A DNA stretch of 64,000 nucleotides from Lachnospiraceae bacterium (GTDB lineage Bacteria > Bacillota > Clostridia > Lachnospirales > Lachnospiraceae): NCBI GenBank assembly GCA_017623295.1, contig JAGAPK010000033.1, positions 1 through 64,000 on the forward strand, written 5' to 3'. The notes below the pieces were generated by a model that worked only from the letters and a program-made list of their open reading frames with translations, did not search any database and was not told where the DNA came from. Made by a program: the position numbers and the translations under genes. Shown piece by piece: positions 1-64,000 of this stretch; position 1 is the stretch's first letter; every line of letters begins with the position of its first letter.

Positions 1-177
1 GAACAGGCAATTGTGACACAAGGCAATGCCTATCTGATAGGCGAGAATGTAGAAGATGAACTGATAGCATTAGATAATTACTTTTCAGAAAAGTATGGTG
101 ATACTTATTCTTATGAAGTAGTAGATGTACTGGATGGCGACATTTATGTATGGAAGGTACATCTGGACGAACCATAA
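1..177 (+). CDS. C-terminal fragment of an unidentified protein
   Basis: Frame 1 is open from the first base to a TAA at 175-177, giving 58 residues that end in VWKVHLDEP. The start lies outside the window. The fragment is acidic and has no membrane segment or recognisable motif. It could be the soluble tail of a larger membrane or glycosyltransferase-type protein, but that is a guess. About 108 bases separate it from the next gene, and they hold the GGAGG ribosome site of that gene and an AT-rich run. Confidence 0.55.
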   Translation, partial: EQAIVTQGNAYLIGENVEDELIALDNYFSEKYGDTYSYEVVDVLDGDIYVWKVHLDEP

Positions 178-285
178 AGTGGAGATTGCCTTTGGGAGTG
201 GAAAATAGAAAAGTATTGTGATATGATGAAAGTTGTGAAAAAATAAAATTTGTTTTTTGTATTATAAAACGTGGAGGATAGATAG

Positions 286-1110
286 ATGAAAACATTTATT
301 ATTGCAGAAATTGGAATTAATCATAACGGTGATATGGCACTTGCCAAGAAATTGATTGATGCAGCAGTAATTGCAGGATGTGATGCGGTAAAATTCCAGA
401 AGAGAACTGTGGACAAGGTTTATACAAAAGAATATTTGGATGGACCGAGAAAAAGTCCTTGGGGAGAAACCCAGAGAGCGCAGAAGGAAGGCTTGGAATT
501 TGGTAAAGCAGAATATGATGAAATTGATCGTTACTGTAAGAAAAAAGCAATTGCCTGGTATGCTTCTGCATGGGATATTGATTCCCAGAAATTCTTACAG
601 CAGTATGATTGCCAGTACAACAAAGTCGCATCTGCTATGCTTACTAAAGATGAATTGTTGGAAGAAATTGCAAAAGAAGGAAAATATACTTTCATTGCTA
701 CCGGTATGAGTAACTATGATGAAATTGACCATGCAGTAGAAATTTTTAAAAAGCATAATTGTCCATTCGAATTGATGCATTGTAACAGCACATATCCAAT
801 GCCAATAGAAGATGCTAATTTGAAACTGATTCACGTATTGGAAGAGAAGTATCAGTGTAAAGTAGGTTACAGTGGACATGAAGCAGGTACTCTGGTAAGT
901 ACATGTGCCGTTGCTGCCGGAGCAACTTCGATTGAAAGACATATTACTCTTGACAGAAATATGTATGGTTCCGACCAGAAGGCATCTATTGAGCCATATG
1001 AATTATGCAAATTAGTAAAAGATATTCGTGATACAGAGAAAATTATGGGTAACGGCGAAAAAGTATTAAGTGCTGCAGAAGAAGAAGTAAAGAAGAAACT
1101 TAGAGGTTAA
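286..1110 (+). CDS. NeuB-family PEP-condensing synthase lacking the SAF domain
   Basis: NeuB-family enzymes condense phosphoenolpyruvate with an aldose (for example ManNAc) to give a 3-deoxy-ulosonic acid. The start AEIGINHNGD, followed by DAVKFQKR, the central ATGMSNYDEI, MHCNSTYP, VGYSGHEAG and IERHITLDR are the TIM-barrel signatures of the family. NeuB, SpsE and PseI are usually about 340 residues with a C-terminal antifreeze-like SAF domain. This protein stops after 274 residues, right after the barrel, like KdsA in size. GGAGG at 273-277 sets the start. It sits 4 bases before a KdsC-GmhA fusion, so it probably uses a sugar phosphate made by that protein. No NeuA or NeuC is nearby, so ordinary sialic acid synthesis is unlikely. 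Family call sure; substrate unknown. Confidence 0.85.
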   Translation: MKTFIIAEIGINHNGDMALAKKLIDAAVIAGCDAVKFQKRTVDKVYTKEYLDGPRKSPWGETQRAQKEGLEFGKAEYDEIDRYCKKKAIAWYASAWDIDSQKFLQQYDCQYNKVASAMLTKDELLEEIAKEGKYTFIATGMSNYDEIDHAVEIFKKHNCPFELMHCNSTYPMPIEDANLKLIHVLEEKYQCKVGYSGHEAGTLVSTCAVAAGATSIERHITLDRNMYGSDQKASIEPYELCKLVKDIRDTEKIMGNGEKVLSAAEEEVKKKLRG

Positions 1111-1114
1111 TTAA

Positions 1115-2170
1115 ATGATAGAACTGATTGTATTTGATATTGATGGCGTTATCACAGATGGTTCCGTTATCATAGATTCTAATGGAAAAGAACAGAAACA
1201 GATTAACTTAAAAGATATTGATGCTATTTTCGAATTGCACCGCAGAGGATTTAAGCTTGCAGCAATTACAGGTGAAGATACCGAAATCGTTAATTATTTC
1301 GAGAAAAGATTCCCTTGGGAGTATTTCTATCGTGGAAGTAAAACGAAGAAAGAAACCATGCAGCAAATTGAGGCCGGAACCGGAATCAGCAGAGAAAATA
1401 TCTGCTATATTGGAGACGGAAAATATGATGTGGAGCCTTTGACCTATGCAGGGCTTGGTTTGTGTCCCGCGAATGCGATTGATAAGGCGAAAAACGCAGC
1501 AGATATCATACTTCAGAATGATGGTGGAAAAGGTTGTATTTGGGAAATTCTGTCGATTCTGGAAAAGTATAATGACGAAAGCTGTGCGCATAACTACTTT
1601 TTCAGACGTTTGGAAGAACATACGAATATTTTCAAGAAACTGGCATCTGATCAGGAATTGACGGATAAGGTAATGGAGATTGGAGATCGCATTATCGAAA
1701 TCCTGAAAAAAGATGGTGGTCTTTATTTGTGTGGTAACGGTGGAAGTGCGGCAGATGCCCAGCATATTGCCACAGAATTTATCAGCCGTTTCTACAAGGA
1801 ACGTCCGGGATTAAATGCAGAAGCTTTGACAGTAAATACCTCTACTTTGACAGCAATCGGTAATGATTACAGTTATGAGCGTGTATTTGCGCGACAGCTG
1901 GAAGCAAAAGCCAAGCCGGGTGATATTGTAATAGGAATTACGACAAGCGGTACTTCCAAGAATGTATTGGAGGCACTTCGCTATGCCAAAGAGAATGGTA
2001 TGGTAACGGTACTTTTGATGGGTGGATTTGAAAATCCGGAACTGAATGATGAGGCTGATTATATTATTAAAGTACCATCATTGATTACACCAAGAATACA
2101 GGAAGCACATATATTTATTGGACATGTTATTGCAGAGTATGTAGAACACAGGATGTTTGGAGGACAATAA
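1115..2170 (+). CDS. Fused KdsC-type HAD phosphatase and GmhA-type SIS isomerase
   Basis: Two domains are joined in one 351-residue chain. Residues 1 to about 160 are a HAD phosphatase of the KdsC type, with the nucleophile motif FDIDGVITDG at the N terminus and YIGDGKYDVEP as the metal-binding motif. Residues from about 165 to the end are a sedoheptulose-7-phosphate isomerase-like SIS domain, with CGNGGSAADAQHIATEF, STLTAIGNDYSYERVF, TSGTSKNV and QEAHIFIGHVIAE. In known pathways such enzymes isomerise a ketose phosphate to an aldose phosphate and remove phosphate from a ulosonic acid phosphate, before and after a PEP-condensing step. The gene follows the NeuB-like gene by 4 bases, which fits one pathway. 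Actual substrates are inferred. Confidence 0.88.
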   Translation: MIELIVFDIDGVITDGSVIIDSNGKEQKQINLKDIDAIFELHRRGFKLAAITGEDTEIVNYFEKRFPWEYFYRGSKTKKETMQQIEAGTGISRENICYIGDGKYDVEPLTYAGLGLCPANAIDKAKNAADIILQNDGGKGCIWEILSILEKYNDESCAHNYFFRRLEEHTNIFKKLASDQELTDKVMEIGDRIIEILKKDGGLYLCGNGGSAADAQHIATEFISRFYKERPGLNAEALTVNTSTLTAIGNDYSYERVFARQLEAKAKPGDIVIGITTSGTSKNVLEALRYAKENGMVTVLLMGGFENPELNDEADYIIKVPSLITPRIQEAHIFIGHVIAEYVEHRMFGGQ

Positions 2171-2183
2171 GGAGTAAACGGAT

Positions 2184-3020
2184 ATGAATTCTATATTGGA
2201 AAGATATTTAATTTCGGATCAAGTTTGTATTATAACCGGAGGGGCAGGTTTGCTTGGAAAGAAGCATGCCGAAGCAGTTCTGGCAGGAAACGGTATACCG
2301 GTATTACTTGATATTTCGGATGAAGCACTGCAGAAGGCACAGAAAGAATTGTGCGAACGTTACCCGGAAGCTAAGATAGAGTGTTTTAAGGCAGATATCA
2401 CCAAAGAAGAAGAACTGGTTGCAATTCGGGAAACATTGCTTGACAGATATGGGCACATTGACATTTTAATCAATAATGCAGCCAATAATCCGAAAATGGA
2501 AGAAAAATCAGCAAATCTCGGAAATATTCGTTTCGACAATTTCCCGATGGATATCTGGATGGGCGATATCGCTGTTGGACTAACAGGTGCTTTTCTTTGT
2601 TCTAAAGTATTCGGAAAAGCAATGGAAGACCAGAAGAAAGGGGTTATTTTAAATATTTCTTCTGATTTAGGTATTATTGCACCGGATCAGAGAATCTATC
2701 GTAAAGATGGTGTCAAAGAAGAAGACCAGACGATCAAACCGGTAACTTACTCCGTAATCAAGCATGGTCTGCTTGGCTTAACAAAATATCTTGCTACTTA
2801 TTGGGCAAATAAGAATATCCGTGTAAATGCAATATGTCCGGCAGGTGTAGAGAACGGTCAGAATGAAGAATTCATGAAAAAACTGACGAATCTGGTGCCG
2901 ATGGGCAGAATGGCGAATGTAGAAGAGTATCAGTGTACAGTATTGTATATGATATCGGAAGCAAGTTCTTATATGACAGGTTCTACTGTGATTATCGATG
3001 GCGGAAGAACATGCTGGTAG
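2184..3020 (+). CDS. SDR-family oxidoreductase (PtmA-like)
   Basis: Classical short-chain dehydrogenase of 278 residues. The nucleotide-binding loop TGGAGLLG lies at about residues 18-25, NNAANNPK follows the Rossmann strand, NISS supplies the catalytic serine, and YSVIK gives Tyr189 and Lys193. The C terminus ends in TGSTVIIDGG, typical of the family. Similar proteins occur in flagellin- and surface-glycan clusters under the name PtmA, where they oxidise or reduce a sugar intermediate. It lies 13 bases after the KdsC-GmhA fusion with AAGGAG upstream. The substrate is unknown. Family assignment is firm; role in the neighbouring sugar-acid pathway is inferred from context. Confidence 0.85.
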   Translation: MNSILERYLISDQVCIITGGAGLLGKKHAEAVLAGNGIPVLLDISDEALQKAQKELCERYPEAKIECFKADITKEEELVAIRETLLDRYGHIDILINNAANNPKMEEKSANLGNIRFDNFPMDIWMGDIAVGLTGAFLCSKVFGKAMEDQKKGVILNISSDLGIIAPDQRIYRKDGVKEEDQTIKPVTYSVIKHGLLGLTKYLATYWANKNIRVNAICPAGVENGQNEEFMKKLTNLVPMGRMANVEEYQCTVLYMISEASSYMTGSTVIIDGGRTCW

Positions 3021-3030
3021 GAGAAGTGTG

Positions 3031-3816
3031 ATGAAGATTGGATTCATGCAGGGTAGATTAACCGAAAAAAATGGTTTTTTTCCACAAACATTCCCTCAAA
3101 ACGAATGGGAGAAAGAGTTTGAAATGGCATCAACGCTGGGCTTTTCTTGTATGGAATGGATGTTTAATGCGGATGGATGGGAGAAAAATCCGATTATAAC
3201 AGACGAGGGCATTGAGGCAATATTAAACAGGTGCGAACTTACCGGAATTAAAGTTAGTGGCATCTGTGTCAATTATTATATGAAAGAAAGCATTTATGAT
3301 GATAAGACAGATATTTTATCCAGACTTATAAACAGTGCAAAGAAAATAGGTTGTAAGAATATTATTTTGCCTTTGTTCGAAGCAAGTGACATAGAAACCT
3401 ATGGCGAAGACGGTTTTGCTATTCTGGAGAAAATCTGCAATAAAGTAGTGGATGATGAAGTACAGATCCTATTAGAAACAGATATTTCTATGGAGAAAGC
3501 GGCAGAATTTTGTAATCGTTTTTCGGGTAATGTCGGCATCTGTTATGATATTGGAAATGCGACCGGACTCGGAAAAGATGCTGTTTATGAGATAGAGAAA
3601 TATGGACAGGCTATCAAGAATGTGCATTTGAAGGATAAAAAGAAAGGTGGAACAACTGTGTTGCTTGGCATGGGAGATGCCCCTTTTGCAGAGTGTTTCA
3701 GACAACTTGAAAAGATAAATTATCAAGGCTGTTTTATTTTGGAATCATATTATGAAAAGGCTGTAGAAGATACGAAACAAAATTTTGAATATATAAAGGA
3801 CATATTAGGATTATGA
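3031..3816 (+). CDS. TIM-barrel sugar isomerase/epimerase-like protein
   Basis: Xylose-isomerase-like (AP-endonuclease family 2) TIM barrel of 261 residues. MKIGFMQGRL at the start, ISGICVNYY-like second strand, ILLETD, CYDIGNATGLG, NVHLKDKK and FILESYYE are the positions where this family places its metal ligands (Glu, Asp, His, Glu). An upstream in-frame ATG at 2998 lies inside the previous gene; the ATG at 3031, preceded by GGAGAAG, is the better start. The product would isomerise or epimerise a sugar or sugar acid in the cytoplasm. Its end overlaps the next gene by 4 bases, implying translational coupling with the Gfo/Idh oxidoreductase, a frequent partner of such isomerases. Confidence 0.8.
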   Translation: MKIGFMQGRLTEKNGFFPQTFPQNEWEKEFEMASTLGFSCMEWMFNADGWEKNPIITDEGIEAILNRCELTGIKVSGICVNYYMKESIYDDKTDILSRLINSAKKIGCKNIILPLFEASDIETYGEDGFAILEKICNKVVDDEVQILLETDISMEKAAEFCNRFSGNVGICYDIGNATGLGKDAVYEIEKYGQAIKNVHLKDKKKGGTTVLLGMGDAPFAECFRQLEKINYQGCFILESYYEKAVEDTKQNFEYIKDILGL

Positions 3817-4847
3817 AAATTTTATTGATTGGACTGGGTAGCGCCGGACAGCGTCACATGAGAAATTTGAAACGTATTTTAGGTGAAGAAGTAGAATTTA
3901 TCGCTTATAGAGTACGAAAACTTAATCGACTTTTTGATGATAATCTCAATGTTGTAGAAGGACAGAGTGTAGGAGAGGCATATCATATTAAAGAGTTTGA
4001 TGATTTGGAGAAAGCACTGGATGAAAAACCGGATATTGCTTTTATCTCTAATCCGAATAGCATGCATATTCAGTGTGCGCTTCAGGTAGCTAAAAGAGGA
4101 ATTGATATTTTCTTAGAAAAACCGGTGTCCAACAATATGGAAGGTATTGATGAACTCCAAAAAATTGTGAAAGAAAAGCAATTGGTAGTGTATGTAGGAT
4201 ATCAGATGCGTCTGCATCCATGTATTCTGAAATTAAAAAATGACATTGAAAATAATCAGATTGGAAAAATTGTTTCTGTCGATTGTCAGATGGGTGAGCT
4301 TTTAACCCGTATGCATAAATATGAAGATTACAGACATATGAATGAGTCCAAGAAATCAACAGGTGGTGGAGTAGTCCTTTGTCAGATTCATGAGTTGGAT
4401 TATTTATACTGGGTTTTTGGTATGCCGACAGAAATTTTCAGTATTGGTGGAAAATACAGTGATTTGGAAATTGAAGTAGAAGACGGAGCAACTACACTGT
4501 GCAAATATGAAAAGGATGGGTATACATTCCCAATCGTGATTCATCAGGACTTTTTGCAGACTCCGCCTGTAAGAAAATGTAAGGTAATTGGAACTGAAGG
4601 TCAGATAGAACTGGATTTATTGCAGAACGAATATACATTATATACAAGGGAAGCAGTCAGAGAAGAACGATATGTTAATTTTACCAGAAATGATATGTTC
4701 ATCGAAGAAGTAAAAAGATTTTTGGAATATGTCAAAACAAGAAAACAGGAAACATTAACATTAGACGATGGACTTGGAAGTTTAAAAATTGCATTAGCAA
4801 TTAAAGAATCCATGAATGCAGGTATGCCGGTTAAATTGGAAAAATAA
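3813..4847 (+). CDS. Gfo/Idh/MocA-family oxidoreductase
   Basis: NAD(P)-dependent sugar oxidoreductase of 344 residues. The N-terminal Rossmann motif GLGSAG sits at residues 7-12, and EKPVSNN at about 102-108 carries the lysine conserved in this family. The C-terminal half is the alpha/beta substrate domain, with HELDYLYWVFG providing a typical His. The ATG overlaps the stop of the upstream isomerase gene (ATGA). These enzymes oxidise or reduce a hydroxyl or keto group on sugars, nucleotide sugars or inositols. Substrate unknown, but the tight coupling suggests that it acts with the TIM-barrel protein. Confidence 0.85.
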   Translation: MKILLIGLGSAGQRHMRNLKRILGEEVEFIAYRVRKLNRLFDDNLNVVEGQSVGEAYHIKEFDDLEKALDEKPDIAFISNPNSMHIQCALQVAKRGIDIFLEKPVSNNMEGIDELQKIVKEKQLVVYVGYQMRLHPCILKLKNDIENNQIGKIVSVDCQMGELLTRMHKYEDYRHMNESKKSTGGGVVLCQIHELDYLYWVFGMPTEIFSIGGKYSDLEIEVEDGATTLCKYEKDGYTFPIVIHQDFLQTPPVRKCKVIGTEGQIELDLLQNEYTLYTREAVREERYVNFTRNDMFIEEVKRFLEYVKTRKQETLTLDDGLGSLKIALAIKESMNAGMPVKLEK

Positions 4848-4878
4848 ATTTTTTTGGAACCGGATGAAAGGATAAAAA

Positions 4879-6639
4879 ATGAAATTATCAGATTATGTAT
4901 GGGATTATGTGAGTAAATTAGGTGTTAAACATGTATTTATGTTCCCGGGTGGCGGTGCAATGCACTTAGTAGATTCTTTAGGGAAAAATCAGGATATGGA
5001 ATATGTTACTTTGTTACACGAACAGGCATGTGCGATGGCAGCAGAAACTTATTCCAGAATCGATTATAATTTAGGGGTTGCGCTTGTGACAACCGGACCG
5101 GGTGGAACAAATACTGTAACAGGTGTTGCTGCCGCGTGGTTGGAATCTACACCTATGCTTATTGTTTCAGGACAGGCCAAAACGGAAGATTTGAAAGATG
5201 GTTATGGAGTGAGACAGCGTGGTAATCAGGAAATTGGTATCGTAGATGTAGTATCATCTATTACCAAATATGCAGTTACAGTTAAGAATCCTAATCAGAT
5301 TAAATATCATTTGGACAGAGCAGTATATGAAGCTAAAAATGGCAGACCGGGCCCTGTCTGGCTGGACATCCCATTAGATGTTCAGGCGGCAGAGATTGAT
5401 GTGGAAAAACTGGAATCTTACGCTCCCGAAACAGTGAAGGATGAGATATGTGAAAAGCTTCATGAGCAGGTAGCAAAGACGGTTGAACTTCTGAAAAATG
5501 CGAAACGTCCTGTTATCATTGCTGGTCAGGGCATTGAGAGAAATAACGGAAAAGAAGCTTTTAGAGAATTGATTGAGAAGTTGCAGATACCAACACTTTT
5601 TAGTTGGATTGCAGTAGAATTGCTGGCTCATGACCATCCGTGTAATCTTGGCAAACCCGGAATGGTAGCACCTAGATATTCCAATTTTGCCATGCAGGAT
5701 TCCGACCTTATTATCGCGATTGGAACCAGACTTGACCCTGCTATGGTTGGATATAATCCGGATGATTTTGCACCGGGAGCACAAAAGGTAATTGTGGATA
5801 TTGATGTTAATGAACTTAATAAGTTCAAATTTGATATTGATTTAAAAGTGCAGGCTGATGCGACAGCTTTTGTTAAAGAATTATTGGAGCAGATAAAAGA
5901 GATTCAGTTGGATGCTTCCGTTTCAGATTGGTTAAAACAGTGTCAGGAATGGAGAAACCAATATCCGGTTGTGTTAGATGAGTTTAAGAAAGATGAGGGA
6001 GCAGTCAATCCATATTTCTTCATTGATACTTTATCTGACAAGCTGGCAGATGATGATGTAGTTATGCCGGGAAGTTCCGGTGCCGGAATTGATGTATTCT
6101 GGATGTGTATAAAAAACAGAAAAGATCAGAGAATGTTAGCAACCGGTTCTTTGGGATCTATGGGATATGGTATTCCGGCAGCAATTGGTGCATGTCTTGC
6201 TTCCGGTAAAAGAACGATTTGCGTAGAAGGTGATGGCAGTCTTCAGTTAAATATTCAGGAGCTGGCAAGTATCAAAGGAATGAATCTGCCGATTAAGATT
6301 TTTGTAAACGGAAACGGTGGATACCTTTCTATTATGAATATGCAGCGCAATCACTTTGGAGGTAACTTTGTTGGTGCAAATGATACCAGTCATTTGTATA
6401 TTCCGGATATTGTAAAAGTAGCACAGGCTTACGGATTAAAGACGTTTGAGATAAAAACGCATGAAGAAACGGCTGGTGTGATTTCACAGGCTCTGGAAGC
6501 AGAAGGACCAACTTTATGCTATGTGCATATGAAAGATGATATTCCGATTCAGCCAAAGGTTATGTCACGAGTAGCAGAAAATGGTTCGATGGTTTCAGGA
6601 ACATTAAGGGATTTGTGGCCGTTTTTGGATGAAAACTAA
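4879..6639 (+). CDS. ThDP-dependent enzyme, acetolactate-synthase fold, YerE-like
   Basis: Full-length (586 residues) thiamine diphosphate enzyme with the three domains of the acetohydroxyacid synthase fold. LLHEQACAMAAE carries the catalytic Glu48, TTGPGGTNT follows, and EGDGSLQLNIQEL is the ThDP-Mg site, with NGNGG close behind. Relatives inside polysaccharide clusters include YerE, which adds a two-carbon branch from pyruvate to CDP-4-keto-3,6-dideoxyglucose. The window also holds rfbF, rfbG and rfbH, which would supply that substrate, so a YerE-like role is plausible. A role in the adjacent ulosonic-acid-like pathway, or a plain decarboxylase, cannot be excluded. It is not likely to be the biosynthetic IlvB, since no IlvN, IlvC or IlvD is nearby. 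Confidence 0.85.
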   Translation: MKLSDYVWDYVSKLGVKHVFMFPGGGAMHLVDSLGKNQDMEYVTLLHEQACAMAAETYSRIDYNLGVALVTTGPGGTNTVTGVAAAWLESTPMLIVSGQAKTEDLKDGYGVRQRGNQEIGIVDVVSSITKYAVTVKNPNQIKYHLDRAVYEAKNGRPGPVWLDIPLDVQAAEIDVEKLESYAPETVKDEICEKLHEQVAKTVELLKNAKRPVIIAGQGIERNNGKEAFRELIEKLQIPTLFSWIAVELLAHDHPCNLGKPGMVAPRYSNFAMQDSDLIIAIGTRLDPAMVGYNPDDFAPGAQKVIVDIDVNELNKFKFDIDLKVQADATAFVKELLEQIKEIQLDASVSDWLKQCQEWRNQYPVVLDEFKKDEGAVNPYFFIDTLSDKLADDDVVMPGSSGAGIDVFWMCIKNRKDQRMLATGSLGSMGYGIPAAIGACLASGKRTICVEGDGSLQLNIQELASIKGMNLPIKIFVNGNGGYLSIMNMQRNHFGGNFVGANDTSHLYIPDIVKVAQAYGLKTFEIKTHEETAGVISQALEAEGPTLCYVHMKDDIPIQPKVMSRVAENGSMVSGTLRDLWPFLDEN

Positions 6640-6668
6640 ATTGTCCTATAAAAAGATGGGAGAATAGA

Positions 6669-7892
6669 ATGAAATTTGCGAATTTGATAGCCCAAGGAAA
6701 TAGCGAAAGAAATTATGGCGACGATATACAAATGCATGCCATAAGAGTTTTGTATGACTATATGGGAATTGACTATAATGATGTTGTCCGCATTACGGTA
6801 AGTGATTTATTTAATTATGATGGGGATGAATATCTGGTAGTTCCGATTAATAATCCTTTTTGGGGTGTATATCCTAAACTTTCTCCAAAGATTTTACCGG
6901 TATATCTGGGCATCAGTGTTTTGAATGATTCAGCAGCTGAAAGCTTGAAGTGGAAAGAGTTTGAACCAATTGGATGCAGAGATCAGCATACTTTTGATTT
7001 GATAAGAGCACGGGGGATTCAGACGTATCTGAACGGTTGTATGACCTTAACGTTGCCAAAAGCAAAAGATCGTTCTAAAGCAGATAAGGTTTATATTGTA
7101 GATGTCAGCGATGAATTGCTGGAGAAGATTCCGGAGGAGTTGAAGGAATCAGCTGTTTATCAAACTCAGCAAATTTGGGGACGGGAAGTCACAGAAGAAG
7201 AATCATTGGCAGCTTATGAGGAATATCAAAGAGAAGCAAAGCTGGTAATTACCTCCAGACTTCATTGTGCAGTTCCGTGTCTGGCTTTCGGAATACCTGT
7301 TATTCTGGCAATGAAAGAAATCTCTTTTAGAATGGGCTGGCTTCATAAATTGATTCCGATTTATGATGAAGAGCATTTTGACGAGATTGATTGGAATCCA
7401 CAACCGCTTGAGATAGAAGATTTGAAGGAAGCCATTCGGGAGAATGCTGCGAAAAGAGTGCGGGAAACGTGGGATAAGTACTATTCCCAATATAGAATTA
7501 GTGAGATATATGAAGATAAAAATTTCAAACCGACTTTGATTGAAGGTATGAACGAACCAATTAATTATTTGAAAAGTAATTGGGTAGAGGAAGATGCCCA
7601 CAAATATATGCTTTGGGGAGTTGTTCAAACCGCAGAGAGTCTGTATCAGTATATTTCAGAGCATTATCCAAATGCAGAATTAGTTGGAGTTATTGATGCA
7701 TATAAAACATTGGAATTTCATGGAATGACAACTGGTAAATTAGAATTACTTGAAAATCTGAGTGACGATGTAACTATATTTGTCACAGCCGAGAAGGCGA
7801 GTTTTATGGCACTAGAAACTTTTAAGGAATTAGGCATAAAGAATTATGTAATATGTTGGAAAAATAGAAATAGCAAAATGCAGGAAGCATAA
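6669..7892 (+). CDS. Polysaccharide pyruvyl-transferase family protein with extra C-terminal domain
   Basis: Residues 1 to about 290 fit the polysaccharide pyruvyl transferase (CsaB-like) family. NYGDDIQMHAIR near the N terminus is the glycine-rich first loop, and VITSRLHCAVPCLAFGIPVI is the conserved C-terminal signature with the SRLH motif. Such enzymes transfer a pyruvyl ketal from PEP to a surface sugar. The last 100 residues (from about YLKSNWVEED) form an additional alpha/beta segment with HKYMLWGVVQTAESL and a later VTIFVTAEK strand, resembling a small nucleotide- or CoA-binding-type fold. I do not recognise its function. It lies 29 bases after the ThDP gene, in the same direction. Confidence 0.75.
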   Translation: MKFANLIAQGNSERNYGDDIQMHAIRVLYDYMGIDYNDVVRITVSDLFNYDGDEYLVVPINNPFWGVYPKLSPKILPVYLGISVLNDSAAESLKWKEFEPIGCRDQHTFDLIRARGIQTYLNGCMTLTLPKAKDRSKADKVYIVDVSDELLEKIPEELKESAVYQTQQIWGREVTEEESLAAYEEYQREAKLVITSRLHCAVPCLAFGIPVILAMKEISFRMGWLHKLIPIYDEEHFDEIDWNPQPLEIEDLKEAIRENAAKRVRETWDKYYSQYRISEIYEDKNFKPTLIEGMNEPINYLKSNWVEEDAHKYMLWGVVQTAESLYQYISEHYPNAELVGVIDAYKTLEFHGMTTGKLELLENLSDDVTIFVTAEKASFMALETFKELGIKNYVICWKNRNSKMQEA

Positions 7893-7912
7893 GATTATTT
7901 TGGAGTGATAAC

Positions 7913-8788
7913 TTGGCAAAAAAAGTATTGATTACGGGAGCATCCGGTTTTATTGGTAAAAACCTGTTAGAGGGTCTTGCGGAAGATTATGCGGTTTATG
8001 CACCCGGCAGAAATGAACTGAATCTGCTTGAACAGGAGAGCGTAGAACGTTATTTAGAAAAGAATCAGTTTGATGTTATTATTCATTCGGCAAACACAAA
8101 TAATACCAGAAATAAGCAGACAACGGCTTATGATTCATTAGATGGTAATTTACGAATGTTTTTTAATCTGGAAAGATGTCATGATTCTTTCGGGAAAATG
8201 TACTATTTTGGTTCCGGAGCAGAATACGATAATCGACATTATTCTCCTTCTATGAAAGAAGAATATTTCGGGACCTATATGCCTCAGGATTCTTATGGTT
8301 TTTCGAAATATATTATGTCCAGGACTTGTGAAAACAGTAAAAATATATATGATTTACGTCTGTTTGGTGTATATGGAAAATATGAGGAATGGGAAAGAAG
8401 ATTTATTTCCAATGCTATTTGCAGAGTTTTAAAAGGCAAAGATATTACGATACGACAAAATGTCTACTTTGATTATTTATGGATAGACGATTTGGTTGAT
8501 ATTATGAAGTGGTTTATTGAACATGAACCGAAGCATAAACAGTACAATGTATGCAGAGGCAGCAAAATTGATTTGTACAGTCTTGCGGGAATTGTAAAAG
8601 AAACCTTGAGCAGTAATTGTGATATCCTGGTGGGAGAGGAAGGTTTAAAGCCGGAGTATACAGGTGATAACAGAAGATTATTACAGGAATTAGGCAGTTA
8701 CTCTTTTACTGGATTTGAAGAATCTATTCGTGATTTATGTGATTATTATAAGAAGCATATTGAGTTGATTCAGGAAGAACTGCTCTAG
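7913..8788 (+). CDS. NAD-dependent epimerase/dehydratase (extended SDR), TTG start
   Basis: Extended short-chain dehydrogenase of 291 residues. VLITGASGFIGKNLLEGL is the N-terminal NAD(P)-binding loop and YGFSK gives the catalytic Tyr and Lys. RLFGVYG and FDYLWIDDLVDI match the C-terminal substrate region of nucleotide-sugar reductases and epimerases. The start is a TTG at 7913, placed by GGAG at 7902-7905; no ATG fits. Family members act as CDP-abequose, CDP-paratose or yersiniose reductases after RfbH, so it could be the 4-keto reductase of the CDP-dideoxy sugar pathway encoded further right. That is inference; other nucleotide sugars are possible. Confidence 0.78.
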   Translation: MAKKVLITGASGFIGKNLLEGLAEDYAVYAPGRNELNLLEQESVERYLEKNQFDVIIHSANTNNTRNKQTTAYDSLDGNLRMFFNLERCHDSFGKMYYFGSGAEYDNRHYSPSMKEEYFGTYMPQDSYGFSKYIMSRTCENSKNIYDLRLFGVYGKYEEWERRFISNAICRVLKGKDITIRQNVYFDYLWIDDLVDIMKWFIEHEPKHKQYNVCRGSKIDLYSLAGIVKETLSSNCDILVGEEGLKPEYTGDNRRLLQELGSYSFTGFEESIRDLCDYYKKHIELIQEELL

Positions 8789-8818
8789 ATGAACGTGTGG
8801 AAATTGAAAGTGGAGAAT

Positions 8819-9778
8819 ATGAGAAAGAAAATTAGTATTACCGTACCATGTTATAACGAAGAAAAAAATGCCAGACCGATGGCAGAGGCATTAACAAATG
8901 TTATGCAGTCATTAGATTATGACTATGAAATTATCTTTACAGATAATTTTTCCAAAGATGGAACGCGGGCAGTTTTGCGTGAATTAGCAGCGGAAGATTC
9001 TCATATTAAAGTTTTAATGAATAACAGAAATTATGGCGTTGACGGACGTTCTGCGCGTAATACCATTCGTTATTGCAGTGGAGATGCTATTATAAATATT
9101 CCATGTGATTTTCAGGAGCCGCCAGAGTTAATTCCAGAGTTTGTGAAATATTGGGAAGAAGGCTATAAGGTAGTCTGCGGTCAGAAAACAGGTTCAAAAG
9201 AAGGTGGAATAAAGTATTTTTTCCGTTGCCTGTACTATAAGATTATTAAGACTTTTTCTGATATTCCACAGTATGAAAATATTTCAGGCATTACTTTACT
9301 TACCAAAGATGTATATGATGAAATTTTAAAAATAGACGAAGACATTAAGCTTCGACATGCGATTGCGGATATGGGATATCCGGTAAAAATGATTCCATAT
9401 GTCCAGGAGAAGCGTAAAAGCGGTAAATCAAGTTATAATATTTGGCGCTATCTGACCTTTGCAATTGATTCTATGGTAAATACGTCGGTTAGTCCGCTCC
9501 GTATCATGACAGTAGTTGGTTTCTGCATGTCTGTCATCAGTTTTTTAATCGGCGTTGTATATTTGATTATGAAACTGGCTTTATGGCATCGGTTTCAGGC
9601 CGGTGTTGCGCCAATGTTAATTGGTATGTTGTTTTTAGGTTCGGTTCAGCTTCTCTTTTTGGGAATTCTGGGCGAATATATCGGTGTAATTTTACGGAAA
9701 GTATCGAAACGACCGGATGTTATTTTGAGTGAAAAAATAAACTTCGATGATTGTAATAATGATAAAAATGAACATTGA
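8819..9778 (+). CDS. Family 2 glycosyltransferase, GtrB/DPM1-like, with C-terminal membrane helices
   Basis: The GT2 domain starts at ISITVPCYNEEKNA, has TDNFSKDGT, and a metal-site region CDFQEPPELI where relatives read DADLQ. After the catalytic part (about residue 220) come two hydrophobic segments and LGILGEYIGVILRKVSKRP, the hallmark of GtrB/ArnC-like transferases that load a sugar on undecaprenyl phosphate. Two starts are possible. ATG 8789 abuts the previous stop with AGGAAG 11 bases away. ATG 8819 has GGAG 3 bases upstream and matches the usual N terminus, so it was chosen. The protein would work at the inner membrane face. Sugar unknown. Confidence 0.82.
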   Translation: MRKKISITVPCYNEEKNARPMAEALTNVMQSLDYDYEIIFTDNFSKDGTRAVLRELAAEDSHIKVLMNNRNYGVDGRSARNTIRYCSGDAIINIPCDFQEPPELIPEFVKYWEEGYKVVCGQKTGSKEGGIKYFFRCLYYKIIKTFSDIPQYENISGITLLTKDVYDEILKIDEDIKLRHAIADMGYPVKMIPYVQEKRKSGKSSYNIWRYLTFAIDSMVNTSVSPLRIMTVVGFCMSVISFLIGVVYLIMKLALWHRFQAGVAPMLIGMLFLGSVQLLFLGILGEYIGVILRKVSKRPDVILSEKINFDDCNNDKNEH

Positions 9779-9803
9779 CTTAAAGGTGCTTAACTGATAA
9801 AAT
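9775..9803 (+). promoter_or_regulatory. Probable sigma-A type promoter
   Basis: TTGACT at 9775-9780 and TAAAAT at 9798-9803 are separated by 17 bases. The -35 box overlaps the stop codon of the upstream glycosyltransferase gene. It would read into the broken HD-domain gene at 9880 and perhaps into the flippase/rfb genes beyond. Confidence 0.5.
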
Positions 9804-9879
9804 TTTGATAAACACAATATAGTAATTTGTTTTGTAACTGCATATGATACTAGTGTGATAAGAAGTTTGGGAGAACAAT

Positions 9880-10635
9880 ATGTACATTTATATTGAAATT
9901 GAAGATTTGGTTGCGAATGCGTTGATTGAACTTGTAGAGAAGAAAGGCCAGCGAGAGGTACTTTTTAAAGATTTGGATGAATACGGCGCACGTGTAGTAG
10001 ATGTACTTAGCAGTGATGGGGAAACAAAGGCAGTGCTGGTTGTTTCAAGAGAAAGTCAGATGGCTATGTTGGAAGATTATACGGATATGTTTGAGCCTTT
10101 TGAACGGGATGGAGCGAAAGGAATCCGTTTAAAGGATGGTATTATGCCTATTCAATTATGGAAGCGTTTTTGTGCATCTTTATCTTTGAAAGTTCTTGAA
10201 GCATTTCAAGCATTAGCAACAAAAGAGGCATTTCGCCAATCAGTAAGTACTAAGTCGGTACAAATATTTCAAGATATCAATTTGTACATTAAAATATTTG
10301 AATTAGCATGTTTGCTTCATGATGTGGGACATGCCCCTTTTTCGCATACTGGAGAGAGTTTTTATCTATATAAGGGAGAACGTGCAAAATTACATGAGCA
10401 AATTATAAAGCTTACCGGAGATACGGAACTGGAAAAAGAAATTATTGACGTAGATAAAATGGATTATTTAATCAGGGACTCCTATGTAACAGGATTTGAT
10501 ACAGTATCTATTGATTACATAAGATTATTGAGAAGCATTAATGTAGTAATATAGTCTGAGTATTTTAAAATATGTTTTGATAAGTCAGCAGTCAGTGTTA
10601 TAGAAAATGTAGTATATGCCCATGAAGAGAATTAA
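9880..10635 (+). pseudogene. Decayed HD-domain phosphohydrolase, chimeric N terminus
   Basis: The reading frame starts at ATG 9880 (GGGAG at 9869-9873). It runs 224 residues to a TAG at 10552-10554, then stays open in the same frame to 10635. The part from about residue 140 is an HD-domain protein related to dNTP hydrolases: CLLHDVGHAPFSHTGE supplies the HD pair, and DVDKMDYLIRDSYVTG is a family signature. The codons after the TAG continue it with KSAVSVIENVVYAH, which intact relatives carry, so the TAG is a real interruption. The N-terminal 120 residues (REVLFKDLDEYGARVV and following) look like an unrelated small protein; the junction suggests a deletion fusion. Intact HD relatives are much longer. 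Probably non-functional. Confidence 0.65.
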
Positions 10636-10703
10636 TTCGTGATATGCTTACCTTATCAACGGAAATGGTAGTAGGAGACAGATTATTATAATCAAAAATC
10701 AAA

Positions 10704-11984
10704 ATGACGAAGAAAATGGTAGATACAAATAGACAATCAAAACAAGATTACCTCTGGAACACTGCAGCAGGATTGATTAACGCAGCAGAAGCAGTAATAA
10801 TGTCCATGATAGTAACACGAGTGACTGGGCTTGCTGATGCGGGAATGCTGACCATAGCGTTTGCAATCGGAAATCTGATGATGCCAATCGGAAAATTTGG
10901 TATTCGAAATTATCAGGTAACAGATATTGAGAATAAGTTTTCTTTTGCAATTTATTTTAAGACCCGTATGATTACGGTTCTGTTGATGCTGTTATCTACA
11001 GCAGGATATCTTGTTTATGCGTATGAGAAATTGCAGTACAGCAGTGATAAAATCGGAATTATTTTGGCCATCTGCATGATATATGTGGTGGAAACTGTTG
11101 AGGACGTCCTTTGGGGATATTATCAGAGAAGACACCGCTTAGATGCGGGGGCTAAAATGTTTTGTTTTCGTTGGATGGGCATATTGGTAGTATTTCCGAT
11201 TGCTTTGTGCATAACAGGAAGTTTGTCAATTACGTTAGGTATTTGCTTTATTGTTTCAGTTATACTGTTCATCGTTTTAGTGAGAATATTCCATCCGCAA
11301 ATCAGCAGTGCAGAAGATAAAAATTTAACATGGAGATTGAAGAAAGATGATTTTCCGGTAATCTGGCAGCTTCTTAAAATTGCTTTTCCACTGTTTGGTA
11401 TCGCTTTTTTATCTTTTTATGTGAATAATGCGCCAAAATATGCAATTGATGCATGGTTGACGGAGGAGATGCAGGCTTGTTATGGATTTGTGGCAATGCC
11501 TGTTTTTGTGATTGGATTGTTGAATAATTTTGTATATCAGCCGACTTTGGTGCCGATGGCAGCGGAATGGGAACAGAGAGAGCAAAGTAAATTCCGAAAA
11601 CGAATTACCAGACAGCTGGTGGTAATTCTTATTATTACTGTGATTTGTCTGGCCGGTGCTTACCTTCTTGGAATACCGGTTTTGTCCTGGCTGTATAATA
11701 CGGATTTAAGTGGATTTAAAGCAGAACTTTTGATACTTCTTGTAGCCGGTGGTTTCCTGGCAATGTCAGGGTATCTGAGTGTAGTGTTGACAATTATGCG
11801 TTACCAGAAGGATTTGTTGTGGCCTTATTGTCTGATTGCAGTAATTGCGCTTATCGGTTTGAATCAGATTGTATCAAGGTATGCGACAATGGGAGCTGCC
11901 GTTTGCTATATGGCCCTGATGATGTTATTATGTTTCATATATGGGGTAATTTTGGTAGTCAGACTGAAAGGAACGAAGGAATGA
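10704..11984 (+). CDS. wzx: Oligosaccharide flippase, Wzx/MATE-like
   Basis: Polytopic protein of 426 residues with about 12 hydrophobic segments and the Wzx-type N terminus (DYLWNTAAGLINAAEAVIMS, then VTRVTGLADAGMLTIAFAIG). Such flippases move undecaprenyl-linked repeat units across the membrane. Members of this family are about 400 to 500 residues. No good ribosome site lies directly before ATG 10704; ATG 10716 is an alternative. The stop overlaps the ATG of the RfbF-like gene (ATGA), tying flipping to the CDP-sugar genes. Family is clear; the transported unit is not known. Confidence 0.8.
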   Translation: MTKKMVDTNRQSKQDYLWNTAAGLINAAEAVIMSMIVTRVTGLADAGMLTIAFAIGNLMMPIGKFGIRNYQVTDIENKFSFAIYFKTRMITVLLMLLSTAGYLVYAYEKLQYSSDKIGIILAICMIYVVETVEDVLWGYYQRRHRLDAGAKMFCFRWMGILVVFPIALCITGSLSITLGICFIVSVILFIVLVRIFHPQISSAEDKNLTWRLKKDDFPVIWQLLKIAFPLFGIAFLSFYVNNAPKYAIDAWLTEEMQACYGFVAMPVFVIGLLNNFVYQPTLVPMAAEWEQREQSKFRKRITRQLVVILIITVICLAGAYLLGIPVLSWLYNTDLSGFKAELLILLVAGGFLAMSGYLSVVLTIMRYQKDLLWPYCLIAVIALIGLNQIVSRYATMGAAVCYMALMMLLCFIYGVILVVRLKGTKE

Positions 11985-12745
11985 AAGTAGTTATCTTAGC
12001 AGGTGGACAGAGAAGTACAATCAGCAATGAACAGGAAGGAATTCCAAAACCGATGGCGGAAATCGGCGGTAAGCCGATGCTTTGGCATATTATGAAAAGT
12101 TTCTCTGCCTATGGTCTTAATGAATTTGTTATTTGCGGTGGTTATAAGGTAGATATGATTAAGGAATATTTCATGGATTATTATATCTATCAGTCGGATA
12201 TTACAGTAGATTTGCAGACCAATACAATTCAGATTCATAAAAATCGAACAGAAGACTGGAAGGTTACGGTAGTGGATACCGGATTGTATTCTGCAACCGG
12301 ACAGCGTATTGCGCAGATTCAGAAATATATTGAAGAAGACAACTTTATTGTAACCTATGGTGATTGTTTATCTGACATCAATGTGCGAGAATTAATTGCC
12401 TGTCATGAAGAACAGGGAAAAATTGCTACTATGGCAGTTGCCAGACCGACAGGTCGAAATACAGCGTTGGAAATTGATGTAGATGGCCAGATTGTGAAGA
12501 GTCAGAAAATGGGAATGAATAATCAGGCATGGGCGAATGCGTGTTTTTATGTTTTGAACAAGAAAGTTTTTGGATCTTTGAATGGTAATTATAGCTTAGA
12601 ACAGCTTTTGACCGATTACCTGGCAGACAAGGGGCAGCTTGTTACTTATAAACATTACGGCTTCTGGGCTCCGGTGGAAACTTATCGTGACAGAGTAAAT
12701 ATGGAGAATCTCTGGAACGCGGGAATTGCACCTTGGGCAGAATAA
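11981..12745 (+). CDS. Divergent RfbF-like nucleotidyltransferase paralogue
   Basis: This 254-residue protein is clearly a paralogue of the next gene (glucose-1-phosphate cytidylyltransferase). KVVILAGG, PKPMAEIGGKPMLWHIMKS, CGGYKVDMIKEYF and the C-terminal GFWAPVETYRD all align. Key motifs are altered: the loop that reads GGKGSRIS in the neighbour is GGQRSTIS here, YGDGVADVD becomes YGDCLSDIN, and WVNAGFMVLN becomes WANACFYVLN. The shift around the Arg of the nucleotide loop suggests lost or changed activity. Start ATG 11981 overlaps the flippase stop; an upstream in-frame start inside wzx is unlikely. It may be a pseudoenzyme partner, or a transferase for another sugar phosphate or nucleotide. 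Confidence 0.8.
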   Translation: MKVVILAGGQRSTISNEQEGIPKPMAEIGGKPMLWHIMKSFSAYGLNEFVICGGYKVDMIKEYFMDYYIYQSDITVDLQTNTIQIHKNRTEDWKVTVVDTGLYSATGQRIAQIQKYIEEDNFIVTYGDCLSDINVRELIACHEEQGKIATMAVARPTGRNTALEIDVDGQIVKSQKMGMNNQAWANACFYVLNKKVFGSLNGNYSLEQLLTDYLADKGQLVTYKHYGFWAPVETYRDRVNMENLWNAGIAPWAE

Positions 12746-12796
12746 GATAGGATTGCGATGTTAAAAAGTAGTTTGAGTGAAGGGTAACAGTAAGTT

Positions 12797-13573
12797 ATGA
12801 AAGTTGTTATTTTAGCAGGTGGAAAAGGCAGCCGAATCAGTGAAGAATCGGTATTAAAGCCCAAACCAATGGTTGAAATAGGCGATAAGCCGATTTTGTG
12901 GCATATTATGAAGACCTATTCTACTTATGGATACCATGATTTTATTATATGTTGTGGTTATAAAGGACATATTATAAAAGATTATTTTGTCCATTATTAT
13001 ATGTATCAGTCGGATGCGACATTCCATTTAAAAGATAAACGAAAAGAATATCATCATTCCACTGCCGAACCCTGGCGAATTACATTAGCGAATACCGGTC
13101 TGGAAACCTTGACAGCAGGAAGAATTTTAAAAATCAAGGATTATATCGGAGATGATGAAACGTTTATGTTGACTTATGGAGATGGTGTGGCGGATGTGGA
13201 TATTCCGGCATTGCTTGCTTTTCATAAGGAACATGGCAAAATTGCGACGATTACCACAACACAGCCGGCAGGGCGTTTTGGCGCGATTAAAATGGACGAA
13301 AACGGTATCATAGAGAGCTTTAAAGAGAAAGCGAGAAAAGACCAGTCGTGGGTAAATGCGGGATTTATGGTCTTAAACAGAGAAATCTTTGATTATCTGG
13401 GGGATGGATCCGAGATGTTGGAGGCAACGCCTTTTGAAAAGCTGGCAGCAGATAATCAGATGGCGGCATATAAACATCCGGGGTTCTGGTCACCGATGGA
13501 TACGGTACATGACAGAGCTTATCTGGAGGGCTTGTGGAGTAGCGGACAGGCACCCTGGAAGATTTGGGAATAG
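12797..13573 (+). CDS. rfbF: Glucose-1-phosphate cytidylyltransferase
   Basis: RfbF makes CDP-glucose from CTP and glucose 1-phosphate, the first step to CDP-3,6-dideoxyhexoses. The 258-residue length is that of the family. LAGGKGSRISEES plus KPKPMVEIGDKP is the nucleotide-binding signature, YGDGVADVDI carries the metal-binding Asp, and WVNAGFMVLNREIFDYL and FWSPMDTVHDR complete the family pattern. It is followed 62 bases later by rfbH and then rfbG, the order of the Yersinia/Salmonella pathway being rearranged. Confident on function. Confidence 0.93.
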   Translation: MKVVILAGGKGSRISEESVLKPKPMVEIGDKPILWHIMKTYSTYGYHDFIICCGYKGHIIKDYFVHYYMYQSDATFHLKDKRKEYHHSTAEPWRITLANTGLETLTAGRILKIKDYIGDDETFMLTYGDGVADVDIPALLAFHKEHGKIATITTTQPAGRFGAIKMDENGIIESFKEKARKDQSWVNAGFMVLNREIFDYLGDGSEMLEATPFEKLAADNQMAAYKHPGFWSPMDTVHDRAYLEGLWSSGQAPWKIWE

Positions 13574-13635
13574 TTAATATCGTGAACGGATTTCAATAAA
13601 ATGAAGAAGAACTAAGAAACAGTGGAGAGATAGAT

Positions 13636-14988
13636 ATGAGTCAGAAAACAGAGCAGCAGGCAAAAGAAGAAATTTTAGGTTTGGTAAAAGAATATTGTGA
13701 AACTTACCATAATGTGAAGAAACCATTTGAAGAAGGACAGCGTATTCCATATGCTTCCAGAGTCTATGACAGTGCGGAAATGGTAAATCTGGTAGATAGT
13801 GCATTGGAGTTCTGGTTAACATCAGGCAGATATACAGACCAGTTTGAGAAGCAGATGGCAGAATATTTGGGAGTTCGCTTTTGTTCTCTTGTAAATTCCG
13901 GTTCTTCCGCTAATTTGATTGCTTTTATGGCATTGACATCTCCTTTATTGGGCGAACGTGCAGTAAAGAGAGGGGATGAAGTAATCACAGTGGCAGCAGG
14001 CTTTCCAACTACAGTAGCTCCTATGATTCAGTATGGTGCGGTTCCGGTTTTCGTGGATGTAACAATTCCACAGTATAATATTGATGTAAACATGTTGGAA
14101 GAAGCTTTGTCTGAGAAGACCAAAGCTGTTATGATTGCACATACATTGGGCAATCCGTTTGATTTAAAAGCAGTCAGTGAATTTTGTAAGAAGCATAATC
14201 TCTGGTTAGTAGAAGACAATTGCGATGCGCTTGGTTCAGAATATACAATGAATGGCGAAACAAGGTTGACAGGTACGATTGGCGATATCGGAACTTCCAG
14301 TTTCTATCCACCACACCATATGACAATGGGTGAAGGTGGAGCGGTCTATACCAATGACCCGATTTTAAATAAATGTATTCGTTCTTTCCGCGACTGGGGA
14401 AGAGATTGTGTCTGCCCTTCCGGATGCGATAACTTGTGCGGACACCGCTTTGACAGACAATATGGCGAACTTCCTTTAGGCTATGACCACAAATATGTAT
14501 ATTCTCATTTTGGATATAATTTGAAAGCAACAGATATGCAGGCAGCTATCGGTTGTGCGCAGCTTGAGAAATTCCCTTCTTTTGTAGAGCGAAGAAGACA
14601 TAATTTTAATCGGTTGAAAGCAAATCTGGTAGCAGCAGACAGTACAGAACATATTTTGGATAAGCTGATTCTGCCGGAGGCTTGTGAGAATTCCAATCCA
14701 AGCTGGTTTGGTTTCCTGATTACCTGCAAAGAAGGTGTCAGTCGTAACCATGTAGTACAATATATGGAAGAACATGGTATTCAGACAAGGATGTTATTTG
14801 CCGGAAATCTGACAAAACACCCTTGCTTTGATGAGATGCGGGCTGCCAAAGAAGGCTATCGTATTGTAGGAGAACTGAAGAATACAGACCGCATTATGGC
14901 AGATACTTTCTGGATTGGCGTTTATCCGGGAATGACAGATGAAATGATTGACTATATGGCGAAGACATTGATTGAGGCAGTGAGATAA
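13636..14988 (+). CDS. rfbH: CDP-6-deoxy-xylo-4-hexulose 3-dehydrase
   Basis: RfbH (E1, AscC) removes the C3 hydroxyl of CDP-4-keto-6-deoxyglucose using pyridoxamine phosphate and a [2Fe-2S] cluster. It has the aminotransferase fold, but the usual Schiff-base Lys is replaced by His in SSFYPPHHMTMGEGG (His227/228). The cluster cysteines are visible: Cys196 in DNCDALG, then Cys258, Cys260 and Cys268, which gives the C-X-C-X7-C pattern of the Yersinia enzyme. Length 450 is normal. GGAGAG precedes ATG 13636, and the gene is 4 bases before rfbG. The reductase (RfbI/AscD) needed for turnover was not found here and must come from elsewhere. Confidence 0.94.
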   Translation: MSQKTEQQAKEEILGLVKEYCETYHNVKKPFEEGQRIPYASRVYDSAEMVNLVDSALEFWLTSGRYTDQFEKQMAEYLGVRFCSLVNSGSSANLIAFMALTSPLLGERAVKRGDEVITVAAGFPTTVAPMIQYGAVPVFVDVTIPQYNIDVNMLEEALSEKTKAVMIAHTLGNPFDLKAVSEFCKKHNLWLVEDNCDALGSEYTMNGETRLTGTIGDIGTSSFYPPHHMTMGEGGAVYTNDPILNKCIRSFRDWGRDCVCPSGCDNLCGHRFDRQYGELPLGYDHKYVYSHFGYNLKATDMQAAIGCAQLEKFPSFVERRRHNFNRLKANLVAADSTEHILDKLILPEACENSNPSWFGFLITCKEGVSRNHVVQYMEEHGIQTRMLFAGNLTKHPCFDEMRAAKEGYRIVGELKNTDRIMADTFWIGVYPGMTDEMIDYMAKTLIEAVR

Positions 14989-14992
14989 TATT

Positions 14993-16108
14993 ATGTTTGA
15001 TTTTGGATTAGATTTTTATCAGGGCAAAAAGGTGTTAGTGACCGGACATACCGGTTTCAAAGGAACATGGATGTGTGCGATGTTATTACGGGCAGGAGCA
15101 CAGGTAACTGGTTATGCGTTAAAACCGCCAACCGAACCAAGCATTTATGAACTAAGTGGCATGGATGTCAAAATCAACTCTATCATAGGTGATATCCGAG
15201 ATTTAGAGCACTTGCAGAAAGTGTTTGATGAGGTGCAGCCGGAAATCGTTATTCATATGGCAGCACAACCGATTGTCCGTGAATCTTATAAAAATCCGGT
15301 TTATACTTATGAAGTTAATGTAATGGGAACCGTTAATATTCTGGAATGTGTTCGTATGCATTCCAGTGTCCGTTCTTTTGTCAATGTTACAACGGATAAA
15401 GTGTATTTGAATAAAGAGTGGGAATGGGGATATCGTGAAAACGAAGAACTCAATGGATATGACCCATATTCCAATTCAAAGTCTTGTTCCGAATTGGTAA
15501 CAAGCAGTTATAAAAATTCCTTTTTTCAAGCAGGAACTGATGAGCAGGCAGCAGAAACCGAGGTGGCTGCTATCTCTACGGCAAGAGCCGGTAACGTAAT
15601 CGGTGGCGGTGATTTTGCCACAGACAGAATTATTCCGGACTGCATTCGTGCTGCCTTAGAGGGAAAAGAGATTATTGTCAGAAATCCATACTCTACAAGA
15701 CCGTATCAGCATGTTTTAGAGCCGATAGCCGTTTATTTAATGATTGCCGCCAAGCAATACGAAAATCATGAATTTGAGGGCAATTACAACGTGGGACCGG
15801 ACGAAACAGATTGCTATACAACAGGCGAACTGGTAACTTTGTTCTGTGAAAAGTGGAATCAGGCAACCGGGCAACAGATTTCATGGAAGAATGAATACGA
15901 TGGAGGCCCTCATGAAGCGAATTTCTTAAAGTTGGATTGTTCCAAACTGAAGAAAACTTTTGGCTGGAAACCAGTCTGGAATGTGGAAAAGGCTATGGAA
16001 ATGATTGTCGGGTGGAGTGTGGCATATCGGGATGGTAAGTCTGTGGAAGCAGTCATGGAGAAACAGTTAAAAGAATTTTTGGAGAAAAAACAGACAGCAG
16101 AGCCGTAG
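14993..16108 (+). CDS. rfbG: CDP-glucose 4,6-dehydratase
   Basis: RfbG converts CDP-glucose to CDP-4-keto-6-deoxyglucose. It is an extended SDR of 371 residues. VLVTGHTGFKGTWMCAML is the cofactor loop, HMAAQPIVRESYKNP and VNVTTDKVY precede the catalytic YSNSK, and STARAGNVIGGGDF with STRPYQHVLEP form the substrate part typical of RfbG rather than of RmlB. The start is 4 bases after the rfbH stop. Its stop lies inside the left arm and loop of a strong terminator hairpin. It acts between RfbF and RfbH in the cytoplasm. Confidence 0.93.
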   Translation: MFDFGLDFYQGKKVLVTGHTGFKGTWMCAMLLRAGAQVTGYALKPPTEPSIYELSGMDVKINSIIGDIRDLEHLQKVFDEVQPEIVIHMAAQPIVRESYKNPVYTYEVNVMGTVNILECVRMHSSVRSFVNVTTDKVYLNKEWEWGYRENEELNGYDPYSNSKSCSELVTSSYKNSFFQAGTDEQAAETEVAAISTARAGNVIGGGDFATDRIIPDCIRAALEGKEIIVRNPYSTRPYQHVLEPIAVYLMIAAKQYENHEFEGNYNVGPDETDCYTTGELVTLFCEKWNQATGQQISWKNEYDGGPHEANFLKLDCSKLKKTFGWKPVWNVEKAMEMIVGWSVAYRDGKSVEAVMEKQLKEFLEKKQTAEP

Positions 16109-16125
16109 AAGGCTTTGCTGTTTTT
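16094..16125 (+). terminator. Rho-independent terminator after rfbG
   Basis: ACAGCAGAGCC at 16094-16104 pairs with GGCTTTGCTGT at 16111-16121 (11 pairs, one G-T). A six-base loop lies between the arms and T residues to 16125 follow. The hairpin covers the rfbG stop codon and ends the glycan operon before the secreted-protein genes. Confidence 0.8.
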
Positions 16126-16153
16126 GCATATGAATACAGAACACAAAAATGAC

Positions 16154-16183
16154 ACAATTATCCTGTGCTATTTGTTGTATAAT
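16154..16183 (+). promoter_or_regulatory. Possible promoter of the first secreted-protein gene
   Basis: A perfect TATAAT lies at 16178-16183, 61 bases before the chosen start at 16244 and after the rfbG terminator. No good -35 box is seen at the right distance (ACAATT at 16154-16159 is weak), so the promoter may depend on an activator. Confidence 0.35.
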
Positions 16184-16243
16184 ATGATAAAGTAAAAGTA
16201 GAATAAGTTTATGATAAAGCAACGTTTAGGTGGAGATAACTTT

Positions 16244-19200
16244 ATGAAGATAACAATGGATAAAAGAAGAGTGAAAAATATATTACATAAAATAACAGCA
16301 TACCTTCTTATCGCTTGTATGATTTTTGGCACTAATACCATGTCGGTTTCAGCCACAACCGATACAACAAATAGTGGAATAAACGCGCTGACAACCGGTG
16401 AGCCGGAAACTGGAACGAATGAAGGAGATATAGAAACGAATGAAGACGTATCTCCTGAAGGTGGTAGTGAAAATGGTGCAGTTGAAGATGGCGGACAAGA
16501 ATCGAATACTGACGAAGATACACCGAACGTAGAAGAAACACCTGATAAGGAAGGTTCGAATGGTAATGAGGAATCAACTGACAACGAAGAAACAGAGAAT
16601 GAAACAGAATCGGATGAGGAGTCTGACAGCGAAGATATAGAAGATACGGAAGAGGAAACAGATGAAGAAGATCTACTTGAAGAGGAAGTAGACGAAGAAG
16701 AAATAATTGAGGAAGAACTGGACGAGGAAAATCCGGAAGAAAATGATGCGATTGCGGCAGCAGAGAGCGCGTTTGCAGATATTCTGGCACAGAAAGATAT
16801 GATGGCACTTATTTATCTGACGGATGTGTATCATGTACGCAGTCAGGCAGATGAAGCCAGTGAAACGGTAGCTGAATTGGAAAGTGGACAGACTGTTTAT
16901 TTACGAGGTGTTACGATTACAGAATCGCAGATTTGGTATCGGGTGCAATTTTGGGTGAATGGTACAGAACAAGAAGGTTATGTATTACGTGATTATCTGG
17001 CATATGCAGATGAAGACTGGCGTGCATGGGAGAATGAATACCTTAATAGCCTGATGGAAGAAAATAAGATAAACAGTGCTGCAATTGGCGGTATTAGTGC
17101 ATACTCGACTTCTTATGAAGATGTGGAGGCATTTCCGGCAGGTTATCAGAGTGCATTATTGAAACTGAAGGAAACACATCCAAACTGGATTTTTGTGCCC
17201 CTGAATACCAAACTGGATTTTAATACAGTGGTTTCTAAGCAGATGGGTGAACGAAGCCTGATTCAGAAGACATCCAGTAATTCGTCCAAAGGATGGGTTG
17301 GTGCTTCATGTCCGAGTGAAAGCGGCTGGTATTATGCAACGGAAGATGCGGTGGCATATTACTTGAATCCTTGCAATTTTCTGACGGAAACTTATATTTT
17401 CCAGTTTGAGCAGCTGACCTTTAATTCTTCTTACCATTCCGAAGCGGCAGTGCAAAGCTTCCTAAATTCTACCTTTATGAAAGGAACTATACCGGGGGAA
17501 AATCAAACTTATGCACAAGCTTTTTATCAGATTGGTAAGGACAGAAAATTAAGTCCGATTCATCTGGCATCCCGCGTGTATCAGGAGCAGGGACAGGGAA
17601 ATTCTGCATTGATTTCGGGTACATATAGTGGATACGAAGGCTATTATAATTATTTTAACGTAGGTGTGTATGGATCTTCCACAACGGAGAAGGTAGTCAG
17701 AGGTCTGACTTATGCCAAAAGCCAAGGCTGGAATACCAGGTATTTATCTCTGAAGGGTGGAGCGGCAACCATTGGTAATAATTATATTCGCAAATGTCAG
17801 GATACGATTTATCTGGAAAAATTTAATGTGGATTCCAATTCACCATATGGTTTGTACAATCATCAGTATATGCAGAATATACAGGCGCCGGCAAGTGAAG
17901 CTTCCACAACCAAGAAAATGTATACCAATGCAGGCAGTCTGAACTCTGCATTTGTATTTAAAATTCCGGTTTATCAAAACATGCCGGGGCTGAAACTGGA
18001 CCAAACACAGGTTACTATGAATAAGGGCGAAAGTGTTACATTGACAGCTTCTGTGAATGGAACAGGTTTAGATAGCTCCAAGGTAACATGGACAAGTGAT
18101 GATACTACGGTGGCAACCGTAGCAAATGGAACAATTACTGCCCAGAATGTAGGAACTGCCAATATTACAGCATCCTATGAAGGAAATGCGGTAGTGTGTA
18201 AAGTAACTGTGAATAATCATTTGAGTGGGATTTCCTTTGAGCAAGAGGAGTACATTCTAAGAAGACCTGACACGGTAGTAACGGATGGAGAAAATTTAAG
18301 TACGGAAGCAGATGATAATGTATCTACGATAGCATTGCAAGTGATTTTTGAACCGGAAGATACGACAGATGATAAAACAATCGCATGGAGTTCTTCGAAT
18401 AAGAAGATAGCCACAGTAGATGCCAATGGTGTTGTGACGGCAATTGCAACCGGAGAAGCAACAATTACTGCGAAAGCGACAAAGGCAGGCAATAAAATAG
18501 CGACCTGTAAAGTAAAAGTTATTGCACCGATTTATCAGATGGAATTGACGAATGCTTCAGCATCCGACACGATTCTGGTGGGACAGAGTGTTAATTTAAC
18601 AGCTGAATATTGGCCGAAAAATACTACCTCCAGTACGGAAGTGACATGGAGCAGTTCGGATACGAATGTAGCAACTGTAACCAAAGGCAAAGTGGAGGGA
18701 ATCAGTGCAGGTACTGCAACGATTCGCGCAGAAGCAGCCGGATATTCTGCAACCTATGACATTACTGTGGAAGAAAGTACAGTAACTTTCATGAACCCAT
18801 ATTCCGAAGTTTCGTTAAAAACGATGAAGGTTGTTTATGGGCAGAAACTGACAGAAGAAGATTTTCCAGAGATAGAAACGCCGGAGGAAGAAATTTTTAT
18901 CGGCTGGTATACACAAGAAGATGGGGCAGGAACAAAGATTGATACAGAAACACAGATTTTCCAGAAGGAAACGGTGCTCTACCCATATTTTGAAATATCG
19001 GGAAAAGGATTTTATGTGGTTCCGGTAGGTGATCAGACTTATACGGGAAGTGCTATTAAACCGAAGATTCAGGTATACGATGGTATTTCCTATGAGGATG
19101 GTAGTAAGGAACTTATCTTGTTGGAACTGAACAAGGATTACACAGTAACCTATAAATACAACACGAATGTAAATGGTGAAAGTAAAAATAAACCAACCAT

Positions 19201-20974
19201 TACGGTAAAAGGTAAGGGAAATTATGCTGGAACGGAGTATGCATATTTTAATATTGTACCAAAACAGCTGACAGATACGGATATTACGGTAGCGAATCTG
19301 ACGGCGGCATACACCGGCAAAGTAATCAAGAGCAATCCGGTCGTTTATCGCAATGGAAAGAAACTGGTTAAAAACAGAGATTATACGGTAACTTATCCGC
19401 AAACGGGAAGCGGAGCCTATCAGAAAGCGGGTACTTATCCGATTGTTATTACCGGAAAAGGTGGCTATACCGGTACGCTGACAATTTATGAAACCATTAC
19501 AGCAGATGTATTGATGAGCAAGGTTTCCATTGGTAAAATATCGAATCTGAAATATGATGATGCATTAGTAGATAAAGAAAATGGAATCGGTATTGAACCG
19601 GATGGACTTGTTGTAACCTATAAAGGTAAAAGGCTGGAAGAAAGTACAGACGGTATTAATGGCGATTATACGGTAAAATATTATAATAATATGGCAGTCG
19701 GAACTGCGACGGCAACGATTACTGCTGTGGAAGGCAGTGGTTATACCGGAAGCAAAAGTATTACGTATAAGATTACAGGTACTTCAATTGCTAAAGCAAA
19801 GGTTACCGGACTTGTAGCGAAAACATATACCGGTACAGAAGAAGATATGTGGCAGAAGGATGTTGTGCTGACGTTGAATGGGGAAGAATTGACACCTAGT
19901 ACAGACGGCGGTATAACAGGCGATTATATTGTTTCCTATCAGAATACGCATAAAGTCGGAAATGCAACGATTAGTTTCAAAGGCGTAAATGAATATACAG
20001 GAACGATTAAGAAAACATATCGAATCAATGCTTATGATATTGGTACTGATGCAGTATCAGAGACGCCTTCTATAAAATTGCAGTATTATACAGAGAATGA
20101 CAAAGAGAATATACAATCGATTTCTTCTTTGAATGAGATTACTGCATCTTATATGAAAAATGGCACTAAACCGATGGTTCTGCTTTACTTTAATGATATT
20201 GCATTGGTATATGGCAAAGATTATACAATTGCCTATAAGAATAACAATGCGGTTACGACAGAGACTATGAAAGCCAATAAACTGCCAACCATTACCATTA
20301 CCGGCAAAGGTAATTATAAAGGCAAAATAACAGGTAATTTCCGGATAACAGATGGTGACATGTCTGATGCAAACGGCAAAATCATTATGACGGCAAAAGA
20401 TGTTGTTTATAAGAATAAGAAAAATGCTTATAAAACAACAGTTGTACTGACGGATGCAAACGGCAAAAAACTGCAGGCAGGAAAAGATTATGAGAAAACT
20501 TTGATTTATACCTATGCAGAAGATACATTCCTGTGTGGAACAGATGGCGGTATTATTGTAAGAAATGCGGGAGAACTGGTGGAAAGTACTGATATACCGG
20601 ATGCAGGAACTACTATCAAGGTTACAGTAAAGGGCAAGGGTGCATATGCCGGTGGAGAAACACAGTCAGAGTTATCGACTACTTATCGTATTACTTCGGC
20701 AGATATTTCAAAAGCAAAAGTAAAAGTATCAGCTAAAGTATACAACAACGGCAGACCGGTAACACTGACCGAGGAGAATCTAGTGATTACTTTGAATGGT
20801 GCAACCTTAAAACTTGGTGAGGATTATGTCATTGATGAAACGACATATACGAATAACACCAAAAAAGGAAAAGCGACTGTTGTCATAAAAGGAACCGGTA
20901 ATTATGGCGGTACAAAGAAGATAACCTTTACGATTGGTAGCAAAACTTTAGTCTGGTGGAAAAATCTGTTATAA
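16244..20974 (+). CDS. Giant secreted surface protein with SH3, glucosaminidase and Ig-like/repeat domains
   Basis: Secreted protein of 1576 residues. A basic N terminus and hydrophobic stretch end near SVSA (about residue 37), then a long Glu/Asp/Ser/Thr linker runs to about 160. An SH3-like segment (YHVRSQADEASETVAELESG, then WYRVQFWVNG) follows. Next is a glucosaminidase-type domain with ESGWYYATEDAVAYYLNP, ASRVYQEQGQGN and YNYFNVG, which cuts peptidoglycan glycan strands in relatives. Then come three Big_2-type Ig-like domains (VTWTSDDTTVATV, IAWSSSNKKIATV, VTWSSSDTNVATV), an InlB-type repeat with FIGWYTQEDGAGTKI, and a series of DYTVTYKYN...GKGNYAG-like repeats. AGGTGGAG 8 bases upstream selects ATG 16244 over 16211. 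It probably remodels or anchors in the wall. Confidence 0.85.
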   Translation: MKITMDKRRVKNILHKITAYLLIACMIFGTNTMSVSATTDTTNSGINALTTGEPETGTNEGDIETNEDVSPEGGSENGAVEDGGQESNTDEDTPNVEETPDKEGSNGNEESTDNEETENETESDEESDSEDIEDTEEETDEEDLLEEEVDEEEIIEEELDEENPEENDAIAAAESAFADILAQKDMMALIYLTDVYHVRSQADEASETVAELESGQTVYLRGVTITESQIWYRVQFWVNGTEQEGYVLRDYLAYADEDWRAWENEYLNSLMEENKINSAAIGGISAYSTSYEDVEAFPAGYQSALLKLKETHPNWIFVPLNTKLDFNTVVSKQMGERSLIQKTSSNSSKGWVGASCPSESGWYYATEDAVAYYLNPCNFLTETYIFQFEQLTFNSSYHSEAAVQSFLNSTFMKGTIPGENQTYAQAFYQIGKDRKLSPIHLASRVYQEQGQGNSALISGTYSGYEGYYNYFNVGVYGSSTTEKVVRGLTYAKSQGWNTRYLSLKGGAATIGNNYIRKCQDTIYLEKFNVDSNSPYGLYNHQYMQNIQAPASEASTTKKMYTNAGSLNSAFVFKIPVYQNMPGLKLDQTQVTMNKGESVTLTASVNGTGLDSSKVTWTSDDTTVATVANGTITAQNVGTANITASYEGNAVVCKVTVNNHLSGISFEQEEYILRRPDTVVTDGENLSTEADDNVSTIALQVIFEPEDTTDDKTIAWSSSNKKIATVDANGVVTAIATGEATITAKATKAGNKIATCKVKVIAPIYQMELTNASASDTILVGQSVNLTAEYWPKNTTSSTEVTWSSSDTNVATVTKGKVEGISAGTATIRAEAAGYSATYDITVEESTVTFMNPYSEVSLKTMKVVYGQKLTEEDFPEIETPEEEIFIGWYTQEDGAGTKIDTETQIFQKETVLYPYFEISGKGFYVVPVGDQTYTGSAIKPKIQVYDGISYEDGSKELILLELNKDYTVTYKYNTNVNGESKNKPTITVKGKGNYAGTEYAYFNIVPKQLTDTDITVANLTAAYTGKVIKSNPVVYRNGKKLVKNRDYTVTYPQTGSGAYQKAGTYPIVITGKGGYTGTLTIYETITADVLMSKVSIGKISNLKYDDALVDKENGIGIEPDGLVVTYKGKRLEESTDGINGDYTVKYYNNMAVGTATATITAVEGSGYTGSKSITYKITGTSIAKAKVTGLVAKTYTGTEEDMWQKDVVLTLNGEELTPSTDGGITGDYIVSYQNTHKVGNATISFKGVNEYTGTIKKTYRINAYDIGTDAVSETPSIKLQYYTENDKENIQSISSLNEITASYMKNGTKPMVLLYFNDIALVYGKDYTIAYKNNNAVTTETMKANKLPTITITGKGNYKGKITGNFRITDGDMSDANGKIIMTAKDVVYKNKKNAYKTTVVLTDANGKKLQAGKDYEKTLIYTYAEDTFLCGTDGGIIVRNAGELVESTDIPDAGTTIKVTVKGKGAYAGGETQSELSTTYRITSADISKAKVKVSAKVYNNGRPVTLTEENLVITLNGATLKLGEDYVIDETTYTNNTKKGKATVVIKGTGNYGGTKKITFTIGSKTLVWWKNLL

Positions 20975-20985
20975 ATATTGTTTTA

Positions 20986-21030
20986 AAAAGCACGATATGG
21001 ATGCAATATATTCCATATTGTGCTTTTTTT
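20986..21030 (+). terminator. Rho-independent terminator
   Basis: AAAAGCACGATATGGA at 20986-21001 pairs with TCCATATTGTGCTTTT at 21012-21027 (16 pairs with one G-T), followed by further T residues. It ends the transcript of the first giant secreted protein. Confidence 0.85.
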
Positions 21031-21042
21031 ATCTACTATATC

Positions 21043-21071
21043 TTGTATAGTTGAGAATAAATTGGTATAAT
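21043..21071 (+). promoter_or_regulatory. Sigma-A type promoter of the second secreted-protein gene
   Basis: TTGTAT at 21043-21048 and TATAAT at 21066-21071 are 17 bases apart. They lie just after the preceding terminator and 69 bases before the start codon at 21140. Confidence 0.65.
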
Positions 21072-21139
21072 TTAGATTGGTTCATTATTAACAATTATTA
21101 TTAGAAATAATTAGCATAGGATAAAAGGTGGAGGAACAG

Positions 21140-24100
21140 ATGAAAAAGAGAAGAGTATTTGCACTATTTCTTGCGTTGAGTATTGCGTTTAGTTCTAACG
21201 GTTTTACAGTTTTGGCATCAGAAACCAATCCGACAGGAAGTACTGTGAGTACTGTTGTGGAAGAAACAACAGTGACGGAAGAAACTGAAAATTCGACGGA
21301 ATCAGGTGCCGGCGACGAAACCGGAACAGAAGGCGAAACCAGAACAGAAGGTGAAAACGGAAGCGGCGAAGGAACCGGAACAGAAAGCGAAACCGGAAGC
21401 AGCGAAGGAACCGGAACAGAAGGCGAAGCCGGAAGCAACGAAGGAACCGGAACAGAAGGCGAAACCGGAAGCGGCGAAGGAACTGGAACAGAAGGCGAAA
21501 CCGGAAGCAGTGAAGAAACTGGAACAGAAGGCGAAACCGGAAGCAGTGAAGGAACCGGAACAGAAAGCGAAACCGGAAGTGGTGAAGATACCGAAATAGA
21601 AGAAGATACAGAAGGGGAAGACGAAACCGAGGAAGATTCTGAAGCAGAAGAAGAGACCGAGGAAGAAACTTCTGAAGAAGAGGAAGAATTAGAAGAAGAC
21701 CCAACAAAGGTGAAAGAGGGGGAAGTGAGCACTGCACCAAGAATGCTTTCTTTTACAGATGAAGTTGGTATGGTAATTACTTACGATGCGAATGAAGCAG
21801 CAGCATATCAGTACACAGTCTCCAATGGTGTTCTGACTGGCATTACAACAGAATCCGGTGCTGCAGTATCTGGTAACGTAGTTATTGCTGCCGATCAGGG
21901 AATTACTTCTATTGGTGAAAATGCGTTCAAAGGAAATACAGGAATTACATATGTGAAGCTGCCAAGCGGTGTGACAAGCATTGCTGCAAATGCATTTAAT
22001 GGTTGTACTTCTTTGAAGGGTATTACAATTCCGAATGGAACGGTAACAATTGGAGATAGTGCGTTTGAAGGCTGTAGCGCAATGACACAGTTAGCACTTC
22101 CGAAAACAATTACAAGCATTGGTAGTAAAGCATTTTATAATAACAGCAGATTGTTTATGGTATATATGAAGGATGCTTCTTATAGCCAGATGACAACAAT
22201 CGGTGATTCAGCTTTTTATGGTTGTAGTGTTCTGGCACAGTTTTGTTCTGATACAGAATTTATTCTGCCGGGAGCGTTACAGTCAATTGGTGCATCTGCT
22301 TTTTACAATTGTCGTTCTATCAAAACGGTAACATTACCTAATACAGTTACATCCTTAGGTAATAGTGTATTTTATAATTGTACATCTTTAACGGATGTTA
22401 CTTTATCAACAGGTTTATCTGTGATTCCACAGTATGCATTTTCCGGATGTAGTCGTCTGGCATCTGTGAAATTTGCAAACGGAAATACAACAATTGACAG
22501 TTATGCTTTCCAGGGATGTTATGCACTGGGCGGAATAACTTTCCCATTTACTATGGCAGAATTGAAATCATACGCCTTTTTAGGCTGTTCCAGTTTGAAG
22601 GCAGTAGAGATTCCGAATGGTATGTTAGTATTTGGTGAAAATGCTTTTCCGGATATCGATACTTTATACCTGATTGGTTATAAAGGTTCTACTGCAGAAG
22701 CTTATGCAGCAAAATGTAACATTAACTTTACAGCATTAAATGATACAGAAACAGTACAGTATTTTACATATACAGTCAAAGTATCCGGTTCGGGCAGTGG
22801 AAGTCTGAACGTAACCTGTTCCGATAAAAAGACTGATCCGAACAAGAAAAACAGCAATCAGGGTGTAAAAGCCGGAGAAGAAATTTATGTAGGTGTTGTA
22901 ACATCCTCTTCCAGTAAGCTGGTAGAAGGTTCTTTGAAATGTAACGGTACTGAGATTAAGAAGAACAGTAGCGGTTATTATGTGTTTACTATGCCAAATG
23001 GTGGTGCACTGATTACAGCAGAATTTGAGAGTACCGGTGCGAATGCAACAATTAATGGTCTTGCAGAGAATGTTGAAGTAGAATTGTCTAATGGAAATGA
23101 ACTGAAAATTGGACAGTATACCAGATTGTTCCTATTAGATACAAGCTCAGAAGACAATAGTCCGATTGCATCCTCCAAGATTACTTTTAAGTCCAATAAA
23201 CCAAAGATTGCATCCGTAACCTCCACAGGTATGATTAAGGCATTGGCAAAAGGTGATGCAAAAATCACAGCAACTGTAAAAGGTGGCGATGGACAATATA
23301 TTACCAAAGAGGTAGTTATAAGTGTTGTTCAGGTTGATGTTGAATCCATTAAACTGAAACTTTCTTCCTATGATTCTAATATTATGGAAGTGATTGAAAA
23401 TACCGGAGAAGTAGCGGTTGCAGCAGTTGATCAGACGGCTGTTAAGACGGCGAAATCCTTCCAGATGAAGGCAACTGCTTATGATGCAGATGATGATGAT
23501 ATGTCAGTTGCTTTGAAATGGACAAGTAGTGATGCGAAAGTAGCGAAGCTGACAAAAGCTTCTACCACAGATGCTGACCCATATAATACGATTACAATTC
23601 CGGCAAATGCAAGTGGTGAAGCAACCATTACTGTAACAGCAACCAATGCTGATAAAACAGTAGTAACGCAGAAATTTATTGTTAGTGTAAGAGATTACAC
23701 ACCAAGATTAGCATCTTCTGCAATTACACTTAATCCAAATCAGACACAGGGAGCTGTTTTAGAGGTTATAAGTGCATATGATAGAACAGTAGATGCGGAT
23801 ACCGTGAAGCTTGTTTATGCGGATACTGAGAATGATTCCAGTGACTTCAGCTTGACATATGATGAAGAAAACAGTACAGATACTTGTGCAAGATTTTATG
23901 TGAAAGCGGCATATGATACACTGGAAGATGGTAAATATTCAGTTAAAGTAAGTGTTAACAATAAGAAATATATGATTCCGTTAACAATTACCGTAAAAAG
24001 AAGTGTGCCGAATCCAAAAGTAAAAATTGATACAAAAACTAAAATTAATCTGTTCTATGCAAATGATGGAACACAGATAAAACCAGTTATCAGTAACCTT

Positions 24101-26041
24101 GGCACGGTAACAGTTTCTGAATATAGTCTGGAACCATTGTCAGATTCCGATGATGATAAATTATTTACTGAAAATTTCCAGATTGATCCAACCACAGGTG
24201 TTATTACTCAGAAGAGTACAAATATGCAGTACACCAGCAAGAAAAAACCAGCTGTAACAGGATATCTGGTAATAAAATATGATGGTTATCAGAACAAAAT
24301 AGAAAAGAAATTTAAGATTACCATTCCAACTACAACATCGAAGCCGTCTTATCAGTTAAATAAGACATCGGACACTTATAATATGGTGGTATCTGACGAG
24401 CAGACGGTAACGATTCAGTTATTGGATAAGAAGACCAAGAAAAAAGTTACACTGGATGATACTTATACCGTTACAAACCTGGCAAGTAGTACAACACAGT
24501 CTGTTGATAGTTGTATAATCAATGGGAATGGAGAGATTGAACTTACCATTCGTAGAAATCCGTCTGCCGGCAAAGTTAACTTGAAACTTACGAATAGCGC
24601 TTGGGCAGCAGGACAGTCATTTACTTATACTTATACGCTGAAAACAACAGCAAGTGATCCGAAGATTACATTGAAAAACACAACGGTAAGTCTGAATAAG
24701 GCTTATCCGGAACAGACAGCAGAGTTTAGTTTGAAGTCAAACCAGTATGATACCGAAATTGCACCGGATCAGACATTTACGGCAAATTCTAATACGAAGA
24801 ATGCGGCGCAGTATGATAAACTTCAAGTAACCTATGAAAATGGCAAAGGAACGGTTGCAATATTAGATAATTCCATTACAAATGGTACATATCGATTTAC
24901 AAGTTATATTTATAAGATTAACGCGAGAGGTAACAGAGTACAGACAAACAATAAAGTAACATTGATTGTCAAAGTATCAGAAAGCAAACCGACTGTAACA
25001 GTCAAAGGAACGGTTGCGCTGAATCTTGTGGCTACAGATGAGGATTATAATTATGTAGAAACCTCTGAATTAGCACTTACGGTTAAAAACTTACCGGCAG
25101 GATATGCACTTAATGAAACAACAACGCTTAATACAATTGCTTGTACAACTAAAGGTGCAGCCGGAATGGAAGATAATTTCAAATGGGATATTGAAGACGG
25201 TAAGCTGAAAATTTCTCTGTTAAATGAAGTGGCTGCCAAAACATATACCTTTGAAATGACACCAACTTTTGATTTGGCAGATGGTGACAATACAATTACT
25301 GCGAAATCTAAAATCAAGTTTAATGTTCGTATATACAAAGGAACGATTTCTGTGAATCTGACAGCAAGAGGTAAAATAAATCTGTTAGATAGAGCAGGTG
25401 GAGTATATACAGATAAAAACTGCATTACCTATACACCGACCTTAAAGAATCTGAAGGATACGGTTGTGGAGGCTAAGATTTATGATGCGGCAGACGGTAT
25501 GCCACAGTGTGGAGATCCGGAAAGTGAATATTTTGATATAGAGGTAATAAACGGTAAACTTTATGTGGCACCAAAAGAAGGTGTTGAGATTGAGAACAAT
25601 AAATCTTATAAAATAAAGATTTGGATGAAGCTTAACGATTACGAGTTCGCAGATGATGATGGTGGTATCTGGTTCTCCAGAGTATTGCTTATCAGAACAG
25701 CACAGACATTACCGAAGGTAACAACAAATAAAACAGATTTGAATCTGTATCTTTCCAATAAAAACTACACCACTACCTTTACAGTAACGCCGAAGGAAGG
25801 AAGTGTTGGAAAGATTTCGAAAGTAGTTTTTGGTGACAAGGATGAGAAATCAGCAGACTCTTTTGAAGTTATTTCTGTACCACAGGCAGATGGTTCTGTA
25901 AAAGTTACCGTGAAACTGAAGAATACCGTTTCTTACGCATGTAATTCTAAGAATAAAATTAAGATGTATGTTATGTACGAAGGACAGGGCGTAAAGACAA
26001 GCGGCACCGCAATTACAATGAACTTCAAGATTAACAAATAA
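21140..26041 (+). CDS. Giant secreted protein with BspA-type leucine-rich repeats and Ig-like domains
   Basis: Secreted protein of 1633 residues. The signal peptide MKKRRVFALFLALSIAFSSN ends near VLA (about residue 27). A low-complexity Gly/Thr/Glu/Ser region to about 195 holds six perfect-length 12-residue repeats. BspA-type (LRR_5) leucine-rich repeats fill about 225-540, with units such as ITSIGENAFKG, VTSIAANAFNGC and VTIGDSAFEGC. The rest is built of Ig-like modules, including a Big_2 unit (KPKIASVTSTGMIKALAKGD) and many strands rich in Lys and Thr. There is no LPXTG at the C terminus. GGTGGAGG upstream selects ATG 21140. Such proteins usually mediate adhesion or matrix assembly. The same E-rich linker type in the previous gene suggests a related pair. 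Confidence 0.85.
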   Translation: MKKRRVFALFLALSIAFSSNGFTVLASETNPTGSTVSTVVEETTVTEETENSTESGAGDETGTEGETRTEGENGSGEGTGTESETGSSEGTGTEGEAGSNEGTGTEGETGSGEGTGTEGETGSSEETGTEGETGSSEGTGTESETGSGEDTEIEEDTEGEDETEEDSEAEEETEEETSEEEEELEEDPTKVKEGEVSTAPRMLSFTDEVGMVITYDANEAAAYQYTVSNGVLTGITTESGAAVSGNVVIAADQGITSIGENAFKGNTGITYVKLPSGVTSIAANAFNGCTSLKGITIPNGTVTIGDSAFEGCSAMTQLALPKTITSIGSKAFYNNSRLFMVYMKDASYSQMTTIGDSAFYGCSVLAQFCSDTEFILPGALQSIGASAFYNCRSIKTVTLPNTVTSLGNSVFYNCTSLTDVTLSTGLSVIPQYAFSGCSRLASVKFANGNTTIDSYAFQGCYALGGITFPFTMAELKSYAFLGCSSLKAVEIPNGMLVFGENAFPDIDTLYLIGYKGSTAEAYAAKCNINFTALNDTETVQYFTYTVKVSGSGSGSLNVTCSDKKTDPNKKNSNQGVKAGEEIYVGVVTSSSSKLVEGSLKCNGTEIKKNSSGYYVFTMPNGGALITAEFESTGANATINGLAENVEVELSNGNELKIGQYTRLFLLDTSSEDNSPIASSKITFKSNKPKIASVTSTGMIKALAKGDAKITATVKGGDGQYITKEVVISVVQVDVESIKLKLSSYDSNIMEVIENTGEVAVAAVDQTAVKTAKSFQMKATAYDADDDDMSVALKWTSSDAKVAKLTKASTTDADPYNTITIPANASGEATITVTATNADKTVVTQKFIVSVRDYTPRLASSAITLNPNQTQGAVLEVISAYDRTVDADTVKLVYADTENDSSDFSLTYDEENSTDTCARFYVKAAYDTLEDGKYSVKVSVNNKKYMIPLTITVKRSVPNPKVKIDTKTKINLFYANDGTQIKPVISNLGTVTVSEYSLEPLSDSDDDKLFTENFQIDPTTGVITQKSTNMQYTSKKKPAVTGYLVIKYDGYQNKIEKKFKITIPTTTSKPSYQLNKTSDTYNMVVSDEQTVTIQLLDKKTKKKVTLDDTYTVTNLASSTTQSVDSCIINGNGEIELTIRRNPSAGKVNLKLTNSAWAAGQSFTYTYTLKTTASDPKITLKNTTVSLNKAYPEQTAEFSLKSNQYDTEIAPDQTFTANSNTKNAAQYDKLQVTYENGKGTVAILDNSITNGTYRFTSYIYKINARGNRVQTNNKVTLIVKVSESKPTVTVKGTVALNLVATDEDYNYVETSELALTVKNLPAGYALNETTTLNTIACTTKGAAGMEDNFKWDIEDGKLKISLLNEVAAKTYTFEMTPTFDLADGDNTITAKSKIKFNVRIYKGTISVNLTARGKINLLDRAGGVYTDKNCITYTPTLKNLKDTVVEAKIYDAADGMPQCGDPESEYFDIEVINGKLYVAPKEGVEIENNKSYKIKIWMKLNDYEFADDDGGIWFSRVLLIRTAQTLPKVTTNKTDLNLYLSNKNYTTTFTVTPKEGSVGKISKVVFGDKDEKSADSFEVISVPQADGSVKVTVKLKNTVSYACNSKNKIKMYVMYEGQGVKTSGTAITMNFKINK
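21371..21586 (+). repeat. 36-bp tandem repeat, six units, coding
   Basis: Six units of exactly 36 bases encode 12-residue blocks like GTGTEGETGSGE, with variants SSE, SNE and SGE at the end. A partial, more diverged unit lies just upstream. Copies are nearly identical at DNA level, so the number of units should vary between strains by slippage or recombination. Each unit contains a Ser-x-Glu triplet. Confidence 0.9.
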
Positions 26042-26053
26042 GATGTTTAATAA

Positions 26054-26090
26054 ACAGCACTTGTGAGAAAATTGCAAGTGCTGTCATTTC
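26054..26090 (+). terminator. Hairpin after the second secreted-protein gene
   Basis: ACAGCACTTG at 26054-26063 pairs perfectly with CAAGTGCTGT at 26075-26084. The following T tract is short (CATTTC), so termination may be partial and allow read-through into the VTC gene. Confidence 0.6.
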
Positions 26091-26105
26091 GATAGGAAAA
26101 GGTAA

Positions 26106-26780
26106 ATGTATAGAGTTGAAGATAAATTTTTTTGCAGTGAAGAAGATTTTTGTCTTTTACAGGCGCGACTTGGTGCGGTGTTGAAATCAGATGCTAACCA
26201 TGATGGAAGTTATCAGATTACCAGTGTCTATTTTGATGATTGGACAAACTCTCACTTGTGGGATACGATTGATGGAACACGCGTAAGAGAGAAGTACCGG
26301 ATACGAATTTATAATGGTTCATTTGATACCATTCGTCTGGAAGTGAAGCAGAAGAAAGATAACAGGGTGTTGAAAAAGGCACGAAAAATATCCAGAGAAC
26401 AGATGGTGGATTTGTTGGAAGGCAGATGCATCGAAGATGAAGAAAATTCGCTGGATAGTCCGATAACACTTTTTAATCTGGCTATCAAAAATCGTATTCT
26501 GCGCCCAAAAACAATTGTAGAATACGATAGACAGGCATATATTTTTGATCCGGGAAATGTGAGAATTACATTAGACAGAAATCTTCGTTCGAGTGAACAG
26601 ATAGAAGCTTTTATGAACGGAGAAGATATACAATATGATCTTGTCAGAGATATAGACAGCATATTAGAGGTAAAGTATGATGAATTCCTGCCGGGATTTA
26701 TTGCTCAGTTATTAGAAAATGGCAATATGGTACAGACATCATACTCAAAATACAGAATTTGCAGAAAAATGGGAGAATAA
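26106..26780 (+). CDS. VTC-domain (polyphosphate polymerase-like) protein, copy 1
   Basis: Small VTC-domain protein of 224 residues in the triphosphate-tunnel fold. Basic and acidic tunnel residues are visible in YRVEDKFFC, TSVYFDDW, VREKYRIRIYNG, RLEVKQKKDN, VEYDRQAYIF, VRITLDRNLRSS and ILEVKYDEFLPG. In yeast the equivalent Vtc4 domain makes polyphosphate from ATP at the membrane. Here the polymerase domain stands alone, with no membrane segment, and is followed 3 bases later by a DUF4956 membrane protein. A second such pair lies at 45885-47310. Family sure, polyphosphate synthesis inferred from the fold. Confidence 0.85.
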   Translation: MYRVEDKFFCSEEDFCLLQARLGAVLKSDANHDGSYQITSVYFDDWTNSHLWDTIDGTRVREKYRIRIYNGSFDTIRLEVKQKKDNRVLKKARKISREQMVDLLEGRCIEDEENSLDSPITLFNLAIKNRILRPKTIVEYDRQAYIFDPGNVRITLDRNLRSSEQIEAFMNGEDIQYDLVRDIDSILEVKYDEFLPGFIAQLLENGNMVQTSYSKYRICRKMGE

Positions 26781-26783
26781 GAA

Positions 26784-27461
26784 ATGTCTATAAAAGACGT
26801 TATTAAAAGTAGTGTTTACGAAAGTTTAGGTGTTGGAACAGATATATCCGGAGATAAAATTCTGGTTATTTTTGTTGCAGCATGCCTGATTGGTTTGTAC
26901 GTGTATGCAGTTTATAAATTTACCAGCAAAGCTGCTTTTTATTCAAAAGATTTAAACATTACCATAGCAGGAATGCCAATTATTATTGCAGCGATTATGA
27001 TTGCTATGCAATCTAACCTTATTGTATCTCTGGGTATGGTAGGTGCGCTGTCTATTGTACGATTTCGAAATGCAATTAAGAATCCACTAGATTTATTATA
27101 TCTGTTCTGGACAATCAGTGCGGGCATTATCTGCGGTGTTGGATTGATTATGCTTTCAATTATCCTGTGTATTGTTATGACAATTATGATATTAATTCTG
27201 GAGCTGATTCCAAATTTCAAAGCTCCGGCATTGTTGATTATGCGTTCTGATGAAGATGTGGATTGGGCAGAAATCAAAACGGTAATGAAGAAGTATACCA
27301 AATCTTTTAAAGAGAAATCGCGTACACTGAAAAAGACAGAAACAGAGATTATTTTTGAAATCCGCACAACCAAAGAGGATGAATTATTAAAGGAACTGCA
27401 ACAGAGAAAAGAATTAAAACAGATTAATCTGTTGTCCTATGATGGAGAATGTCGGGTTTAA
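26784..27461 (+). CDS. DUF4956 membrane protein, copy 1
   Basis: Membrane protein of 225 residues with about four hydrophobic segments in the first 150 residues and a soluble ferredoxin-like C-terminal part. The family hallmark SLGMVGALSIVRFRNAIKNP is present, between the second and third segments, followed by LLYLFWTISAGI. It starts 3 bases after the VTC-domain gene, and the same order recurs at 46639. The constant pairing suggests that it anchors the VTC protein or forms the pore through which its polymer passes; this is inference from gene order and from the yeast VTC complex. GGAGAATAAGAA precedes the ATG. Confidence 0.85.
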   Translation: MSIKDVIKSSVYESLGVGTDISGDKILVIFVAACLIGLYVYAVYKFTSKAAFYSKDLNITIAGMPIIIAAIMIAMQSNLIVSLGMVGALSIVRFRNAIKNPLDLLYLFWTISAGIICGVGLIMLSIILCIVMTIMILILELIPNFKAPALLIMRSDEDVDWAEIKTVMKKYTKSFKEKSRTLKKTETEIIFEIRTTKEDELLKELQQRKELKQINLLSYDGECRV

Positions 27462-27582
27462 GACTGTATAATGAAAGAACATTCAAGTAAGAAATACATA
27501 ACAAAAAATACAGAACAAGAAGTATATAGCAAGAAATTTATAATAAAAAGTATGTAATATTAATATTCGTATGAGGGAATAA

Positions 27583-28317
27583 ATGAAAAAGACAATTATT
27601 GTAATGCCTGTGGCAAATGAAGAAGATACTATGCAAGGCGTTTTAGACGAAATTTTGGCATTGCCATTTGATAATTTGTATATTTATCCGGTAGTGGATA
27701 ATTTTTCTACAGATAATACTGAGAAAATTATTCGTGATATGGAAGCCAAAACAGATAAAGTAAAGTGCATTTTTTATCCGGAATCAAAGGGCGTTATCAC
27801 TTGTTATCTGGAGGGCTTCAGACAGGCATTAGAGGATGATGCGGAATATGTAATAGAAATGGATGGAGGCGGAAGTCATAAGCCTTCAGAGATTGCACAG
27901 TTTGTCGAAAATCTGGAAAAGGGATATGATTGTGTATGGGGCTCCAGATATGTAGCTGGTGGGGATATTTCAAATCATCCGTTGTACAGAAGAGTTTTAA
28001 GTAGTGGAGGAACGATATTAGCGAATCTTGTGCTTGGAACGAAGCTGAAAGATATGACCAGCGGGTTTGAAGGTTTTCAGAGAAAAGTATTAGAATCAAT
28101 GAAATAAGATGCATTTTTGTCAAAAGGACATATGTATCAGACAGAAATGCGATATTATTGCAGAAAATTAAAAACTGTTGAAGTTCCTATTCACTATGTT
28201 GGCGGTTCTTCCAGTTTAAAATTTAAATCGGTAAAAGAAGCATTGGAAATTTTATTTAAACTAAAAAAACATGAGCAACTGATTTGGAAGGACGGTTATC
28301 AAGGATTATATGTTTAA
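27583..28317 (+). pseudogene. GT2 (polyprenol-phosphate sugar synthase-like) with in-frame stop
   Basis: ATG 27583, preceded by GAGGG, opens a DPM1-like GT2: IIVMPVANEEDTMQGV, VVDNFSTDNTE, VIEMDGGGSHKPSEI and KDMTSGFEGFQRKVLES. A TAA at 28105-28107 interrupts it. The same frame goes on at once with DAFLSKGHMYQTEMRYYCRKL and VPIHYVGGSSSLKFKSV, exactly the expected continuation, to TAA 28315-28317. A single base change in one codon (for example TTA to TAA) explains it. Without repair or read-through the product lacks its last 70 residues. The full frame would be 244 residues. It overlaps the next gene by 8 bases. Confidence 0.8.
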
Positions 28318-29671
28318 TAAAGTCAAAGAGAATATAAAAGAAAACATTGCTTTTTGTGTATTTCTATGTGTTACGGCAATGTTGATGCTTGTAAGTATTA
28401 TCTGGGTATATCACACAAAAGTTTTAAATGCACCAAAAGTATATTCAGATGGTTTTGGCTATTTTGCTTATTTGCCGGCAACACTTATTTATCAGGATTT
28501 TAGTTTCAGTTTTGTAGAAGGATGGGAGCACCCTTTAAAATTAATTGCAGTTGAAGGTGCTATGGTTAACAAATACCCGGTTGGTGTTGCAATTATGGAA
28601 AGTCCTTTTTTTCTGGCAGCGCATATCATTTCCCTAATAAGAGATGCGTTAACAGGAAGCGTGACAGCAACCGGATATACTAATTTATATCAGTATGCAA
28701 TTTTATTTTGTGGAGTAGTATATTGGATTGTTGGAACGACATTGCTATATCGCTTATTAAATAAATATCTGCATTTTTCAAAACGTGTTTCATGTATTGT
28801 GTGTATACTTATAACCTATGGAACCAATTTGTTTCACTATGCTTCTTATGATGCATGTTTTTCACACATTTACTCGTATACCTTATTTATAACTTTTCTT
28901 TACTATTTATGTTGGTATGAGCAAAGAGAGGAGCGCAAGAATACCATCTGGCATACTTGTGTGTTTGGAATAATCGCCGGCCTTATTTTTATGTGCCGAA
29001 ATACAAATATTTTGTTTGTTCTGACCTATGTTTTCTATGGGGTCAGGAATTGGAAAAGTCTGAAAGACAGAGTAAAAACTATTTTGCATTGGAAACGGGC
29101 AGTACCAATTGTTGTAACAGGTTTTATAACAATTATGCCGCAATTGTTATACTGGCATACCGTTACAGGAAAGTGGTTTGTTTATTCTTATGGTTCAGAT
29201 GAGCCGTTTTACTGGTTGGCACCGGAAATTGTGAATTTTCTGTTTAGCGTCAGAAAAGGATTGTTTTTCTGGAGTCCGATTTTACTGATTCCAATTATTG
29301 GTATGATTTTGGCATATAAAAAGAAAGATAAATTATATACAGGGTTAGTTGTCTTTTTTGTTTTGATTGTATATGTTTCCAGTGCTTGGTGGAGTTGGTA
29401 TTACGGCGGTTCTTTGGGGCAGAGAGTAGCAGTAGACTTTATGTGTGTGTTTGCAATTTTCTTAGCATATATATTGGAGTGGTTGAAAGATAAAAGAAAA
29501 CATAGCAAACTGAGAGGGATACAATCTTATTTGTTAGAAGTAGTAGTATATTTATATTGTGGCATTTGTGTGGTGTGGAATGTTATTTGTACATTAGCAT
29601 ATTGGTATCGAATTATTCCATCTGATAAAGCAACGTGGCAGGACATTCAAGCGGTCCTTCAATGGCTTTAG
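28310..29671 (+). CDS. Polytopic GT-C-like membrane protein
   Basis: Membrane protein of 453 residues with about ten hydrophobic segments. The first loop carries YSDGFGYFAYLPATLIY, reminiscent of the acidic external loop of GT-C (GT39-type) glycosyltransferases, which use lipid-linked sugars outside the membrane. Later segments include FMCRNTNILFVLTY and SAWWSWYYGGSLGQR. It follows directly on the polyprenol-sugar-type GT2 and so may have used the lipid donor made by that enzyme. If so, the nonsense mutation upstream would silence both. Exact acceptor unknown. Confidence 0.65.
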   Translation: MFNKVKENIKENIAFCVFLCVTAMLMLVSIIWVYHTKVLNAPKVYSDGFGYFAYLPATLIYQDFSFSFVEGWEHPLKLIAVEGAMVNKYPVGVAIMESPFFLAAHIISLIRDALTGSVTATGYTNLYQYAILFCGVVYWIVGTTLLYRLLNKYLHFSKRVSCIVCILITYGTNLFHYASYDACFSHIYSYTLFITFLYYLCWYEQREERKNTIWHTCVFGIIAGLIFMCRNTNILFVLTYVFYGVRNWKSLKDRVKTILHWKRAVPIVVTGFITIMPQLLYWHTVTGKWFVYSYGSDEPFYWLAPEIVNFLFSVRKGLFFWSPILLIPIIGMILAYKKKDKLYTGLVVFFVLIVYVSSAWWSWYYGGSLGQRVAVDFMCVFAIFLAYILEWLKDKRKHSKLRGIQSYLLEVVVYLYCGICVVWNVICTLAYWYRIIPSDKATWQDIQAVLQWL

Positions 29672-29714
29672 TGTTTACAGTATAGATAATATAATATATG
29701 TTTAGAGTTGACAG

Positions 29715-29755
29715 AACCTTGTAGGGAAGAAATTATCTTCTTTGCAAGGTTTTTT
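29715..29755 (+). terminator. Rho-independent terminator
   Basis: AACCTTG at 29715-29721 pairs with CAAGGTT at 29745-29751, with a second inner stem GAAGA/TCTTC (29726-29730 and 29736-29740), and a T run follows. It closes the VTC/GT2/GT-C transcript. Confidence 0.75.
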
Positions 29756-29955
29756 CTTTGCGATAATGGACTAAATATGAAAAATGTAAAAGAGTGATTT
29801 AAAGTATAAAGATGTAGAAAAATAAAAAACGAAATAACGATAATTGAAGTGCTGACAACAAAATGTGGAATAAAAGATAATTATTATAAGATAAATATAC
29901 AAAATGTTGTATTGTGCACTTTTTTGATAGAGAAATAAACGACAAAATAATATAA

Positions 29956-29984
29956 TTGACAAGTAGTGAAAACAAAATTATGAT
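29956..29984 (+). promoter_or_regulatory. Consensus sigma-A promoter before twin-hairpin leader, copy 1
   Basis: TTGACA at 29956-29961 and TATGAT at 29979-29984 are 17 bases apart. The promoter lies in the 457-base gap between 29671 and 30128. Otherwise that gap holds a terminator, AT-rich DNA with two operator-like sites (29855-29868, 29899-29910), the twin hairpin at 30011 and a further hairpin at 30071. Confidence 0.75.
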
Positions 29985-30010
29985 AAACATATCAATGATA
30001 TTCTATTATT

Positions 30011-30048
30011 GTGTGATTCGCACATTCAGACAGTTTCTGTCAAATTTT
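30011..30048 (+). ncRNA. Twin-hairpin leader RNA element, copy 1
   Basis: Two small stems follow each other: GTGTG/CGCAC (30011-30015 with 30019-30023, one G-T) and GACAG/CTGTC (30029-30033 with 30037-30041), then AAATTTT. A near copy lies at 37386-37427, also about 27 bases after a TTGACA-17-TATNNT promoter. In the second copy the loop of the first stem is longer but the stem is kept. It may be a transcript leader, an attenuator or a very short RNA. Confidence 0.5.
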
Positions 30049-30070
30049 GGTACCAATTAATTTATGATAT

Positions 30071-30103
30071 GGCAGGTAAGCGAAATATGTCATTCGACCT
30101 GCC
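30071..30103 (+). promoter_or_regulatory. Hairpin in the leader of the coiled-coil gene
   Basis: GGCAGGT at 30071-30077 pairs with ACCTGCC at 30097-30103, with an additional CGAA/TTCG inside. It ends 24 bases before the start codon at 30128 and just before its ribosome site, so it may affect translation. No long T tract follows. Confidence 0.45.
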
Positions 30104-30127
30104 AATTTATGGAAGGAGGAGAATTAT

Positions 30128-30478
30128 ATGAATGATGTAGAATTATTGCAAGCGATATCAGAGCTGCTAGATAAAAAATTGGAGCCGGTGAATCAACGCT
30201 TGGACAAGATAGAACAGCGAATAGGTGCATTAGAGGAACGAATAGGTGCATTAGAGAAGCGAATGGATGCAGTAGAACAGCGATTGGCAGTAGTAGAACA
30301 ACGTCTGGATAATGATGAACAGAAACTGAGTACAGTGGAGCGAAAGATAAAATTGATTAAGATTTTTATCAAGAGTGAAATTTATAAGTCAGAAAAAGTT
30401 ATTCTAAGTGAAGTTGAACGAATACACTATATTTTAGATGTTCATAAAAATGATGCAACGAAACATGTTATGGTATAA
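30128..30478 (+). CDS. Small coiled-coil protein of unknown function
   Basis: Protein of 116 residues with a strong ribosome site (GGAAGGAGGAG). Residues 15 to about 85 are a long coiled coil in tandem heptad-like repeats: EQRIGALEERIGALEKRM, then VEQRLAVVEQRL. The C-terminal 30 residues are a separate short segment with SEVERIHYILDVHKND. There is no signal peptide or DNA-binding motif. Small coiled-coil proteins of this sort are common in Lachnospiraceae without assigned function. It has its own promoter, leader and terminator, so it is a single-gene unit. Function unknown. Confidence 0.75.
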   Translation: MNDVELLQAISELLDKKLEPVNQRLDKIEQRIGALEERIGALEKRMDAVEQRLAVVEQRLDNDEQKLSTVERKIKLIKIFIKSEIYKSEKVILSEVERIHYILDVHKNDATKHVMV

Positions 30479-30481
30479 TAG

Positions 30482-30520
30482 AAAAATCCTTTGGATAAAA
30501 AATCCGAAGGATTTTTATTT
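30482..30520 (+). terminator. Rho-independent terminator
   Basis: AAAAATCCTTTGGAT at 30482-30496 pairs with ATCCGAAGGATTTTT at 30502-30516 (15 pairs, one T-G), with T residues continuing. Located just after the stop of the coiled-coil gene. Confidence 0.85.
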
Positions 30521-30679
30521 TAGTAAAAATTGTTGAATTTTTGGTAAAAAAGGAGAATAAAAGTATAAGTGATATGAGGTATAATAAAAATATATTAATA
30601 AATATTTATACGACGGAAATTGAGAGGAATTAGAGAGATAAGTAAATAAAATACATAAGTTTGAGCATAAGATTTGGAA

Positions 30680-31027
30680 TTAATCTTTGTTCTGATTCAG
30701 AAAACGAATGTATTTGACGAGATTTTTGCGAGATTCATCATCCAATGCTTGCATATTATAAACAACATCATGCATGGTGATATTATCTATATAGGGAGCA
30801 TTCATGTTTAAGTTTCCAAGATAACTGCTGTCAGAACATAACAAATAATCGGTACTTACCTGATAATAACTGGCAAGTGCCGTTACGACTGAAATAGGAA
30901 TTTCACGATGGCCATTTTCATAATTGGAATATGTTTGTTGAGATACTCCAAGATATTTAGCCAATGTTTCCTGTTTGATATCATGATCTTCTCTTAAATC
31001 TCTTAAAATAGTGTTTAATCTCTTCAT
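30680..31027 (-). CDS. XRE-family HTH transcriptional regulator
   Basis: Regulator of 115 residues. The N-terminal helix-turn-helix is plain: LNTILRDLREDHDIKQETLA, then YLGVSQQTYSNYENGHREIP and STDYLL, the usual Cro/C1 pattern. The C-terminal 50 residues are a short helical tail (ALDDESRKNLVKYIRFLNQ). The ATG at 31027, preceded on this strand by AGAGG, fits the family start better than the upstream ATG at 31060. It is divergent from the LytTR regulator gene. A perfect palindrome at 31061-31075 just upstream may be its own operator. It probably controls the agr-type island. Confidence 0.88.
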   Translation of the reverse strand: MKRLNTILRDLREDHDIKQETLAKYLGVSQQTYSNYENGHREIPISVVTALASYYQVSTDYLLCSDSSYLGNLNMNAPYIDNITMHDVVYNMQALDDESRKNLVKYIRFLNQNKD

Positions 31028-31060
31028 AAATACCTCTTTCGTTGTTAAAGATATTAGCAC

Positions 31061-31075
31061 ACAACAAAATGTTGT
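31061..31075. promoter_or_regulatory. Palindromic operator candidate
   Basis: ACAACA-AAA-TGTTGT is a perfect inverted repeat upstream of the XRE gene. Partial matches occur at 29855-29868 (ACAACAAAATGTGG), 29899-29910 (ACAAAATGTTGT) and 32013-32025 on the opposite strand (ACAACATTTTTTG), all in front of promoters of this island. Confidence 0.4.
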
Positions 31076-31265
31076 CTGGGCAAATACTTTGAAATGAGAT
31101 AAAAATAGCTAATTAACAACGATGTGCTGTAAATGCAAAAAATAAGGAATTTATTGTAATGGAATATTCAAACATAGGGTTTATGAATTGAAAAGATATG
31201 GTATAGTATTAGTATAGAATAATAAACGGAATTTATTCCGAAAAATGTACAATGAGGTGAGGAAG

Positions 31266-32000
31266 ATGGCACGTAGAGGAAAACACAAATTTTCAATAGC
31301 CATTTGCGATGACGACAAGCGCTTTGTAAAACACTTAAGAGATTTGATTCAAGAAGATGAGAAAGTTTTTGGTGACTTAGGCTTTTCGTTCTATTTTACT
31401 GGTTATGATTTGTTGGAAGGCGATGTGACGAGATTTGATTTGCTGGTAATGGATATGGTTCTTCCAAACGCAGATGGAAGGAAAATTGCACAGGAATTCA
31501 AAAAAAGAAACAAAAAGGCGATGTTGGTATTCTGCACTGGGAAGAAGTCTCCGATACCGGAAGACTTTAGACTGGGAGCGTATCGATATATTCGTAAGGA
31601 ACAACCCCTTCAGTTGAAAAAGGATTTTCAAGATACAGTGGATGAACTGTATCGAAGAAATGCAAAAGAAGAGATGGTAGTTGTTTCCGGTAAGCGGAAC
31701 ATGGTGTTATATATTGAAGATATTCTTTATATTGACATTGTTAAGAATGGAAGCCGTGTTCATTATTATGATGACAGAGGCGTACTTTGCCATATGGAAA
31801 TTAGAGAGAAATTGTGTGAAGTTTATGAGAGAGTTGTTCCGTTTGGATTTGAATATGCACACAATAGCTACATTGTCAATTGTCATAAAATCAAATATTG
31901 GACAACCAGAGATATTGAATTGAGTGATGGCACATGTTTGACTATCAGTAGGTCAAAGGCGAAAAAATTCTATTCTGCATGTATCAGATATATTGCATAA
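31266..32000 (+). CDS. LytTR-family response regulator
   Basis: Two-domain regulator of 244 residues. The receiver domain has the acidic pair IAICDDD, the phosphorylation site DLLVMDMVLP and a Lys in IRKEQ. The C-terminal LytTR DNA-binding domain has MVVVSGKRNMVLYIEDILYI, then YAHNSYIVNCHKIKYW and LSDGTCLTISRSKAKKF. This architecture is that of AgrA and ComE. ATG 31266, with GAGGTGAGG upstream, is preferred over 31245. It stands in an agr-type island with two GHKL kinases, so a peptide signal is its probable input. Confidence 0.88.
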   Translation: MARRGKHKFSIAICDDDKRFVKHLRDLIQEDEKVFGDLGFSFYFTGYDLLEGDVTRFDLLVMDMVLPNADGRKIAQEFKKRNKKAMLVFCTGKKSPIPEDFRLGAYRYIRKEQPLQLKKDFQDTVDELYRRNAKEEMVVVSGKRNMVLYIEDILYIDIVKNGSRVHYYDDRGVLCHMEIREKLCEVYERVVPFGFEYAHNSYIVNCHKIKYWTTRDIELSDGTCLTISRSKAKKFYSACIRYIA

Positions 32001-32043
32001 AATGCTGAAAAGACAACATTTTTTGCTTGTGTTGCGGCTAAGA

Positions 32044-32072
32044 TTGTATCTTATGCTAAAATAAAGTAAAAT
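32044..32072 (+). promoter_or_regulatory. Probable promoter of the GT2-regulator-kinase operon
   Basis: TTGTAT at 32044-32049 and TAAAAT at 32067-32072, 17 bases apart, 42 bases before ATG 32115. An inverted-orientation operator-like ACAACATTTTTTG lies at 32013-32025, upstream of the -35 box. Confidence 0.55.
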
Positions 32073-32114
32073 GTGGATAACTATGCAGTAAGGAATAAAC
32101 GTAAGAGGATAATT

Positions 32115-32849
32115 ATGTATAAAGTATCTTTGTTGGTAACAACATACAATTCTGTTGTAAATTTGCCAATTACATTAAATAGTATACAAGAACAAACATA
32201 TGAGAACGTTGAAATCATTATCGTAGATGGTAAATCGACTGATGGAACGGTTGCGTTAATTGAGCAGTTTGCGAAAGTATCTCGATATGAGGTAAAGTGG
32301 GTATCAGAGCCGGATAAAGGTCTCTATGATGCTATGAATAAAGCATATCGTATGAGCACAGGAGATATTATTGCAGTATGCAATGATAAATTGTGTCAAA
32401 AGGATTCAATTGCTTTGCTTGTAAATGCTATTGAACAGGCTGGATCGGAATGCGTTGGAGCGCATTCCGATTTAGTATACGTTAATGGCGATAAAGTGGT
32501 TCGTAGTTGGCACATGGGACAGGGAAATATTAGGCAAGGTTGGATGCCTGGACATCCGACGTTATTTTTGAAACGCGAAATTTATGAAAAATATGGACAA
32601 TACGATATTACTTATACTTGTGCTGCAGATTATGAATTCATGGTGCGTTTTTTGAAGGATGAAAAAAATAAAATTGCATATGTGCCACAAGTGCTAGTGT
32701 CGATGTTTTATGGTGGGACAAGTAATGCGGGATTGAAGAATTATTTGGTTTCTTTTAAAGAAGGATATACAGCTTTGAAGAAAAATGGTGTAAAATATCC
32801 ATTTTGGATTACGATAAAGAGAACACTGCGTGTATTAATGCAATTTTAA
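32115..32849 (+). CDS. Family 2 glycosyltransferase inside the regulatory island
   Basis: GT2 protein of 244 residues: VSLLVTTYNSVVNLPITLNS, IIVDGKSTDGTVALIEQF, EPDKGLYDAMNKA and GHPTLFLKREIYEKYG with AADYEFMVRF. This is the WcaA-like pattern of soluble sugar transferases. At the place where relatives read NADD or NSDD, the sequence reads CNDKLCQKD, so the metal site may be altered. Start ATG 32115 follows AGAGGA; the upstream ATG at 32073 has no ribosome site. It is the first gene of a possible operon with a response regulator and kinase, an unusual association. Confidence 0.82.
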   Translation: MYKVSLLVTTYNSVVNLPITLNSIQEQTYENVEIIIVDGKSTDGTVALIEQFAKVSRYEVKWVSEPDKGLYDAMNKAYRMSTGDIIAVCNDKLCQKDSIALLVNAIEQAGSECVGAHSDLVYVNGDKVVRSWHMGQGNIRQGWMPGHPTLFLKREIYEKYGQYDITYTCAADYEFMVRFLKDEKNKIAYVPQVLVSMFYGGTSNAGLKNYLVSFKEGYTALKKNGVKYPFWITIKRTLRVLMQF

Positions 32850-32876
32850 AATAGTATACGGAGAGAGAAATTAGTC

Positions 32877-33605
32877 ATGAAAACAGTTCTGATTGTAGAA
32901 GATAATGCCAGAAGTATGGAAATGCTAACTAAAGTTGTGAAGGACATTAGGACTGATGTAGTTATTCTATCGGCTTCCAGGCGTGAAGAAGCTGAAATTC
33001 TGGCACTGAATAATAAGGTAGATTTATTTATGGTGGATATTGTTCTGGACACTTCTAATCCCGGGGATGTATCAGGAATGAAGTTTGCAGAACGCATCCG
33101 TGCTTTTCAACAGTACAAATATGCACCAATTATTTTCATTACTTCGTTAGAAGATCCTAAATTGTATGCATATAGCGACATTCATTGTTATTACTATGTA
33201 GAAAAGCCGTTCGATGCAGAAAAAATTTCAAGTGTCATTGCAGAAGCATTGGAGTTTCCCAGAAGAGAACAAGAAGAACCGTATATTTTCTTTCGAATAG
33301 ATGGCGTTTTATATAAAAAATATATTTCGGAAATAGTCTATATAGAAAATAGCAGAGCTGGACAGATTATTTATTGTACCAGTGGTAATTTAGAGCTGCC
33401 TTATAAATCTATGAAAACCATATTAAAAGAGTTGGATTCCGAACGATTTATCCAATGCAGTAGATTTACCATTATAAATCAGGATTATATTGAAAAGATT
33501 GATATAGTCAATCGCTACATACAGTTGAAAGATGTGGAAAAGGAAATTGAACTTGGGAATTCTTTTAAGAAAAATTTTTTAAAGGATGTAGTGGATGATA
33601 AGTAG
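32877..33605 (+). CDS. Response regulator with LytTR output domain
   Basis: AgrA-like regulator of 242 residues. The receiver has VLIVEDNARSMEML, the phosphorylation site DLFMVDIVLD, ITSLEDPK and YVEKPFDAEKI. The LytTR DNA-binding half has YIFFRIDGVLYKKYISEIVY, PYKSMKTILKEL and FIQCSRFTIINQDYIEKI. It overlaps the downstream kinase gene by 11 bases, so the two form a cognate pair. GGAGAGAG lies before ATG 32877. LytTR proteins usually bind two direct repeats upstream of target promoters; none was identified with confidence. Confidence 0.88.
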   Translation: MKTVLIVEDNARSMEMLTKVVKDIRTDVVILSASRREEAEILALNNKVDLFMVDIVLDTSNPGDVSGMKFAERIRAFQQYKYAPIIFITSLEDPKLYAYSDIHCYYYVEKPFDAEKISSVIAEALEFPRREQEEPYIFFRIDGVLYKKYISEIVYIENSRAGQIIYCTSGNLELPYKSMKTILKELDSERFIQCSRFTIINQDYIEKIDIVNRYIQLKDVEKEIELGNSFKKNFLKDVVDDK

Positions 33606-34899
33606 TATTAAAATTGTTGTAGAATTATTTGCGTATTTATATTGCCTGGCAGGTTTGTTTGGGAAAAAGTTCCGGCTCAGTATTCATGCGATGATATTGA
33701 TGGTGCTGGATTTGTTTGTACTGACAGGGATAAATAAATATGGATTCCCGGAATATTTGAGGTCATTGGTCTATATTGGAATGTTTATGTATGGATTGCT
33801 GTATTATAAGGAAAGTATTAAGGTGACTTTAATCAATAGTTTTGTGGCGGCAGTATTCGTTACATTTCTACAGTTGGTGTTATGTTTGCCAGCATATTAT
33901 TTGTTGGTTGAATGTCACGGACAAAAAAATATAAATGAAGTTATTATTAATCTACTATGCCTTATTATTATAATAGTAGTAAATAGAAAGTTGAATTTGA
34001 ATAAAATATCAGGTTTCTTTGCCAGAAGAAATAAGCTGGTAATTTATATTCTAATTTTTGTGTTGATCGGTCTAGGGATAAATATATATCAAATTAAAAA
34101 AAGTGGTGTACTTTTAAAAGAACAATATATACAAATTGTATACTTTGTTATTCTTTTTGCATTTACAATTAATGAATGGCAGAAGTCTAGGATGGATGCA
34201 GAAAAGAAGAAAGCGCAGTTAGAAATGAATAAGTTGTATTACGAAGCATATGATCAATTAATTTTGCTTGTTAGAGAAAGACAGCATGATATGAAAAATC
34301 ATATTAATGCGATTCTAAGTATGATACATACTACTGATAACTATGAGGAATTAGTAGCGAAACAACAAGAGTATTGTGGTTATGTTATACAGCAAAATGA
34401 AAAGACAAAACTGTTGCTATCATCAGGTAATCCGTTAATAACAGGTTTTCTATATAGTAAGATACAAGAAGCAGAAATGAAGGGAATTATTGTAGAGTAT
34501 GATTTGGGAATAAAGAAGAAAATGCTATTTCCAGAGTACGAGTTGATAGAAATGTTGGGAATTTTATTGGATAATGCCATAGAAGCATTAGAGAAAAAAG
34601 AGATACCGAAGAAACAAATATATATTTCTGTTAAAGAAAATCAAAATGAATTAGAAATTATGGTAGCTAACAATGGCATTGATTGCAAAAATGAACGTAT
34701 AGATAAATTTTTTGAAAGAGGATATAGTAGTAAAGGCGAAAATAGAGGAATAGGGTTAGCTAAGTTGAAATCTTTGGTATATGAGAAAAATGGGAATATT
34801 GTAGTAAGCAACGAACAATATCATGACGATAATTTTTTAATATTTGAGATGGTTGTACCTAAAATAATAAAATCAAAATATGTAAAAGGTTCTAGATAG
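33595..34899 (+). CDS. GHKL-type sensor histidine kinase, AgrC-like
   Basis: Kinase of 434 residues. The first 190 residues hold about six hydrophobic segments, as in peptide-sensing AgrC. RERQHDMKNHINAILSMIH carries the phosphorylated His, and MLGILLDNAIEALEKKE with GIGLAKLKSLV forms the N and G boxes of the ATP site in the GHKL (HATPase_c_5) subgroup. It overlaps the response regulator gene by 11 bases. A terminator begins inside its stop codon. It faces agrBD convergently. The ligand could be the agrD peptide, but a second AgrC-like kinase (35996) competes for that role. Confidence 0.88.
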   Translation: MISSIKIVVELFAYLYCLAGLFGKKFRLSIHAMILMVLDLFVLTGINKYGFPEYLRSLVYIGMFMYGLLYYKESIKVTLINSFVAAVFVTFLQLVLCLPAYYLLVECHGQKNINEVIINLLCLIIIIVVNRKLNLNKISGFFARRNKLVIYILIFVLIGLGINIYQIKKSGVLLKEQYIQIVYFVILFAFTINEWQKSRMDAEKKKAQLEMNKLYYEAYDQLILLVRERQHDMKNHINAILSMIHTTDNYEELVAKQQEYCGYVIQQNEKTKLLLSSGNPLITGFLYSKIQEAEMKGIIVEYDLGIKKKMLFPEYELIEMLGILLDNAIEALEKKEIPKKQIYISVKENQNELEIMVANNGIDCKNERIDKFFERGYSSKGENRGIGLAKLKSLVYEKNGNIVVSNEQYHDDNFLIFEMVVPKIIKSKYVKGSR

Positions 34900-34922
34900 T
34901 AAGAGAGTCTTACTTTTTCTTT
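34898..34922 (+). terminator. Terminator at the kinase stop codon
   Basis: AGTAAGA at 34898-34904 pairs with TCTTACT at 34908-34914 across a GAG loop, followed by TTTTCTTTT. The hairpin starts within the TAG of the kinase gene. Confidence 0.7.
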
Positions 34923-34961
34923 TCATCTAGAGAGAAATATCGTAAATATATTCATGTTTAA

Positions 34962-34991
34962 AAACAGGACAGTTTAAATACTGTCCTGTTT
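34962..34991. terminator. Bidirectional terminator between kinase and agrD
   Basis: AAACAGGACAGT at 34962-34973 pairs perfectly with ACTGTCCTGTTT at 34980-34991. On the minus strand it is followed by a T run, so it mainly ends the agrBD transcript that comes from the right. Confidence 0.8.
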
Positions 34992-35012
34992 CTAAGTTTT
35001 TATATTATCATA

Positions 35013-35141
35013 TTAATCTTCAAATGGAAATTCTGGTTCTCCAAAGAGAAAATTACTTGGGGTGCCAAATATAATAAGAATAGAAAGTGCTAAACATCCA
35101 TTACATAATTTATAAATATTCTTCTTAAGCCAATTTTTCAT
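35013..35141 (-). CDS. agrD: AgrD-type cyclic (lactone) autoinducer peptide precursor
   Basis: Minus-strand gene of 42 codons starting at ATG 35141 with GGGAGGTG seven bases upstream. The precursor has a basic amphipathic start (MKNWLKKNIYKLCNG), a hydrophobic helix (ALSILIIF), then the core GTPSNFLF followed by GEPEFPFED. This matches AgrD: a five-residue ring (here Ser29 to Phe33, S-N-F-L-F) followed by a charged E-P-x-x-P tail that AgrB recognises. The Clostridium perfringens precursor has the same spacing with CLWFT-HQPEEP. Because Ser replaces Cys, the product would be a lactone instead of a thiolactone. It overlaps the 3-prime end of agrB by 17 bases, the usual agrBD layout. Processing is inferred. 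Confidence 0.85.
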   Translation of the reverse strand: MKNWLKKNIYKLCNGCLALSILIIFGTPSNFLFGEPEFPFED

Positions 35142-35697
35142 AATATTTCACCTCCCGTACTAATTTTGTTATAGCTAACTGGAAAGTATGTAAAACTACT
35201 GTCCAGAAACTAATTAAAAGATAGCGATTCTCAGGAAAAATAAAAAATAAAATTGCAATTAAAAAGATAGCCTGAAAGGTCTGCATTTTTGCTTTTTTAA
35301 TAAAATCTTTACCAGGAGAAGGTTTTTCCTTTAAAGAAGTTGGTCCAATGTAGTAATCGATTAATGCGCATATAAGCAATATCAAGTAGATTAGTAAAGG
35401 CTGTATAGTTGCTATTTGTGGCAAAATATTAATTACTACATATAAGTAAGCAAATGAAAACAGTAAGCAAGACCAATATTTTTTCATATGAATGCCGCCG
35501 GTTTTCGTTCGAAGCAGTATGAGTGGAACTACTGCAAAGATAAAGTCAATTAACTGACCGGTAAAATAAAAGTAGACAGCGAAAAGAAGAACTTTGCTGA
35601 CATCATATAGAATGGCGGTTAGTGTATAGCGTATCAACCTAATTTGATAGTCTGTAAAATCGTATTCATTTTTTACCCAGTCCATAAGATAAGCCAT
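35125..35697 (-). CDS. agrB: AgrB-type peptide-processing membrane protease
   Basis: AgrB cleaves and cyclises the AgrD precursor in the membrane. The 190-residue form starting at ATG 35697 has the family length. Catalytic His70 and Cys77 lie in GGIHMKKYWSC with the H-x6-C spacing of Staphylococcus AgrB (His77, Cys84). Several hydrophobic segments follow, with the Lys-rich loop KEKPSPGKDFIKKAK. The frame is open 63 codons further upstream to an ATG at 35886, but AgrB proteins start near MAYLMDWVKN, so that extension was not used. It is divergent from the kinase at 35996 and followed by agrD. Confidence 0.92.
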   Translation of the reverse strand: MAYLMDWVKNEYDFTDYQIRLIRYTLTAILYDVSKVLLFAVYFYFTGQLIDFIFAVVPLILLRTKTGGIHMKKYWSCLLFSFAYLYVVINILPQIATIQPLLIYLILLICALIDYYIGPTSLKEKPSPGKDFIKKAKMQTFQAIFLIAILFFIFPENRYLLISFWTVVLHTFQLAITKLVREVKYYEKLA

Positions 35698-35995
35698 TTT
35701 TACATCATTCCTATCTATAAAATCAAAAACAATTTTCTTTATTTTAAAAATGAAATGAACGAATCGCGTGTTTTGATGCTTAAAAATAATTCGACTGACA
35801 ATAAATGACAAAAAAACTGCAAAAATTACAAATTTCTGTTTTGGATGGCACATTCGATACAAAAAATGCATGGTTCGAGCATACAAAACACAATTTGATA
35901 GAATTTGTGCAATTATGTAGTGGGTATGGTATTTGCGAATACGACCATATTTTAAGGTAAAAAAATAAAATAATACGGAATCAAAGCGAGGAAAT
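35698..35995. other. Divergent region between agrB and the second kinase
   Basis: About 300 AT-rich bases separate the agrB start from the kinase start. A minus-strand open frame continues from agrB to 35886 but looks fortuitous. I could not place a convincing promoter or LytTR direct repeats on either strand, though regulated promoters for both genes are expected here. Confidence 0.4.
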
Positions 35996-37249
35996 ATGGC
36001 GTATTTAATTTCTTATGGTGTAGAGCTTTTAACTATAGTGTTGGCGGGGGTTATTTTTTACTTCTGGAGTAAAAGCTTTATCAGGACAAGTGACAATGGT
36101 AAAATACGAATAGGGGTATCTGTTATAGTTGCATTGGCAATTATGTATGGAATAAGTTTTTTGCCAAATAGACTGATTCTTTTCGTGTTGAGTATTTTGG
36201 TATTGGTATTATTGGGATTGAGTCTGTTTCAGGAAGATAGAAAGGCAGTTCTTTTTTATACTTTGACTTATTGTGCAATAGGCCTTTCTATTTATAGTGT
36301 AGTTAGTATAGTGAAATTAGCGTTTCCGGCACTGATTACGGTTGTCATTCAAGGAGCTTTGTGTATAGTAATAATGAAATGCATGCGTAATTCGAGCAAG
36401 GCGTATGCGATAATCAGGTATCCGTCTTTGATTGTCATACCACTGTTGTTTTCTGCTCTGCAAATAAGTATTTGCAGTTTGGAATGGATGGACAGCAAAG
36501 CGGTTATGAAGAATGAATTGCTTGTTTGTCTTAGTGCAATTGTTATAGCTGTATCTGTTTTAATGCTATATCTTATTAAGGAATTTTCAGATACGATATG
36601 TGAAAAAGAAGAACTTAAGTTGCGTATGACAAAAGAGGTCAACGAGAAAAGGCATTATCAGAATATGGAAGAACAGCATGAACAATATGATGTCCTTATT
36701 CATGATATGAAACATGTTATGCGAACAATGGCAGTATTGTCAAAAGGTGAAAATTCAGATGATATTGCCAAACTTGCAGAACGTATTGATCTTGCGATTA
36801 ATAAAATTTCTAATAAGGAATATTGCAGTGACAAGGTATTAAACGCCTTACTGTTAGAGCGGATTAGCTTTGCAAAAGAAAAAGGTGTTGAACTGGATTT
36901 GAACATTGTAGAGCCTATGAGACTGAGCAAAATCGAAGAGTTGGACTTAATTACAATGATGGGTAATTTGCTGGATAATGCGATTATCGCAGAAAGTAAA
37001 GTGAAAAATCCGAAAGATGTTTTCTGTCGGATAGCGCTATCAAAGGATTTTGAACATATTATTATTCAAGTCGAAAATAGTTATGAAGGAAAGTTTTTTC
37101 AAAAGAAGGCCAGACCGGAAGGAAAACCGGGTGCAAAACATGGTATTGGTTTAAACAGTATCGAGGAAATCGTAAGAAAGTACGGTGGAATCATGGAAAG
37201 TTCCGTAGAAAACGGCAGGTATTGGACTAAAATAGTGATCCCTACATAA
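35996..37249 (+). CDS. GHKL-type sensor histidine kinase, AgrC-like
   Basis: Kinase of 417 residues with six to seven hydrophobic segments in the first 200 residues. YDVLIHDMKHVMRTMAVLSK carries the phosphorylated His. MMGNLLDNAIIAESK and HGIGLNSIEEIVRKYGG are the N and G boxes of the GHKL ATP site. Its divergent position directly beside agrB makes it the best candidate for the receptor of the agrD peptide. No response regulator follows it; the LytTR proteins at 31266 or 32877 are the likely partners. GAGG lies 4 bases before ATG 35996. Confidence 0.88.
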   Translation: MAYLISYGVELLTIVLAGVIFYFWSKSFIRTSDNGKIRIGVSVIVALAIMYGISFLPNRLILFVLSILVLVLLGLSLFQEDRKAVLFYTLTYCAIGLSIYSVVSIVKLAFPALITVVIQGALCIVIMKCMRNSSKAYAIIRYPSLIVIPLLFSALQISICSLEWMDSKAVMKNELLVCLSAIVIAVSVLMLYLIKEFSDTICEKEELKLRMTKEVNEKRHYQNMEEQHEQYDVLIHDMKHVMRTMAVLSKGENSDDIAKLAERIDLAINKISNKEYCSDKVLNALLLERISFAKEKGVELDLNIVEPMRLSKIEELDLITMMGNLLDNAIIAESKVKNPKDVFCRIALSKDFEHIIIQVENSYEGKFFQKKARPEGKPGAKHGIGLNSIEEIVRKYGGIMESSVENGRYWTKIVIPT

Positions 37250-37262
37250 TATTACTCATATC

Positions 37263-37300
37263 GAGAGGAGGATGGATTTTATGCCATCCTTTTCTCATTT
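37263..37300 (+). terminator. Terminator after the second kinase
   Basis: AGGATGG at 37269-37275 pairs with CCATCCT at 37284-37290. An outer GAGA/TCTC extends the stem and T-rich sequence follows. Confidence 0.7.
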
Positions 37301-37330
37301 TTCTCATTATATTTCAGAATAAAAAAACGC

Positions 37331-37359
37331 TTGACAACACACTAAATAACATTTATAGT
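37331..37359 (+). promoter_or_regulatory. Consensus promoter before twin-hairpin leader, copy 2
   Basis: TTGACA at 37331-37336 and TATAGT at 37354-37359 are 17 bases apart. It matches the arrangement at 29956, and the twin hairpin again begins about 27 bases downstream. Confidence 0.7.
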
Positions 37360-37385
37360 GTAACCATCAAAGAAATTCAAAAAAA

Positions 37386-37427
37386 GTGTGTAGTTCGCAC
37401 ATTCATGACAGTTTCTGTCAGATTTTT
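37386..37427 (+). ncRNA. Twin-hairpin leader RNA element, copy 2
   Basis: GTGTG/CGCAC (37386-37390 with 37396-37400) and TGACAG/CTGTCA (37406-37411 with 37415-37420) are followed by GATTTTT. The copy shares TTCGCACATTCA and GACAGTTTCTGTCA with copy 1 at 30011, with differences in the first loop and a one-base insertion between the stems. Confidence 0.5.
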
Positions 37428-37443
37428 CTTTCGACAATAAAAT

Positions 37444-37731
37444 ATGGCAGACGAGAGGATTGATTATTGTATCGAAAATGGGATTTTAAGAGATTTTTTA
37501 AGAAGGTATCGCGTGGAGGTGCTTGGTATGCTGTTGGAAGAGTTTGATGCGAAGAAGTATGAAAAAACGATACGTGAAGAAGGAAGAGAAGAAGGACAGT
37601 GCCAGGCCACTATTGAAATCCTACAGGAAATGAATCAGCCAAAGGTGTTTGTAAAAGCCAAACTTCTTGAAAAATATGCGTTGTCAGAGCAGGATGCAGA
37701 TGAATTGTTGCGACAATTTTGGAAGGAATGA
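37444..37731 (+). pseudogene. C-terminal remnant of an Rpn-type recombination-promoting nuclease
   Basis: The 95-residue frame begins at ATG 37444 without a ribosome site. Its sequence is the C-terminal part of Rpn/PD-(D/E)XK transposase-like proteins: IDYCIENGILRDFLRRYRVE, then KYEKTIREEGREEGQCQAT, followed by a short helical tail. Intact members have about 300 residues, with the nuclease domain in the lost N-terminal part. The nuclease core is missing, so it cannot be active. It directly follows the promoter and twin-hairpin leader, suggesting an internal deletion that joined the leader to the gene end. Confidence 0.65.
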
Positions 37732-37781
37732 TTTAGAGTTTATATAGAGGTTAAAACCAAACAGGCATTGTATAATAACAG

Positions 37782-37822
37782 AAAATAAGGTAAAATTCCT
37801 AGTAGGAATTTTACCTTATTTT
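37782..37822. terminator. Long perfect hairpin, bidirectional terminator
   Basis: The 19 bases at 37782-37800 pair perfectly with 37804-37822 across an AGT loop. The arms begin with AAAA and end with TTTT, so either direction has a T run. It isolates the regulatory island from the next operon at 37868. Confidence 0.8.
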
Positions 37823-37867
37823 GTTAGAAAAATGAGAATCTGTGAAAACAGTAGAACGTGAGGAAAC

Positions 37868-40066
37868 ATGAAATTACAAAAGTATTTTTACAATATTGCT
37901 AATTACGGAATTCGTATTATTTTTGGTTTAATTATATTTGTGTTATGCTTGCAGAGTATGTTTAGTACAAGCTTCCTTGGTGTTATTACAAAGGAAGATG
38001 GCAGTTTGCAAAGCAGAACACTGAATATTTCTGATTCACCGATAAAGCATTTGTTAGTGTTTGTCTTGTTTATAGCAGTTTTGGTGCTTGTACGGAAAAT
38101 CTGGCAGAAAGCTATGAAACAGAAAAAATGGAATGTTTTTTTCGAGAAGCTTACAATGCCGAAAATGATGAAGTTTTTGACGATTGTGGTAGGAGCAGCG
38201 GGATTTCTTTGGATTATTGTGACACAGATGAGGGCTGGCTCTGATCCGGCAAAAATATATGCGCTTGCAATGCAGTGGCGGGAAAATGATTTTTCGGGTT
38301 ATGCAGAAGGCGGCTATTTGTTCCGTTATCCATATCAGGCGGGAATTGTGTTATTCTATTATTTCCTGTCGTTTGTTTTGGGTGTAGATAATTTCATTGG
38401 GTTGCAGCTTGTAAATGTTGCCGCTTTGTTAGTGGTTTATTATTTATTGGCAAAATTAGCGGCTTTTTATTGGAAAGATGATGAGAAAATTCAGGCTGCG
38501 GCATATCTTGGCATTGCAATCTGGGTGCCTATCTTTTTCTACATCACGTATTTATATGGTATTTTGCTTGGAATGGCATGCTCATTGGCGGCGGTTTATT
38601 TGTCTGTTAAATATCTGGAAACAAGAAAGTATCTCTATATGATAGCGGCTGCTCTTTGTATAGGTATTGCAACTGTTTTTAAGATGAATTGTCTGATTTA
38701 TCTGGTTGCGATTGCTTGCTTTCTTGTTTATGACATGATTGTCACATCTGGATGGAAAAATAAGCTTCGTTCTTTGCTTTTTATTGGGCTCATGATTCTG
38801 GGCGTGGAATGTTGTAATCAAGCTGTTTACAGCTATGTGGAGAATCTGACCGGTTATGAAACACCGGAAGGCGAAGTGATGGTATCGTGGATTGTTATGG
38901 GATTACAGGAAACACCAATTGGACCGGGACATTATAGTGGCTATATTGGTGATGTATTTGTAAAATATGATTATGATACTGAGAAAATAACGGAAGCCTC
39001 CATTGCGGATATCAAAAAAATACTGACAAGGATGTCAGAAAATCCATTAGATGAAGGAATTCCTTTTTTTGCAAGAAAAAGTGCTTTCCAATGGAATGAC
39101 CCGACTTTCATTGGTATGGAATTAAATGATAACAGACAAACAACTCTCGGAATGTCTGATTGGGCGCAGAGCGTTACTAATGGAGATGCAAGTGTTGGCT
39201 TATCAGTTTGGTTAAATTATATGCAGACTTTGATTCTGTTAGGAGTGCTTTGCTATATTGTGTTACATTGGCGAAGCCAGAATTTGTATGAATTGTTTGG
39301 TGCGGTTATTTTTGTGGGTGGCTATCTTTTCCATTTCTTCTGGGAATCCAGTAGTTCCTATACGATTCCGTATTTTGTAATTATTATTCCATATGCGGTA
39401 AAAGGCTGGTTGGATACGGTACGTTTCATGGATGATAAAGTGGCTCAATATGCTGTAATAAAAGGAAATACTGAGCAGAAAGCAGTAAGTGTAACGGATA
39501 GGAAAAAACCACGAGTTATGACTCTGGTAGCAATTCTTGTATGGGTAACTTTACTAGTTGGTTTTAGCCGGACGAATCTTTTTGACAGAACCATTGCTTT
39601 GGATGATGGAGAAGAAGCAAGAAAGCAATTCTATCATGTGAACCAGACAGAAGAAACGTACTTGGAAAATGGCTATTATACGGTATCCCCGTATCTGGCA
39701 GAGGATTTAGCCCTGGTTGAGCAGAATGGAGAAGTTAAGACAGAGGCCGTCAGTGATGAAATAGCACAGAAGATAGCAATAGCAGAAGCAGCAAAAGGTA
39801 AAACTTTACGTTTCCGCAATTCGGAGCAGGTGCTCGCTGTTTTGCCGGAAGATAATAATCGCCTGACTACCTATATGGATGACAGCATGAATATGTTTTA
39901 TGATTTTGAACTGGAAGCCGATGCCAACTGGCAAGTGGTTTTGGCAGGAGAAGACAGTTATTTCATTGTTATAAGTGGTATGGCTTTGACGTATGATGTT
40001 GAGAATAATCAGGTTTATTTGGAAGAATATACCCAGACGGATGCGCAGAAATGGATGATTCGATAG
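37868..40066 (+). CDS. Large polytopic membrane protein, probable GT-C glycosyltransferase
   Basis: Protein of 732 residues with about twelve hydrophobic segments up to residue 580 and a soluble C-terminal domain of about 150 residues. The loop after the third segment, RAGSDPAKIYALAMQWREND, and then YLFRYPYQAGIVLFYYFLS, resembles the external acidic loop of GT39/PMT-like enzymes. These transfer sugars from polyprenyl phosphate donors outside the membrane. GTGAGGAAAC precedes ATG 37868. It is followed 35 bases later by another large membrane protein. Assignment to GT-C is based on topology and loop pattern only. Confidence 0.65.
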   Translation: MKLQKYFYNIANYGIRIIFGLIIFVLCLQSMFSTSFLGVITKEDGSLQSRTLNISDSPIKHLLVFVLFIAVLVLVRKIWQKAMKQKKWNVFFEKLTMPKMMKFLTIVVGAAGFLWIIVTQMRAGSDPAKIYALAMQWRENDFSGYAEGGYLFRYPYQAGIVLFYYFLSFVLGVDNFIGLQLVNVAALLVVYYLLAKLAAFYWKDDEKIQAAAYLGIAIWVPIFFYITYLYGILLGMACSLAAVYLSVKYLETRKYLYMIAAALCIGIATVFKMNCLIYLVAIACFLVYDMIVTSGWKNKLRSLLFIGLMILGVECCNQAVYSYVENLTGYETPEGEVMVSWIVMGLQETPIGPGHYSGYIGDVFVKYDYDTEKITEASIADIKKILTRMSENPLDEGIPFFARKSAFQWNDPTFIGMELNDNRQTTLGMSDWAQSVTNGDASVGLSVWLNYMQTLILLGVLCYIVLHWRSQNLYELFGAVIFVGGYLFHFFWESSSSYTIPYFVIIIPYAVKGWLDTVRFMDDKVAQYAVIKGNTEQKAVSVTDRKKPRVMTLVAILVWVTLLVGFSRTNLFDRTIALDDGEEARKQFYHVNQTEETYLENGYYTVSPYLAEDLALVEQNGEVKTEAVSDEIAQKIAIAEAAKGKTLRFRNSEQVLAVLPEDNNRLTTYMDDSMNMFYDFELEADANWQVVLAGEDSYFIVISGMALTYDVENNQVYLEEYTQTDAQKWMIR

Positions 40067-40101
40067 GTATCAGAGAGATATTGTATTAGAGGGATTAATT
40101 T

Positions 40102-42504
40102 ATGACAACAATTCTGTTGCAAAAGAAATTAAAAACAGAATATATTCTTTTATTAGTGGTTTTTGTGTTGTTTCTGCTGTCTTTATCACGATACTGCATG
40201 CATGGGGAACCTCGAACAGTTGTAAGTGATGATTCAGAGCAATATAGTTTTTCGTTATACGACGGAATGGAAATCGAGCAGCCATTGACAATCACAGAAG
40301 AGATGGATTGGCGACAGGGTGAATATGCATTGATGTTTGATGCGATTTCGTATGATAGCAGTGAAGCGGAAATAGCTGACAGTGATGGACGGATTATACT
40401 CCGCTTAGAGCAGAATCAGGAAATTTTGGAAGAAACAAGCGTGACAATACAGGATTTAGCGACTGTGCAGAACCTGTTGGACGGACCACTGGATGAGGGT
40501 ATTTATATTCCGATACCATTTGATTTTACCAAATTGTGTGAAGGCGAGGCGATATTGTCACTGATGACAGAAGGGGTGGCTGAAGGAGAAGTTCACCTTA
40601 TCTGTGGTGCTGATTATTATGGTTTTGGCGAAACGATAGTAAATGGTAATAGCAATGGAATGACTTTATTCCAGAAATATGATTATCATATTGTGAATAA
40701 TGAGTATCGCCTGCGGCTCGTCTGCTATGGACTGGTTGTAATCGGTATGGTACTACTCTGTTTCCTTTTGTTTGGAAAGGAAGAAAGCAAGAAAAGATGC
40801 TATGCTGTTTTTGCAACTTTAACAGGGATGTTTCTTGCAATTTTTTATATTTATGACAGCTCTGTCATATTAGAGCCAACCTATGCAGAAGCGGTTACAA
40901 ACTTTATGAAGTTTGCTAGAGAAGAAGGATTCCTAAAGAACCTTCTTATAACGGATGCAGGATATCTGCCATTATTTCCGAGATTGATAACGCTTCTTTT
41001 TATTAAGGTATTACGGCTTCCGGCGGCAATTGCACTATATTTTATGCAGATGACAGCTTGCATTTTGTGTTGTATGATGTGGGCGTTCTTTTGCCTGTAT
41101 CCGTTTAAAAAATATATGTCTTTACCATTGCGAGTTGTTTTCTGTATGCTGGTAATGGGGGGATGTTTCCATCAGGAGACACTGTTTTTTACGAATTTCC
41201 CTTATTGGGGGATTTTGGTGCTGTTGTTGTTTATGCTCTCTGATATGAAGGAGTGGAACAAGGCGGAATTCTGGATTTTGACAGGCTTCGGAGCACTTAT
41301 TTGCTTGTCAAAAGGTGCTTATGCAGTTATATTGCCTTTTATGCTCCTATATCTTTGTTTTTTCTATGCAGAACTGGAGAAACGTCAGAAGATATATGGA
41401 TTTAGCATAGCGGGTGCAGCACTTCTGCAGATTCTGTATTCATTTGGTGGAAACGGAGATGGCGGAAACTGGATTCGGATAGAACAGTTAGGAGAAATAA
41501 GTTATTTGCTTAAGCTGTTATGCAAAAGCTTAGTAGATGTTATCAGTTATCTCTGCATCTGGTTGGGAGAATATGTTAGAAAATTAGGTGCAGCGTTTGG
41601 AATCATTGCAATAGTTGTCGTGATTTTATTAATCGTAGGATTTTTCAGGAAACTAGTTTTACCAAAACTCCATAAGGAAAAAGTGGATGAAAAATGGATG
41701 CATTTTTACACAATGCTTCTTTTCTTGGCAATTACAGTAGTATTTTATCGGGTGACAACAAAGGCGGTATCGGACTCGTGGTCTGCGGTACTGTCTGCAA
41801 CCTACGCGCAGATGGGAAATAAATATGAAATATTCTGTGATGTGGCAGGCTTGATATTGCTTATGCTTGGGGTTTCTTATTTATCTAATATTGTGAAAGA
41901 ACAGCAGGAAAGTGCCAACTTTGGAAATATCTGCCAGTGTGTTAGTATAGCACTCGTGTTTGCGGTATTCTGCATTACCAGTCCCCGTTTGAGCTTAAGT
42001 GGCTTTGGTGAAACAGAAGTTTCAGACAGCCGTACTTATGCAGGCGATTTAAATGTGAGTTGGGCAGAAACAAAAGAGATTATAAATAGAGATTCCTTCT
42101 TTGTTCCGGTACGTGGAGAGTGGTGGTCTTATAGTAAAGATGTTACCGTGTATCAGGTAGGGGAAGAAACTTATTTTGAAGAATCCGAAGGAACAAATCT
42201 GGGAATGATGGAAGAAGGATACCGTTCTTCTTATACACTTGAAGAAGGGATGTCGTCTGAAAATCTGATTGAAGTCTGGATACACAGACCAAACCGAATT
42301 ACAGGTACTCCTTATAAAATCCGCCTGTTAAGCGAGCAGGGAAATGTTTTGCAGGAAGTGACACAGTGCGGCGGCACCGGAAATAGTAAAGCTGGCTTTG
42401 TTCTGGATGCCCCTGTAAACGGCGTGAAAACCATACAATTCTTAGATTGTGATGGCAATGAAATTTATATTGATGATTATATATGTTGGGTGTCAGCATG
42501 GTAA
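40102..42504 (+). CDS. Large membrane protein of unknown function
   Basis: Protein of 800 residues. One hydrophobic segment near residues 15-32 is followed by an external, strand-rich domain of about 170 residues (YSFSLYDGMEIEQPLTITEE onward). A block of many membrane segments spans about 210 to 630, and a second external domain of about 160 residues ends the chain. The layout (beta domain, membrane block, beta domain) is like that of membrane glycosyltransferase-type proteins in glycan loci, but no catalytic motif is evident. AGAGGG precedes ATG 40102. Likely co-transcribed with the GT-C-like gene before it. Confidence 0.6.
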   Translation: MTTILLQKKLKTEYILLLVVFVLFLLSLSRYCMHGEPRTVVSDDSEQYSFSLYDGMEIEQPLTITEEMDWRQGEYALMFDAISYDSSEAEIADSDGRIILRLEQNQEILEETSVTIQDLATVQNLLDGPLDEGIYIPIPFDFTKLCEGEAILSLMTEGVAEGEVHLICGADYYGFGETIVNGNSNGMTLFQKYDYHIVNNEYRLRLVCYGLVVIGMVLLCFLLFGKEESKKRCYAVFATLTGMFLAIFYIYDSSVILEPTYAEAVTNFMKFAREEGFLKNLLITDAGYLPLFPRLITLLFIKVLRLPAAIALYFMQMTACILCCMMWAFFCLYPFKKYMSLPLRVVFCMLVMGGCFHQETLFFTNFPYWGILVLLLFMLSDMKEWNKAEFWILTGFGALICLSKGAYAVILPFMLLYLCFFYAELEKRQKIYGFSIAGAALLQILYSFGGNGDGGNWIRIEQLGEISYLLKLLCKSLVDVISYLCIWLGEYVRKLGAAFGIIAIVVVILLIVGFFRKLVLPKLHKEKVDEKWMHFYTMLLFLAITVVFYRVTTKAVSDSWSAVLSATYAQMGNKYEIFCDVAGLILLMLGVSYLSNIVKEQQESANFGNICQCVSIALVFAVFCITSPRLSLSGFGETEVSDSRTYAGDLNVSWAETKEIINRDSFFVPVRGEWWSYSKDVTVYQVGEETYFEESEGTNLGMMEEGYRSSYTLEEGMSSENLIEVWIHRPNRITGTPYKIRLLSEQGNVLQEVTQCGGTGNSKAGFVLDAPVNGVKTIQFLDCDGNEIYIDDYICWVSAW

Positions 42505-42534
42505 AAAAATGGCAGACTTATGAAAAATCTGCCA
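42503..42534 (-). terminator. Terminator for the leftward GT2 gene
   Basis: TGGCAGA at 42510-42516 pairs with TCTGCCA at 42528-42534. On the minus strand it is followed by seven T residues, so it ends the transcript of the gene at 42556-43578. It can also act in the + direction. Confidence 0.75.
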
Positions 42535-42555
42535 CAAAATTCACTGATTTGCTGC

Positions 42556-43578
42556 TTATAGAAAAAGGGAAAAGAAATAGTATAATTTATGCCGTATACA
42601 AAAAGCATAGATTTTGTTGCGGGTTCCTTTGATATCACTGATTTTTACATGTGCAAAAGCTTCTTTAATATAAGAATTATTGCACTCAGATAAAAATAGT
42701 TTGCGAATTTCGGATGCAGGCATTTCTTTTTGCTGTAAAAGAGTCTGGAAAATCGGTACAATGGTCAACAGACTCTGGTAAGCGAAGAAATAATGTAGCT
42801 GTTTTTCTAGCATTGGGTAACTGTTTTTATCAATCAGTTTATCATAGGTTTTAAACATAATATGATTCTCAGACAAACGCTGTGTGTTCATGTTGTGACA
42901 AAGCGATGTGCCCAGACTGCGATAATAATAGTAGGCTTCGTCTGTAAAATAAATAGAGCTGGCAGCCAGCATACAGGAATAGGTAATCAGCCCATCTTCT
43001 CCGACAATGATATCGTGAGGAATTTGAAACAGTACCTTTTCCAATAGCTCACGTTTGAAAAGTTTATTCCAGAGATTAGGTGCAGCACCAAAGGTAAAAT
43101 AAGTGCCGGAGTAAATCATTTTTGGGTAAACGGTTTCTATAAGTCCTTTTTTGTCATAAAGACCGGATGCAAAAGGAATACTGCATTTTTTCTGTTTATC
43201 CGGCATGGCAGCGATAAAATCGCAATGGACAATATCGGCATTGGTATCCTGGGCAGCCTGACACATTTTGGTATACATATCCGAAGTTACCCAGTCATCG
43301 CTGTCAGCAAAAGCAACATAAATACCTTTGCTTGCGAGAAAACCGGCCTGTCTTGCCGCAGTATGACCGGCATTTTTTTGATGAATACAGTGAATATGGG
43401 CGTGTTTCTGTGCATAAGAATCACAAATGACACCACTGTCATCTAAGGAACCATCATCGATTAAAATGATTTCATAATCAGTAAATTCCTGCTGTAAAAT
43501 GCTGTCAAGGCAGGTTGGAAGATATGCTTCCACGTTATATACTGGTATAATAATACTTAAAAAGGGCTGATTGGACAT
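42556..43578 (-). CDS. Family 2 glycosyltransferase
   Basis: GT2 of 340 residues on the minus strand. LSIIIPVYNVEAYLPTCLDS, IILIDDGSLDDSG, CIHQKNAGHTAARQAGF and VAFADSDDWV give the complete nucleotide-sugar and metal-binding pattern. The C-terminal 130 residues are helical and variable, as in capsular EpsJ-like transferases. AAGGAG six bases before ATG 43578 fixes the start. It stands alone, opposite in direction to its neighbours, with its own terminator. The transferred sugar is not predictable. Confidence 0.88.
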   Translation of the reverse strand: MSNQPFLSIIIPVYNVEAYLPTCLDSILQQEFTDYEIILIDDGSLDDSGVICDSYAQKHAHIHCIHQKNAGHTAARQAGFLASKGIYVAFADSDDWVTSDMYTKMCQAAQDTNADIVHCDFIAAMPDKQKKCSIPFASGLYDKKGLIETVYPKMIYSGTYFTFGAAPNLWNKLFKRELLEKVLFQIPHDIIVGEDGLITYSCMLAASSIYFTDEAYYYYRSLGTSLCHNMNTQRLSENHIMFKTYDKLIDKNSYPMLEKQLHYFFAYQSLLTIVPIFQTLLQQKEMPASEIRKLFLSECNNSYIKEAFAHVKISDIKGTRNKIYAFCIRHKLYYFFSLFL

Positions 43579-43673
43579 ACCATTCTCCTTATACTTACAT
43601 GATAAAAATAAAATAATTTATTAAAAATATATTTTATTCTATCTTCTTTTGGAAGAAAGGGCAAGTTTATAGT

Positions 43674-44738
43674 ATGGAAAATAAAATTGTATTTGTAATT
43701 CCGGATATGCCGGGCGGTGGAACGGAAAGAGTAGTGGCTTATCTGGCAAATGAATATGCGAAAAGAAATATTGAAACAGCAATACTATTGTTTGCGGGAA
43801 ATCAAAGAGCATATCCCTTAGATAAAAAAATAGAAGTAGTAACGGTTGGAAATCCTTCCGGCGGAAAGTTAAGTGCAAGACTGGACAGAATCAGGAAAAT
43901 GCGACTGTATTATAAACAGAATCCGAGTTGTCAGATTTGGTCCTTCAGTGTTATGGGAGCTGTTTTTTCGGTAGTGGCAACTTTGGGAATGCGAAGGGAG
44001 CATGCTTTTCTGGTATCGGAAAGAAATGATCCGAATCGTTATGAACATCCGAAAATCCGCAATTTTTTCTATCGGTTTGCAGATGTTATTGTGTGTCAGA
44101 CAAAAGATGCCATTGAAAGTTTTCCGAAAGGAATTCAGAAAAAGGCGATTGTTATACCAAATCCAATCGATGTAGGCGATTTGCAGCCGCATATAGGAGA
44201 AAGAGAGAAAAAAGTGGTTGCCGTAGGACGTCTGGAACCACAGAAAAATCATAAATTATTGTTACAGGCATTTGCAAAGTTTATTGCAAAACATCCGGAA
44301 TATACATTGGATTTATATGGAAAGGGAGAACTGGAAGCAGAATTGAAAGAAATGGCTGCAGAACTTGGAATTGACATGTTTGTCAATTTTATTGGTTTTT
44401 CTGACCGGGTGAAAGAAGAAATCAATTCAGCTGCCATGTTTGTATTGTCTTCAGATTATGAAGGAATTTCGAATTCCATGTTAGAGGCGATTGCATTGGG
44501 GGTTCCGGTAGTAGCAACGGACTGTCCGATTGGTGGCTCTAAAGCCTATATTGAAGATGGCGTAAATGGTTTTCTGGTGCCGGTTGGTGATGTGGAAGCA
44601 CTGGCAGCAGCAATGGAGAAGTTAGCAGATAATCCGGAACTGAGTAGGAGAATCAGTGCAGAAGGAAGTAAACTTCGGGAGAAAAACCGGGTAGAACAGA
44701 TAGCAGATGCTTTCTTAAAAGCGGCAAAGATAATATAG
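43674..44738 (+). CDS. Family 4 glycosyltransferase (GT-B)
   Basis: GT4 transferase of 354 residues. The N-terminal loop PDMPGGGTERVVAYLANEY binds the acceptor side. The C-terminal half shows VAVGRLEPQKNHKLLLQAF, and the nucleotide-binding signature SSDYEGISNSMLEAIALGVP followed by GVNGFLVPVGD. The enzyme would act on the cytoplasmic face, with retention of configuration. The ribosome site is weak (AAGGG about 11 bases upstream). It heads a run of genes that continues through a second GT4 and the VTC/DUF4956/CotH module. Confidence 0.88.
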   Translation: MENKIVFVIPDMPGGGTERVVAYLANEYAKRNIETAILLFAGNQRAYPLDKKIEVVTVGNPSGGKLSARLDRIRKMRLYYKQNPSCQIWSFSVMGAVFSVVATLGMRREHAFLVSERNDPNRYEHPKIRNFFYRFADVIVCQTKDAIESFPKGIQKKAIVIPNPIDVGDLQPHIGEREKKVVAVGRLEPQKNHKLLLQAFAKFIAKHPEYTLDLYGKGELEAELKEMAAELGIDMFVNFIGFSDRVKEEINSAAMFVLSSDYEGISNSMLEAIALGVPVVATDCPIGGSKAYIEDGVNGFLVPVGDVEALAAAMEKLADNPELSRRISAEGSKLREKNRVEQIADAFLKAAKII

Positions 44739-44750
44739 AAGAGGTAATTT

Positions 44751-45881
44751 ATGAGTCGTGTACTGGTAATTAATCCAATTTTATATACAGCGGAAACAAA
44801 TCAGATTCCGAAAGTGAAATCGATTAAAGATACGATGATTTATACTTTGTGTCTGGGTTTTCTGGAAAACGGACACGAGGTAACGCTTCTGGCGGCACAG
44901 GATTATAAACCGCTGGGAGAAGAAAACTATGATTTTCCGGTAATTTGGATGGAAACCATATGGCATAAAATTTTTATGCCTCGCTGTTTTCCATATATGC
45001 CGAAATTACGTGGCTATTTGAAGAAGCATACAGAGTATGATTTGATTATTTCCAGCGAAATGTTTTCTACATGGTCGTATACGGCAACTCGTGTTTGCCC
45101 AAAGAAAACGATTATCTGGCATGAACTTGCAAAACATAATAATATGATGCATCAGATTCCATCAAAAGTATGGCATCAGATTGTAGTAAAATTTTTGATG
45201 CAAAAAGCGCTGATTGTACCGCGTTCCGAAGCAGCAGCAGCCTTTATTGGTGCTTTTTCGAAGAATATATCTGCTACGATTATTGATCATGGTGTGAACA
45301 TGACGAAACTACAGAATATTTTGGATATAACACAGCCATCTCAAGGCAAGCAGAATCAGTTTGTTGTTGTGTCACAGTTGATTGAAAGAAAACAGATTGA
45401 TAAAACAATCCAGGCATTTGCGGATTTTTATAAGCAAGGTCATTGCGAATATAAATTATATATTATCGGACAGGGAGAACTGGAAGAAGAGCTCCGGAAG
45501 CTTGTGCAGAAGAATCAACTGGAAGATGTAGTCATTTTCTGCGGAAGAATGAATCACGAGCAGCTTCTGCCGATAGTGGCAAGGTCCAAAGCATTATTAG
45601 TTTCTACAAGAAAAGATAACAATATGGTGTCAATAACAGAGAGTATTGCTGTGGGAACCCCGGTTGTTACAACAACGGTTCCGTATAATGCAGCTTATAT
45701 CGCAAGAGAGAAACTCGGAGTTGTAGCAGATGACTGGGGTGTGGAAGCACTTGAAGAAATCTGTGAGAAGAATATAATGTATATAGAAAATTGTGAGAAA
45801 TATCGTGATAAATTGTCAAATGTTTCTTGTGCAGAACAGTTTGTAACATTAGGCAAGGAAAGAAGTAAGGACGGTAAATAG
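44751..45881 (+). CDS. Family 4-like glycosyltransferase (GT-B)
   Basis: Transferase of 376 residues, 12 bases after the preceding GT4. VVVSQLIERKQIDKTIQAF begins the nucleotide-sugar domain, followed by LYIIGQGELEEELRKLV and STRKDNNMVSITESIAVGTP with the conserved Glu pair region. The N-terminal half has LILYTAE-like start and HELAKHNNMMHQIP, less like standard family members. AGAGG lies before the ATG. The stop is 3 bases before the VTC-domain gene, suggesting one operon. Confidence 0.82.
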   Translation: MSRVLVINPILYTAETNQIPKVKSIKDTMIYTLCLGFLENGHEVTLLAAQDYKPLGEENYDFPVIWMETIWHKIFMPRCFPYMPKLRGYLKKHTEYDLIISSEMFSTWSYTATRVCPKKTIIWHELAKHNNMMHQIPSKVWHQIVVKFLMQKALIVPRSEAAAAFIGAFSKNISATIIDHGVNMTKLQNILDITQPSQGKQNQFVVVSQLIERKQIDKTIQAFADFYKQGHCEYKLYIIGQGELEEELRKLVQKNQLEDVVIFCGRMNHEQLLPIVARSKALLVSTRKDNNMVSITESIAVGTPVVTTTVPYNAAYIAREKLGVVADDWGVEALEEICEKNIMYIENCEKYRDKLSNVSCAEQFVTLGKERSKDGK

Positions 45882-45884
45882 GCG

Positions 45885-46577
45885 ATGCTGTCGGTAACCA
45901 GAAGTGAATTAAAATATTGGATTAGTTATCAGGATAGTTTGTTGTTGCAGGATGAAATGGCGAAATTACTTTCTTATGATTCGTATTCTGAGAATGGATT
46001 TTATCGTGTAAAAAGTCTGTATTTTGATTCTATAAATAATATCGATTATATGGAAAAATTAGCAGGAACGGAGAAACGAAAAAAAATCAGACTTCGTATT
46101 TATGATGAAGATGCTGATTTTGCCAAACTGGAACTGAAACAGAAAGAAGGCGCTTATCAGCAAAAGAAAAGCTTGCTAGTGACAAAAGAAGTGGCTAAAA
46201 AGCTGATGGCCGGAGAATATGGATGTCTGTTAGATTATCCGGAGGAAATAGCAGCCAGATTGTACGAACTTCTGGTGCTTGGAGCATATCGACCGGCAGC
46301 ACTCATTGAATATGACAGAAGGGCGTTTGTTTACAAGGAATACAGCACACGGATTACTTTTGATAAAAATGTAAGAAGCTCGGAATTATCACTTGATTTA
46401 TATGAAAAAGACATTTCATGGATTTACCGGACTAATGAAAAAGTTATTCTTGAAGTAAAATATAATGGGAAGTTGTGGATGCCCATTCAAAAGATATTGG
46501 AGAAATATAATTTGTTCAACGTTTCCATTGGAAAGTATGCAAATGGAAGACCACTTTATGAACAGTATATGATATAA
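45885..46577 (+). CDS. VTC-domain (polyphosphate polymerase-like) protein, copy 2
   Basis: Second VTC-domain protein, 230 residues. SELKYWISYQDSLLL at the start, SLYFDSINNIDY, RKKIRLRIYDED, KLELKQKEG, LIEYDRRAFVYKE, ITFDKNVRSS and VILEVKYNG line up with the tunnel-wall motifs of copy 1 (26106). Overall identity looks low, so the copies are old paralogues or separately acquired. It is followed 61 bases later by a DUF4956 gene and then two CotH-type genes. A role in making a polyphosphate-like polymer is inferred from the family. Confidence 0.85.
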   Translation: MLSVTRSELKYWISYQDSLLLQDEMAKLLSYDSYSENGFYRVKSLYFDSINNIDYMEKLAGTEKRKKIRLRIYDEDADFAKLELKQKEGAYQQKKSLLVTKEVAKKLMAGEYGCLLDYPEEIAARLYELLVLGAYRPAALIEYDRRAFVYKEYSTRITFDKNVRSSELSLDLYEKDISWIYRTNEKVILEVKYNGKLWMPIQKILEKYNLFNVSIGKYANGRPLYEQYMI

Positions 46578-46638
46578 TGTGTGCAAATGAGTCAACATAC
46601 TGACATGATTGGCACATGGCGAATGAGGGAGAAAACAA

Positions 46639-47310
46639 ATGAAAAAGCAGGATATTCTGGATTGGTTTTCGGGTAACAGCGAATCTTTAAGTGTAGAAAA
46701 AATTTTGTTTGTGCTTATTATTGCGTTAGCAGTGGCAGCAATTATTTTTGTGACCTATCGAATTACTTATCAGGGGGTAAGCTACAATAGAAAATTTAAT
46801 GTAGGAAATGTGGTTATTGTATTACTGACATCTATTATTATGCTGATGATTAGCAGTAATATGGCAATTTCTCTTGGTATGGTAGGTGCATTGTCTATTG
46901 TAAGATTCAGAACTGCGATTAAAGATCCACATGACACAATTTATATTTTCTGGGCGATTGTAGAGGGCTTGTGTGTTGGTGCACAGATTTATGAACTGGC
47001 ACTGACTTCTACTATTTTTGTGGCACTCGTATTATTGGCATTCAGTTTATATAGCAATGTGCAGAGAAAATATCTGATTATTATCAGGGGTGGAAAAGAG
47101 TTGCAGGTCAGCAGTGTGAACGAATGCATTCAGAAGCAGTATTCTAATGTAAGGGTCCGTGCTGCTAATTATCTTGACACGCATTGCGAAATGATTTGTG
47201 AAATATCCGCCAGAGGTGCTATGAAAGAAGAAGTCATAGAGAATCTGAAAGAACTTCCGAACGTGAAAAGCGTTAACTGGCTGTTGGAAACAGGAGAAAA
47301 CGTTGGATAA
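46639..47310 (+). CDS. DUF4956 membrane protein, copy 2
   Basis: Membrane protein of 223 residues with about four hydrophobic segments and a soluble C-terminal domain. It carries the same hallmark as copy 1, SLGMVGALSIVRFRTAIKDP followed by YIFWAIVEGL. GAGGGAG lies before ATG 46639. The stop overlaps the ATG of the next gene (TAATG), coupling it to the CotH-like protein. Function unknown; constant neighbour of VTC-domain genes here. Confidence 0.85.
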   Translation: MKKQDILDWFSGNSESLSVEKILFVLIIALAVAAIIFVTYRITYQGVSYNRKFNVGNVVIVLLTSIIMLMISSNMAISLGMVGALSIVRFRTAIKDPHDTIYIFWAIVEGLCVGAQIYELALTSTIFVALVLLAFSLYSNVQRKYLIIIRGGKELQVSSVNECIQKQYSNVRVRAANYLDTHCEMICEISARGAMKEEVIENLKELPNVKSVNWLLETGENVG

Positions 47311-48731
47311 TGAAAGAGAAGATAAGGTGGATTTGTATTCTGCTTGTTTTGCTTTTCTGTGTGTTTGGAATAGCGAGATGGATAGACAAATCTATGGTAT
47401 GTGGAGTGCAGATTATTTCAACTGACAAATTAATGGAATTGACAGAGGGAATGGACTATGTTGAGGTGGCTGAAAATATCGAGGAACTGATATGCTTCGA
47501 GGATCAGAGCGTGCCGTATAACAAGAAAACGAATACATTTTATGTCAGTCAAAATACGGATACGGTTAGTTTTGATGGAAGTTTCACTGTGTTAGAGAAT
47601 AACTGCAGCATATATATTGAGAAGGATAGTTGTCTGGAAGATAAAAGTAAGGCAATTCAAGAGGGGCATCTGTTTAAACTCTGGATTGTTGATGGACAAA
47701 TCTATACAACGGTTAATCTGATTTTTACGGGGTTGCCGATTTTGAATCTCCAGATGGAACAGGAACTGTCAGAAGAGGAAGCAACGTGTCATTTGATGTT
47801 GCATAATCCATATGATGAAGAAGTAAATCAGTATAGTATTAAAACTTCGGAATCACTTATGAAAGAAAAAATTGCATCCGGAACATTAAGTCTTAAATTA
47901 TATAAAAAAGATTATGATGATGGGAAAAAATTAAATTTGTTAAGCATGGGAAAACATTCTTCGTGGAAATTGTACCCTGTTACGGAAAAAGACAGAAATC
48001 CGGTGGGGATTATGCTTTCGGCTTATGTTTGGAATTCTATTTGTGAAACGGAAAGCAAGATGAATCTGCAAAGGGACTTCCGATTGGTAGAAGTATTTCT
48101 GAATGGAGAATATTACGGGCTTTATTGTATGGCCCCTAAAACGAACGAAACCTATTTGAATTTGGCAGAAGGTGATTATCTGTATCGAATAGAGGATGTG
48201 GAAAATACAGATAATGTTGAAGATTTTGTGAATAGTATTTTCCTGGATAGTGAAAATAGGCACAGCAATATTTGTGATTATAATTTTTTCTTGCAGGCAA
48301 CAGGCAGTATGAAGAATGCGGAAGAAGATTTTTTTGTTATGTATGATGAATCAGAGGATTTTTATTACAGAATACCTGCAAAATATACGTTTTGCTTTGG
48401 CGAATTTCCGGCGGAGCAAGGATATCTGAGCATGGAAGCTGAGAAATATATTGTACAGGATGATATATATGCTTCTTTTATACAGGAAAGCACAGAGCAG
48501 GAAAAAATAAAAGTTACTGAACAATGGAATGTGCTGAGGCAAAATGGATTATCTACGGAAAATCTTTTGATGCAGGCACAACAATATCAGCAATTATTGG
48601 AGCAATCGGGTTATTTTGCAAGAAGTGGAAATGAAGAAGAACTTATGGACAGATGTGCGCAAGTACAACAGTATGTTACGAAAAGAATGGACTATTTGGA
48701 TTGCTATTATGGTACAATAGATGGGAAATAA
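47310..48731 (+). CDS. CotH-like protein, probably a degenerate (pseudo)kinase
   Basis: Protein of 473 residues with one N-terminal membrane anchor (IRWICILLVLLFCVFGIA). The middle contains RLVEVFLNGEYYGLYCMAP and GDYLYRIED, which parallel YVDVYFNGEYAGNYLLCERI and GGYLLEF in the CotH protein downstream. The CotH hallmarks RGNSSW, NTDANRY and PVWDYDIAWGN have no clear counterpart; the last region reads FYYRIPAKYTFCFGEFP. It therefore looks like a CotH relative that lost ATP or metal-binding residues, perhaps a regulator of its neighbour. Its start overlaps the DUF4956 stop. Confidence 0.65.
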   Translation: MKEKIRWICILLVLLFCVFGIARWIDKSMVCGVQIISTDKLMELTEGMDYVEVAENIEELICFEDQSVPYNKKTNTFYVSQNTDTVSFDGSFTVLENNCSIYIEKDSCLEDKSKAIQEGHLFKLWIVDGQIYTTVNLIFTGLPILNLQMEQELSEEEATCHLMLHNPYDEEVNQYSIKTSESLMKEKIASGTLSLKLYKKDYDDGKKLNLLSMGKHSSWKLYPVTEKDRNPVGIMLSAYVWNSICETESKMNLQRDFRLVEVFLNGEYYGLYCMAPKTNETYLNLAEGDYLYRIEDVENTDNVEDFVNSIFLDSENRHSNICDYNFFLQATGSMKNAEEDFFVMYDESEDFYYRIPAKYTFCFGEFPAEQGYLSMEAEKYIVQDDIYASFIQESTEQEKIKVTEQWNVLRQNGLSTENLLMQAQQYQQLLEQSGYFARSGNEEELMDRCAQVQQYVTKRMDYLDCYYGTIDGK

Positions 48732-48734
48732 TAT

Positions 48735-50861
48735 ATGAAAAAAATAAATCAAAAAATTATTGTTAATTGCATTATAATAGCACTTGTTGCGGCAGCGGCA
48801 GCTTACTGTATCTGGTATGCAAAGTACAGTCAGGAAGCATTTGCTGTCATGGAAGCTGGTTCTACTTCGATTCAGCCGGTAAATGAAGAAAATTTGAGTA
48901 CAGAAAGTGCAAATGAAGAAGAAACGGAAGGGTTTGCGGAAGGGTTTCTTGCGGTTGAAATAGGAATTGGAGATACCGGACAGATAGAACAGAAGGTTTC
49001 AGTCTATTGTGATGGTACTGCAGTCTATGCTTTTATGCCAGCATATGCCAAAGAAAAGGAATTGTCGTTTTGGTTTGACGAAGCAGAATATCAGGTTAGT
49101 CTGCAGAATAAAAAACAGATTGTAGGAGAAAAAGCAGACATTACGTTTGGAGAAGAGTATTTGCTTGAATTAACTCATTTCAAGGAGGATGGGCAGGAAG
49201 AAAAGATAGAATATCCGTTTTCCCTTGTATGCTCTGAGAATATTCCGGCAATTTTTATTCAGACAGAGTCGGGCGGAATGGACTATGTCAATTCTGATAA
49301 GGAAAACCAAGAGTCCGGAATGCTCATATGCATTGATTCTAATGGTAATGTAGAATATGATGGCGAATTAGAAAAAATATCCGGAAGAGGTAATTCCAGT
49401 TGGGAAGAAGATAAAAAATCATATGGGATTACATTGGCAGTAGAGAGTAATCTTGCCGGAATAGAGAAAGCAGATAAGTGGATTTTGCAGGCAAATGTGC
49501 TGGATGCTTCCAGAATGCGAAATAAAATTACATATGATATAGCCAAAGAAATTGGTTTGGATTATGCAGTTGATTCAGAGTATGTGGATGTATATTTTAA
49601 TGGTGAATATGCGGGAAATTATTTGCTGTGTGAAAGAATAGAGGTTGGCGAGAACCGCGTAGATATTACAGATTTAGAAAAAGTTAATGAAGAAAATCAA
49701 TCAAATGCACCGGAGGATTATCGTTATATTGAAACAGAAAATGGTTCGTATTATGCATTAGAGAAAGAACCTGATGATGTGACTGGAGGATATTTGTTAG
49801 AGTTTAATGACCGACTGACAGATACCGAAATGAGAGACGAGAGCTTTTTCTATACGCAGGATAAAACAATTGAAGTGAAAAATCCAAAATATCTTTCGGA
49901 AGAAGAGTATAATTATATTAGTGGGTTTGTTGCTAAAGTCGATGAAAGTTTACAACTGGCAGCAGAATCAGAAGACTATAGAAATTATATTGATGAGAAT
50001 TCGTGGGCATTGGTTTTTCTTTTAAATGAATTATCGAATAATACCGATGCAAACAGATATAGTGTTTTTTATTATAAAGACAGAGATAGTGTTAATTCAA
50101 AGTTATGCGCAGGACCTGTTTGGGATTATGACATTGCATGGGGAAACGATTATGACGGATATGATTATACCTGTAGTTTTTTTAGACTGGGATGGTATAA
50201 TAGGTTATATGATAACGAAGAATTCCATGCAAAAGTTGTCGAGAATTACAAAACCAAAATGCAGCCTGTTTTGCAGCGTTATGTAGAAACAGAGATTGAT
50301 GCAATGGCAGAAACGATTTCGGCATCCATCTGTATGGACGAAATTCGTTGGCAAAACAGCACGGGATATGAAAAACGTTCTCCTTATCATGAATATACGG
50401 ATGCGATAAATTATTTAAAATGGTATATGCAGAATCGCAATGATTTTTATACGGAAGTGTGGCTTTCAGGCGAGGAATATCACAGAGTCTTTTTTCAAAA
50501 TGGCGATATGACAGAAGCACTTACTTACGTGAAAAATGGAGAATCTCTGAAACCCGAACTGGTAGATTATATGACAGATGCCCTTTATGTTGATGGATGG
50601 AAATATGACAACGGTAACGATTATGTTGCCGAATTGCCGGTTTTGAATGATACAGTGCTATATGCAAAGCAGGTTGAAAATACAACAGAAGTAGTAGACA
50701 ACGCGGTTGAAGTGGTAGATAATAACAATGGGGACTGGCATAGGTTGCTTCCGGTTGCCGCTTTGGTAGTAACGGTGGTAATTCTGTGGAATTTGTATCT
50801 TTTAATTAGCTTTGTGCATATAAAGAAGACTATGAAAAAGGGAAATAATAGGCAGGAATAA
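48735..50861 (+). CDS. cotH: CotH-type atypical secreted kinase
   Basis: Protein of 708 residues. There is a membrane anchor at residues 9-28, an outside domain, and the CotH kinase core from about 170 to 540: SGRGNSSWEEDKKSY (216-230), YVDVYFNGEYAGNYLLCERI, NTDANRYSVFYYKD and GPVWDYDIAWGN (460-471) with the acidic metal ligands. A second membrane segment lies near residue 680 (LPVAALVVTVVILWNLYLL). CotH of Bacillus phosphorylates Ser-rich coat proteins. A membrane-anchored version facing outward in a glycan locus would phosphorylate surface proteins. It lies 3 bases after the CotH-like gene, in the VTC/DUF4956 operon. Confidence 0.85.
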   Translation: MKKINQKIIVNCIIIALVAAAAAYCIWYAKYSQEAFAVMEAGSTSIQPVNEENLSTESANEEETEGFAEGFLAVEIGIGDTGQIEQKVSVYCDGTAVYAFMPAYAKEKELSFWFDEAEYQVSLQNKKQIVGEKADITFGEEYLLELTHFKEDGQEEKIEYPFSLVCSENIPAIFIQTESGGMDYVNSDKENQESGMLICIDSNGNVEYDGELEKISGRGNSSWEEDKKSYGITLAVESNLAGIEKADKWILQANVLDASRMRNKITYDIAKEIGLDYAVDSEYVDVYFNGEYAGNYLLCERIEVGENRVDITDLEKVNEENQSNAPEDYRYIETENGSYYALEKEPDDVTGGYLLEFNDRLTDTEMRDESFFYTQDKTIEVKNPKYLSEEEYNYISGFVAKVDESLQLAAESEDYRNYIDENSWALVFLLNELSNNTDANRYSVFYYKDRDSVNSKLCAGPVWDYDIAWGNDYDGYDYTCSFFRLGWYNRLYDNEEFHAKVVENYKTKMQPVLQRYVETEIDAMAETISASICMDEIRWQNSTGYEKRSPYHEYTDAINYLKWYMQNRNDFYTEVWLSGEEYHRVFFQNGDMTEALTYVKNGESLKPELVDYMTDALYVDGWKYDNGNDYVAELPVLNDTVLYAKQVENTTEVVDNAVEVVDNNNGDWHRLLPVAALVVTVVILWNLYLLISFVHIKKTMKKGNNRQE

Positions 50862-50864
50862 TAC

Positions 50865-51803
50865 GTGCAAATTAAGATAGCTTTTTGCTTTGATGAAAAT
50901 CTGACAAATCAAATATTGGTAACAGTGGCTTCTTTGCTGGATTCTCGAAAGAACAAGGAAGTGCACTATGATATTTACTGTGTCTGTACAAAGGTAGCTT
51001 CCGGAGTAGCGGTGCGTTTGCAGGAAATTATTGCGGCACGTGATAAGGAATCTGTACTGACAATGAAAGTGATTGATAATCCGTATGAGGATTCATATGA
51101 AGTGAGGGAAATATCCTCAGGGGCTTATTTAAGGCTTGTTTTGCATCGAATATTGCCGGAAGTTGATAAGATTATTTATGCAGATGTGGATGTGCTTTTT
51201 CGGAATGATTTAGCTGATATCTGGAATCTTTCAATAGGTGATTATGTTTTGGCTGCGGTTAAGGGTGCCGTTAATTTGTCAGATAAGTGGGAATGGAACA
51301 GCGATAGACCTTATTGGAAGCAATTAGAAGGTATGAGAGGAAAATACATTAATTCTGGTGTGTTGCTTCTTAACCTTCGCAAAATAAGAGAACAACAGTT
51401 GGAGCAACAGTGGGATAGATGGGCAAATGAAAAGTTGTACTATCAAGATCAGGATATATTGAATATTACCTGTCAGGATGCCATTTACTATCTGCCGTTA
51501 AAGTATAATATGTTTGCCTATATGAATGGGCAAGATTATGACAGATTTGTCAGTGAAGGGATTTTTTCGAAGGAAGAATGCAAAGAGGCTTTGGAGCAGC
51601 CTGTCATTATTCATTATGCAGGTGACAAACCTTGGAAACGGTATGACACGAATCAAGGGCATCTTTGGTGGGAATATGTGAATAGCCAACCGGATTTGCA
51701 GGGACTTTTTGATGAACAGAAAGCCAGAAGTTATCATGGACCAACTTTTGCGGAGAAAGTGATTCGCAAATTTAAGAAGATAGTCAGTAAAGAGAAAATA
51801 TAG
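50865..51803 (+). CDS. Family 8 glycosyltransferase, GTG start
   Basis: GT8 enzyme of 312 residues. KIIYADVDVLFRNDL holds the D-x-D metal motif, INSGVLLLNLRKIR and YQDQDILNITCQ follow, and IIHYAGDKPWKRY is the C-terminal metal-binding His region of the family. GT8 members such as LgtC and RfaI transfer glucose or galactose from UDP sugars. The start is GTG 50865, seven bases after AGGA; no ATG fits. It is the last gene of the CotH module, 3 bases after cotH. Confidence 0.9.
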   Translation: MQIKIAFCFDENLTNQILVTVASLLDSRKNKEVHYDIYCVCTKVASGVAVRLQEIIAARDKESVLTMKVIDNPYEDSYEVREISSGAYLRLVLHRILPEVDKIIYADVDVLFRNDLADIWNLSIGDYVLAAVKGAVNLSDKWEWNSDRPYWKQLEGMRGKYINSGVLLLNLRKIREQQLEQQWDRWANEKLYYQDQDILNITCQDAIYYLPLKYNMFAYMNGQDYDRFVSEGIFSKEECKEALEQPVIIHYAGDKPWKRYDTNQGHLWWEYVNSQPDLQGLFDEQKARSYHGPTFAEKVIRKFKKIVSKEKI

Positions 51804-51901
51804 ATTGATTAAAATACAAATCAGTTGAAATTCAATAATCACAATAATCATTAATAAAATAATAATCAGTAACAAAATTGGATTAGGAATGGAGAAAATT
51901 C

Positions 51902-53221
51902 ATGAAAATTGCAGTTGCGGGAACAGGATATGTAGGATTGGTAGCAGGGGTGTGTTTTGCAGAAAAAGGACATGACGTTACTTGCGTGGATGTAGATGAG
52001 AAAAAAGTTAAACTGATGGAGTCCGGCGTGACTCCGATTTATGAAGAAGGTCTGGAAGACCTGATGAAGAAAAATAATGCAGCTGGCCGACTTCATTATA
52101 CAACAGATTATAAAAGTGCTTATAAAGATGCAGAAGCTATTTTTATCGGTGTAGGTACGCCGGAACAGCCGGATGGTTCTGCAAACTTAAGCTATATAGC
52201 AACGGTTTCCAGACAGATTGCAGAATCGGTAGAGAGAGACTGTCTGGTTGTTGTGAAATCTACTGTTCCGGTAGGAACCAATGACAAAGTAGAGCAGTTT
52301 ATTCATGATTTCCTGGTAAGAGATGTAAAAGTAGAAGTAGCATCCAATCCGGAATTTTTGGCACAAGGTTCTGCGGTATATGATACACTTCATGCAGCAA
52401 GAATTATCATCGGAACGGAGAGCAAAGAGGCAGAAGCAACTTTGAAGAAAATTTATGAGCCGTTTAACCTTCCGATTGTATCGGTTAACAGACGCTCGGC
52501 AGAAATGATTAAGTATGCCTGCAATGATTTCCTGGCGCTGAAAATTTCTTATATGAATGATATTGCAAACCTGTGTGAATTAGTCGGTGCCGATATTGAT
52601 GCAGTAGCAGAAGGTATGAGTTATGATGCCAGAATCGGTGCAAAATTCTTAAATGCCGGAATCGGTTATGGCGGAAGTTGTTTCCCGAAAGATACTAAAG
52701 CATTAAAATATCTGGCAAAACAAAATGGGTATCAGCTTCGCACGGTAGAAGCAGCAGTTGATGTGAATGCGGAACAGAAAACCAAGTTATTTAAAAAAGC
52801 AAGCAATCGTATGATTACTTTCCAGAATTTGCGAGTAGCTGTTCTTGGGCTGGCATTTAAGGCAGGTACAGACGATTTGAGAGAAGCCCCTTCTTTGGAT
52901 AATGTGAAATTATTATTGGACAGTGGTGCTGATATTTATGCGTATGATCCGATTGCAACAGATAATTTTAAAAAGTGTTATCCCGAGGGAGAATTTGCAA
53001 AAGGTTCTATCCACTATGTGAGTACACCGGAAGAGGCGTTACAGGATGCCAATATCTGTTTCGTATTTACGGAGTGGGGAGAAATCAAAGCAATTCCGGT
53101 AGAGAAGTTCAAAGAACTGATGCGAATTCCGTTAGTATATGATGGCAGAAATATTTATAACGTACAGGAAATGAAAGACGCCGGTGTAGAATATTACAGT
53201 ATCGGAAGACCTGCGAAATAG
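51902..53221 (+). CDS. ugd: UDP-glucose 6-dehydrogenase
   Basis: Ugd oxidises UDP-glucose to UDP-glucuronate with two NAD. Its 439 residues include the Rossmann start IAVAGTGYVGLVAGVCFAEK, VKSTVPVGTNDKV, ASNPEFLAQGSAVYD, and the catalytic Cys in IGYGGSCFPKDTKAL, followed by LGLAFKAGTDDLREAPS. All active-site parts are present and the length is normal. GGAG precedes ATG 51902. It supplies UDP-GlcA to the epimerase encoded 53 bases downstream. Confidence 0.95.
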   Translation: MKIAVAGTGYVGLVAGVCFAEKGHDVTCVDVDEKKVKLMESGVTPIYEEGLEDLMKKNNAAGRLHYTTDYKSAYKDAEAIFIGVGTPEQPDGSANLSYIATVSRQIAESVERDCLVVVKSTVPVGTNDKVEQFIHDFLVRDVKVEVASNPEFLAQGSAVYDTLHAARIIIGTESKEAEATLKKIYEPFNLPIVSVNRRSAEMIKYACNDFLALKISYMNDIANLCELVGADIDAVAEGMSYDARIGAKFLNAGIGYGGSCFPKDTKALKYLAKQNGYQLRTVEAAVDVNAEQKTKLFKKASNRMITFQNLRVAVLGLAFKAGTDDLREAPSLDNVKLLLDSGADIYAYDPIATDNFKKCYPEGEFAKGSIHYVSTPEEALQDANICFVFTEWGEIKAIPVEKFKELMRIPLVYDGRNIYNVQEMKDAGVEYYSIGRPAK

Positions 53222-53274
53222 GATGCTCTGCTTATAAAAAATGTAACGGACAAAGAAATAATTGTGGAGGGTAT

Positions 53275-54270
53275 ATGAATCCATTAGATACAAGTAAAAC
53301 TTATTTAATTACCGGAGGAGCAGGCTTTATTGGCTTTCATTTATCCAAAAGCTTGTTAGAAAAAGGTGCTAAAGTAATCGGCTTCGACAATATGAATGAC
53401 TATTACGAAGTCAGTCTGAAAGAAGACCGTCTTGCTATTTTGGAAAAATATGATAATTTCACTTTTATCAAAGGTGATCTGGGCGATAAAGGAGATGTTT
53501 TTTCTCTTTTTCAAGAGCATCATCCAGAAATTGTTGTGAACCTGGGCGCACAGGCAGGTGTGCGTTATAGTATTGATAATCCGGATGCTTATATGCAGTC
53601 TAATATGATGGGATTTTTCCATATTCTGGAATGTTGTCGGTATTTTCCGGTGGAACATCTGGTATATGCTTCTTCCAGTTCTGTCTATGGTGGAAACGAT
53701 AAGATTCCTTTTTCCACAGAAGATAAGGTAGATGAACCGGTCAGCTTATATGCTGCGACCAAGAAATCCAATGAATTGATGGCACATGCGTATAGTAAGT
53801 TGTATAATATTCCGGTAACGGGACTTCGTTTCTTTACGGTTTATGGACCTTTTGGCAGACCGGATATGGCATATTTTAAATTTACGAAGAAAATTATGGC
53901 GGGTGAGCCAATTCAGATTTATAATAATGGCGATATGTACCGCGATTTTACTTATATTGATGATATCGTAAAAGGTATCGAAAATATTTTGTGCAACCCA
54001 CCGGCACAGAATACCAAAGGTGCAAGTTACAAAGTATATAACATCGGTAATAATAAACCAGAGAAGCTGATGGATTATATTGAAACGCTGGAGAAATGTC
54101 TTGGAAAGACAGCAGTCAAAGAATTTCTGCCAATGCAGCCGGGGGATGTTTACCAGACCTATGCTGATGTCAGTGATTTGATGAAGGATTACGATTTTAA
54201 ACCGGATACCACAATCGAAGAGGGACTGAGTAAGTTTGTTGCATGGTATCGTGAATACTATAAGGTGTAA
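53275..54270 (+). CDS. UDP-glucuronate 4-epimerase-type NAD-dependent epimerase
   Basis: Extended SDR of 331 residues. YLITGGAGFIGFHLSKSL is the NAD loop, GFDNMNDYYEVSLKEDRL is characteristic of UDP-glucuronate 4-epimerases, and GAQAGVRYSIDNP, SSSSVYGG and YAATKKSNE (Tyr and Lys) complete the active site. FFTVYGPFGRPDMA is also typical of that subgroup. It would convert UDP-GlcA from Ugd to UDP-GalA. GGAGG before ATG 53275. Specificity is deduced from motif and neighbour; confidence is high for the family. Confidence 0.9.
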   Translation: MNPLDTSKTYLITGGAGFIGFHLSKSLLEKGAKVIGFDNMNDYYEVSLKEDRLAILEKYDNFTFIKGDLGDKGDVFSLFQEHHPEIVVNLGAQAGVRYSIDNPDAYMQSNMMGFFHILECCRYFPVEHLVYASSSSVYGGNDKIPFSTEDKVDEPVSLYAATKKSNELMAHAYSKLYNIPVTGLRFFTVYGPFGRPDMAYFKFTKKIMAGEPIQIYNNGDMYRDFTYIDDIVKGIENILCNPPAQNTKGASYKVYNIGNNKPEKLMDYIETLEKCLGKTAVKEFLPMQPGDVYQTYADVSDLMKDYDFKPDTTIEEGLSKFVAWYREYYKV

Positions 54271-54282
54271 GGAGCAGTTATA

Positions 54283-55275
54283 ATGGATGAAAGAACAATA
54301 CCGGTACTGTATCTGGTAGTTCCGTGTTACAATGAGGAAGAAATTATAGAGAAATCAGCACAGGTTATGAGTGATAAACTGCGCAGAATGATACAGGAAG
54401 AACGCATTTTAGAAGGCAGTAAGGTTATGTTTGTCAATGATGGAAGTAAGGATAAAACTTTACGTCTTTTACATGAGATTGCTGCGAAAGATTCTATTTT
54501 CTCAGTAGTTAGTCTGGCAGGTAACTATGGACACCAGAGTGCGATTCTTGCCGGTATGATGATGGCGAGAAAGTATGCTGATGTGGTCGTAACAATTGAT
54601 GCGGATTTACAGCAGGATATTGAAGCTTTGGACAAGTTCCTGGCAAGTTATATGGCGGGAAGCGAAGTGGTTTACGGTGTGCGTAATGACAGACATTCTG
54701 ATGGTGTTTTCAAGAAAGGTACTGCGACGGCGTATTACAAATTGATGCACTTACTTGGCAGCAAGGTTATTACGAATCATGCAGATTACCGTCTGATGTC
54801 CAAGAAGGCTTTGAATGCTTTGGCAGAATATAAGGAAACGAACTTATTTCTTCGTGGATTGATTCCGACAATGGGATTTGCTTCTGATGTGGTTTATTTT
54901 GATGTAAAAGAGCGAGAAGCGGGACATTCCAAATATACTTTGAGCAAGATGATGACGTTGGCAATGGATGGTATTACTTCCATGAGTGTCAGACCACTTC
55001 GTATGATTGCTGTACTTGGTATTTTGGTCTGCTTATTTAGTGTTATTATGTGTATTATCAGCTTTGTGGATTGGTTGCAGGGTAACAATGTTCCGGGTTA
55101 CACAACCAGCTTGATTGTTTCGTTAATTATGGGCGGTGTTACTTTATTTTCTCTTGGTATTATCGGAGAATATATTGGTAAGATTTATATGGAAACGAAG
55201 AAGCGCCCGCGTTATATTATCGATACTTTTGTATGGAAAGAAGATGTAACACAGAAAGGTGAGGACGATGTATAG
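54283..55275 (+). CDS. Family 2 glycosyltransferase, GtrB/ArnC-like with two membrane helices
   Basis: GT2 of 330 residues: YLVVPCYNEEEIIEKSAQVM, FVNDGSKDKTLRLL, GNYGHQSAILAGMMMA and VTIDADLQQDIEAL, where DAD-LQ is the metal site. YRLMSKKALNAL and the C-terminal LGIIGEYIGKIYMETKKRPR after two hydrophobic segments place it with enzymes that make undecaprenyl-phosphate-linked sugars. It overlaps the next gene by 8 bases. With UDP-GlcA/GalA genes before it and a deacetylase after it, it may load such a sugar on the lipid carrier. Confidence 0.9.
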   Translation: MDERTIPVLYLVVPCYNEEEIIEKSAQVMSDKLRRMIQEERILEGSKVMFVNDGSKDKTLRLLHEIAAKDSIFSVVSLAGNYGHQSAILAGMMMARKYADVVVTIDADLQQDIEALDKFLASYMAGSEVVYGVRNDRHSDGVFKKGTATAYYKLMHLLGSKVITNHADYRLMSKKALNALAEYKETNLFLRGLIPTMGFASDVVYFDVKEREAGHSKYTLSKMMTLAMDGITSMSVRPLRMIAVLGILVCLFSVIMCIISFVDWLQGNNVPGYTTSLIVSLIMGGVTLFSLGIIGEYIGKIYMETKKRPRYIIDTFVWKEDVTQKGEDDV

Positions 55276-56215
55276 ACTGGATATTCATGCAGATGATTAT
55301 GCACTTACACTTCACACATCACAGGATATGTTAGAGTGTATGAAAGCAGGCAAATTGGATAGTATCAGTATCGTACCGAATATGACATGTTTTCAGGAGT
55401 GTATGGAATTGCTTCACGAAGCAATTCCGGCACTTCCTTTTTTACCGGTTATGTCGGTGCATATGGATTTCGTAGAAGGAAAATGTCTGGCGGGAGCAGG
55501 AGAAGTACCATTACTTGCGAAGGCTGGCAGTGATTATATTGGGCTTTCATGGGGCGGTTTATTCAAATTATCCTATTTACCCTGGAAGCGGGCAACTGCA
55601 AAAGCACAGCTGAAAAAGGAAATCAAGGCACAGATTACAGCAGTACAGAAAGAAGTGGATTACTGTATCGAACTTGCCAGAAAGAACAATATTCCATGTG
55701 CCCAGAAGGGACTTCGAATCGACAGTCACCAACATGCTCATATGATTCCGGTTGTCTGGGAAGCAATGACGGAAGTAATTGAAGAAGAAAAGTATGAAGT
55801 GGAATACATTCGTAATTCGAAAGAAGTATTAGGAGCGTTTGTGTCAGAAGTTTCTTTATGGACAACTTATCGTCCTATTAACTTTGTGAAAAACAGACTG
55901 CTTTCTCTTTATTCACACAAAGCAGACCGTTACGCCAAAGCGCATTCTATGGAACAGATGTATTTGTGGGGATTGATTATGAGTGGTCATATGGACTATG
56001 ACAGAATTGATAAACTGTTCCCCAAAGTAGCTGCGAAGGCTAAAAAAGATGGAAGAGTGTTGGAAATCCTCTTCCATCCGGGTATTACTTTACCAGAAGA
56101 AGTAACAGCAGAAATCGGCGAAGAAGCCGCCAAGGATTTCTATTTGTTACCTGACAGACACGTTGAGAAAGAAGCTGTTATGGAGCTTGATTTTTCATCA
56201 GAAGAAACGATCTAA
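55268..56215 (+). CDS. YdjC/ChbG-family carbohydrate deacetylase
   Basis: Protein of 315 residues in the YdjC/ChbG family, which deacetylates N-acetylated oligosaccharides with a bound metal. LDIHADDYALTLHTSQDM gives the first Asp pair, MSVHMDFVEGK the first His, and IDSHQHAHMIPVVWEAM the metal-binding His pair. EILFHPGI near the end is also typical. ATG 55268 follows AGGTGAGG; the GTG at 55259 is less likely. It overlaps the GT2 gene before it by 8 bases and is convergent with the SGNH gene, overlapping it by 18 bases. It may remove an acetyl group from the lipid-linked sugar. Confidence 0.85.
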   Translation: MYRLDIHADDYALTLHTSQDMLECMKAGKLDSISIVPNMTCFQECMELLHEAIPALPFLPVMSVHMDFVEGKCLAGAGEVPLLAKAGSDYIGLSWGGLFKLSYLPWKRATAKAQLKKEIKAQITAVQKEVDYCIELARKNNIPCAQKGLRIDSHQHAHMIPVVWEAMTEVIEEEKYEVEYIRNSKEVLGAFVSEVSLWTTYRPINFVKNRLLSLYSHKADRYAKAHSMEQMYLWGLIMSGHMDYDRIDKLFPKVAAKAKKDGRVLEILFHPGITLPEEVTAEIGEEAAKDFYLLPDRHVEKEAVMELDFSSEETI

Positions 56216-57160
56216 TTCTGTGACTTCTTCCATTAAAATCTGCATGAAATACTGAGCTCCCTGATCGTTTAAGTGATCGGAATCAGAGAAGTAATCCAGA
56301 TTATCGCGGAAACGTTCGTCATTGGAATAATCATAATAATTGACACCTGTGTCATTTGCAATAGTAGTTACCGTATCATGAAACTCCTGTAAGAATTCAT
56401 CGGATGCCAAATCTCTATAATATTTAGAGAATGGTGTGGTGATTAAGACAGGAGTTATTTCATTTGCCTGACAATATTCAATAATTGCGTACAACTCCTC
56501 AATTCGTTCCGGCATGAAATATTCGTCTTTATTATCAAAATGTCTGCTGAAACGTTCTTTGGCCCGTCTTGCAAATTCTTCTTCGCTGATTCCATCATCG
56601 GCAGCGTGAGCAATCAGAGTAAGATCGAAATTAGGAAAAATTTTAAACAATTCCTCTCCGGCAGACAGAATCGGAAGTCTGTTGGTAACGAGGTCGACAT
56701 AAGGGTCATAATCCGGAATGTTTTCCGGGGAAAGGAAATGATAGTAACGCACGGTCATTGCCTGTTTCTCAGTATCGTTTACGACTTCGTTATTAAAGGA
56801 AAAGTAAGATACCGGAATAAACAGTACGCTACCGCTTTCCATATACTGACCATATTCCTGTAAAATTGCGTAGTCATAATCAAAAGTCTGGCTTGTGTTG
56901 GCGAAGTTAAAGCAAATATAACCATACTGTGAAATGGCATCATAGTTAAAATCATATGCGCCGTGAGAACTTCCAAGATTTCCCACATGGATTTCCCAAT
57001 ATTCACGTCCAAGAGTATCAAACTTTACAATATCCATATACTTCTGATCGTCATACTTCTGATAAGGTTTGTTGAGTGCAAAAATAATCAACACGGCAGC
57101 AGTCGGAATCAGAATGCATTTCAAAGCAAAACGTAGTATATCTTTTCTTTTTTGTTTCAT
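56198..57160 (-). CDS. SGNH-like membrane-anchored protein, MBOAT partner 1
   Basis: Protein of 320 residues with an N-terminal membrane anchor (LKCILIPTAAVLIIFALN). The outside part has LGSSHGAYDFN with the nucleophile Ser, and DSDHLNDQGAQYF with the Asp-x-x-His pair, as in SGNH/DltD/AlgX-like O-acyltransfer partners. It lies 18 bases downstream of an MBOAT gene on the same strand, the normal partner arrangement. MBOAT passes the acyl group across the membrane and the SGNH protein transfers it to the polymer. AAAGGA precedes ATG 57160. Confidence 0.8.
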   Translation of the reverse strand: MKQKRKDILRFALKCILIPTAAVLIIFALNKPYQKYDDQKYMDIVKFDTLGREYWEIHVGNLGSSHGAYDFNYDAISQYGYICFNFANTSQTFDYDYAILQEYGQYMESGSVLFIPVSYFSFNNEVVNDTEKQAMTVRYYHFLSPENIPDYDPYVDLVTNRLPILSAGEELFKIFPNFDLTLIAHAADDGISEEEFARRAKERFSRHFDNKDEYFMPERIEELYAIIEYCQANEITPVLITTPFSKYYRDLASDEFLQEFHDTVTTIANDTGVNYYDYSNDERFRDNLDYFSDSDHLNDQGAQYFMQILMEEVTELDRFF

Positions 57161-57178
57161 ATCAATTGTCCTTTCAAA

Positions 57179-58609
57179 TTAGAACTGGAAGTAAATAAAT
57201 TCGGTGGCAACTCCTTTTTCAGAGAAGAGCGCAATCACAACAAGCAATAAAATATATATAGGCCATCTGACAAAACATTTCTGCTTGGAGATTTCTTTTA
57301 TGACATCATATTTCAATGAAAAATAATCATAAATTCCAAGTACAACTACGGATAAGCACATACCAAAGCCTGCTAATGGGCTTAAACCAAGACAAACACC
57401 GGCTGTAGTTAAGTAGTTTGCCGGATTGGAAGCATCCCAGAATAATCGGCTGATAATCCACATGGCATCATCCCATGTATTCGCCCGGAAGAAAATCCAT
57501 GTAAAACAAATCAGCAGGAACGTAATCGGAAGCTGCCAGAAATGTTTCTTGCGTTCTTTTCCTTTTGGATAAATGAAATTTTCAATTATCTGCAACAAGC
57601 CGTGCATACCACCCCAGATAATGTAGGTAAGGCTGCTGCCGTGCCAGAAACCACTGACTAAAAAGGTAATAAGCAGATTCAGACAATTTCTCCACTTCGG
57701 AACGCGATTACCACCAAGTGGAATATAGATATAATCCTTAAACCATGAGGATAAGGAAATATGCCAACGACTCCAGAATTCTTTAATCGAGAAGGAGAAG
57801 TACGGGCTTTTGAAGTTTGTCATTAAATCAATACCAAAAAGTTTGGCACAACCGATAGCAATGTCGGAATAACCTGAGAAGTCACAGTAAATTTCGATAG
57901 CGAACATTAAGGTTGCTATAATAAAAGCAAGACCGACATAGCTTTCAACATTGTTATAAAGTTTATCAACGGTCACAGCGAAAACATCGGCGATAACAAG
58001 CTTTTTGAAATAACCCCATGCCATCAGCTTCAGACCATAAGTTACATTGTCATATACAAAAGGTCGTTCCTTTTTATATTGCGGAAGCAGGGAATCTGCT
58101 CTGCCAATTGGTCCAGCCAGCAATTGTGGAAAGAAGGAAACAAACAGGGCATAGTAGCCAAAATGTTTTTCTGCTTTGATTTTTCCCTTATAAACATCAA
58201 TTAAATAGCCCATAGACTGGAAAAAGTAAAAGGAAACACCGGCAGGTAACAAAATTGTCATAGTAATCGGTTGCATAGCAAGCGTTCCGGCGGAAATCAA
58301 ATCATTTAACTGCCCGATAATCGGATTGGCTGTTTTGAAAAAGAGCAAAATGGCAACAAGCGGTATAACTCCGAGTAACAGCGATTTCCTTTTCTGCTTT
58401 TTGGTGTCTGCTTTCTCCAGAGAGAGTGCAAGATCATAGGTCAGTAGTGTTGTCAAGAAAAGCATAATGCCATACCAGAGATGCAGATTCATATAAAATG
58501 CATAACTGGCAACCAACAAAAAGCCCCATCGATATTTATGAGGGACCATATAATGTAAAAGAAATACAATAATTAAAAAAATACCAAAAGATACGGAATT
58601 AAATAACAT
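57179..58609 (-). CDS. MBOAT-family O-acyltransferase 1
   Basis: Polytopic protein of 476 residues. SVSFGIFLIIVFLLHYMVPH starts the protein, GVSFYFFQSMGYLIDVYKG and FFPQLLAGPIGRADSLLPQ lie in the middle, EFWSRWHISLSSWFKDYIYI follows, and FWHGSSLTYIIWGGMHGLLQ holds the two conserved His. These are the features of AlgI/PatA-like enzymes that bring acetyl groups to surface polysaccharide. AAGGAG upstream of ATG 58609 fixes the start. It forms a leftward pair with the SGNH-like gene. Confidence 0.93.
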   Translation of the reverse strand: MLFNSVSFGIFLIIVFLLHYMVPHKYRWGFLLVASYAFYMNLHLWYGIMLFLTTLLTYDLALSLEKADTKKQKRKSLLLGVIPLVAILLFFKTANPIIGQLNDLISAGTLAMQPITMTILLPAGVSFYFFQSMGYLIDVYKGKIKAEKHFGYYALFVSFFPQLLAGPIGRADSLLPQYKKERPFVYDNVTYGLKLMAWGYFKKLVIADVFAVTVDKLYNNVESYVGLAFIIATLMFAIEIYCDFSGYSDIAIGCAKLFGIDLMTNFKSPYFSFSIKEFWSRWHISLSSWFKDYIYIPLGGNRVPKWRNCLNLLITFLVSGFWHGSSLTYIIWGGMHGLLQIIENFIYPKGKERKKHFWQLPITFLLICFTWIFFRANTWDDAMWIISRLFWDASNPANYLTTAGVCLGLSPLAGFGMCLSVVVLGIYDYFSLKYDVIKEISKQKCFVRWPIYILLLVVIALFSEKGVATEFIYFQF

Positions 58610-58695
58610 GATGAAAACTCCTTTCTACATAGCAGTTTACCACAATTTGAGAGAATGGAACAAAAAAATTGTAGTATTAAGAAAGAATTAACAAA

Positions 58696-58725
58696 TTGTC
58701 AATGCAGAAATACTTTTTCTATGAT
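58696..58725 (+). promoter_or_regulatory. Probable promoter of the second MBOAT gene
   Basis: TTGTCA at 58696-58701 and TATGAT at 58720-58725 with 18 bases between. It lies in the divergent gap between the two MBOAT genes, 47 bases before ATG 58772. Confidence 0.5.
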
Positions 58726-58771
58726 AAAATAATATGAATGAAAACTTAAGTTAGTAGGATAGAATTAAAAA

Positions 58772-60301
58772 ATGGGTATTACTTCTTTTTATTTTTTGTG
58801 TTTTTTTGCAGTCATTTTAGTGGTATATTATTTGATTCCGAAGAAATGTCAGTGGATGTTTCTTTTGCTGTGTAGTGTTGCGTACTATCTTCTTACCGAT
58901 AACGGGATATTGATTTTGTATCCGGCGGCTTCGGTGGCGGCGTGTTATATCGGTACGCGTATCATGGCATCAACGGAAGATGTTAAGAAGCGGAAAAATG
59001 CTTTGCTTTTTGTAATTATAGTTAATATTGGGATTTTGGTAGCGCTGAAGTACGTCAATTTCGGAATTAACACGGTTAATGGAATTGTTGGTCTTTTTGG
59101 ACATTCGGATAATTTGATAAACGGATTATCACTGCTTGTTCCGCTTGGTGTTTCGTTTTATACATTTTCTTTAATTGGTTATGTAATGGACGTATACTAT
59201 GGACTTGCGAAACCACAGTGCAATTTTGGAAAACTGGCACTTTACGGAATGTATTTTCCGACCATCATTTCCGGTCCGATTTTAAAGTATAGAGAGTGTG
59301 GAGAACAGTTTTTTGAACCCCATGCATTTGACTATGTGAAAGTTACCAGAGGTATTCAGAGAATGCTTTGGGGACTTCTTAAGAAGCTCGTGATTTCAGA
59401 ACGGCTTCGTGTGTTGGTAGATACGGTTTATGGACAGTATGACAATTATCCCGGTGCTTTTATATGGGTGGCAACGATTTGTTATGCATTTCAGTTATAT
59501 ACGGATTTTTCCGGTTGTATGGATATTGTGGTTGGTATGTCGGAAAGCTTTGGTATTACCCTGCCGGAGAACTTTCAGACCCCATTCTTTTCCAAAAGCA
59601 TTTCGGAATACTGGAGAAGATGGCACATTACACTGGGCGTTTGGATGAAGGATTATGTTTTCTATCCGGTTCTGCGTTCCAGGTTTTTCACCAATCTGAA
59701 TAAATCATGGAAAGAGAAGTTTGGTAAGAAAAAAGGAAAGCAGTACACCACATTTGCAGCAATGTTTGTGTTATGGTTTACCGTTGGTGTATGGCATGGC
59801 GGCGACTGGAAGTTTGTTATTGGTTCCGGCCTTCTTCACTGGTTCTATATTGTTATGGAGGAATTGCTTGAACCGCCGTGTGCAAAGGCAATGGACAAGC
59901 TGCATATCAATCCGAAGGGCAAAGTAGTGGATGGAGTTCGAGTGCTTCGTACCTTTTTCCTGGTTTGTATCGGTGATTTATTCTTTCGTGCCGATTCGGT
60001 GGGAGATGCCTTGGCCATGTTAAAAGGTGCGGTAACAACATGGAATCCGGAAATATTATGGAACGGAGCTTTGTTGAATCTGGGATTGGACTGGATTGAA
60101 ATGGGAATTATGGTGGTATCCCTGCTTTTGCTTTTGTTCGTTTCCGTATTGCAGCAGAAAGGTTCTGTGCGTGACAGAATTGCCGGATGGAAACTGCCGG
60201 TAAGATGGATAATCTGGTATGCGTTATTATTTTATGTGATATTATTAGGATATTATGGACCTGGATTTAGTGCAGCAGAGTTTATTTATCAGGGCTTTTA
60301 G
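58772..60301 (+). CDS. MBOAT-family O-acyltransferase 2
   Basis: Polytopic protein of 509 residues. GVSFYTFSLIGYVMDVYYG, YFPTIISGPILKYRECGEQF, EYWRRWHITLGVWMKDYVFY and VGVWHGGDWKFVIGSGLLHW give the MBOAT pattern with both His. It differs from the other two copies in a longer loop after the WRRWH motif (FFTNLNKSWKEKFGKKKGKQ). No SGNH gene is directly beside it, so it may share a partner with the flanking modules. It is preceded by its own promoter and followed by a GT2 gene. Confidence 0.92.
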   Translation: MGITSFYFLCFFAVILVVYYLIPKKCQWMFLLLCSVAYYLLTDNGILILYPAASVAACYIGTRIMASTEDVKKRKNALLFVIIVNIGILVALKYVNFGINTVNGIVGLFGHSDNLINGLSLLVPLGVSFYTFSLIGYVMDVYYGLAKPQCNFGKLALYGMYFPTIISGPILKYRECGEQFFEPHAFDYVKVTRGIQRMLWGLLKKLVISERLRVLVDTVYGQYDNYPGAFIWVATICYAFQLYTDFSGCMDIVVGMSESFGITLPENFQTPFFSKSISEYWRRWHITLGVWMKDYVFYPVLRSRFFTNLNKSWKEKFGKKKGKQYTTFAAMFVLWFTVGVWHGGDWKFVIGSGLLHWFYIVMEELLEPPCAKAMDKLHINPKGKVVDGVRVLRTFFLVCIGDLFFRADSVGDALAMLKGAVTTWNPEILWNGALLNLGLDWIEMGIMVVSLLLLLFVSVLQQKGSVRDRIAGWKLPVRWIIWYALLFYVILLGYYGPGFSAAEFIYQGF

Positions 60302-60340
60302 GATATAATGGATAGAGAAAAAGAAAGGTAAGAGAGTCAA

Positions 60341-61276
60341 ATGGATAAAATTGCAGTTTTGATTCCTTGTTATAACGAGGAAAAAACAATAGCTAAAGTA
60401 GTAAAGGATGCCAAAGAAGCATTACCGGAAGCTGTTATTTATGTATATGATAACAATTCCAAAGACCGTACGGTAGAGCTTGCAAGAGAAGCCGGTGCAG
60501 AAATTCGTTATGAATATATGCAGGGTAAAGGTAATGTAATCCGTCGTATGTTCCGTGAGATTGAAGCAGAATGCTACATTATGGTCGATGGGGATGATAC
60601 ATATCCGATGGAATATGCCAGAGAGATGGCTGATAAGGTGTTAAATCACAATGCGGATATGGTCGTTGGTGACAGACTTTCTTCCACCTATTTTACGGAG
60701 AATAAGAGACCGTTCCACAATTTTGGTAATAGCATTGTGCGTAGCAGTATCAATAAGCTTTTTAACTGTAATATTAAAGATATCATGACCGGATATCGCG
60801 CATTCAGTTATGGGTTTGTGAAAACCTTCCCGGTACTTTCAACCGGTTTTGAGATTGAAACAGAAATGACAATTCATGCGGTTTATAATAATATGCAGAT
60901 TGAAAATGTCATTGTAGATTACAGAGACCGTCCGGAAGGCAGTGAATCGAAGTTAAATACCGTTTCTGATGGTATAAAAGTACTTCGCACGATAGTGAAA
61001 TTATATAGGGATTATAAGCCGTTCGGATTCTTTGGATTGTGTGCAGCGGTGCTTGCACTTGTTGCGGTTGTATTATTTATTCCAATTTTGATTTCTTATC
61101 TGGAAACAGGATTGGTACTGCGTTTCCCAACCCTGTTCTGTTGTGGATTTATTGGACTTGCTGCAGTGCAATCTTTTTTTGCAGGTTTGATTCTTTCTAA
61201 TATGGCGATGAAGAACCGCAGAGATTTTGAATATCGTTATACGCTTGTTACAAGAAAAGTTCGCAGGGAAGAGTGA
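60341..61276 (+). CDS. Family 2 glycosyltransferase, polyprenol-phosphate type, with membrane helices
   Basis: GT2 of 311 residues. AVLIPCYNEEKTIAKVVKDA, YVYDNNSKDRTVELA, CYIMVDGDDTYPMEYA with the acidic metal site, and KDIMTGYRAFSYGFVKTFP match DPM1/GtrB-like enzymes. Two hydrophobic segments near residues 230-285 end the protein. It would make a polyprenyl-phosphate sugar at the inner membrane face. It lies between two MBOAT genes and is followed 10 bases later by the third MBOAT start. The A/G-rich ribosome site is AAGAGAG. Confidence 0.88.
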   Translation: MDKIAVLIPCYNEEKTIAKVVKDAKEALPEAVIYVYDNNSKDRTVELAREAGAEIRYEYMQGKGNVIRRMFREIEAECYIMVDGDDTYPMEYAREMADKVLNHNADMVVGDRLSSTYFTENKRPFHNFGNSIVRSSINKLFNCNIKDIMTGYRAFSYGFVKTFPVLSTGFEIETEMTIHAVYNNMQIENVIVDYRDRPEGSESKLNTVSDGIKVLRTIVKLYRDYKPFGFFGLCAAVLALVAVVLFIPILISYLETGLVLRFPTLFCCGFIGLAAVQSFFAGLILSNMAMKNRRDFEYRYTLVTRKVRREE

Positions 61277-61286
61277 GGCAATAGAC

Positions 61287-62768
61287 ATGTTATTTAACTC
61301 TATTGATTTTGTTGTTTTTTTCCCAATTGTTTTAATCATTTATTATTGTATACCAATTAAATACAAACATCTTTGGCTTTTATTATCCAGTTATTATTTC
61401 TATATGAATTGGAATCCTGCATATGGGTTGTTGCTCTTCTTTTGTACATTTCTTACTTACGCAGGTGGATTATTTATTGAAAAGATCAGGAAACAGGAGA
61501 ACAAAGATAAAAGTGCAAGTCAGGCGAAAATTTGTCTGGCTTTATGCTTATGTCTGAATCTTGGTATTTTATGCTATTTTAAATATTCAAGATTTTTGGG
61601 AGGGTATTTCAGCAAACTTATTTCCGTGTTGCATGTGCCGGTAGAGATTAACATGACTTGGACAGAATCAATTATCTTACCGGTTGGAATATCTTTTTAT
61701 ATATTGCAATCTTTGGGATATTTAATTGATGTTTATCGGAAGGAAATATATGCAGAAAAGAACTTTTTCCGTTACGCACTGTTTGTTTCGTTTTTTCCGC
61801 AACTTGTTGCGGGACCAATCGAGCGTTCTAAGAATTTGTTAGTGCAACTGGCACAGCCACAGAAATTATCGTGGGACAATTGTAAAAAGGGTTTGTTTAT
61901 CATGTCATGGGGCTTCTTTTTGAAGCTGGTTATTGCAGATAGGGCGGCAATTTTTGTAGACATGGTATATGAGAATTGCGACAGATACACGGGATTGTAT
62001 ATTGTGATTGCAACAGTGTTATTTGCTTTTCAGATATATTGTGATTTTTATGGTTATTCGATTATTGCAAAAGGGGTATCGCTTTTCTTCGGTATCCGAT
62101 TGATGGATAATTTTGATGCACCGTATTTTTCCAAAAGTGTTGCTGAATTCTGGCGAAGATGGCATATTTCTCTGTCGGGATGGTTTCGGGATTATTTGTA
62201 TATACCATTGGGAGGAAACAGAAAAGGCTTTGTAAGAAAACAGATAAATAAGATGATTGTTTTTGCAGTAAGTGGTTTGTGGCATGGCGCATCTATTGCA
62301 TTTATTGTGTGGGGTGCATTAAACGGTTTTTATCAGGTGGTTGCGGATATTGTGCATAGAAACAGGAAAGCAAACCAGAGTGCAGGGAAAATACTGACAG
62401 TTTGCAAATGTCTTGGCACATTTTTACTGATTTGTTTTGCATGGCTATTTTTCAGAGCCGGAGATATGTCGGATGCTTTGGTATTGCTTCGGAATATGTG
62501 CTGTTTTAATTGGGAAATTCTAGTGAATGGCGAACTATTTACCTTAGGAATATCAAAAGAATTTTTCACAGTACTAATCATTTCAATAGGTATATTGGGA
62601 TGTGTAGATTATCTGAAATATCAGAAAAAAGATGTTGTGGATATTTTGGTACAGAAAAAATGGTGGGTTCAGGGAATTGTTATTGTGATGCTGGTGTATG
62701 CAATTCTTGTTTTTGGATGCTATGGAGTGGAGTATGACACAAATCAATTTATTTATTTCCAGTTTTAA
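61287..62768 (+). CDS. MBOAT-family O-acyltransferase 3
   Basis: Polytopic protein of 493 residues: GISFYILQSLGYLIDVYRKE, FFPQLVAGPIERSKNLLVQL, EFWRRWHISLSGWFRDYLYI and LWHGASIAFIVWGALNGFYQ. The second His seen in copies 1 and 2 (WGGMHG, GLLHW) is Asn here, while the WHG His is kept; this variant occurs in other MBOATs too. ATG 61287 after AGTGAGG is chosen; the frame extends upstream to 61227 inside the GT2 gene. It overlaps the next gene by 35 bases. Confidence 0.92.
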   Translation: MLFNSIDFVVFFPIVLIIYYCIPIKYKHLWLLLSSYYFYMNWNPAYGLLLFFCTFLTYAGGLFIEKIRKQENKDKSASQAKICLALCLCLNLGILCYFKYSRFLGGYFSKLISVLHVPVEINMTWTESIILPVGISFYILQSLGYLIDVYRKEIYAEKNFFRYALFVSFFPQLVAGPIERSKNLLVQLAQPQKLSWDNCKKGLFIMSWGFFLKLVIADRAAIFVDMVYENCDRYTGLYIVIATVLFAFQIYCDFYGYSIIAKGVSLFFGIRLMDNFDAPYFSKSVAEFWRRWHISLSGWFRDYLYIPLGGNRKGFVRKQINKMIVFAVSGLWHGASIAFIVWGALNGFYQVVADIVHRNRKANQSAGKILTVCKCLGTFLLICFAWLFFRAGDMSDALVLLRNMCCFNWEILVNGELFTLGISKEFFTVLIISIGILGCVDYLKYQKKDVVDILVQKKWWVQGIVIVMLVYAILVFGCYGVEYDTNQFIYFQF

Positions 62769-64000
62769 AAAATATTATAAGCGAATTGGAAAAATCTTAT
62801 TTGTTATGCTGCTGTGTTTGAGTATGAAAAACATATTGGATTATATGTATGTTAATTATGATGATTCACAGTGGGTTCGTATTATATGGCGTGCTTTTTA
62901 CAATGAAGAAGAAATCGATAATTTGTATCTTGGCTCTTCACATGTATATTGTGATTTGAACCCATATTTGCTGGATGAATTGAATGGAGAAAATAATTTC
63001 AGTCTTTCGACATCAGCACAGCGGTTAAATGGTTCCTATTATTTACTAAAAGAAGCTGACAAAGAGAAAGAGTTGTCACATGTGTATTTGGAATTAAATT
63101 ACGGATTAGCAACCGGTAAAGATGGCGAATTTAAAGACCCGGATAATTTAACGGCAAATTGGTGGAATGTTGATTACATGCGATTTTCACCGAATAAATT
63201 GGAATATATGTTTACTATGTGCGATAAGGAAAATTATCCGGAAACGTTACTTCCTTTTTTACGATATAAGACACGAATATTTGACCTGAATTATATCAAG
63301 GAACAAGTAGAAGGGAAGCAGAAGGAAAATTATAAAAATTATGAGTTCCGAAGTGAAAATGAACAAGGACAGATCATAGAGTTTTACGAGAAAGGCTATT
63401 GGAAGGTTACAAGAGAATTAAGTCCGTACGGATTACTGATGGAGCAGAAGGATGGCCTGCAGGAGAATCCATTAACACAGGATGCGGAAACATGTTTGAG
63501 AAAAATAATTGAGTACTGTCAAGAAGAACAAATAGAGATAACATTGTTTAGTACTCCTGTCTATGAACTGGATTTGATAGCAACGGGAAATTATGACGCG
63601 TATGTTAGTCAAATCAATGAAATTGCTGAAGAATACCAAATAGAGTATTACGATTTTAATCTTTGTAAAGAAGAAAAATTACCGCTTCAAAGCGTTGATA
63701 ATTTCTGGGATACGATTCATTTAAACAGCAAAGGCGCAGATACATTTACCCGCGTGTTCTGGGATGTAGTAGAAAATAATCAAAAAGATTATTTCTATGA
63801 TTCTTTTGAAGAAAAATTAAACAATGCAGAAGAAAGAGTTTATGGATTTACTTATTCCAAAGGAACAGAAAACAGAGAGTTTAAGATTGCATCGAATCGG
63901 GAAGAAAACCTGGAGTATAGAGTGGTAAATGTTTCAGAAGACGGAGAAGCATTAATCCAAGATTATTCTACGAATAAAGAGTTTTCTATCCCATATGATA
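62734..64000 (+). CDS. SGNH-like membrane-anchored protein, MBOAT partner 2 (runs off window)
   Basis: Frame open from ATG 62734 (GGAG just upstream at 62729-62732) to the window end, at least 422 residues. A membrane anchor (ILFVMLLCLSMKN) is followed by NLYLGSSHVYCDLNP with the nucleophile Ser, and by DTIHLNSKGADTF with the Asp-x-x-His pair. This is the same pattern as the gene at 56198, but with a longer insertion between motifs and an additional C-terminal domain that is cut off. It overlaps the third MBOAT gene by 35 bases, so the two are translationally coupled. Probable transfer step of O-acylation. Confidence 0.8.
   Translation, partial: MTQINLFISSFKKYYKRIGKILFVMLLCLSMKNILDYMYVNYDDSQWVRIIWRAFYNEEEIDNLYLGSSHVYCDLNPYLLDELNGENNFSLSTSAQRLNGSYYLLKEADKEKELSHVYLELNYGLATGKDGEFKDPDNLTANWWNVDYMRFSPNKLEYMFTMCDKENYPETLLPFLRYKTRIFDLNYIKEQVEGKQKENYKNYEFRSENEQGQIIEFYEKGYWKVTRELSPYGLLMEQKDGLQENPLTQDAETCLRKIIEYCQEEQIEITLFSTPVYELDLIATGNYDAYVSQINEIAEEYQIEYYDFNLCKEEKLPLQSVDNFWDTIHLNSKGADTFTRVFWDVVENNQKDYFYDSFEEKLNNAEERVYGFTYSKGTENREFKIASNREENLEYRVVNVSEDGEALIQDYSTNKEFSIPYD

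Follow-up and report, generated by a model that had tools for sequence, protein, structure and literature searches.

A 42-codon frame on the minus strand of a 64,000-nucleotide stretch of Lachnospiraceae DNA (the window) is, judged by its conservation among relatives, a real agrD gene, and the analysis supports its reading as an AgrD-type precursor with serine at the ring position. Comparison with relatives suggests that Ser-type signals of this kind are common, not rare. The bacterium from which the DNA comes is probably an animal-gut inhabitant.

An agrD gene overlapping agrB

The earlier note had placed a short minus-strand frame across the end of agrB, and we find the frame at exactly these coordinates (Table 1). 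It translates as MKNWLKKNIYKLCNGCLALSILIIFGTPSNFLFGEPEFPFED. Its start lies 17 nt inside agrB, the stop codon of which ends at 35125, and a ribosome-binding site that was rated good, GGGAGGTGA, lies 6 bases 5' of the ATG within the last codons of agrB. The agrB product matches the Pfam AgrB family (PF04647) with 91.6 bits against a cut-off of 23, and its catalytic pair, His70 and Cys77 (H-x6-C), is invariant in all 19 aligned rows. A search for solved structural relatives of AgrB by sequence returned none at E <= 1.

Table 1. Features of the agr region in window coordinates
Feature	Position	Strand	Remarks
Second response regulator, LytTR domain, 251 aa	31245..32000	+	
Family 2 glycosyltransferase	32073..32849	+	inside regulatory cluster
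Response regulator, LytTR domain, 242 aa	32877..33605	+	overlaps kinase gene; preferred AgrA candidate
Histidine kinase, 434 aa, GHKL domain	33595..34899	+	H231-D-M-K-N; convergent with agrD; preferred AgrC candidate
Terminator-like inverted repeat, 12 pairs	34962..34991		between convergent agrD and kinase genes
agrD	35013..35141	-	42-aa precursor, ATG start; leader 1-28, predicted ring S29-N-F-L-F33
Ser29 codon AGT	35055..35057	-	predicted ring nucleophile
AgrD tail, 9 aa			G34-E-P-E-F-P-F-E-D, C-terminal to predicted ring
agrB, 190-aa membrane peptidase	35125..35697	-	start ATG 35697
Direct repeat ATTCGATAC-N12-GTTCGAGCA	35851..35881		read on +; predicted LytTR operator
Second GHKL histidine kinase, 417 aa	35996..37249	+	divergent from agrB; rival receptor

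AgrB matches were found in 62 of 145 genomes, the genome of the window included. The AgrB clade examined here consists of the window and 20 relatives, all of them from metagenome-assembled genomes and mostly on the same contigs as in the 145-genome search. Twelve of the 20 relatives are deposited as Lachnospiraceae, and the others carry the names Clostridiales, Butyrivibrio, Blautia, Clostridium, Bacillus and Muribaculaceae. Four records with Blautia, Bacillus, Clostridium and Muribaculaceae names (L034, L039, L045, L046) group closely with Lachnospiraceae records; some such oddly named bins are probably mislabelled.

An intact precursor frame stands beside agrB in all 21 clade loci; the case that would have spoken against the gene, an intact agrB followed by a broken agrD, was looked for and occurs in none of them. 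The homologous frames encode 42-44 residues. Among the 19 that were aligned, M1, L5, F33, G34, E35, P36 and P39 are invariant, and the start lies 17 nt inside agrB in 16, the overlap being at least 20 nt in L019-L021. When a profile of the clade AgrDs was run against 77 genomes of the genus, strong matches (E <= 1.4e-18) came from 19 of them, at 20 places that all lie at the end of an AgrB from the window clade. Nineteen of these places had themselves gone into the profile, which leaves a second copy in G007 as the only addition; there were also four weak matches, and the other 58 genomes gave no strong match. Over 12 close pairs, changes in agrD number 71, 48 and 163 at the first, second and third codon positions. 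NG86 estimates of dN/dS are about 0.07-0.29 in seven of nine pairs and about 0.66 in L036/L040, one pair not being computable. At the level of sequence, this pattern shows purifying selection on agrD in the clade.

Relationship to known AgrD families

The ring and E/Q-P-x-x-P layout that the earlier note had recognised is borne out by alignment. From Ser29 it is four residues to the end of the ring, after which x-[EQ]-P-x-x-P follows (SNFLF-GEPEFP); this is the register of 70 of 73 and 92 of 97 AgrDs in the family and phylum draws described below. Comparison with AgrD family profiles, which the note had proposed, gave a divided answer. The curated profile TIGR04223 (quorum_AgrD) does not match the window AgrD, its cut-off of 19 not being reached, and it matched only three of 19 subfamily members (best E 0.037). 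The same profile recognises the second AgrD of the same genome with 37.9 bits, and we therefore attribute the miss to divergence of the subfamily. Pfam gave weak matches only, to families of unknown function. Profile-to-profile alignment with hhalign, on the other hand, joined the subfamily to ordinary AgrDs with a probability of 95.7% and an E value of 1.1e-8 over 40 columns, although the comparison set of 12 rows includes one that is itself of the G-E-P type and may help the score. In this alignment Ser29 lies over the ordinary cysteine, with S+4 corresponding to Cys+4, and GEPEFP lies over HQPEFP. Cys13 and Cys16 of the leader were considered as ring residues and rejected, being 13-16 residues ahead of Ser29 and not invariant.

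A lactone ring is predicted from Ser29, and we consider it highly probable that the locus makes a lactone agr signal, whichever receptor it acts on.

Serine and cysteine at the ring position

Within the clade, the position five residues ahead of G-E-P-x-x-P is occupied by Ser in 19 of the 21 loci and by Cys in the other two (L042 and L052). The nearest relative by AgrB (L004, the same locus as L052; 74% identity) has TGT where the window has AGT, giving AP-CNFLF against TP-SNFLF.

Wider frequencies were taken from two sampled draws, in both of which a small frame near agrB with x5-x-[EQ]-P-x-x-P was sought and the ring residue was left unconstrained. In the family draw, AgrB was found at E <= 1e-10 in 105 of 299 genomes; from among the matches listed we took 129 places, excluding the window's own genome as well as places with stops, some partial ones and the final rows, and located agrB in 128. 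The motif is present in 73 of these, among the matches listed, with Cys in 49, Ser in 21, and Thr, Ala and Pro in one each; the nucleophile is less sure in eight of the 21 Ser cases, because Cys also occurs inside the ring. The phylum draw found AgrB in 102 of 249 genomes and supplied 110 places from among the matches listed, with agrB located in 108. Here 97 carry the motif among the matches listed: Cys 47, Ser 45, Thr 3, Phe 1 and Lys 1, counts that take the second, plainly better match in four loci with two matches and include some near-copies. First matches alone give Cys 43, Ser 45, Thr 4, Phe 2 and one each of Ala, Met and Lys. The loci without the motif (55 family, 11 phylum) stand outside these counts and could shift the Ser:Cys ratio. 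The earlier note's remark that serine is known for only a few species accordingly stands for characterised peptides and fails for sequences, where the phylum draw has the two residues nearly level.

Four rings of the family draw begin with Ser directly followed by Cys (L097 SCIIM, L122 SCVIM, L160 SCIIS, L190 SCIGF), and the adjacency of the two makes the ring-closing residue ambiguous. Thr occupies the ring position in L242 (TGFWS), L271 (TGSNG) and L289 (TGNWS) of the phylum draw and in L112 (TRFLF) of the family draw; by their sequence, these AgrDs would give a threonine lactone.

Cys and Ser together account for 70/73 (family) and 92/97 (phylum) residues at the ring position; elsewhere among the 18 positions compared they never exceed 32/73 and 30/97. 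That the two are kept almost exclusively at this one position fits the need for a ring-closing nucleophile. On a quick AgrB tree of 103 rows, the distribution of Ser and Cys needs nine changes, at least six of them forced by well-supported branches. For this tree, L022-L027, L029, L032 and L196, which have a variant motif, were labelled by eye, the first of two matches was used for L001 and L051, and L030, L148 and L112 (off-register or Thr) were dropped together with the duplicate L056. Adding 92 phylum-draw rows gave a 195-row tree with 20 changes, at least ten of them forced by well-supported branches; it was made with a simpler model and a quick search, and carries a long-branch warning. 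The forced changes on both trees indicate that Ser and Cys have interchanged repeatedly. No AgrB column tied to Ser or Cys could be demonstrated among the columns listed, and since supported branches supply only six independent pairs, too few for such a test, no significance is attached to this comparison.

A broader reading of these data is that agr signals come in two standard forms, thiolactones and lactones, with about half of the AgrDs of the phylum being Ser-type, single-base flips between Ser and Cys, and AgrBs that accept either residue or re-adapt quickly. We advance it tentatively, with slightly less than even confidence; the claim that Ser is common and interchanges with Cys is based on the two sampled draws.

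Surroundings of the locus and a second agr locus

The earlier note was right to place the gene in a polysaccharide locus: the window encodes NeuB, a nucleotidyl transferase, an aminotransferase, sugar epimerases, a pyruvyl transferase and several glycosyltransferases, and the region also has two histidine kinases and two LytTR regulators. By position, the regulon may include polysaccharide genes. Two copies of a gene pair encoding a VTC-domain protein and a DUF4956 protein flank the agr region (26106-27461 and 45885-47310).

A further agr locus occurs in this genome (L001, 1303-1461 and 1483-2085 on G000:C20). Its AgrD is Cys-type (CYWYF-HQPEFP), and agrD here precedes agrB; a kinase-like gene lies ahead of the locus and a polysaccharide-type epimerase-like gene behind it. 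Given this second, Cys-type locus, a single cell may produce both a lactone and a thiolactone signal.

A conserved module of kinases, regulators and a repeat

Both window kinases contain H-D-M-K-[NH], L-L-D-N-A-I and G-I-G-L, which we take to be the phospho-acceptor box, N-box and G-box. A GHKL kinase and a LytTR regulator are linked to agrBD by gene neighbourhood, as in agr systems, and are encoded convergently on the opposite strand rather than in a single agrBDCA operon. The inverted repeat between the convergent genes was reported by the terminator scan on the plus strand only, and a run of T follows it on the minus strand too.

All 20 relatives have a homologue of the convergent kinase past agrD on the opposite strand, in 17 of them as the next gene after agrD; in L039, L042 and L045 the gap is about 1.1-1.3 kb. 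In L049 this kinase gene is broken into two frames, and in L036 and L052 it runs into a contig edge. The 242-aa LytTR regulator comes next in 14 of the 20; the region ends at a contig edge in L036, L040, L044 and L052, and the gene is absent from L034 and L046 despite about 3 kb of further sequence. The second LytTR regulator is found in ten relatives and the glycosyltransferase within the cluster in four. A second GHKL kinase diverges from agrB in 15 of 20, six times as a shorter frame of 225-272 aa, and none is found in L047, L049, L050 or L051, while L046 ends at a contig edge. The convergent kinase is also kept in ten of 11 loci whose AgrBs are more distant; seven of these loci belong to the genus and four to other families of the order, and three of those four are among the ten. 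Assembly JAMPEU01 has two agrBD copies (L037, L044), each with both flanking kinases; their AgrDs have the identical ring SFVLF, preceded by Tyr or Leu.

The intergenic direct repeat of the window comprises 31 bases, two 9-base repeats with a 12-base spacer; its distance is 153 bases to the start codon of agrB and 114 to that of the divergent kinase. AgrA is reported to have two 9-bp sites 12 bp apart in the agrP2 region (PMC10482373), and the 9-12-9 spacing in the window is the same. An element of this type begins 169-250 bases ahead of the AgrB match in 16 of 20 relatives. A matrix made by eye from the window and 12 of those 16 relatives' own regions scored 23-39 in four of eight held-out loci (L040, L044, L045, L051), the first three being near relatives of training rows. 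The held-out L047, L049 and L050 have no repeat in the region, and L046 lacks the region. The window repeat, itself part of the matrix, scores 37.0; the search for further operator copies in the window gave a next best score of 11.7, inside the maxima of five single-base shuffles (8.7-14.0). Scanning for sigma-70 promoters gave nothing informative, with five matches against 7.4 expected. What recurs as a module is an agrBD pair convergent with a kinase and LytTR regulator, in many cases together with a second kinase divergent from agrB and an AgrA-like 9-12-9 repeat between the two.

Candidate receptors

Variability in the membrane part of the convergent kinase peaks at residues 101-175 (block identities 0.29-0.41). 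With the kinase part and AgrB controlled for, divergence in its sensor tracks that of AgrD, both for residues 1-200 (partial r 0.23, p 0.009, n = 19) and for residues 76-175 (partial r 0.28, p 0.0035, n = 19), where the p values come from permutation and the two regions are those that were tried. Since the raw correlations with AgrD hardly differ between the sensor part (0.64) and the kinase part (0.63), the additional signal is a modest one. The sequence comparisons lean towards the convergent kinase as the receptor.

Rather unlikely in our judgement, although it is the first alternative to be weighed, is that the same lactone is sensed by the divergent kinase and that the convergent kinase and its regulator answer to something else. 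The divergent kinase adjoins agrB across a shared control region, and its N-terminal half is very variable, 25-residue blocks having mean identities of 0.21-0.40 in residues 1-200 versus 0.34-0.70 in 226-417 (n = 10); agr loci are described as hypervariable in agrB, agrD and agrC (PMC10482373). Under the same controls, however, its sensor shows no tracking of AgrD (partial r -0.22, p 0.91), in a comparison of few sequences (n = 10), and its patchy and often shortened occurrence among the relatives also counts against it.

Proposed circuit and remaining alternatives

We favour, with some reserve, a lactone-type agr circuit in the polysaccharide locus, with the convergent kinase as receptor, the adjoining LytTR regulator as its partner and the direct repeat as operator. 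The reserve reflects two relatives that lack the regulator although their sequence would have space for it, three in which the kinase is not the next gene, and the nearly equal raw correlations. In this circuit, agrB and agrD would be carried on one transcript, and Cys77 of AgrB would cut AgrD after Phe33. The hydroxyl of Ser29 would then attack the acyl-enzyme, giving the five-residue lactone Ser-Asn-Phe-Leu-Phe, and a second peptidase would trim the leader to a short tail, e.g. Thr-Pro; the eight Rce1-like matches in the genome make an MroQ-like leader peptidase possible. The exported peptide would be sensed by the convergent kinase, which would phosphorylate the adjoining LytTR regulator. 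The latter would bind the repeat, raising agrBD and/or the divergent kinase, and probably also raise nearby surface-polysaccharide genes. Co-transcription, cyclisation, cleavage sites, receptor, regulator and regulon are the parts of this circuit that we infer.

It is improbable, in our estimate, that the Ser precursor is processed to a linear product, or to a lactone that soon rearranges or hydrolyses. AgrB1 and AgrB2 of S. aureus are unable to process Ser-containing AgrD (PMC10482373), and a synthetic lactone analogue of a Listeria peptide was active, but 22 h at 37 C and pH 7.0 left 36% of it hydrolysed and 48% rearranged (PMC11297923). Against this speak the existence of natural lactone AIPs (PMC5322536, PMC12312760) and the near-exclusive use of Ser or Cys at the ring position in both draws. 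Scarcely credible is a chance open frame or decayed agrD: the frame is short and unnamed by family profiles, yet its intactness throughout the clade, its constant length and start, its invariant positions, the third-position excess and the mostly low dN/dS refute this for the clade.

Comparison with known systems

In reviews, AIPs are described as thiolactones with few lactone exceptions (PMC10482373, PMC12312760), and a Listeria paper notes that Ser sometimes takes the place of the central Cys (PMC4916163). Ser-type AgrD is thus already known; the frequency of Ser, the window subfamily and the module are without a report that we could find in the literature surveyed at title and abstract level. 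Titles and abstract openings, in which subscription papers and preprints are thinly covered, gave no census of Ser versus Cys in AgrD and nothing on Lachnospiraceae AgrD; the partial texts of PMC10838665, PMC10885120 and PMC8748961 hold nothing further on Ser in AgrD.

If Ser-type signals are about as frequent as the Cys-type, the lactone "exceptions" reflect the choice of species studied, and surveys using the current AgrD profile overlook at least the window subfamily. A flip between Ser and Cys would, if the interchange is real, alter signal lifetime and cross-talk while leaving the remainder of the ring untouched. The SNFLF/CNFLF pair, with AgrBs 74% identical, is a natural test of one AgrB closing both ring types, in contrast to AgrB1 and AgrB2 of S. 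aureus, which fail at Ser (PMC10482373). The locus also places a quorum signal in a surface-polysaccharide locus of uncultured bacteria, which are probably Lachnospiraceae.

Lactone AIPs are known from S. (pseud)intermedius and E. faecalis (PMC12312760, PMC3673130), and NSA[SSWVA] is listed for C. difficile agr2 (PMC12312760). The S. (pseud)intermedius AIP, RIPT[STGFF], resembles the predicted window peptide in having Ser, a five-residue ring and an exocyclic tail; its agrBDCA genes form one locus, whereas the kinase and regulator of the window are on the other strand (PMC12312760). E. faecalis FsrB/FsrD likewise makes a Ser lactone peptide, GBAP, from an agr-like system, but its ring has nine residues and fsrD lies inside fsrB in another frame (PMC3673130, PMC12312760). 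The AgrD tail of the window and its subfamily, at nine residues, is shorter than the 14-15 residues of S. aureus, where tail length matters (PMC10482373).

Among clostridia, the Ser-type AgrD of C. thermocellum yields a lactone pentapeptide confirmed by LC-MS/MS (PMC5322536). This precursor, Clo1313_2818, shares with that of the window the S+4 ring and a conserved proline past the cleavage site; it lacks an apparent agr operon, whereas the window agrD stands beside agrB and a kinase/regulator pair, and the mature window peptide, unlike the pentapeptide, may carry an exocyclic tail (PMC5322536). Separate agrBD and agrCA operons are described in clostridia (PMC10301443, PMC12312760). Clostridium acetobutylicum, like the window, has its signal and receptor genes in separate transcription units, and differs in using Cys and a six-residue ring (PMC10301443). 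Closest to hand, the precursor plan of the window AgrD is shared with the TIGR04223 AgrDs and with the second locus of its own genome, the latter differing in its Cys and in having agrD upstream of agrB, while the window subfamily falls below the TIGR04223 cut-off.
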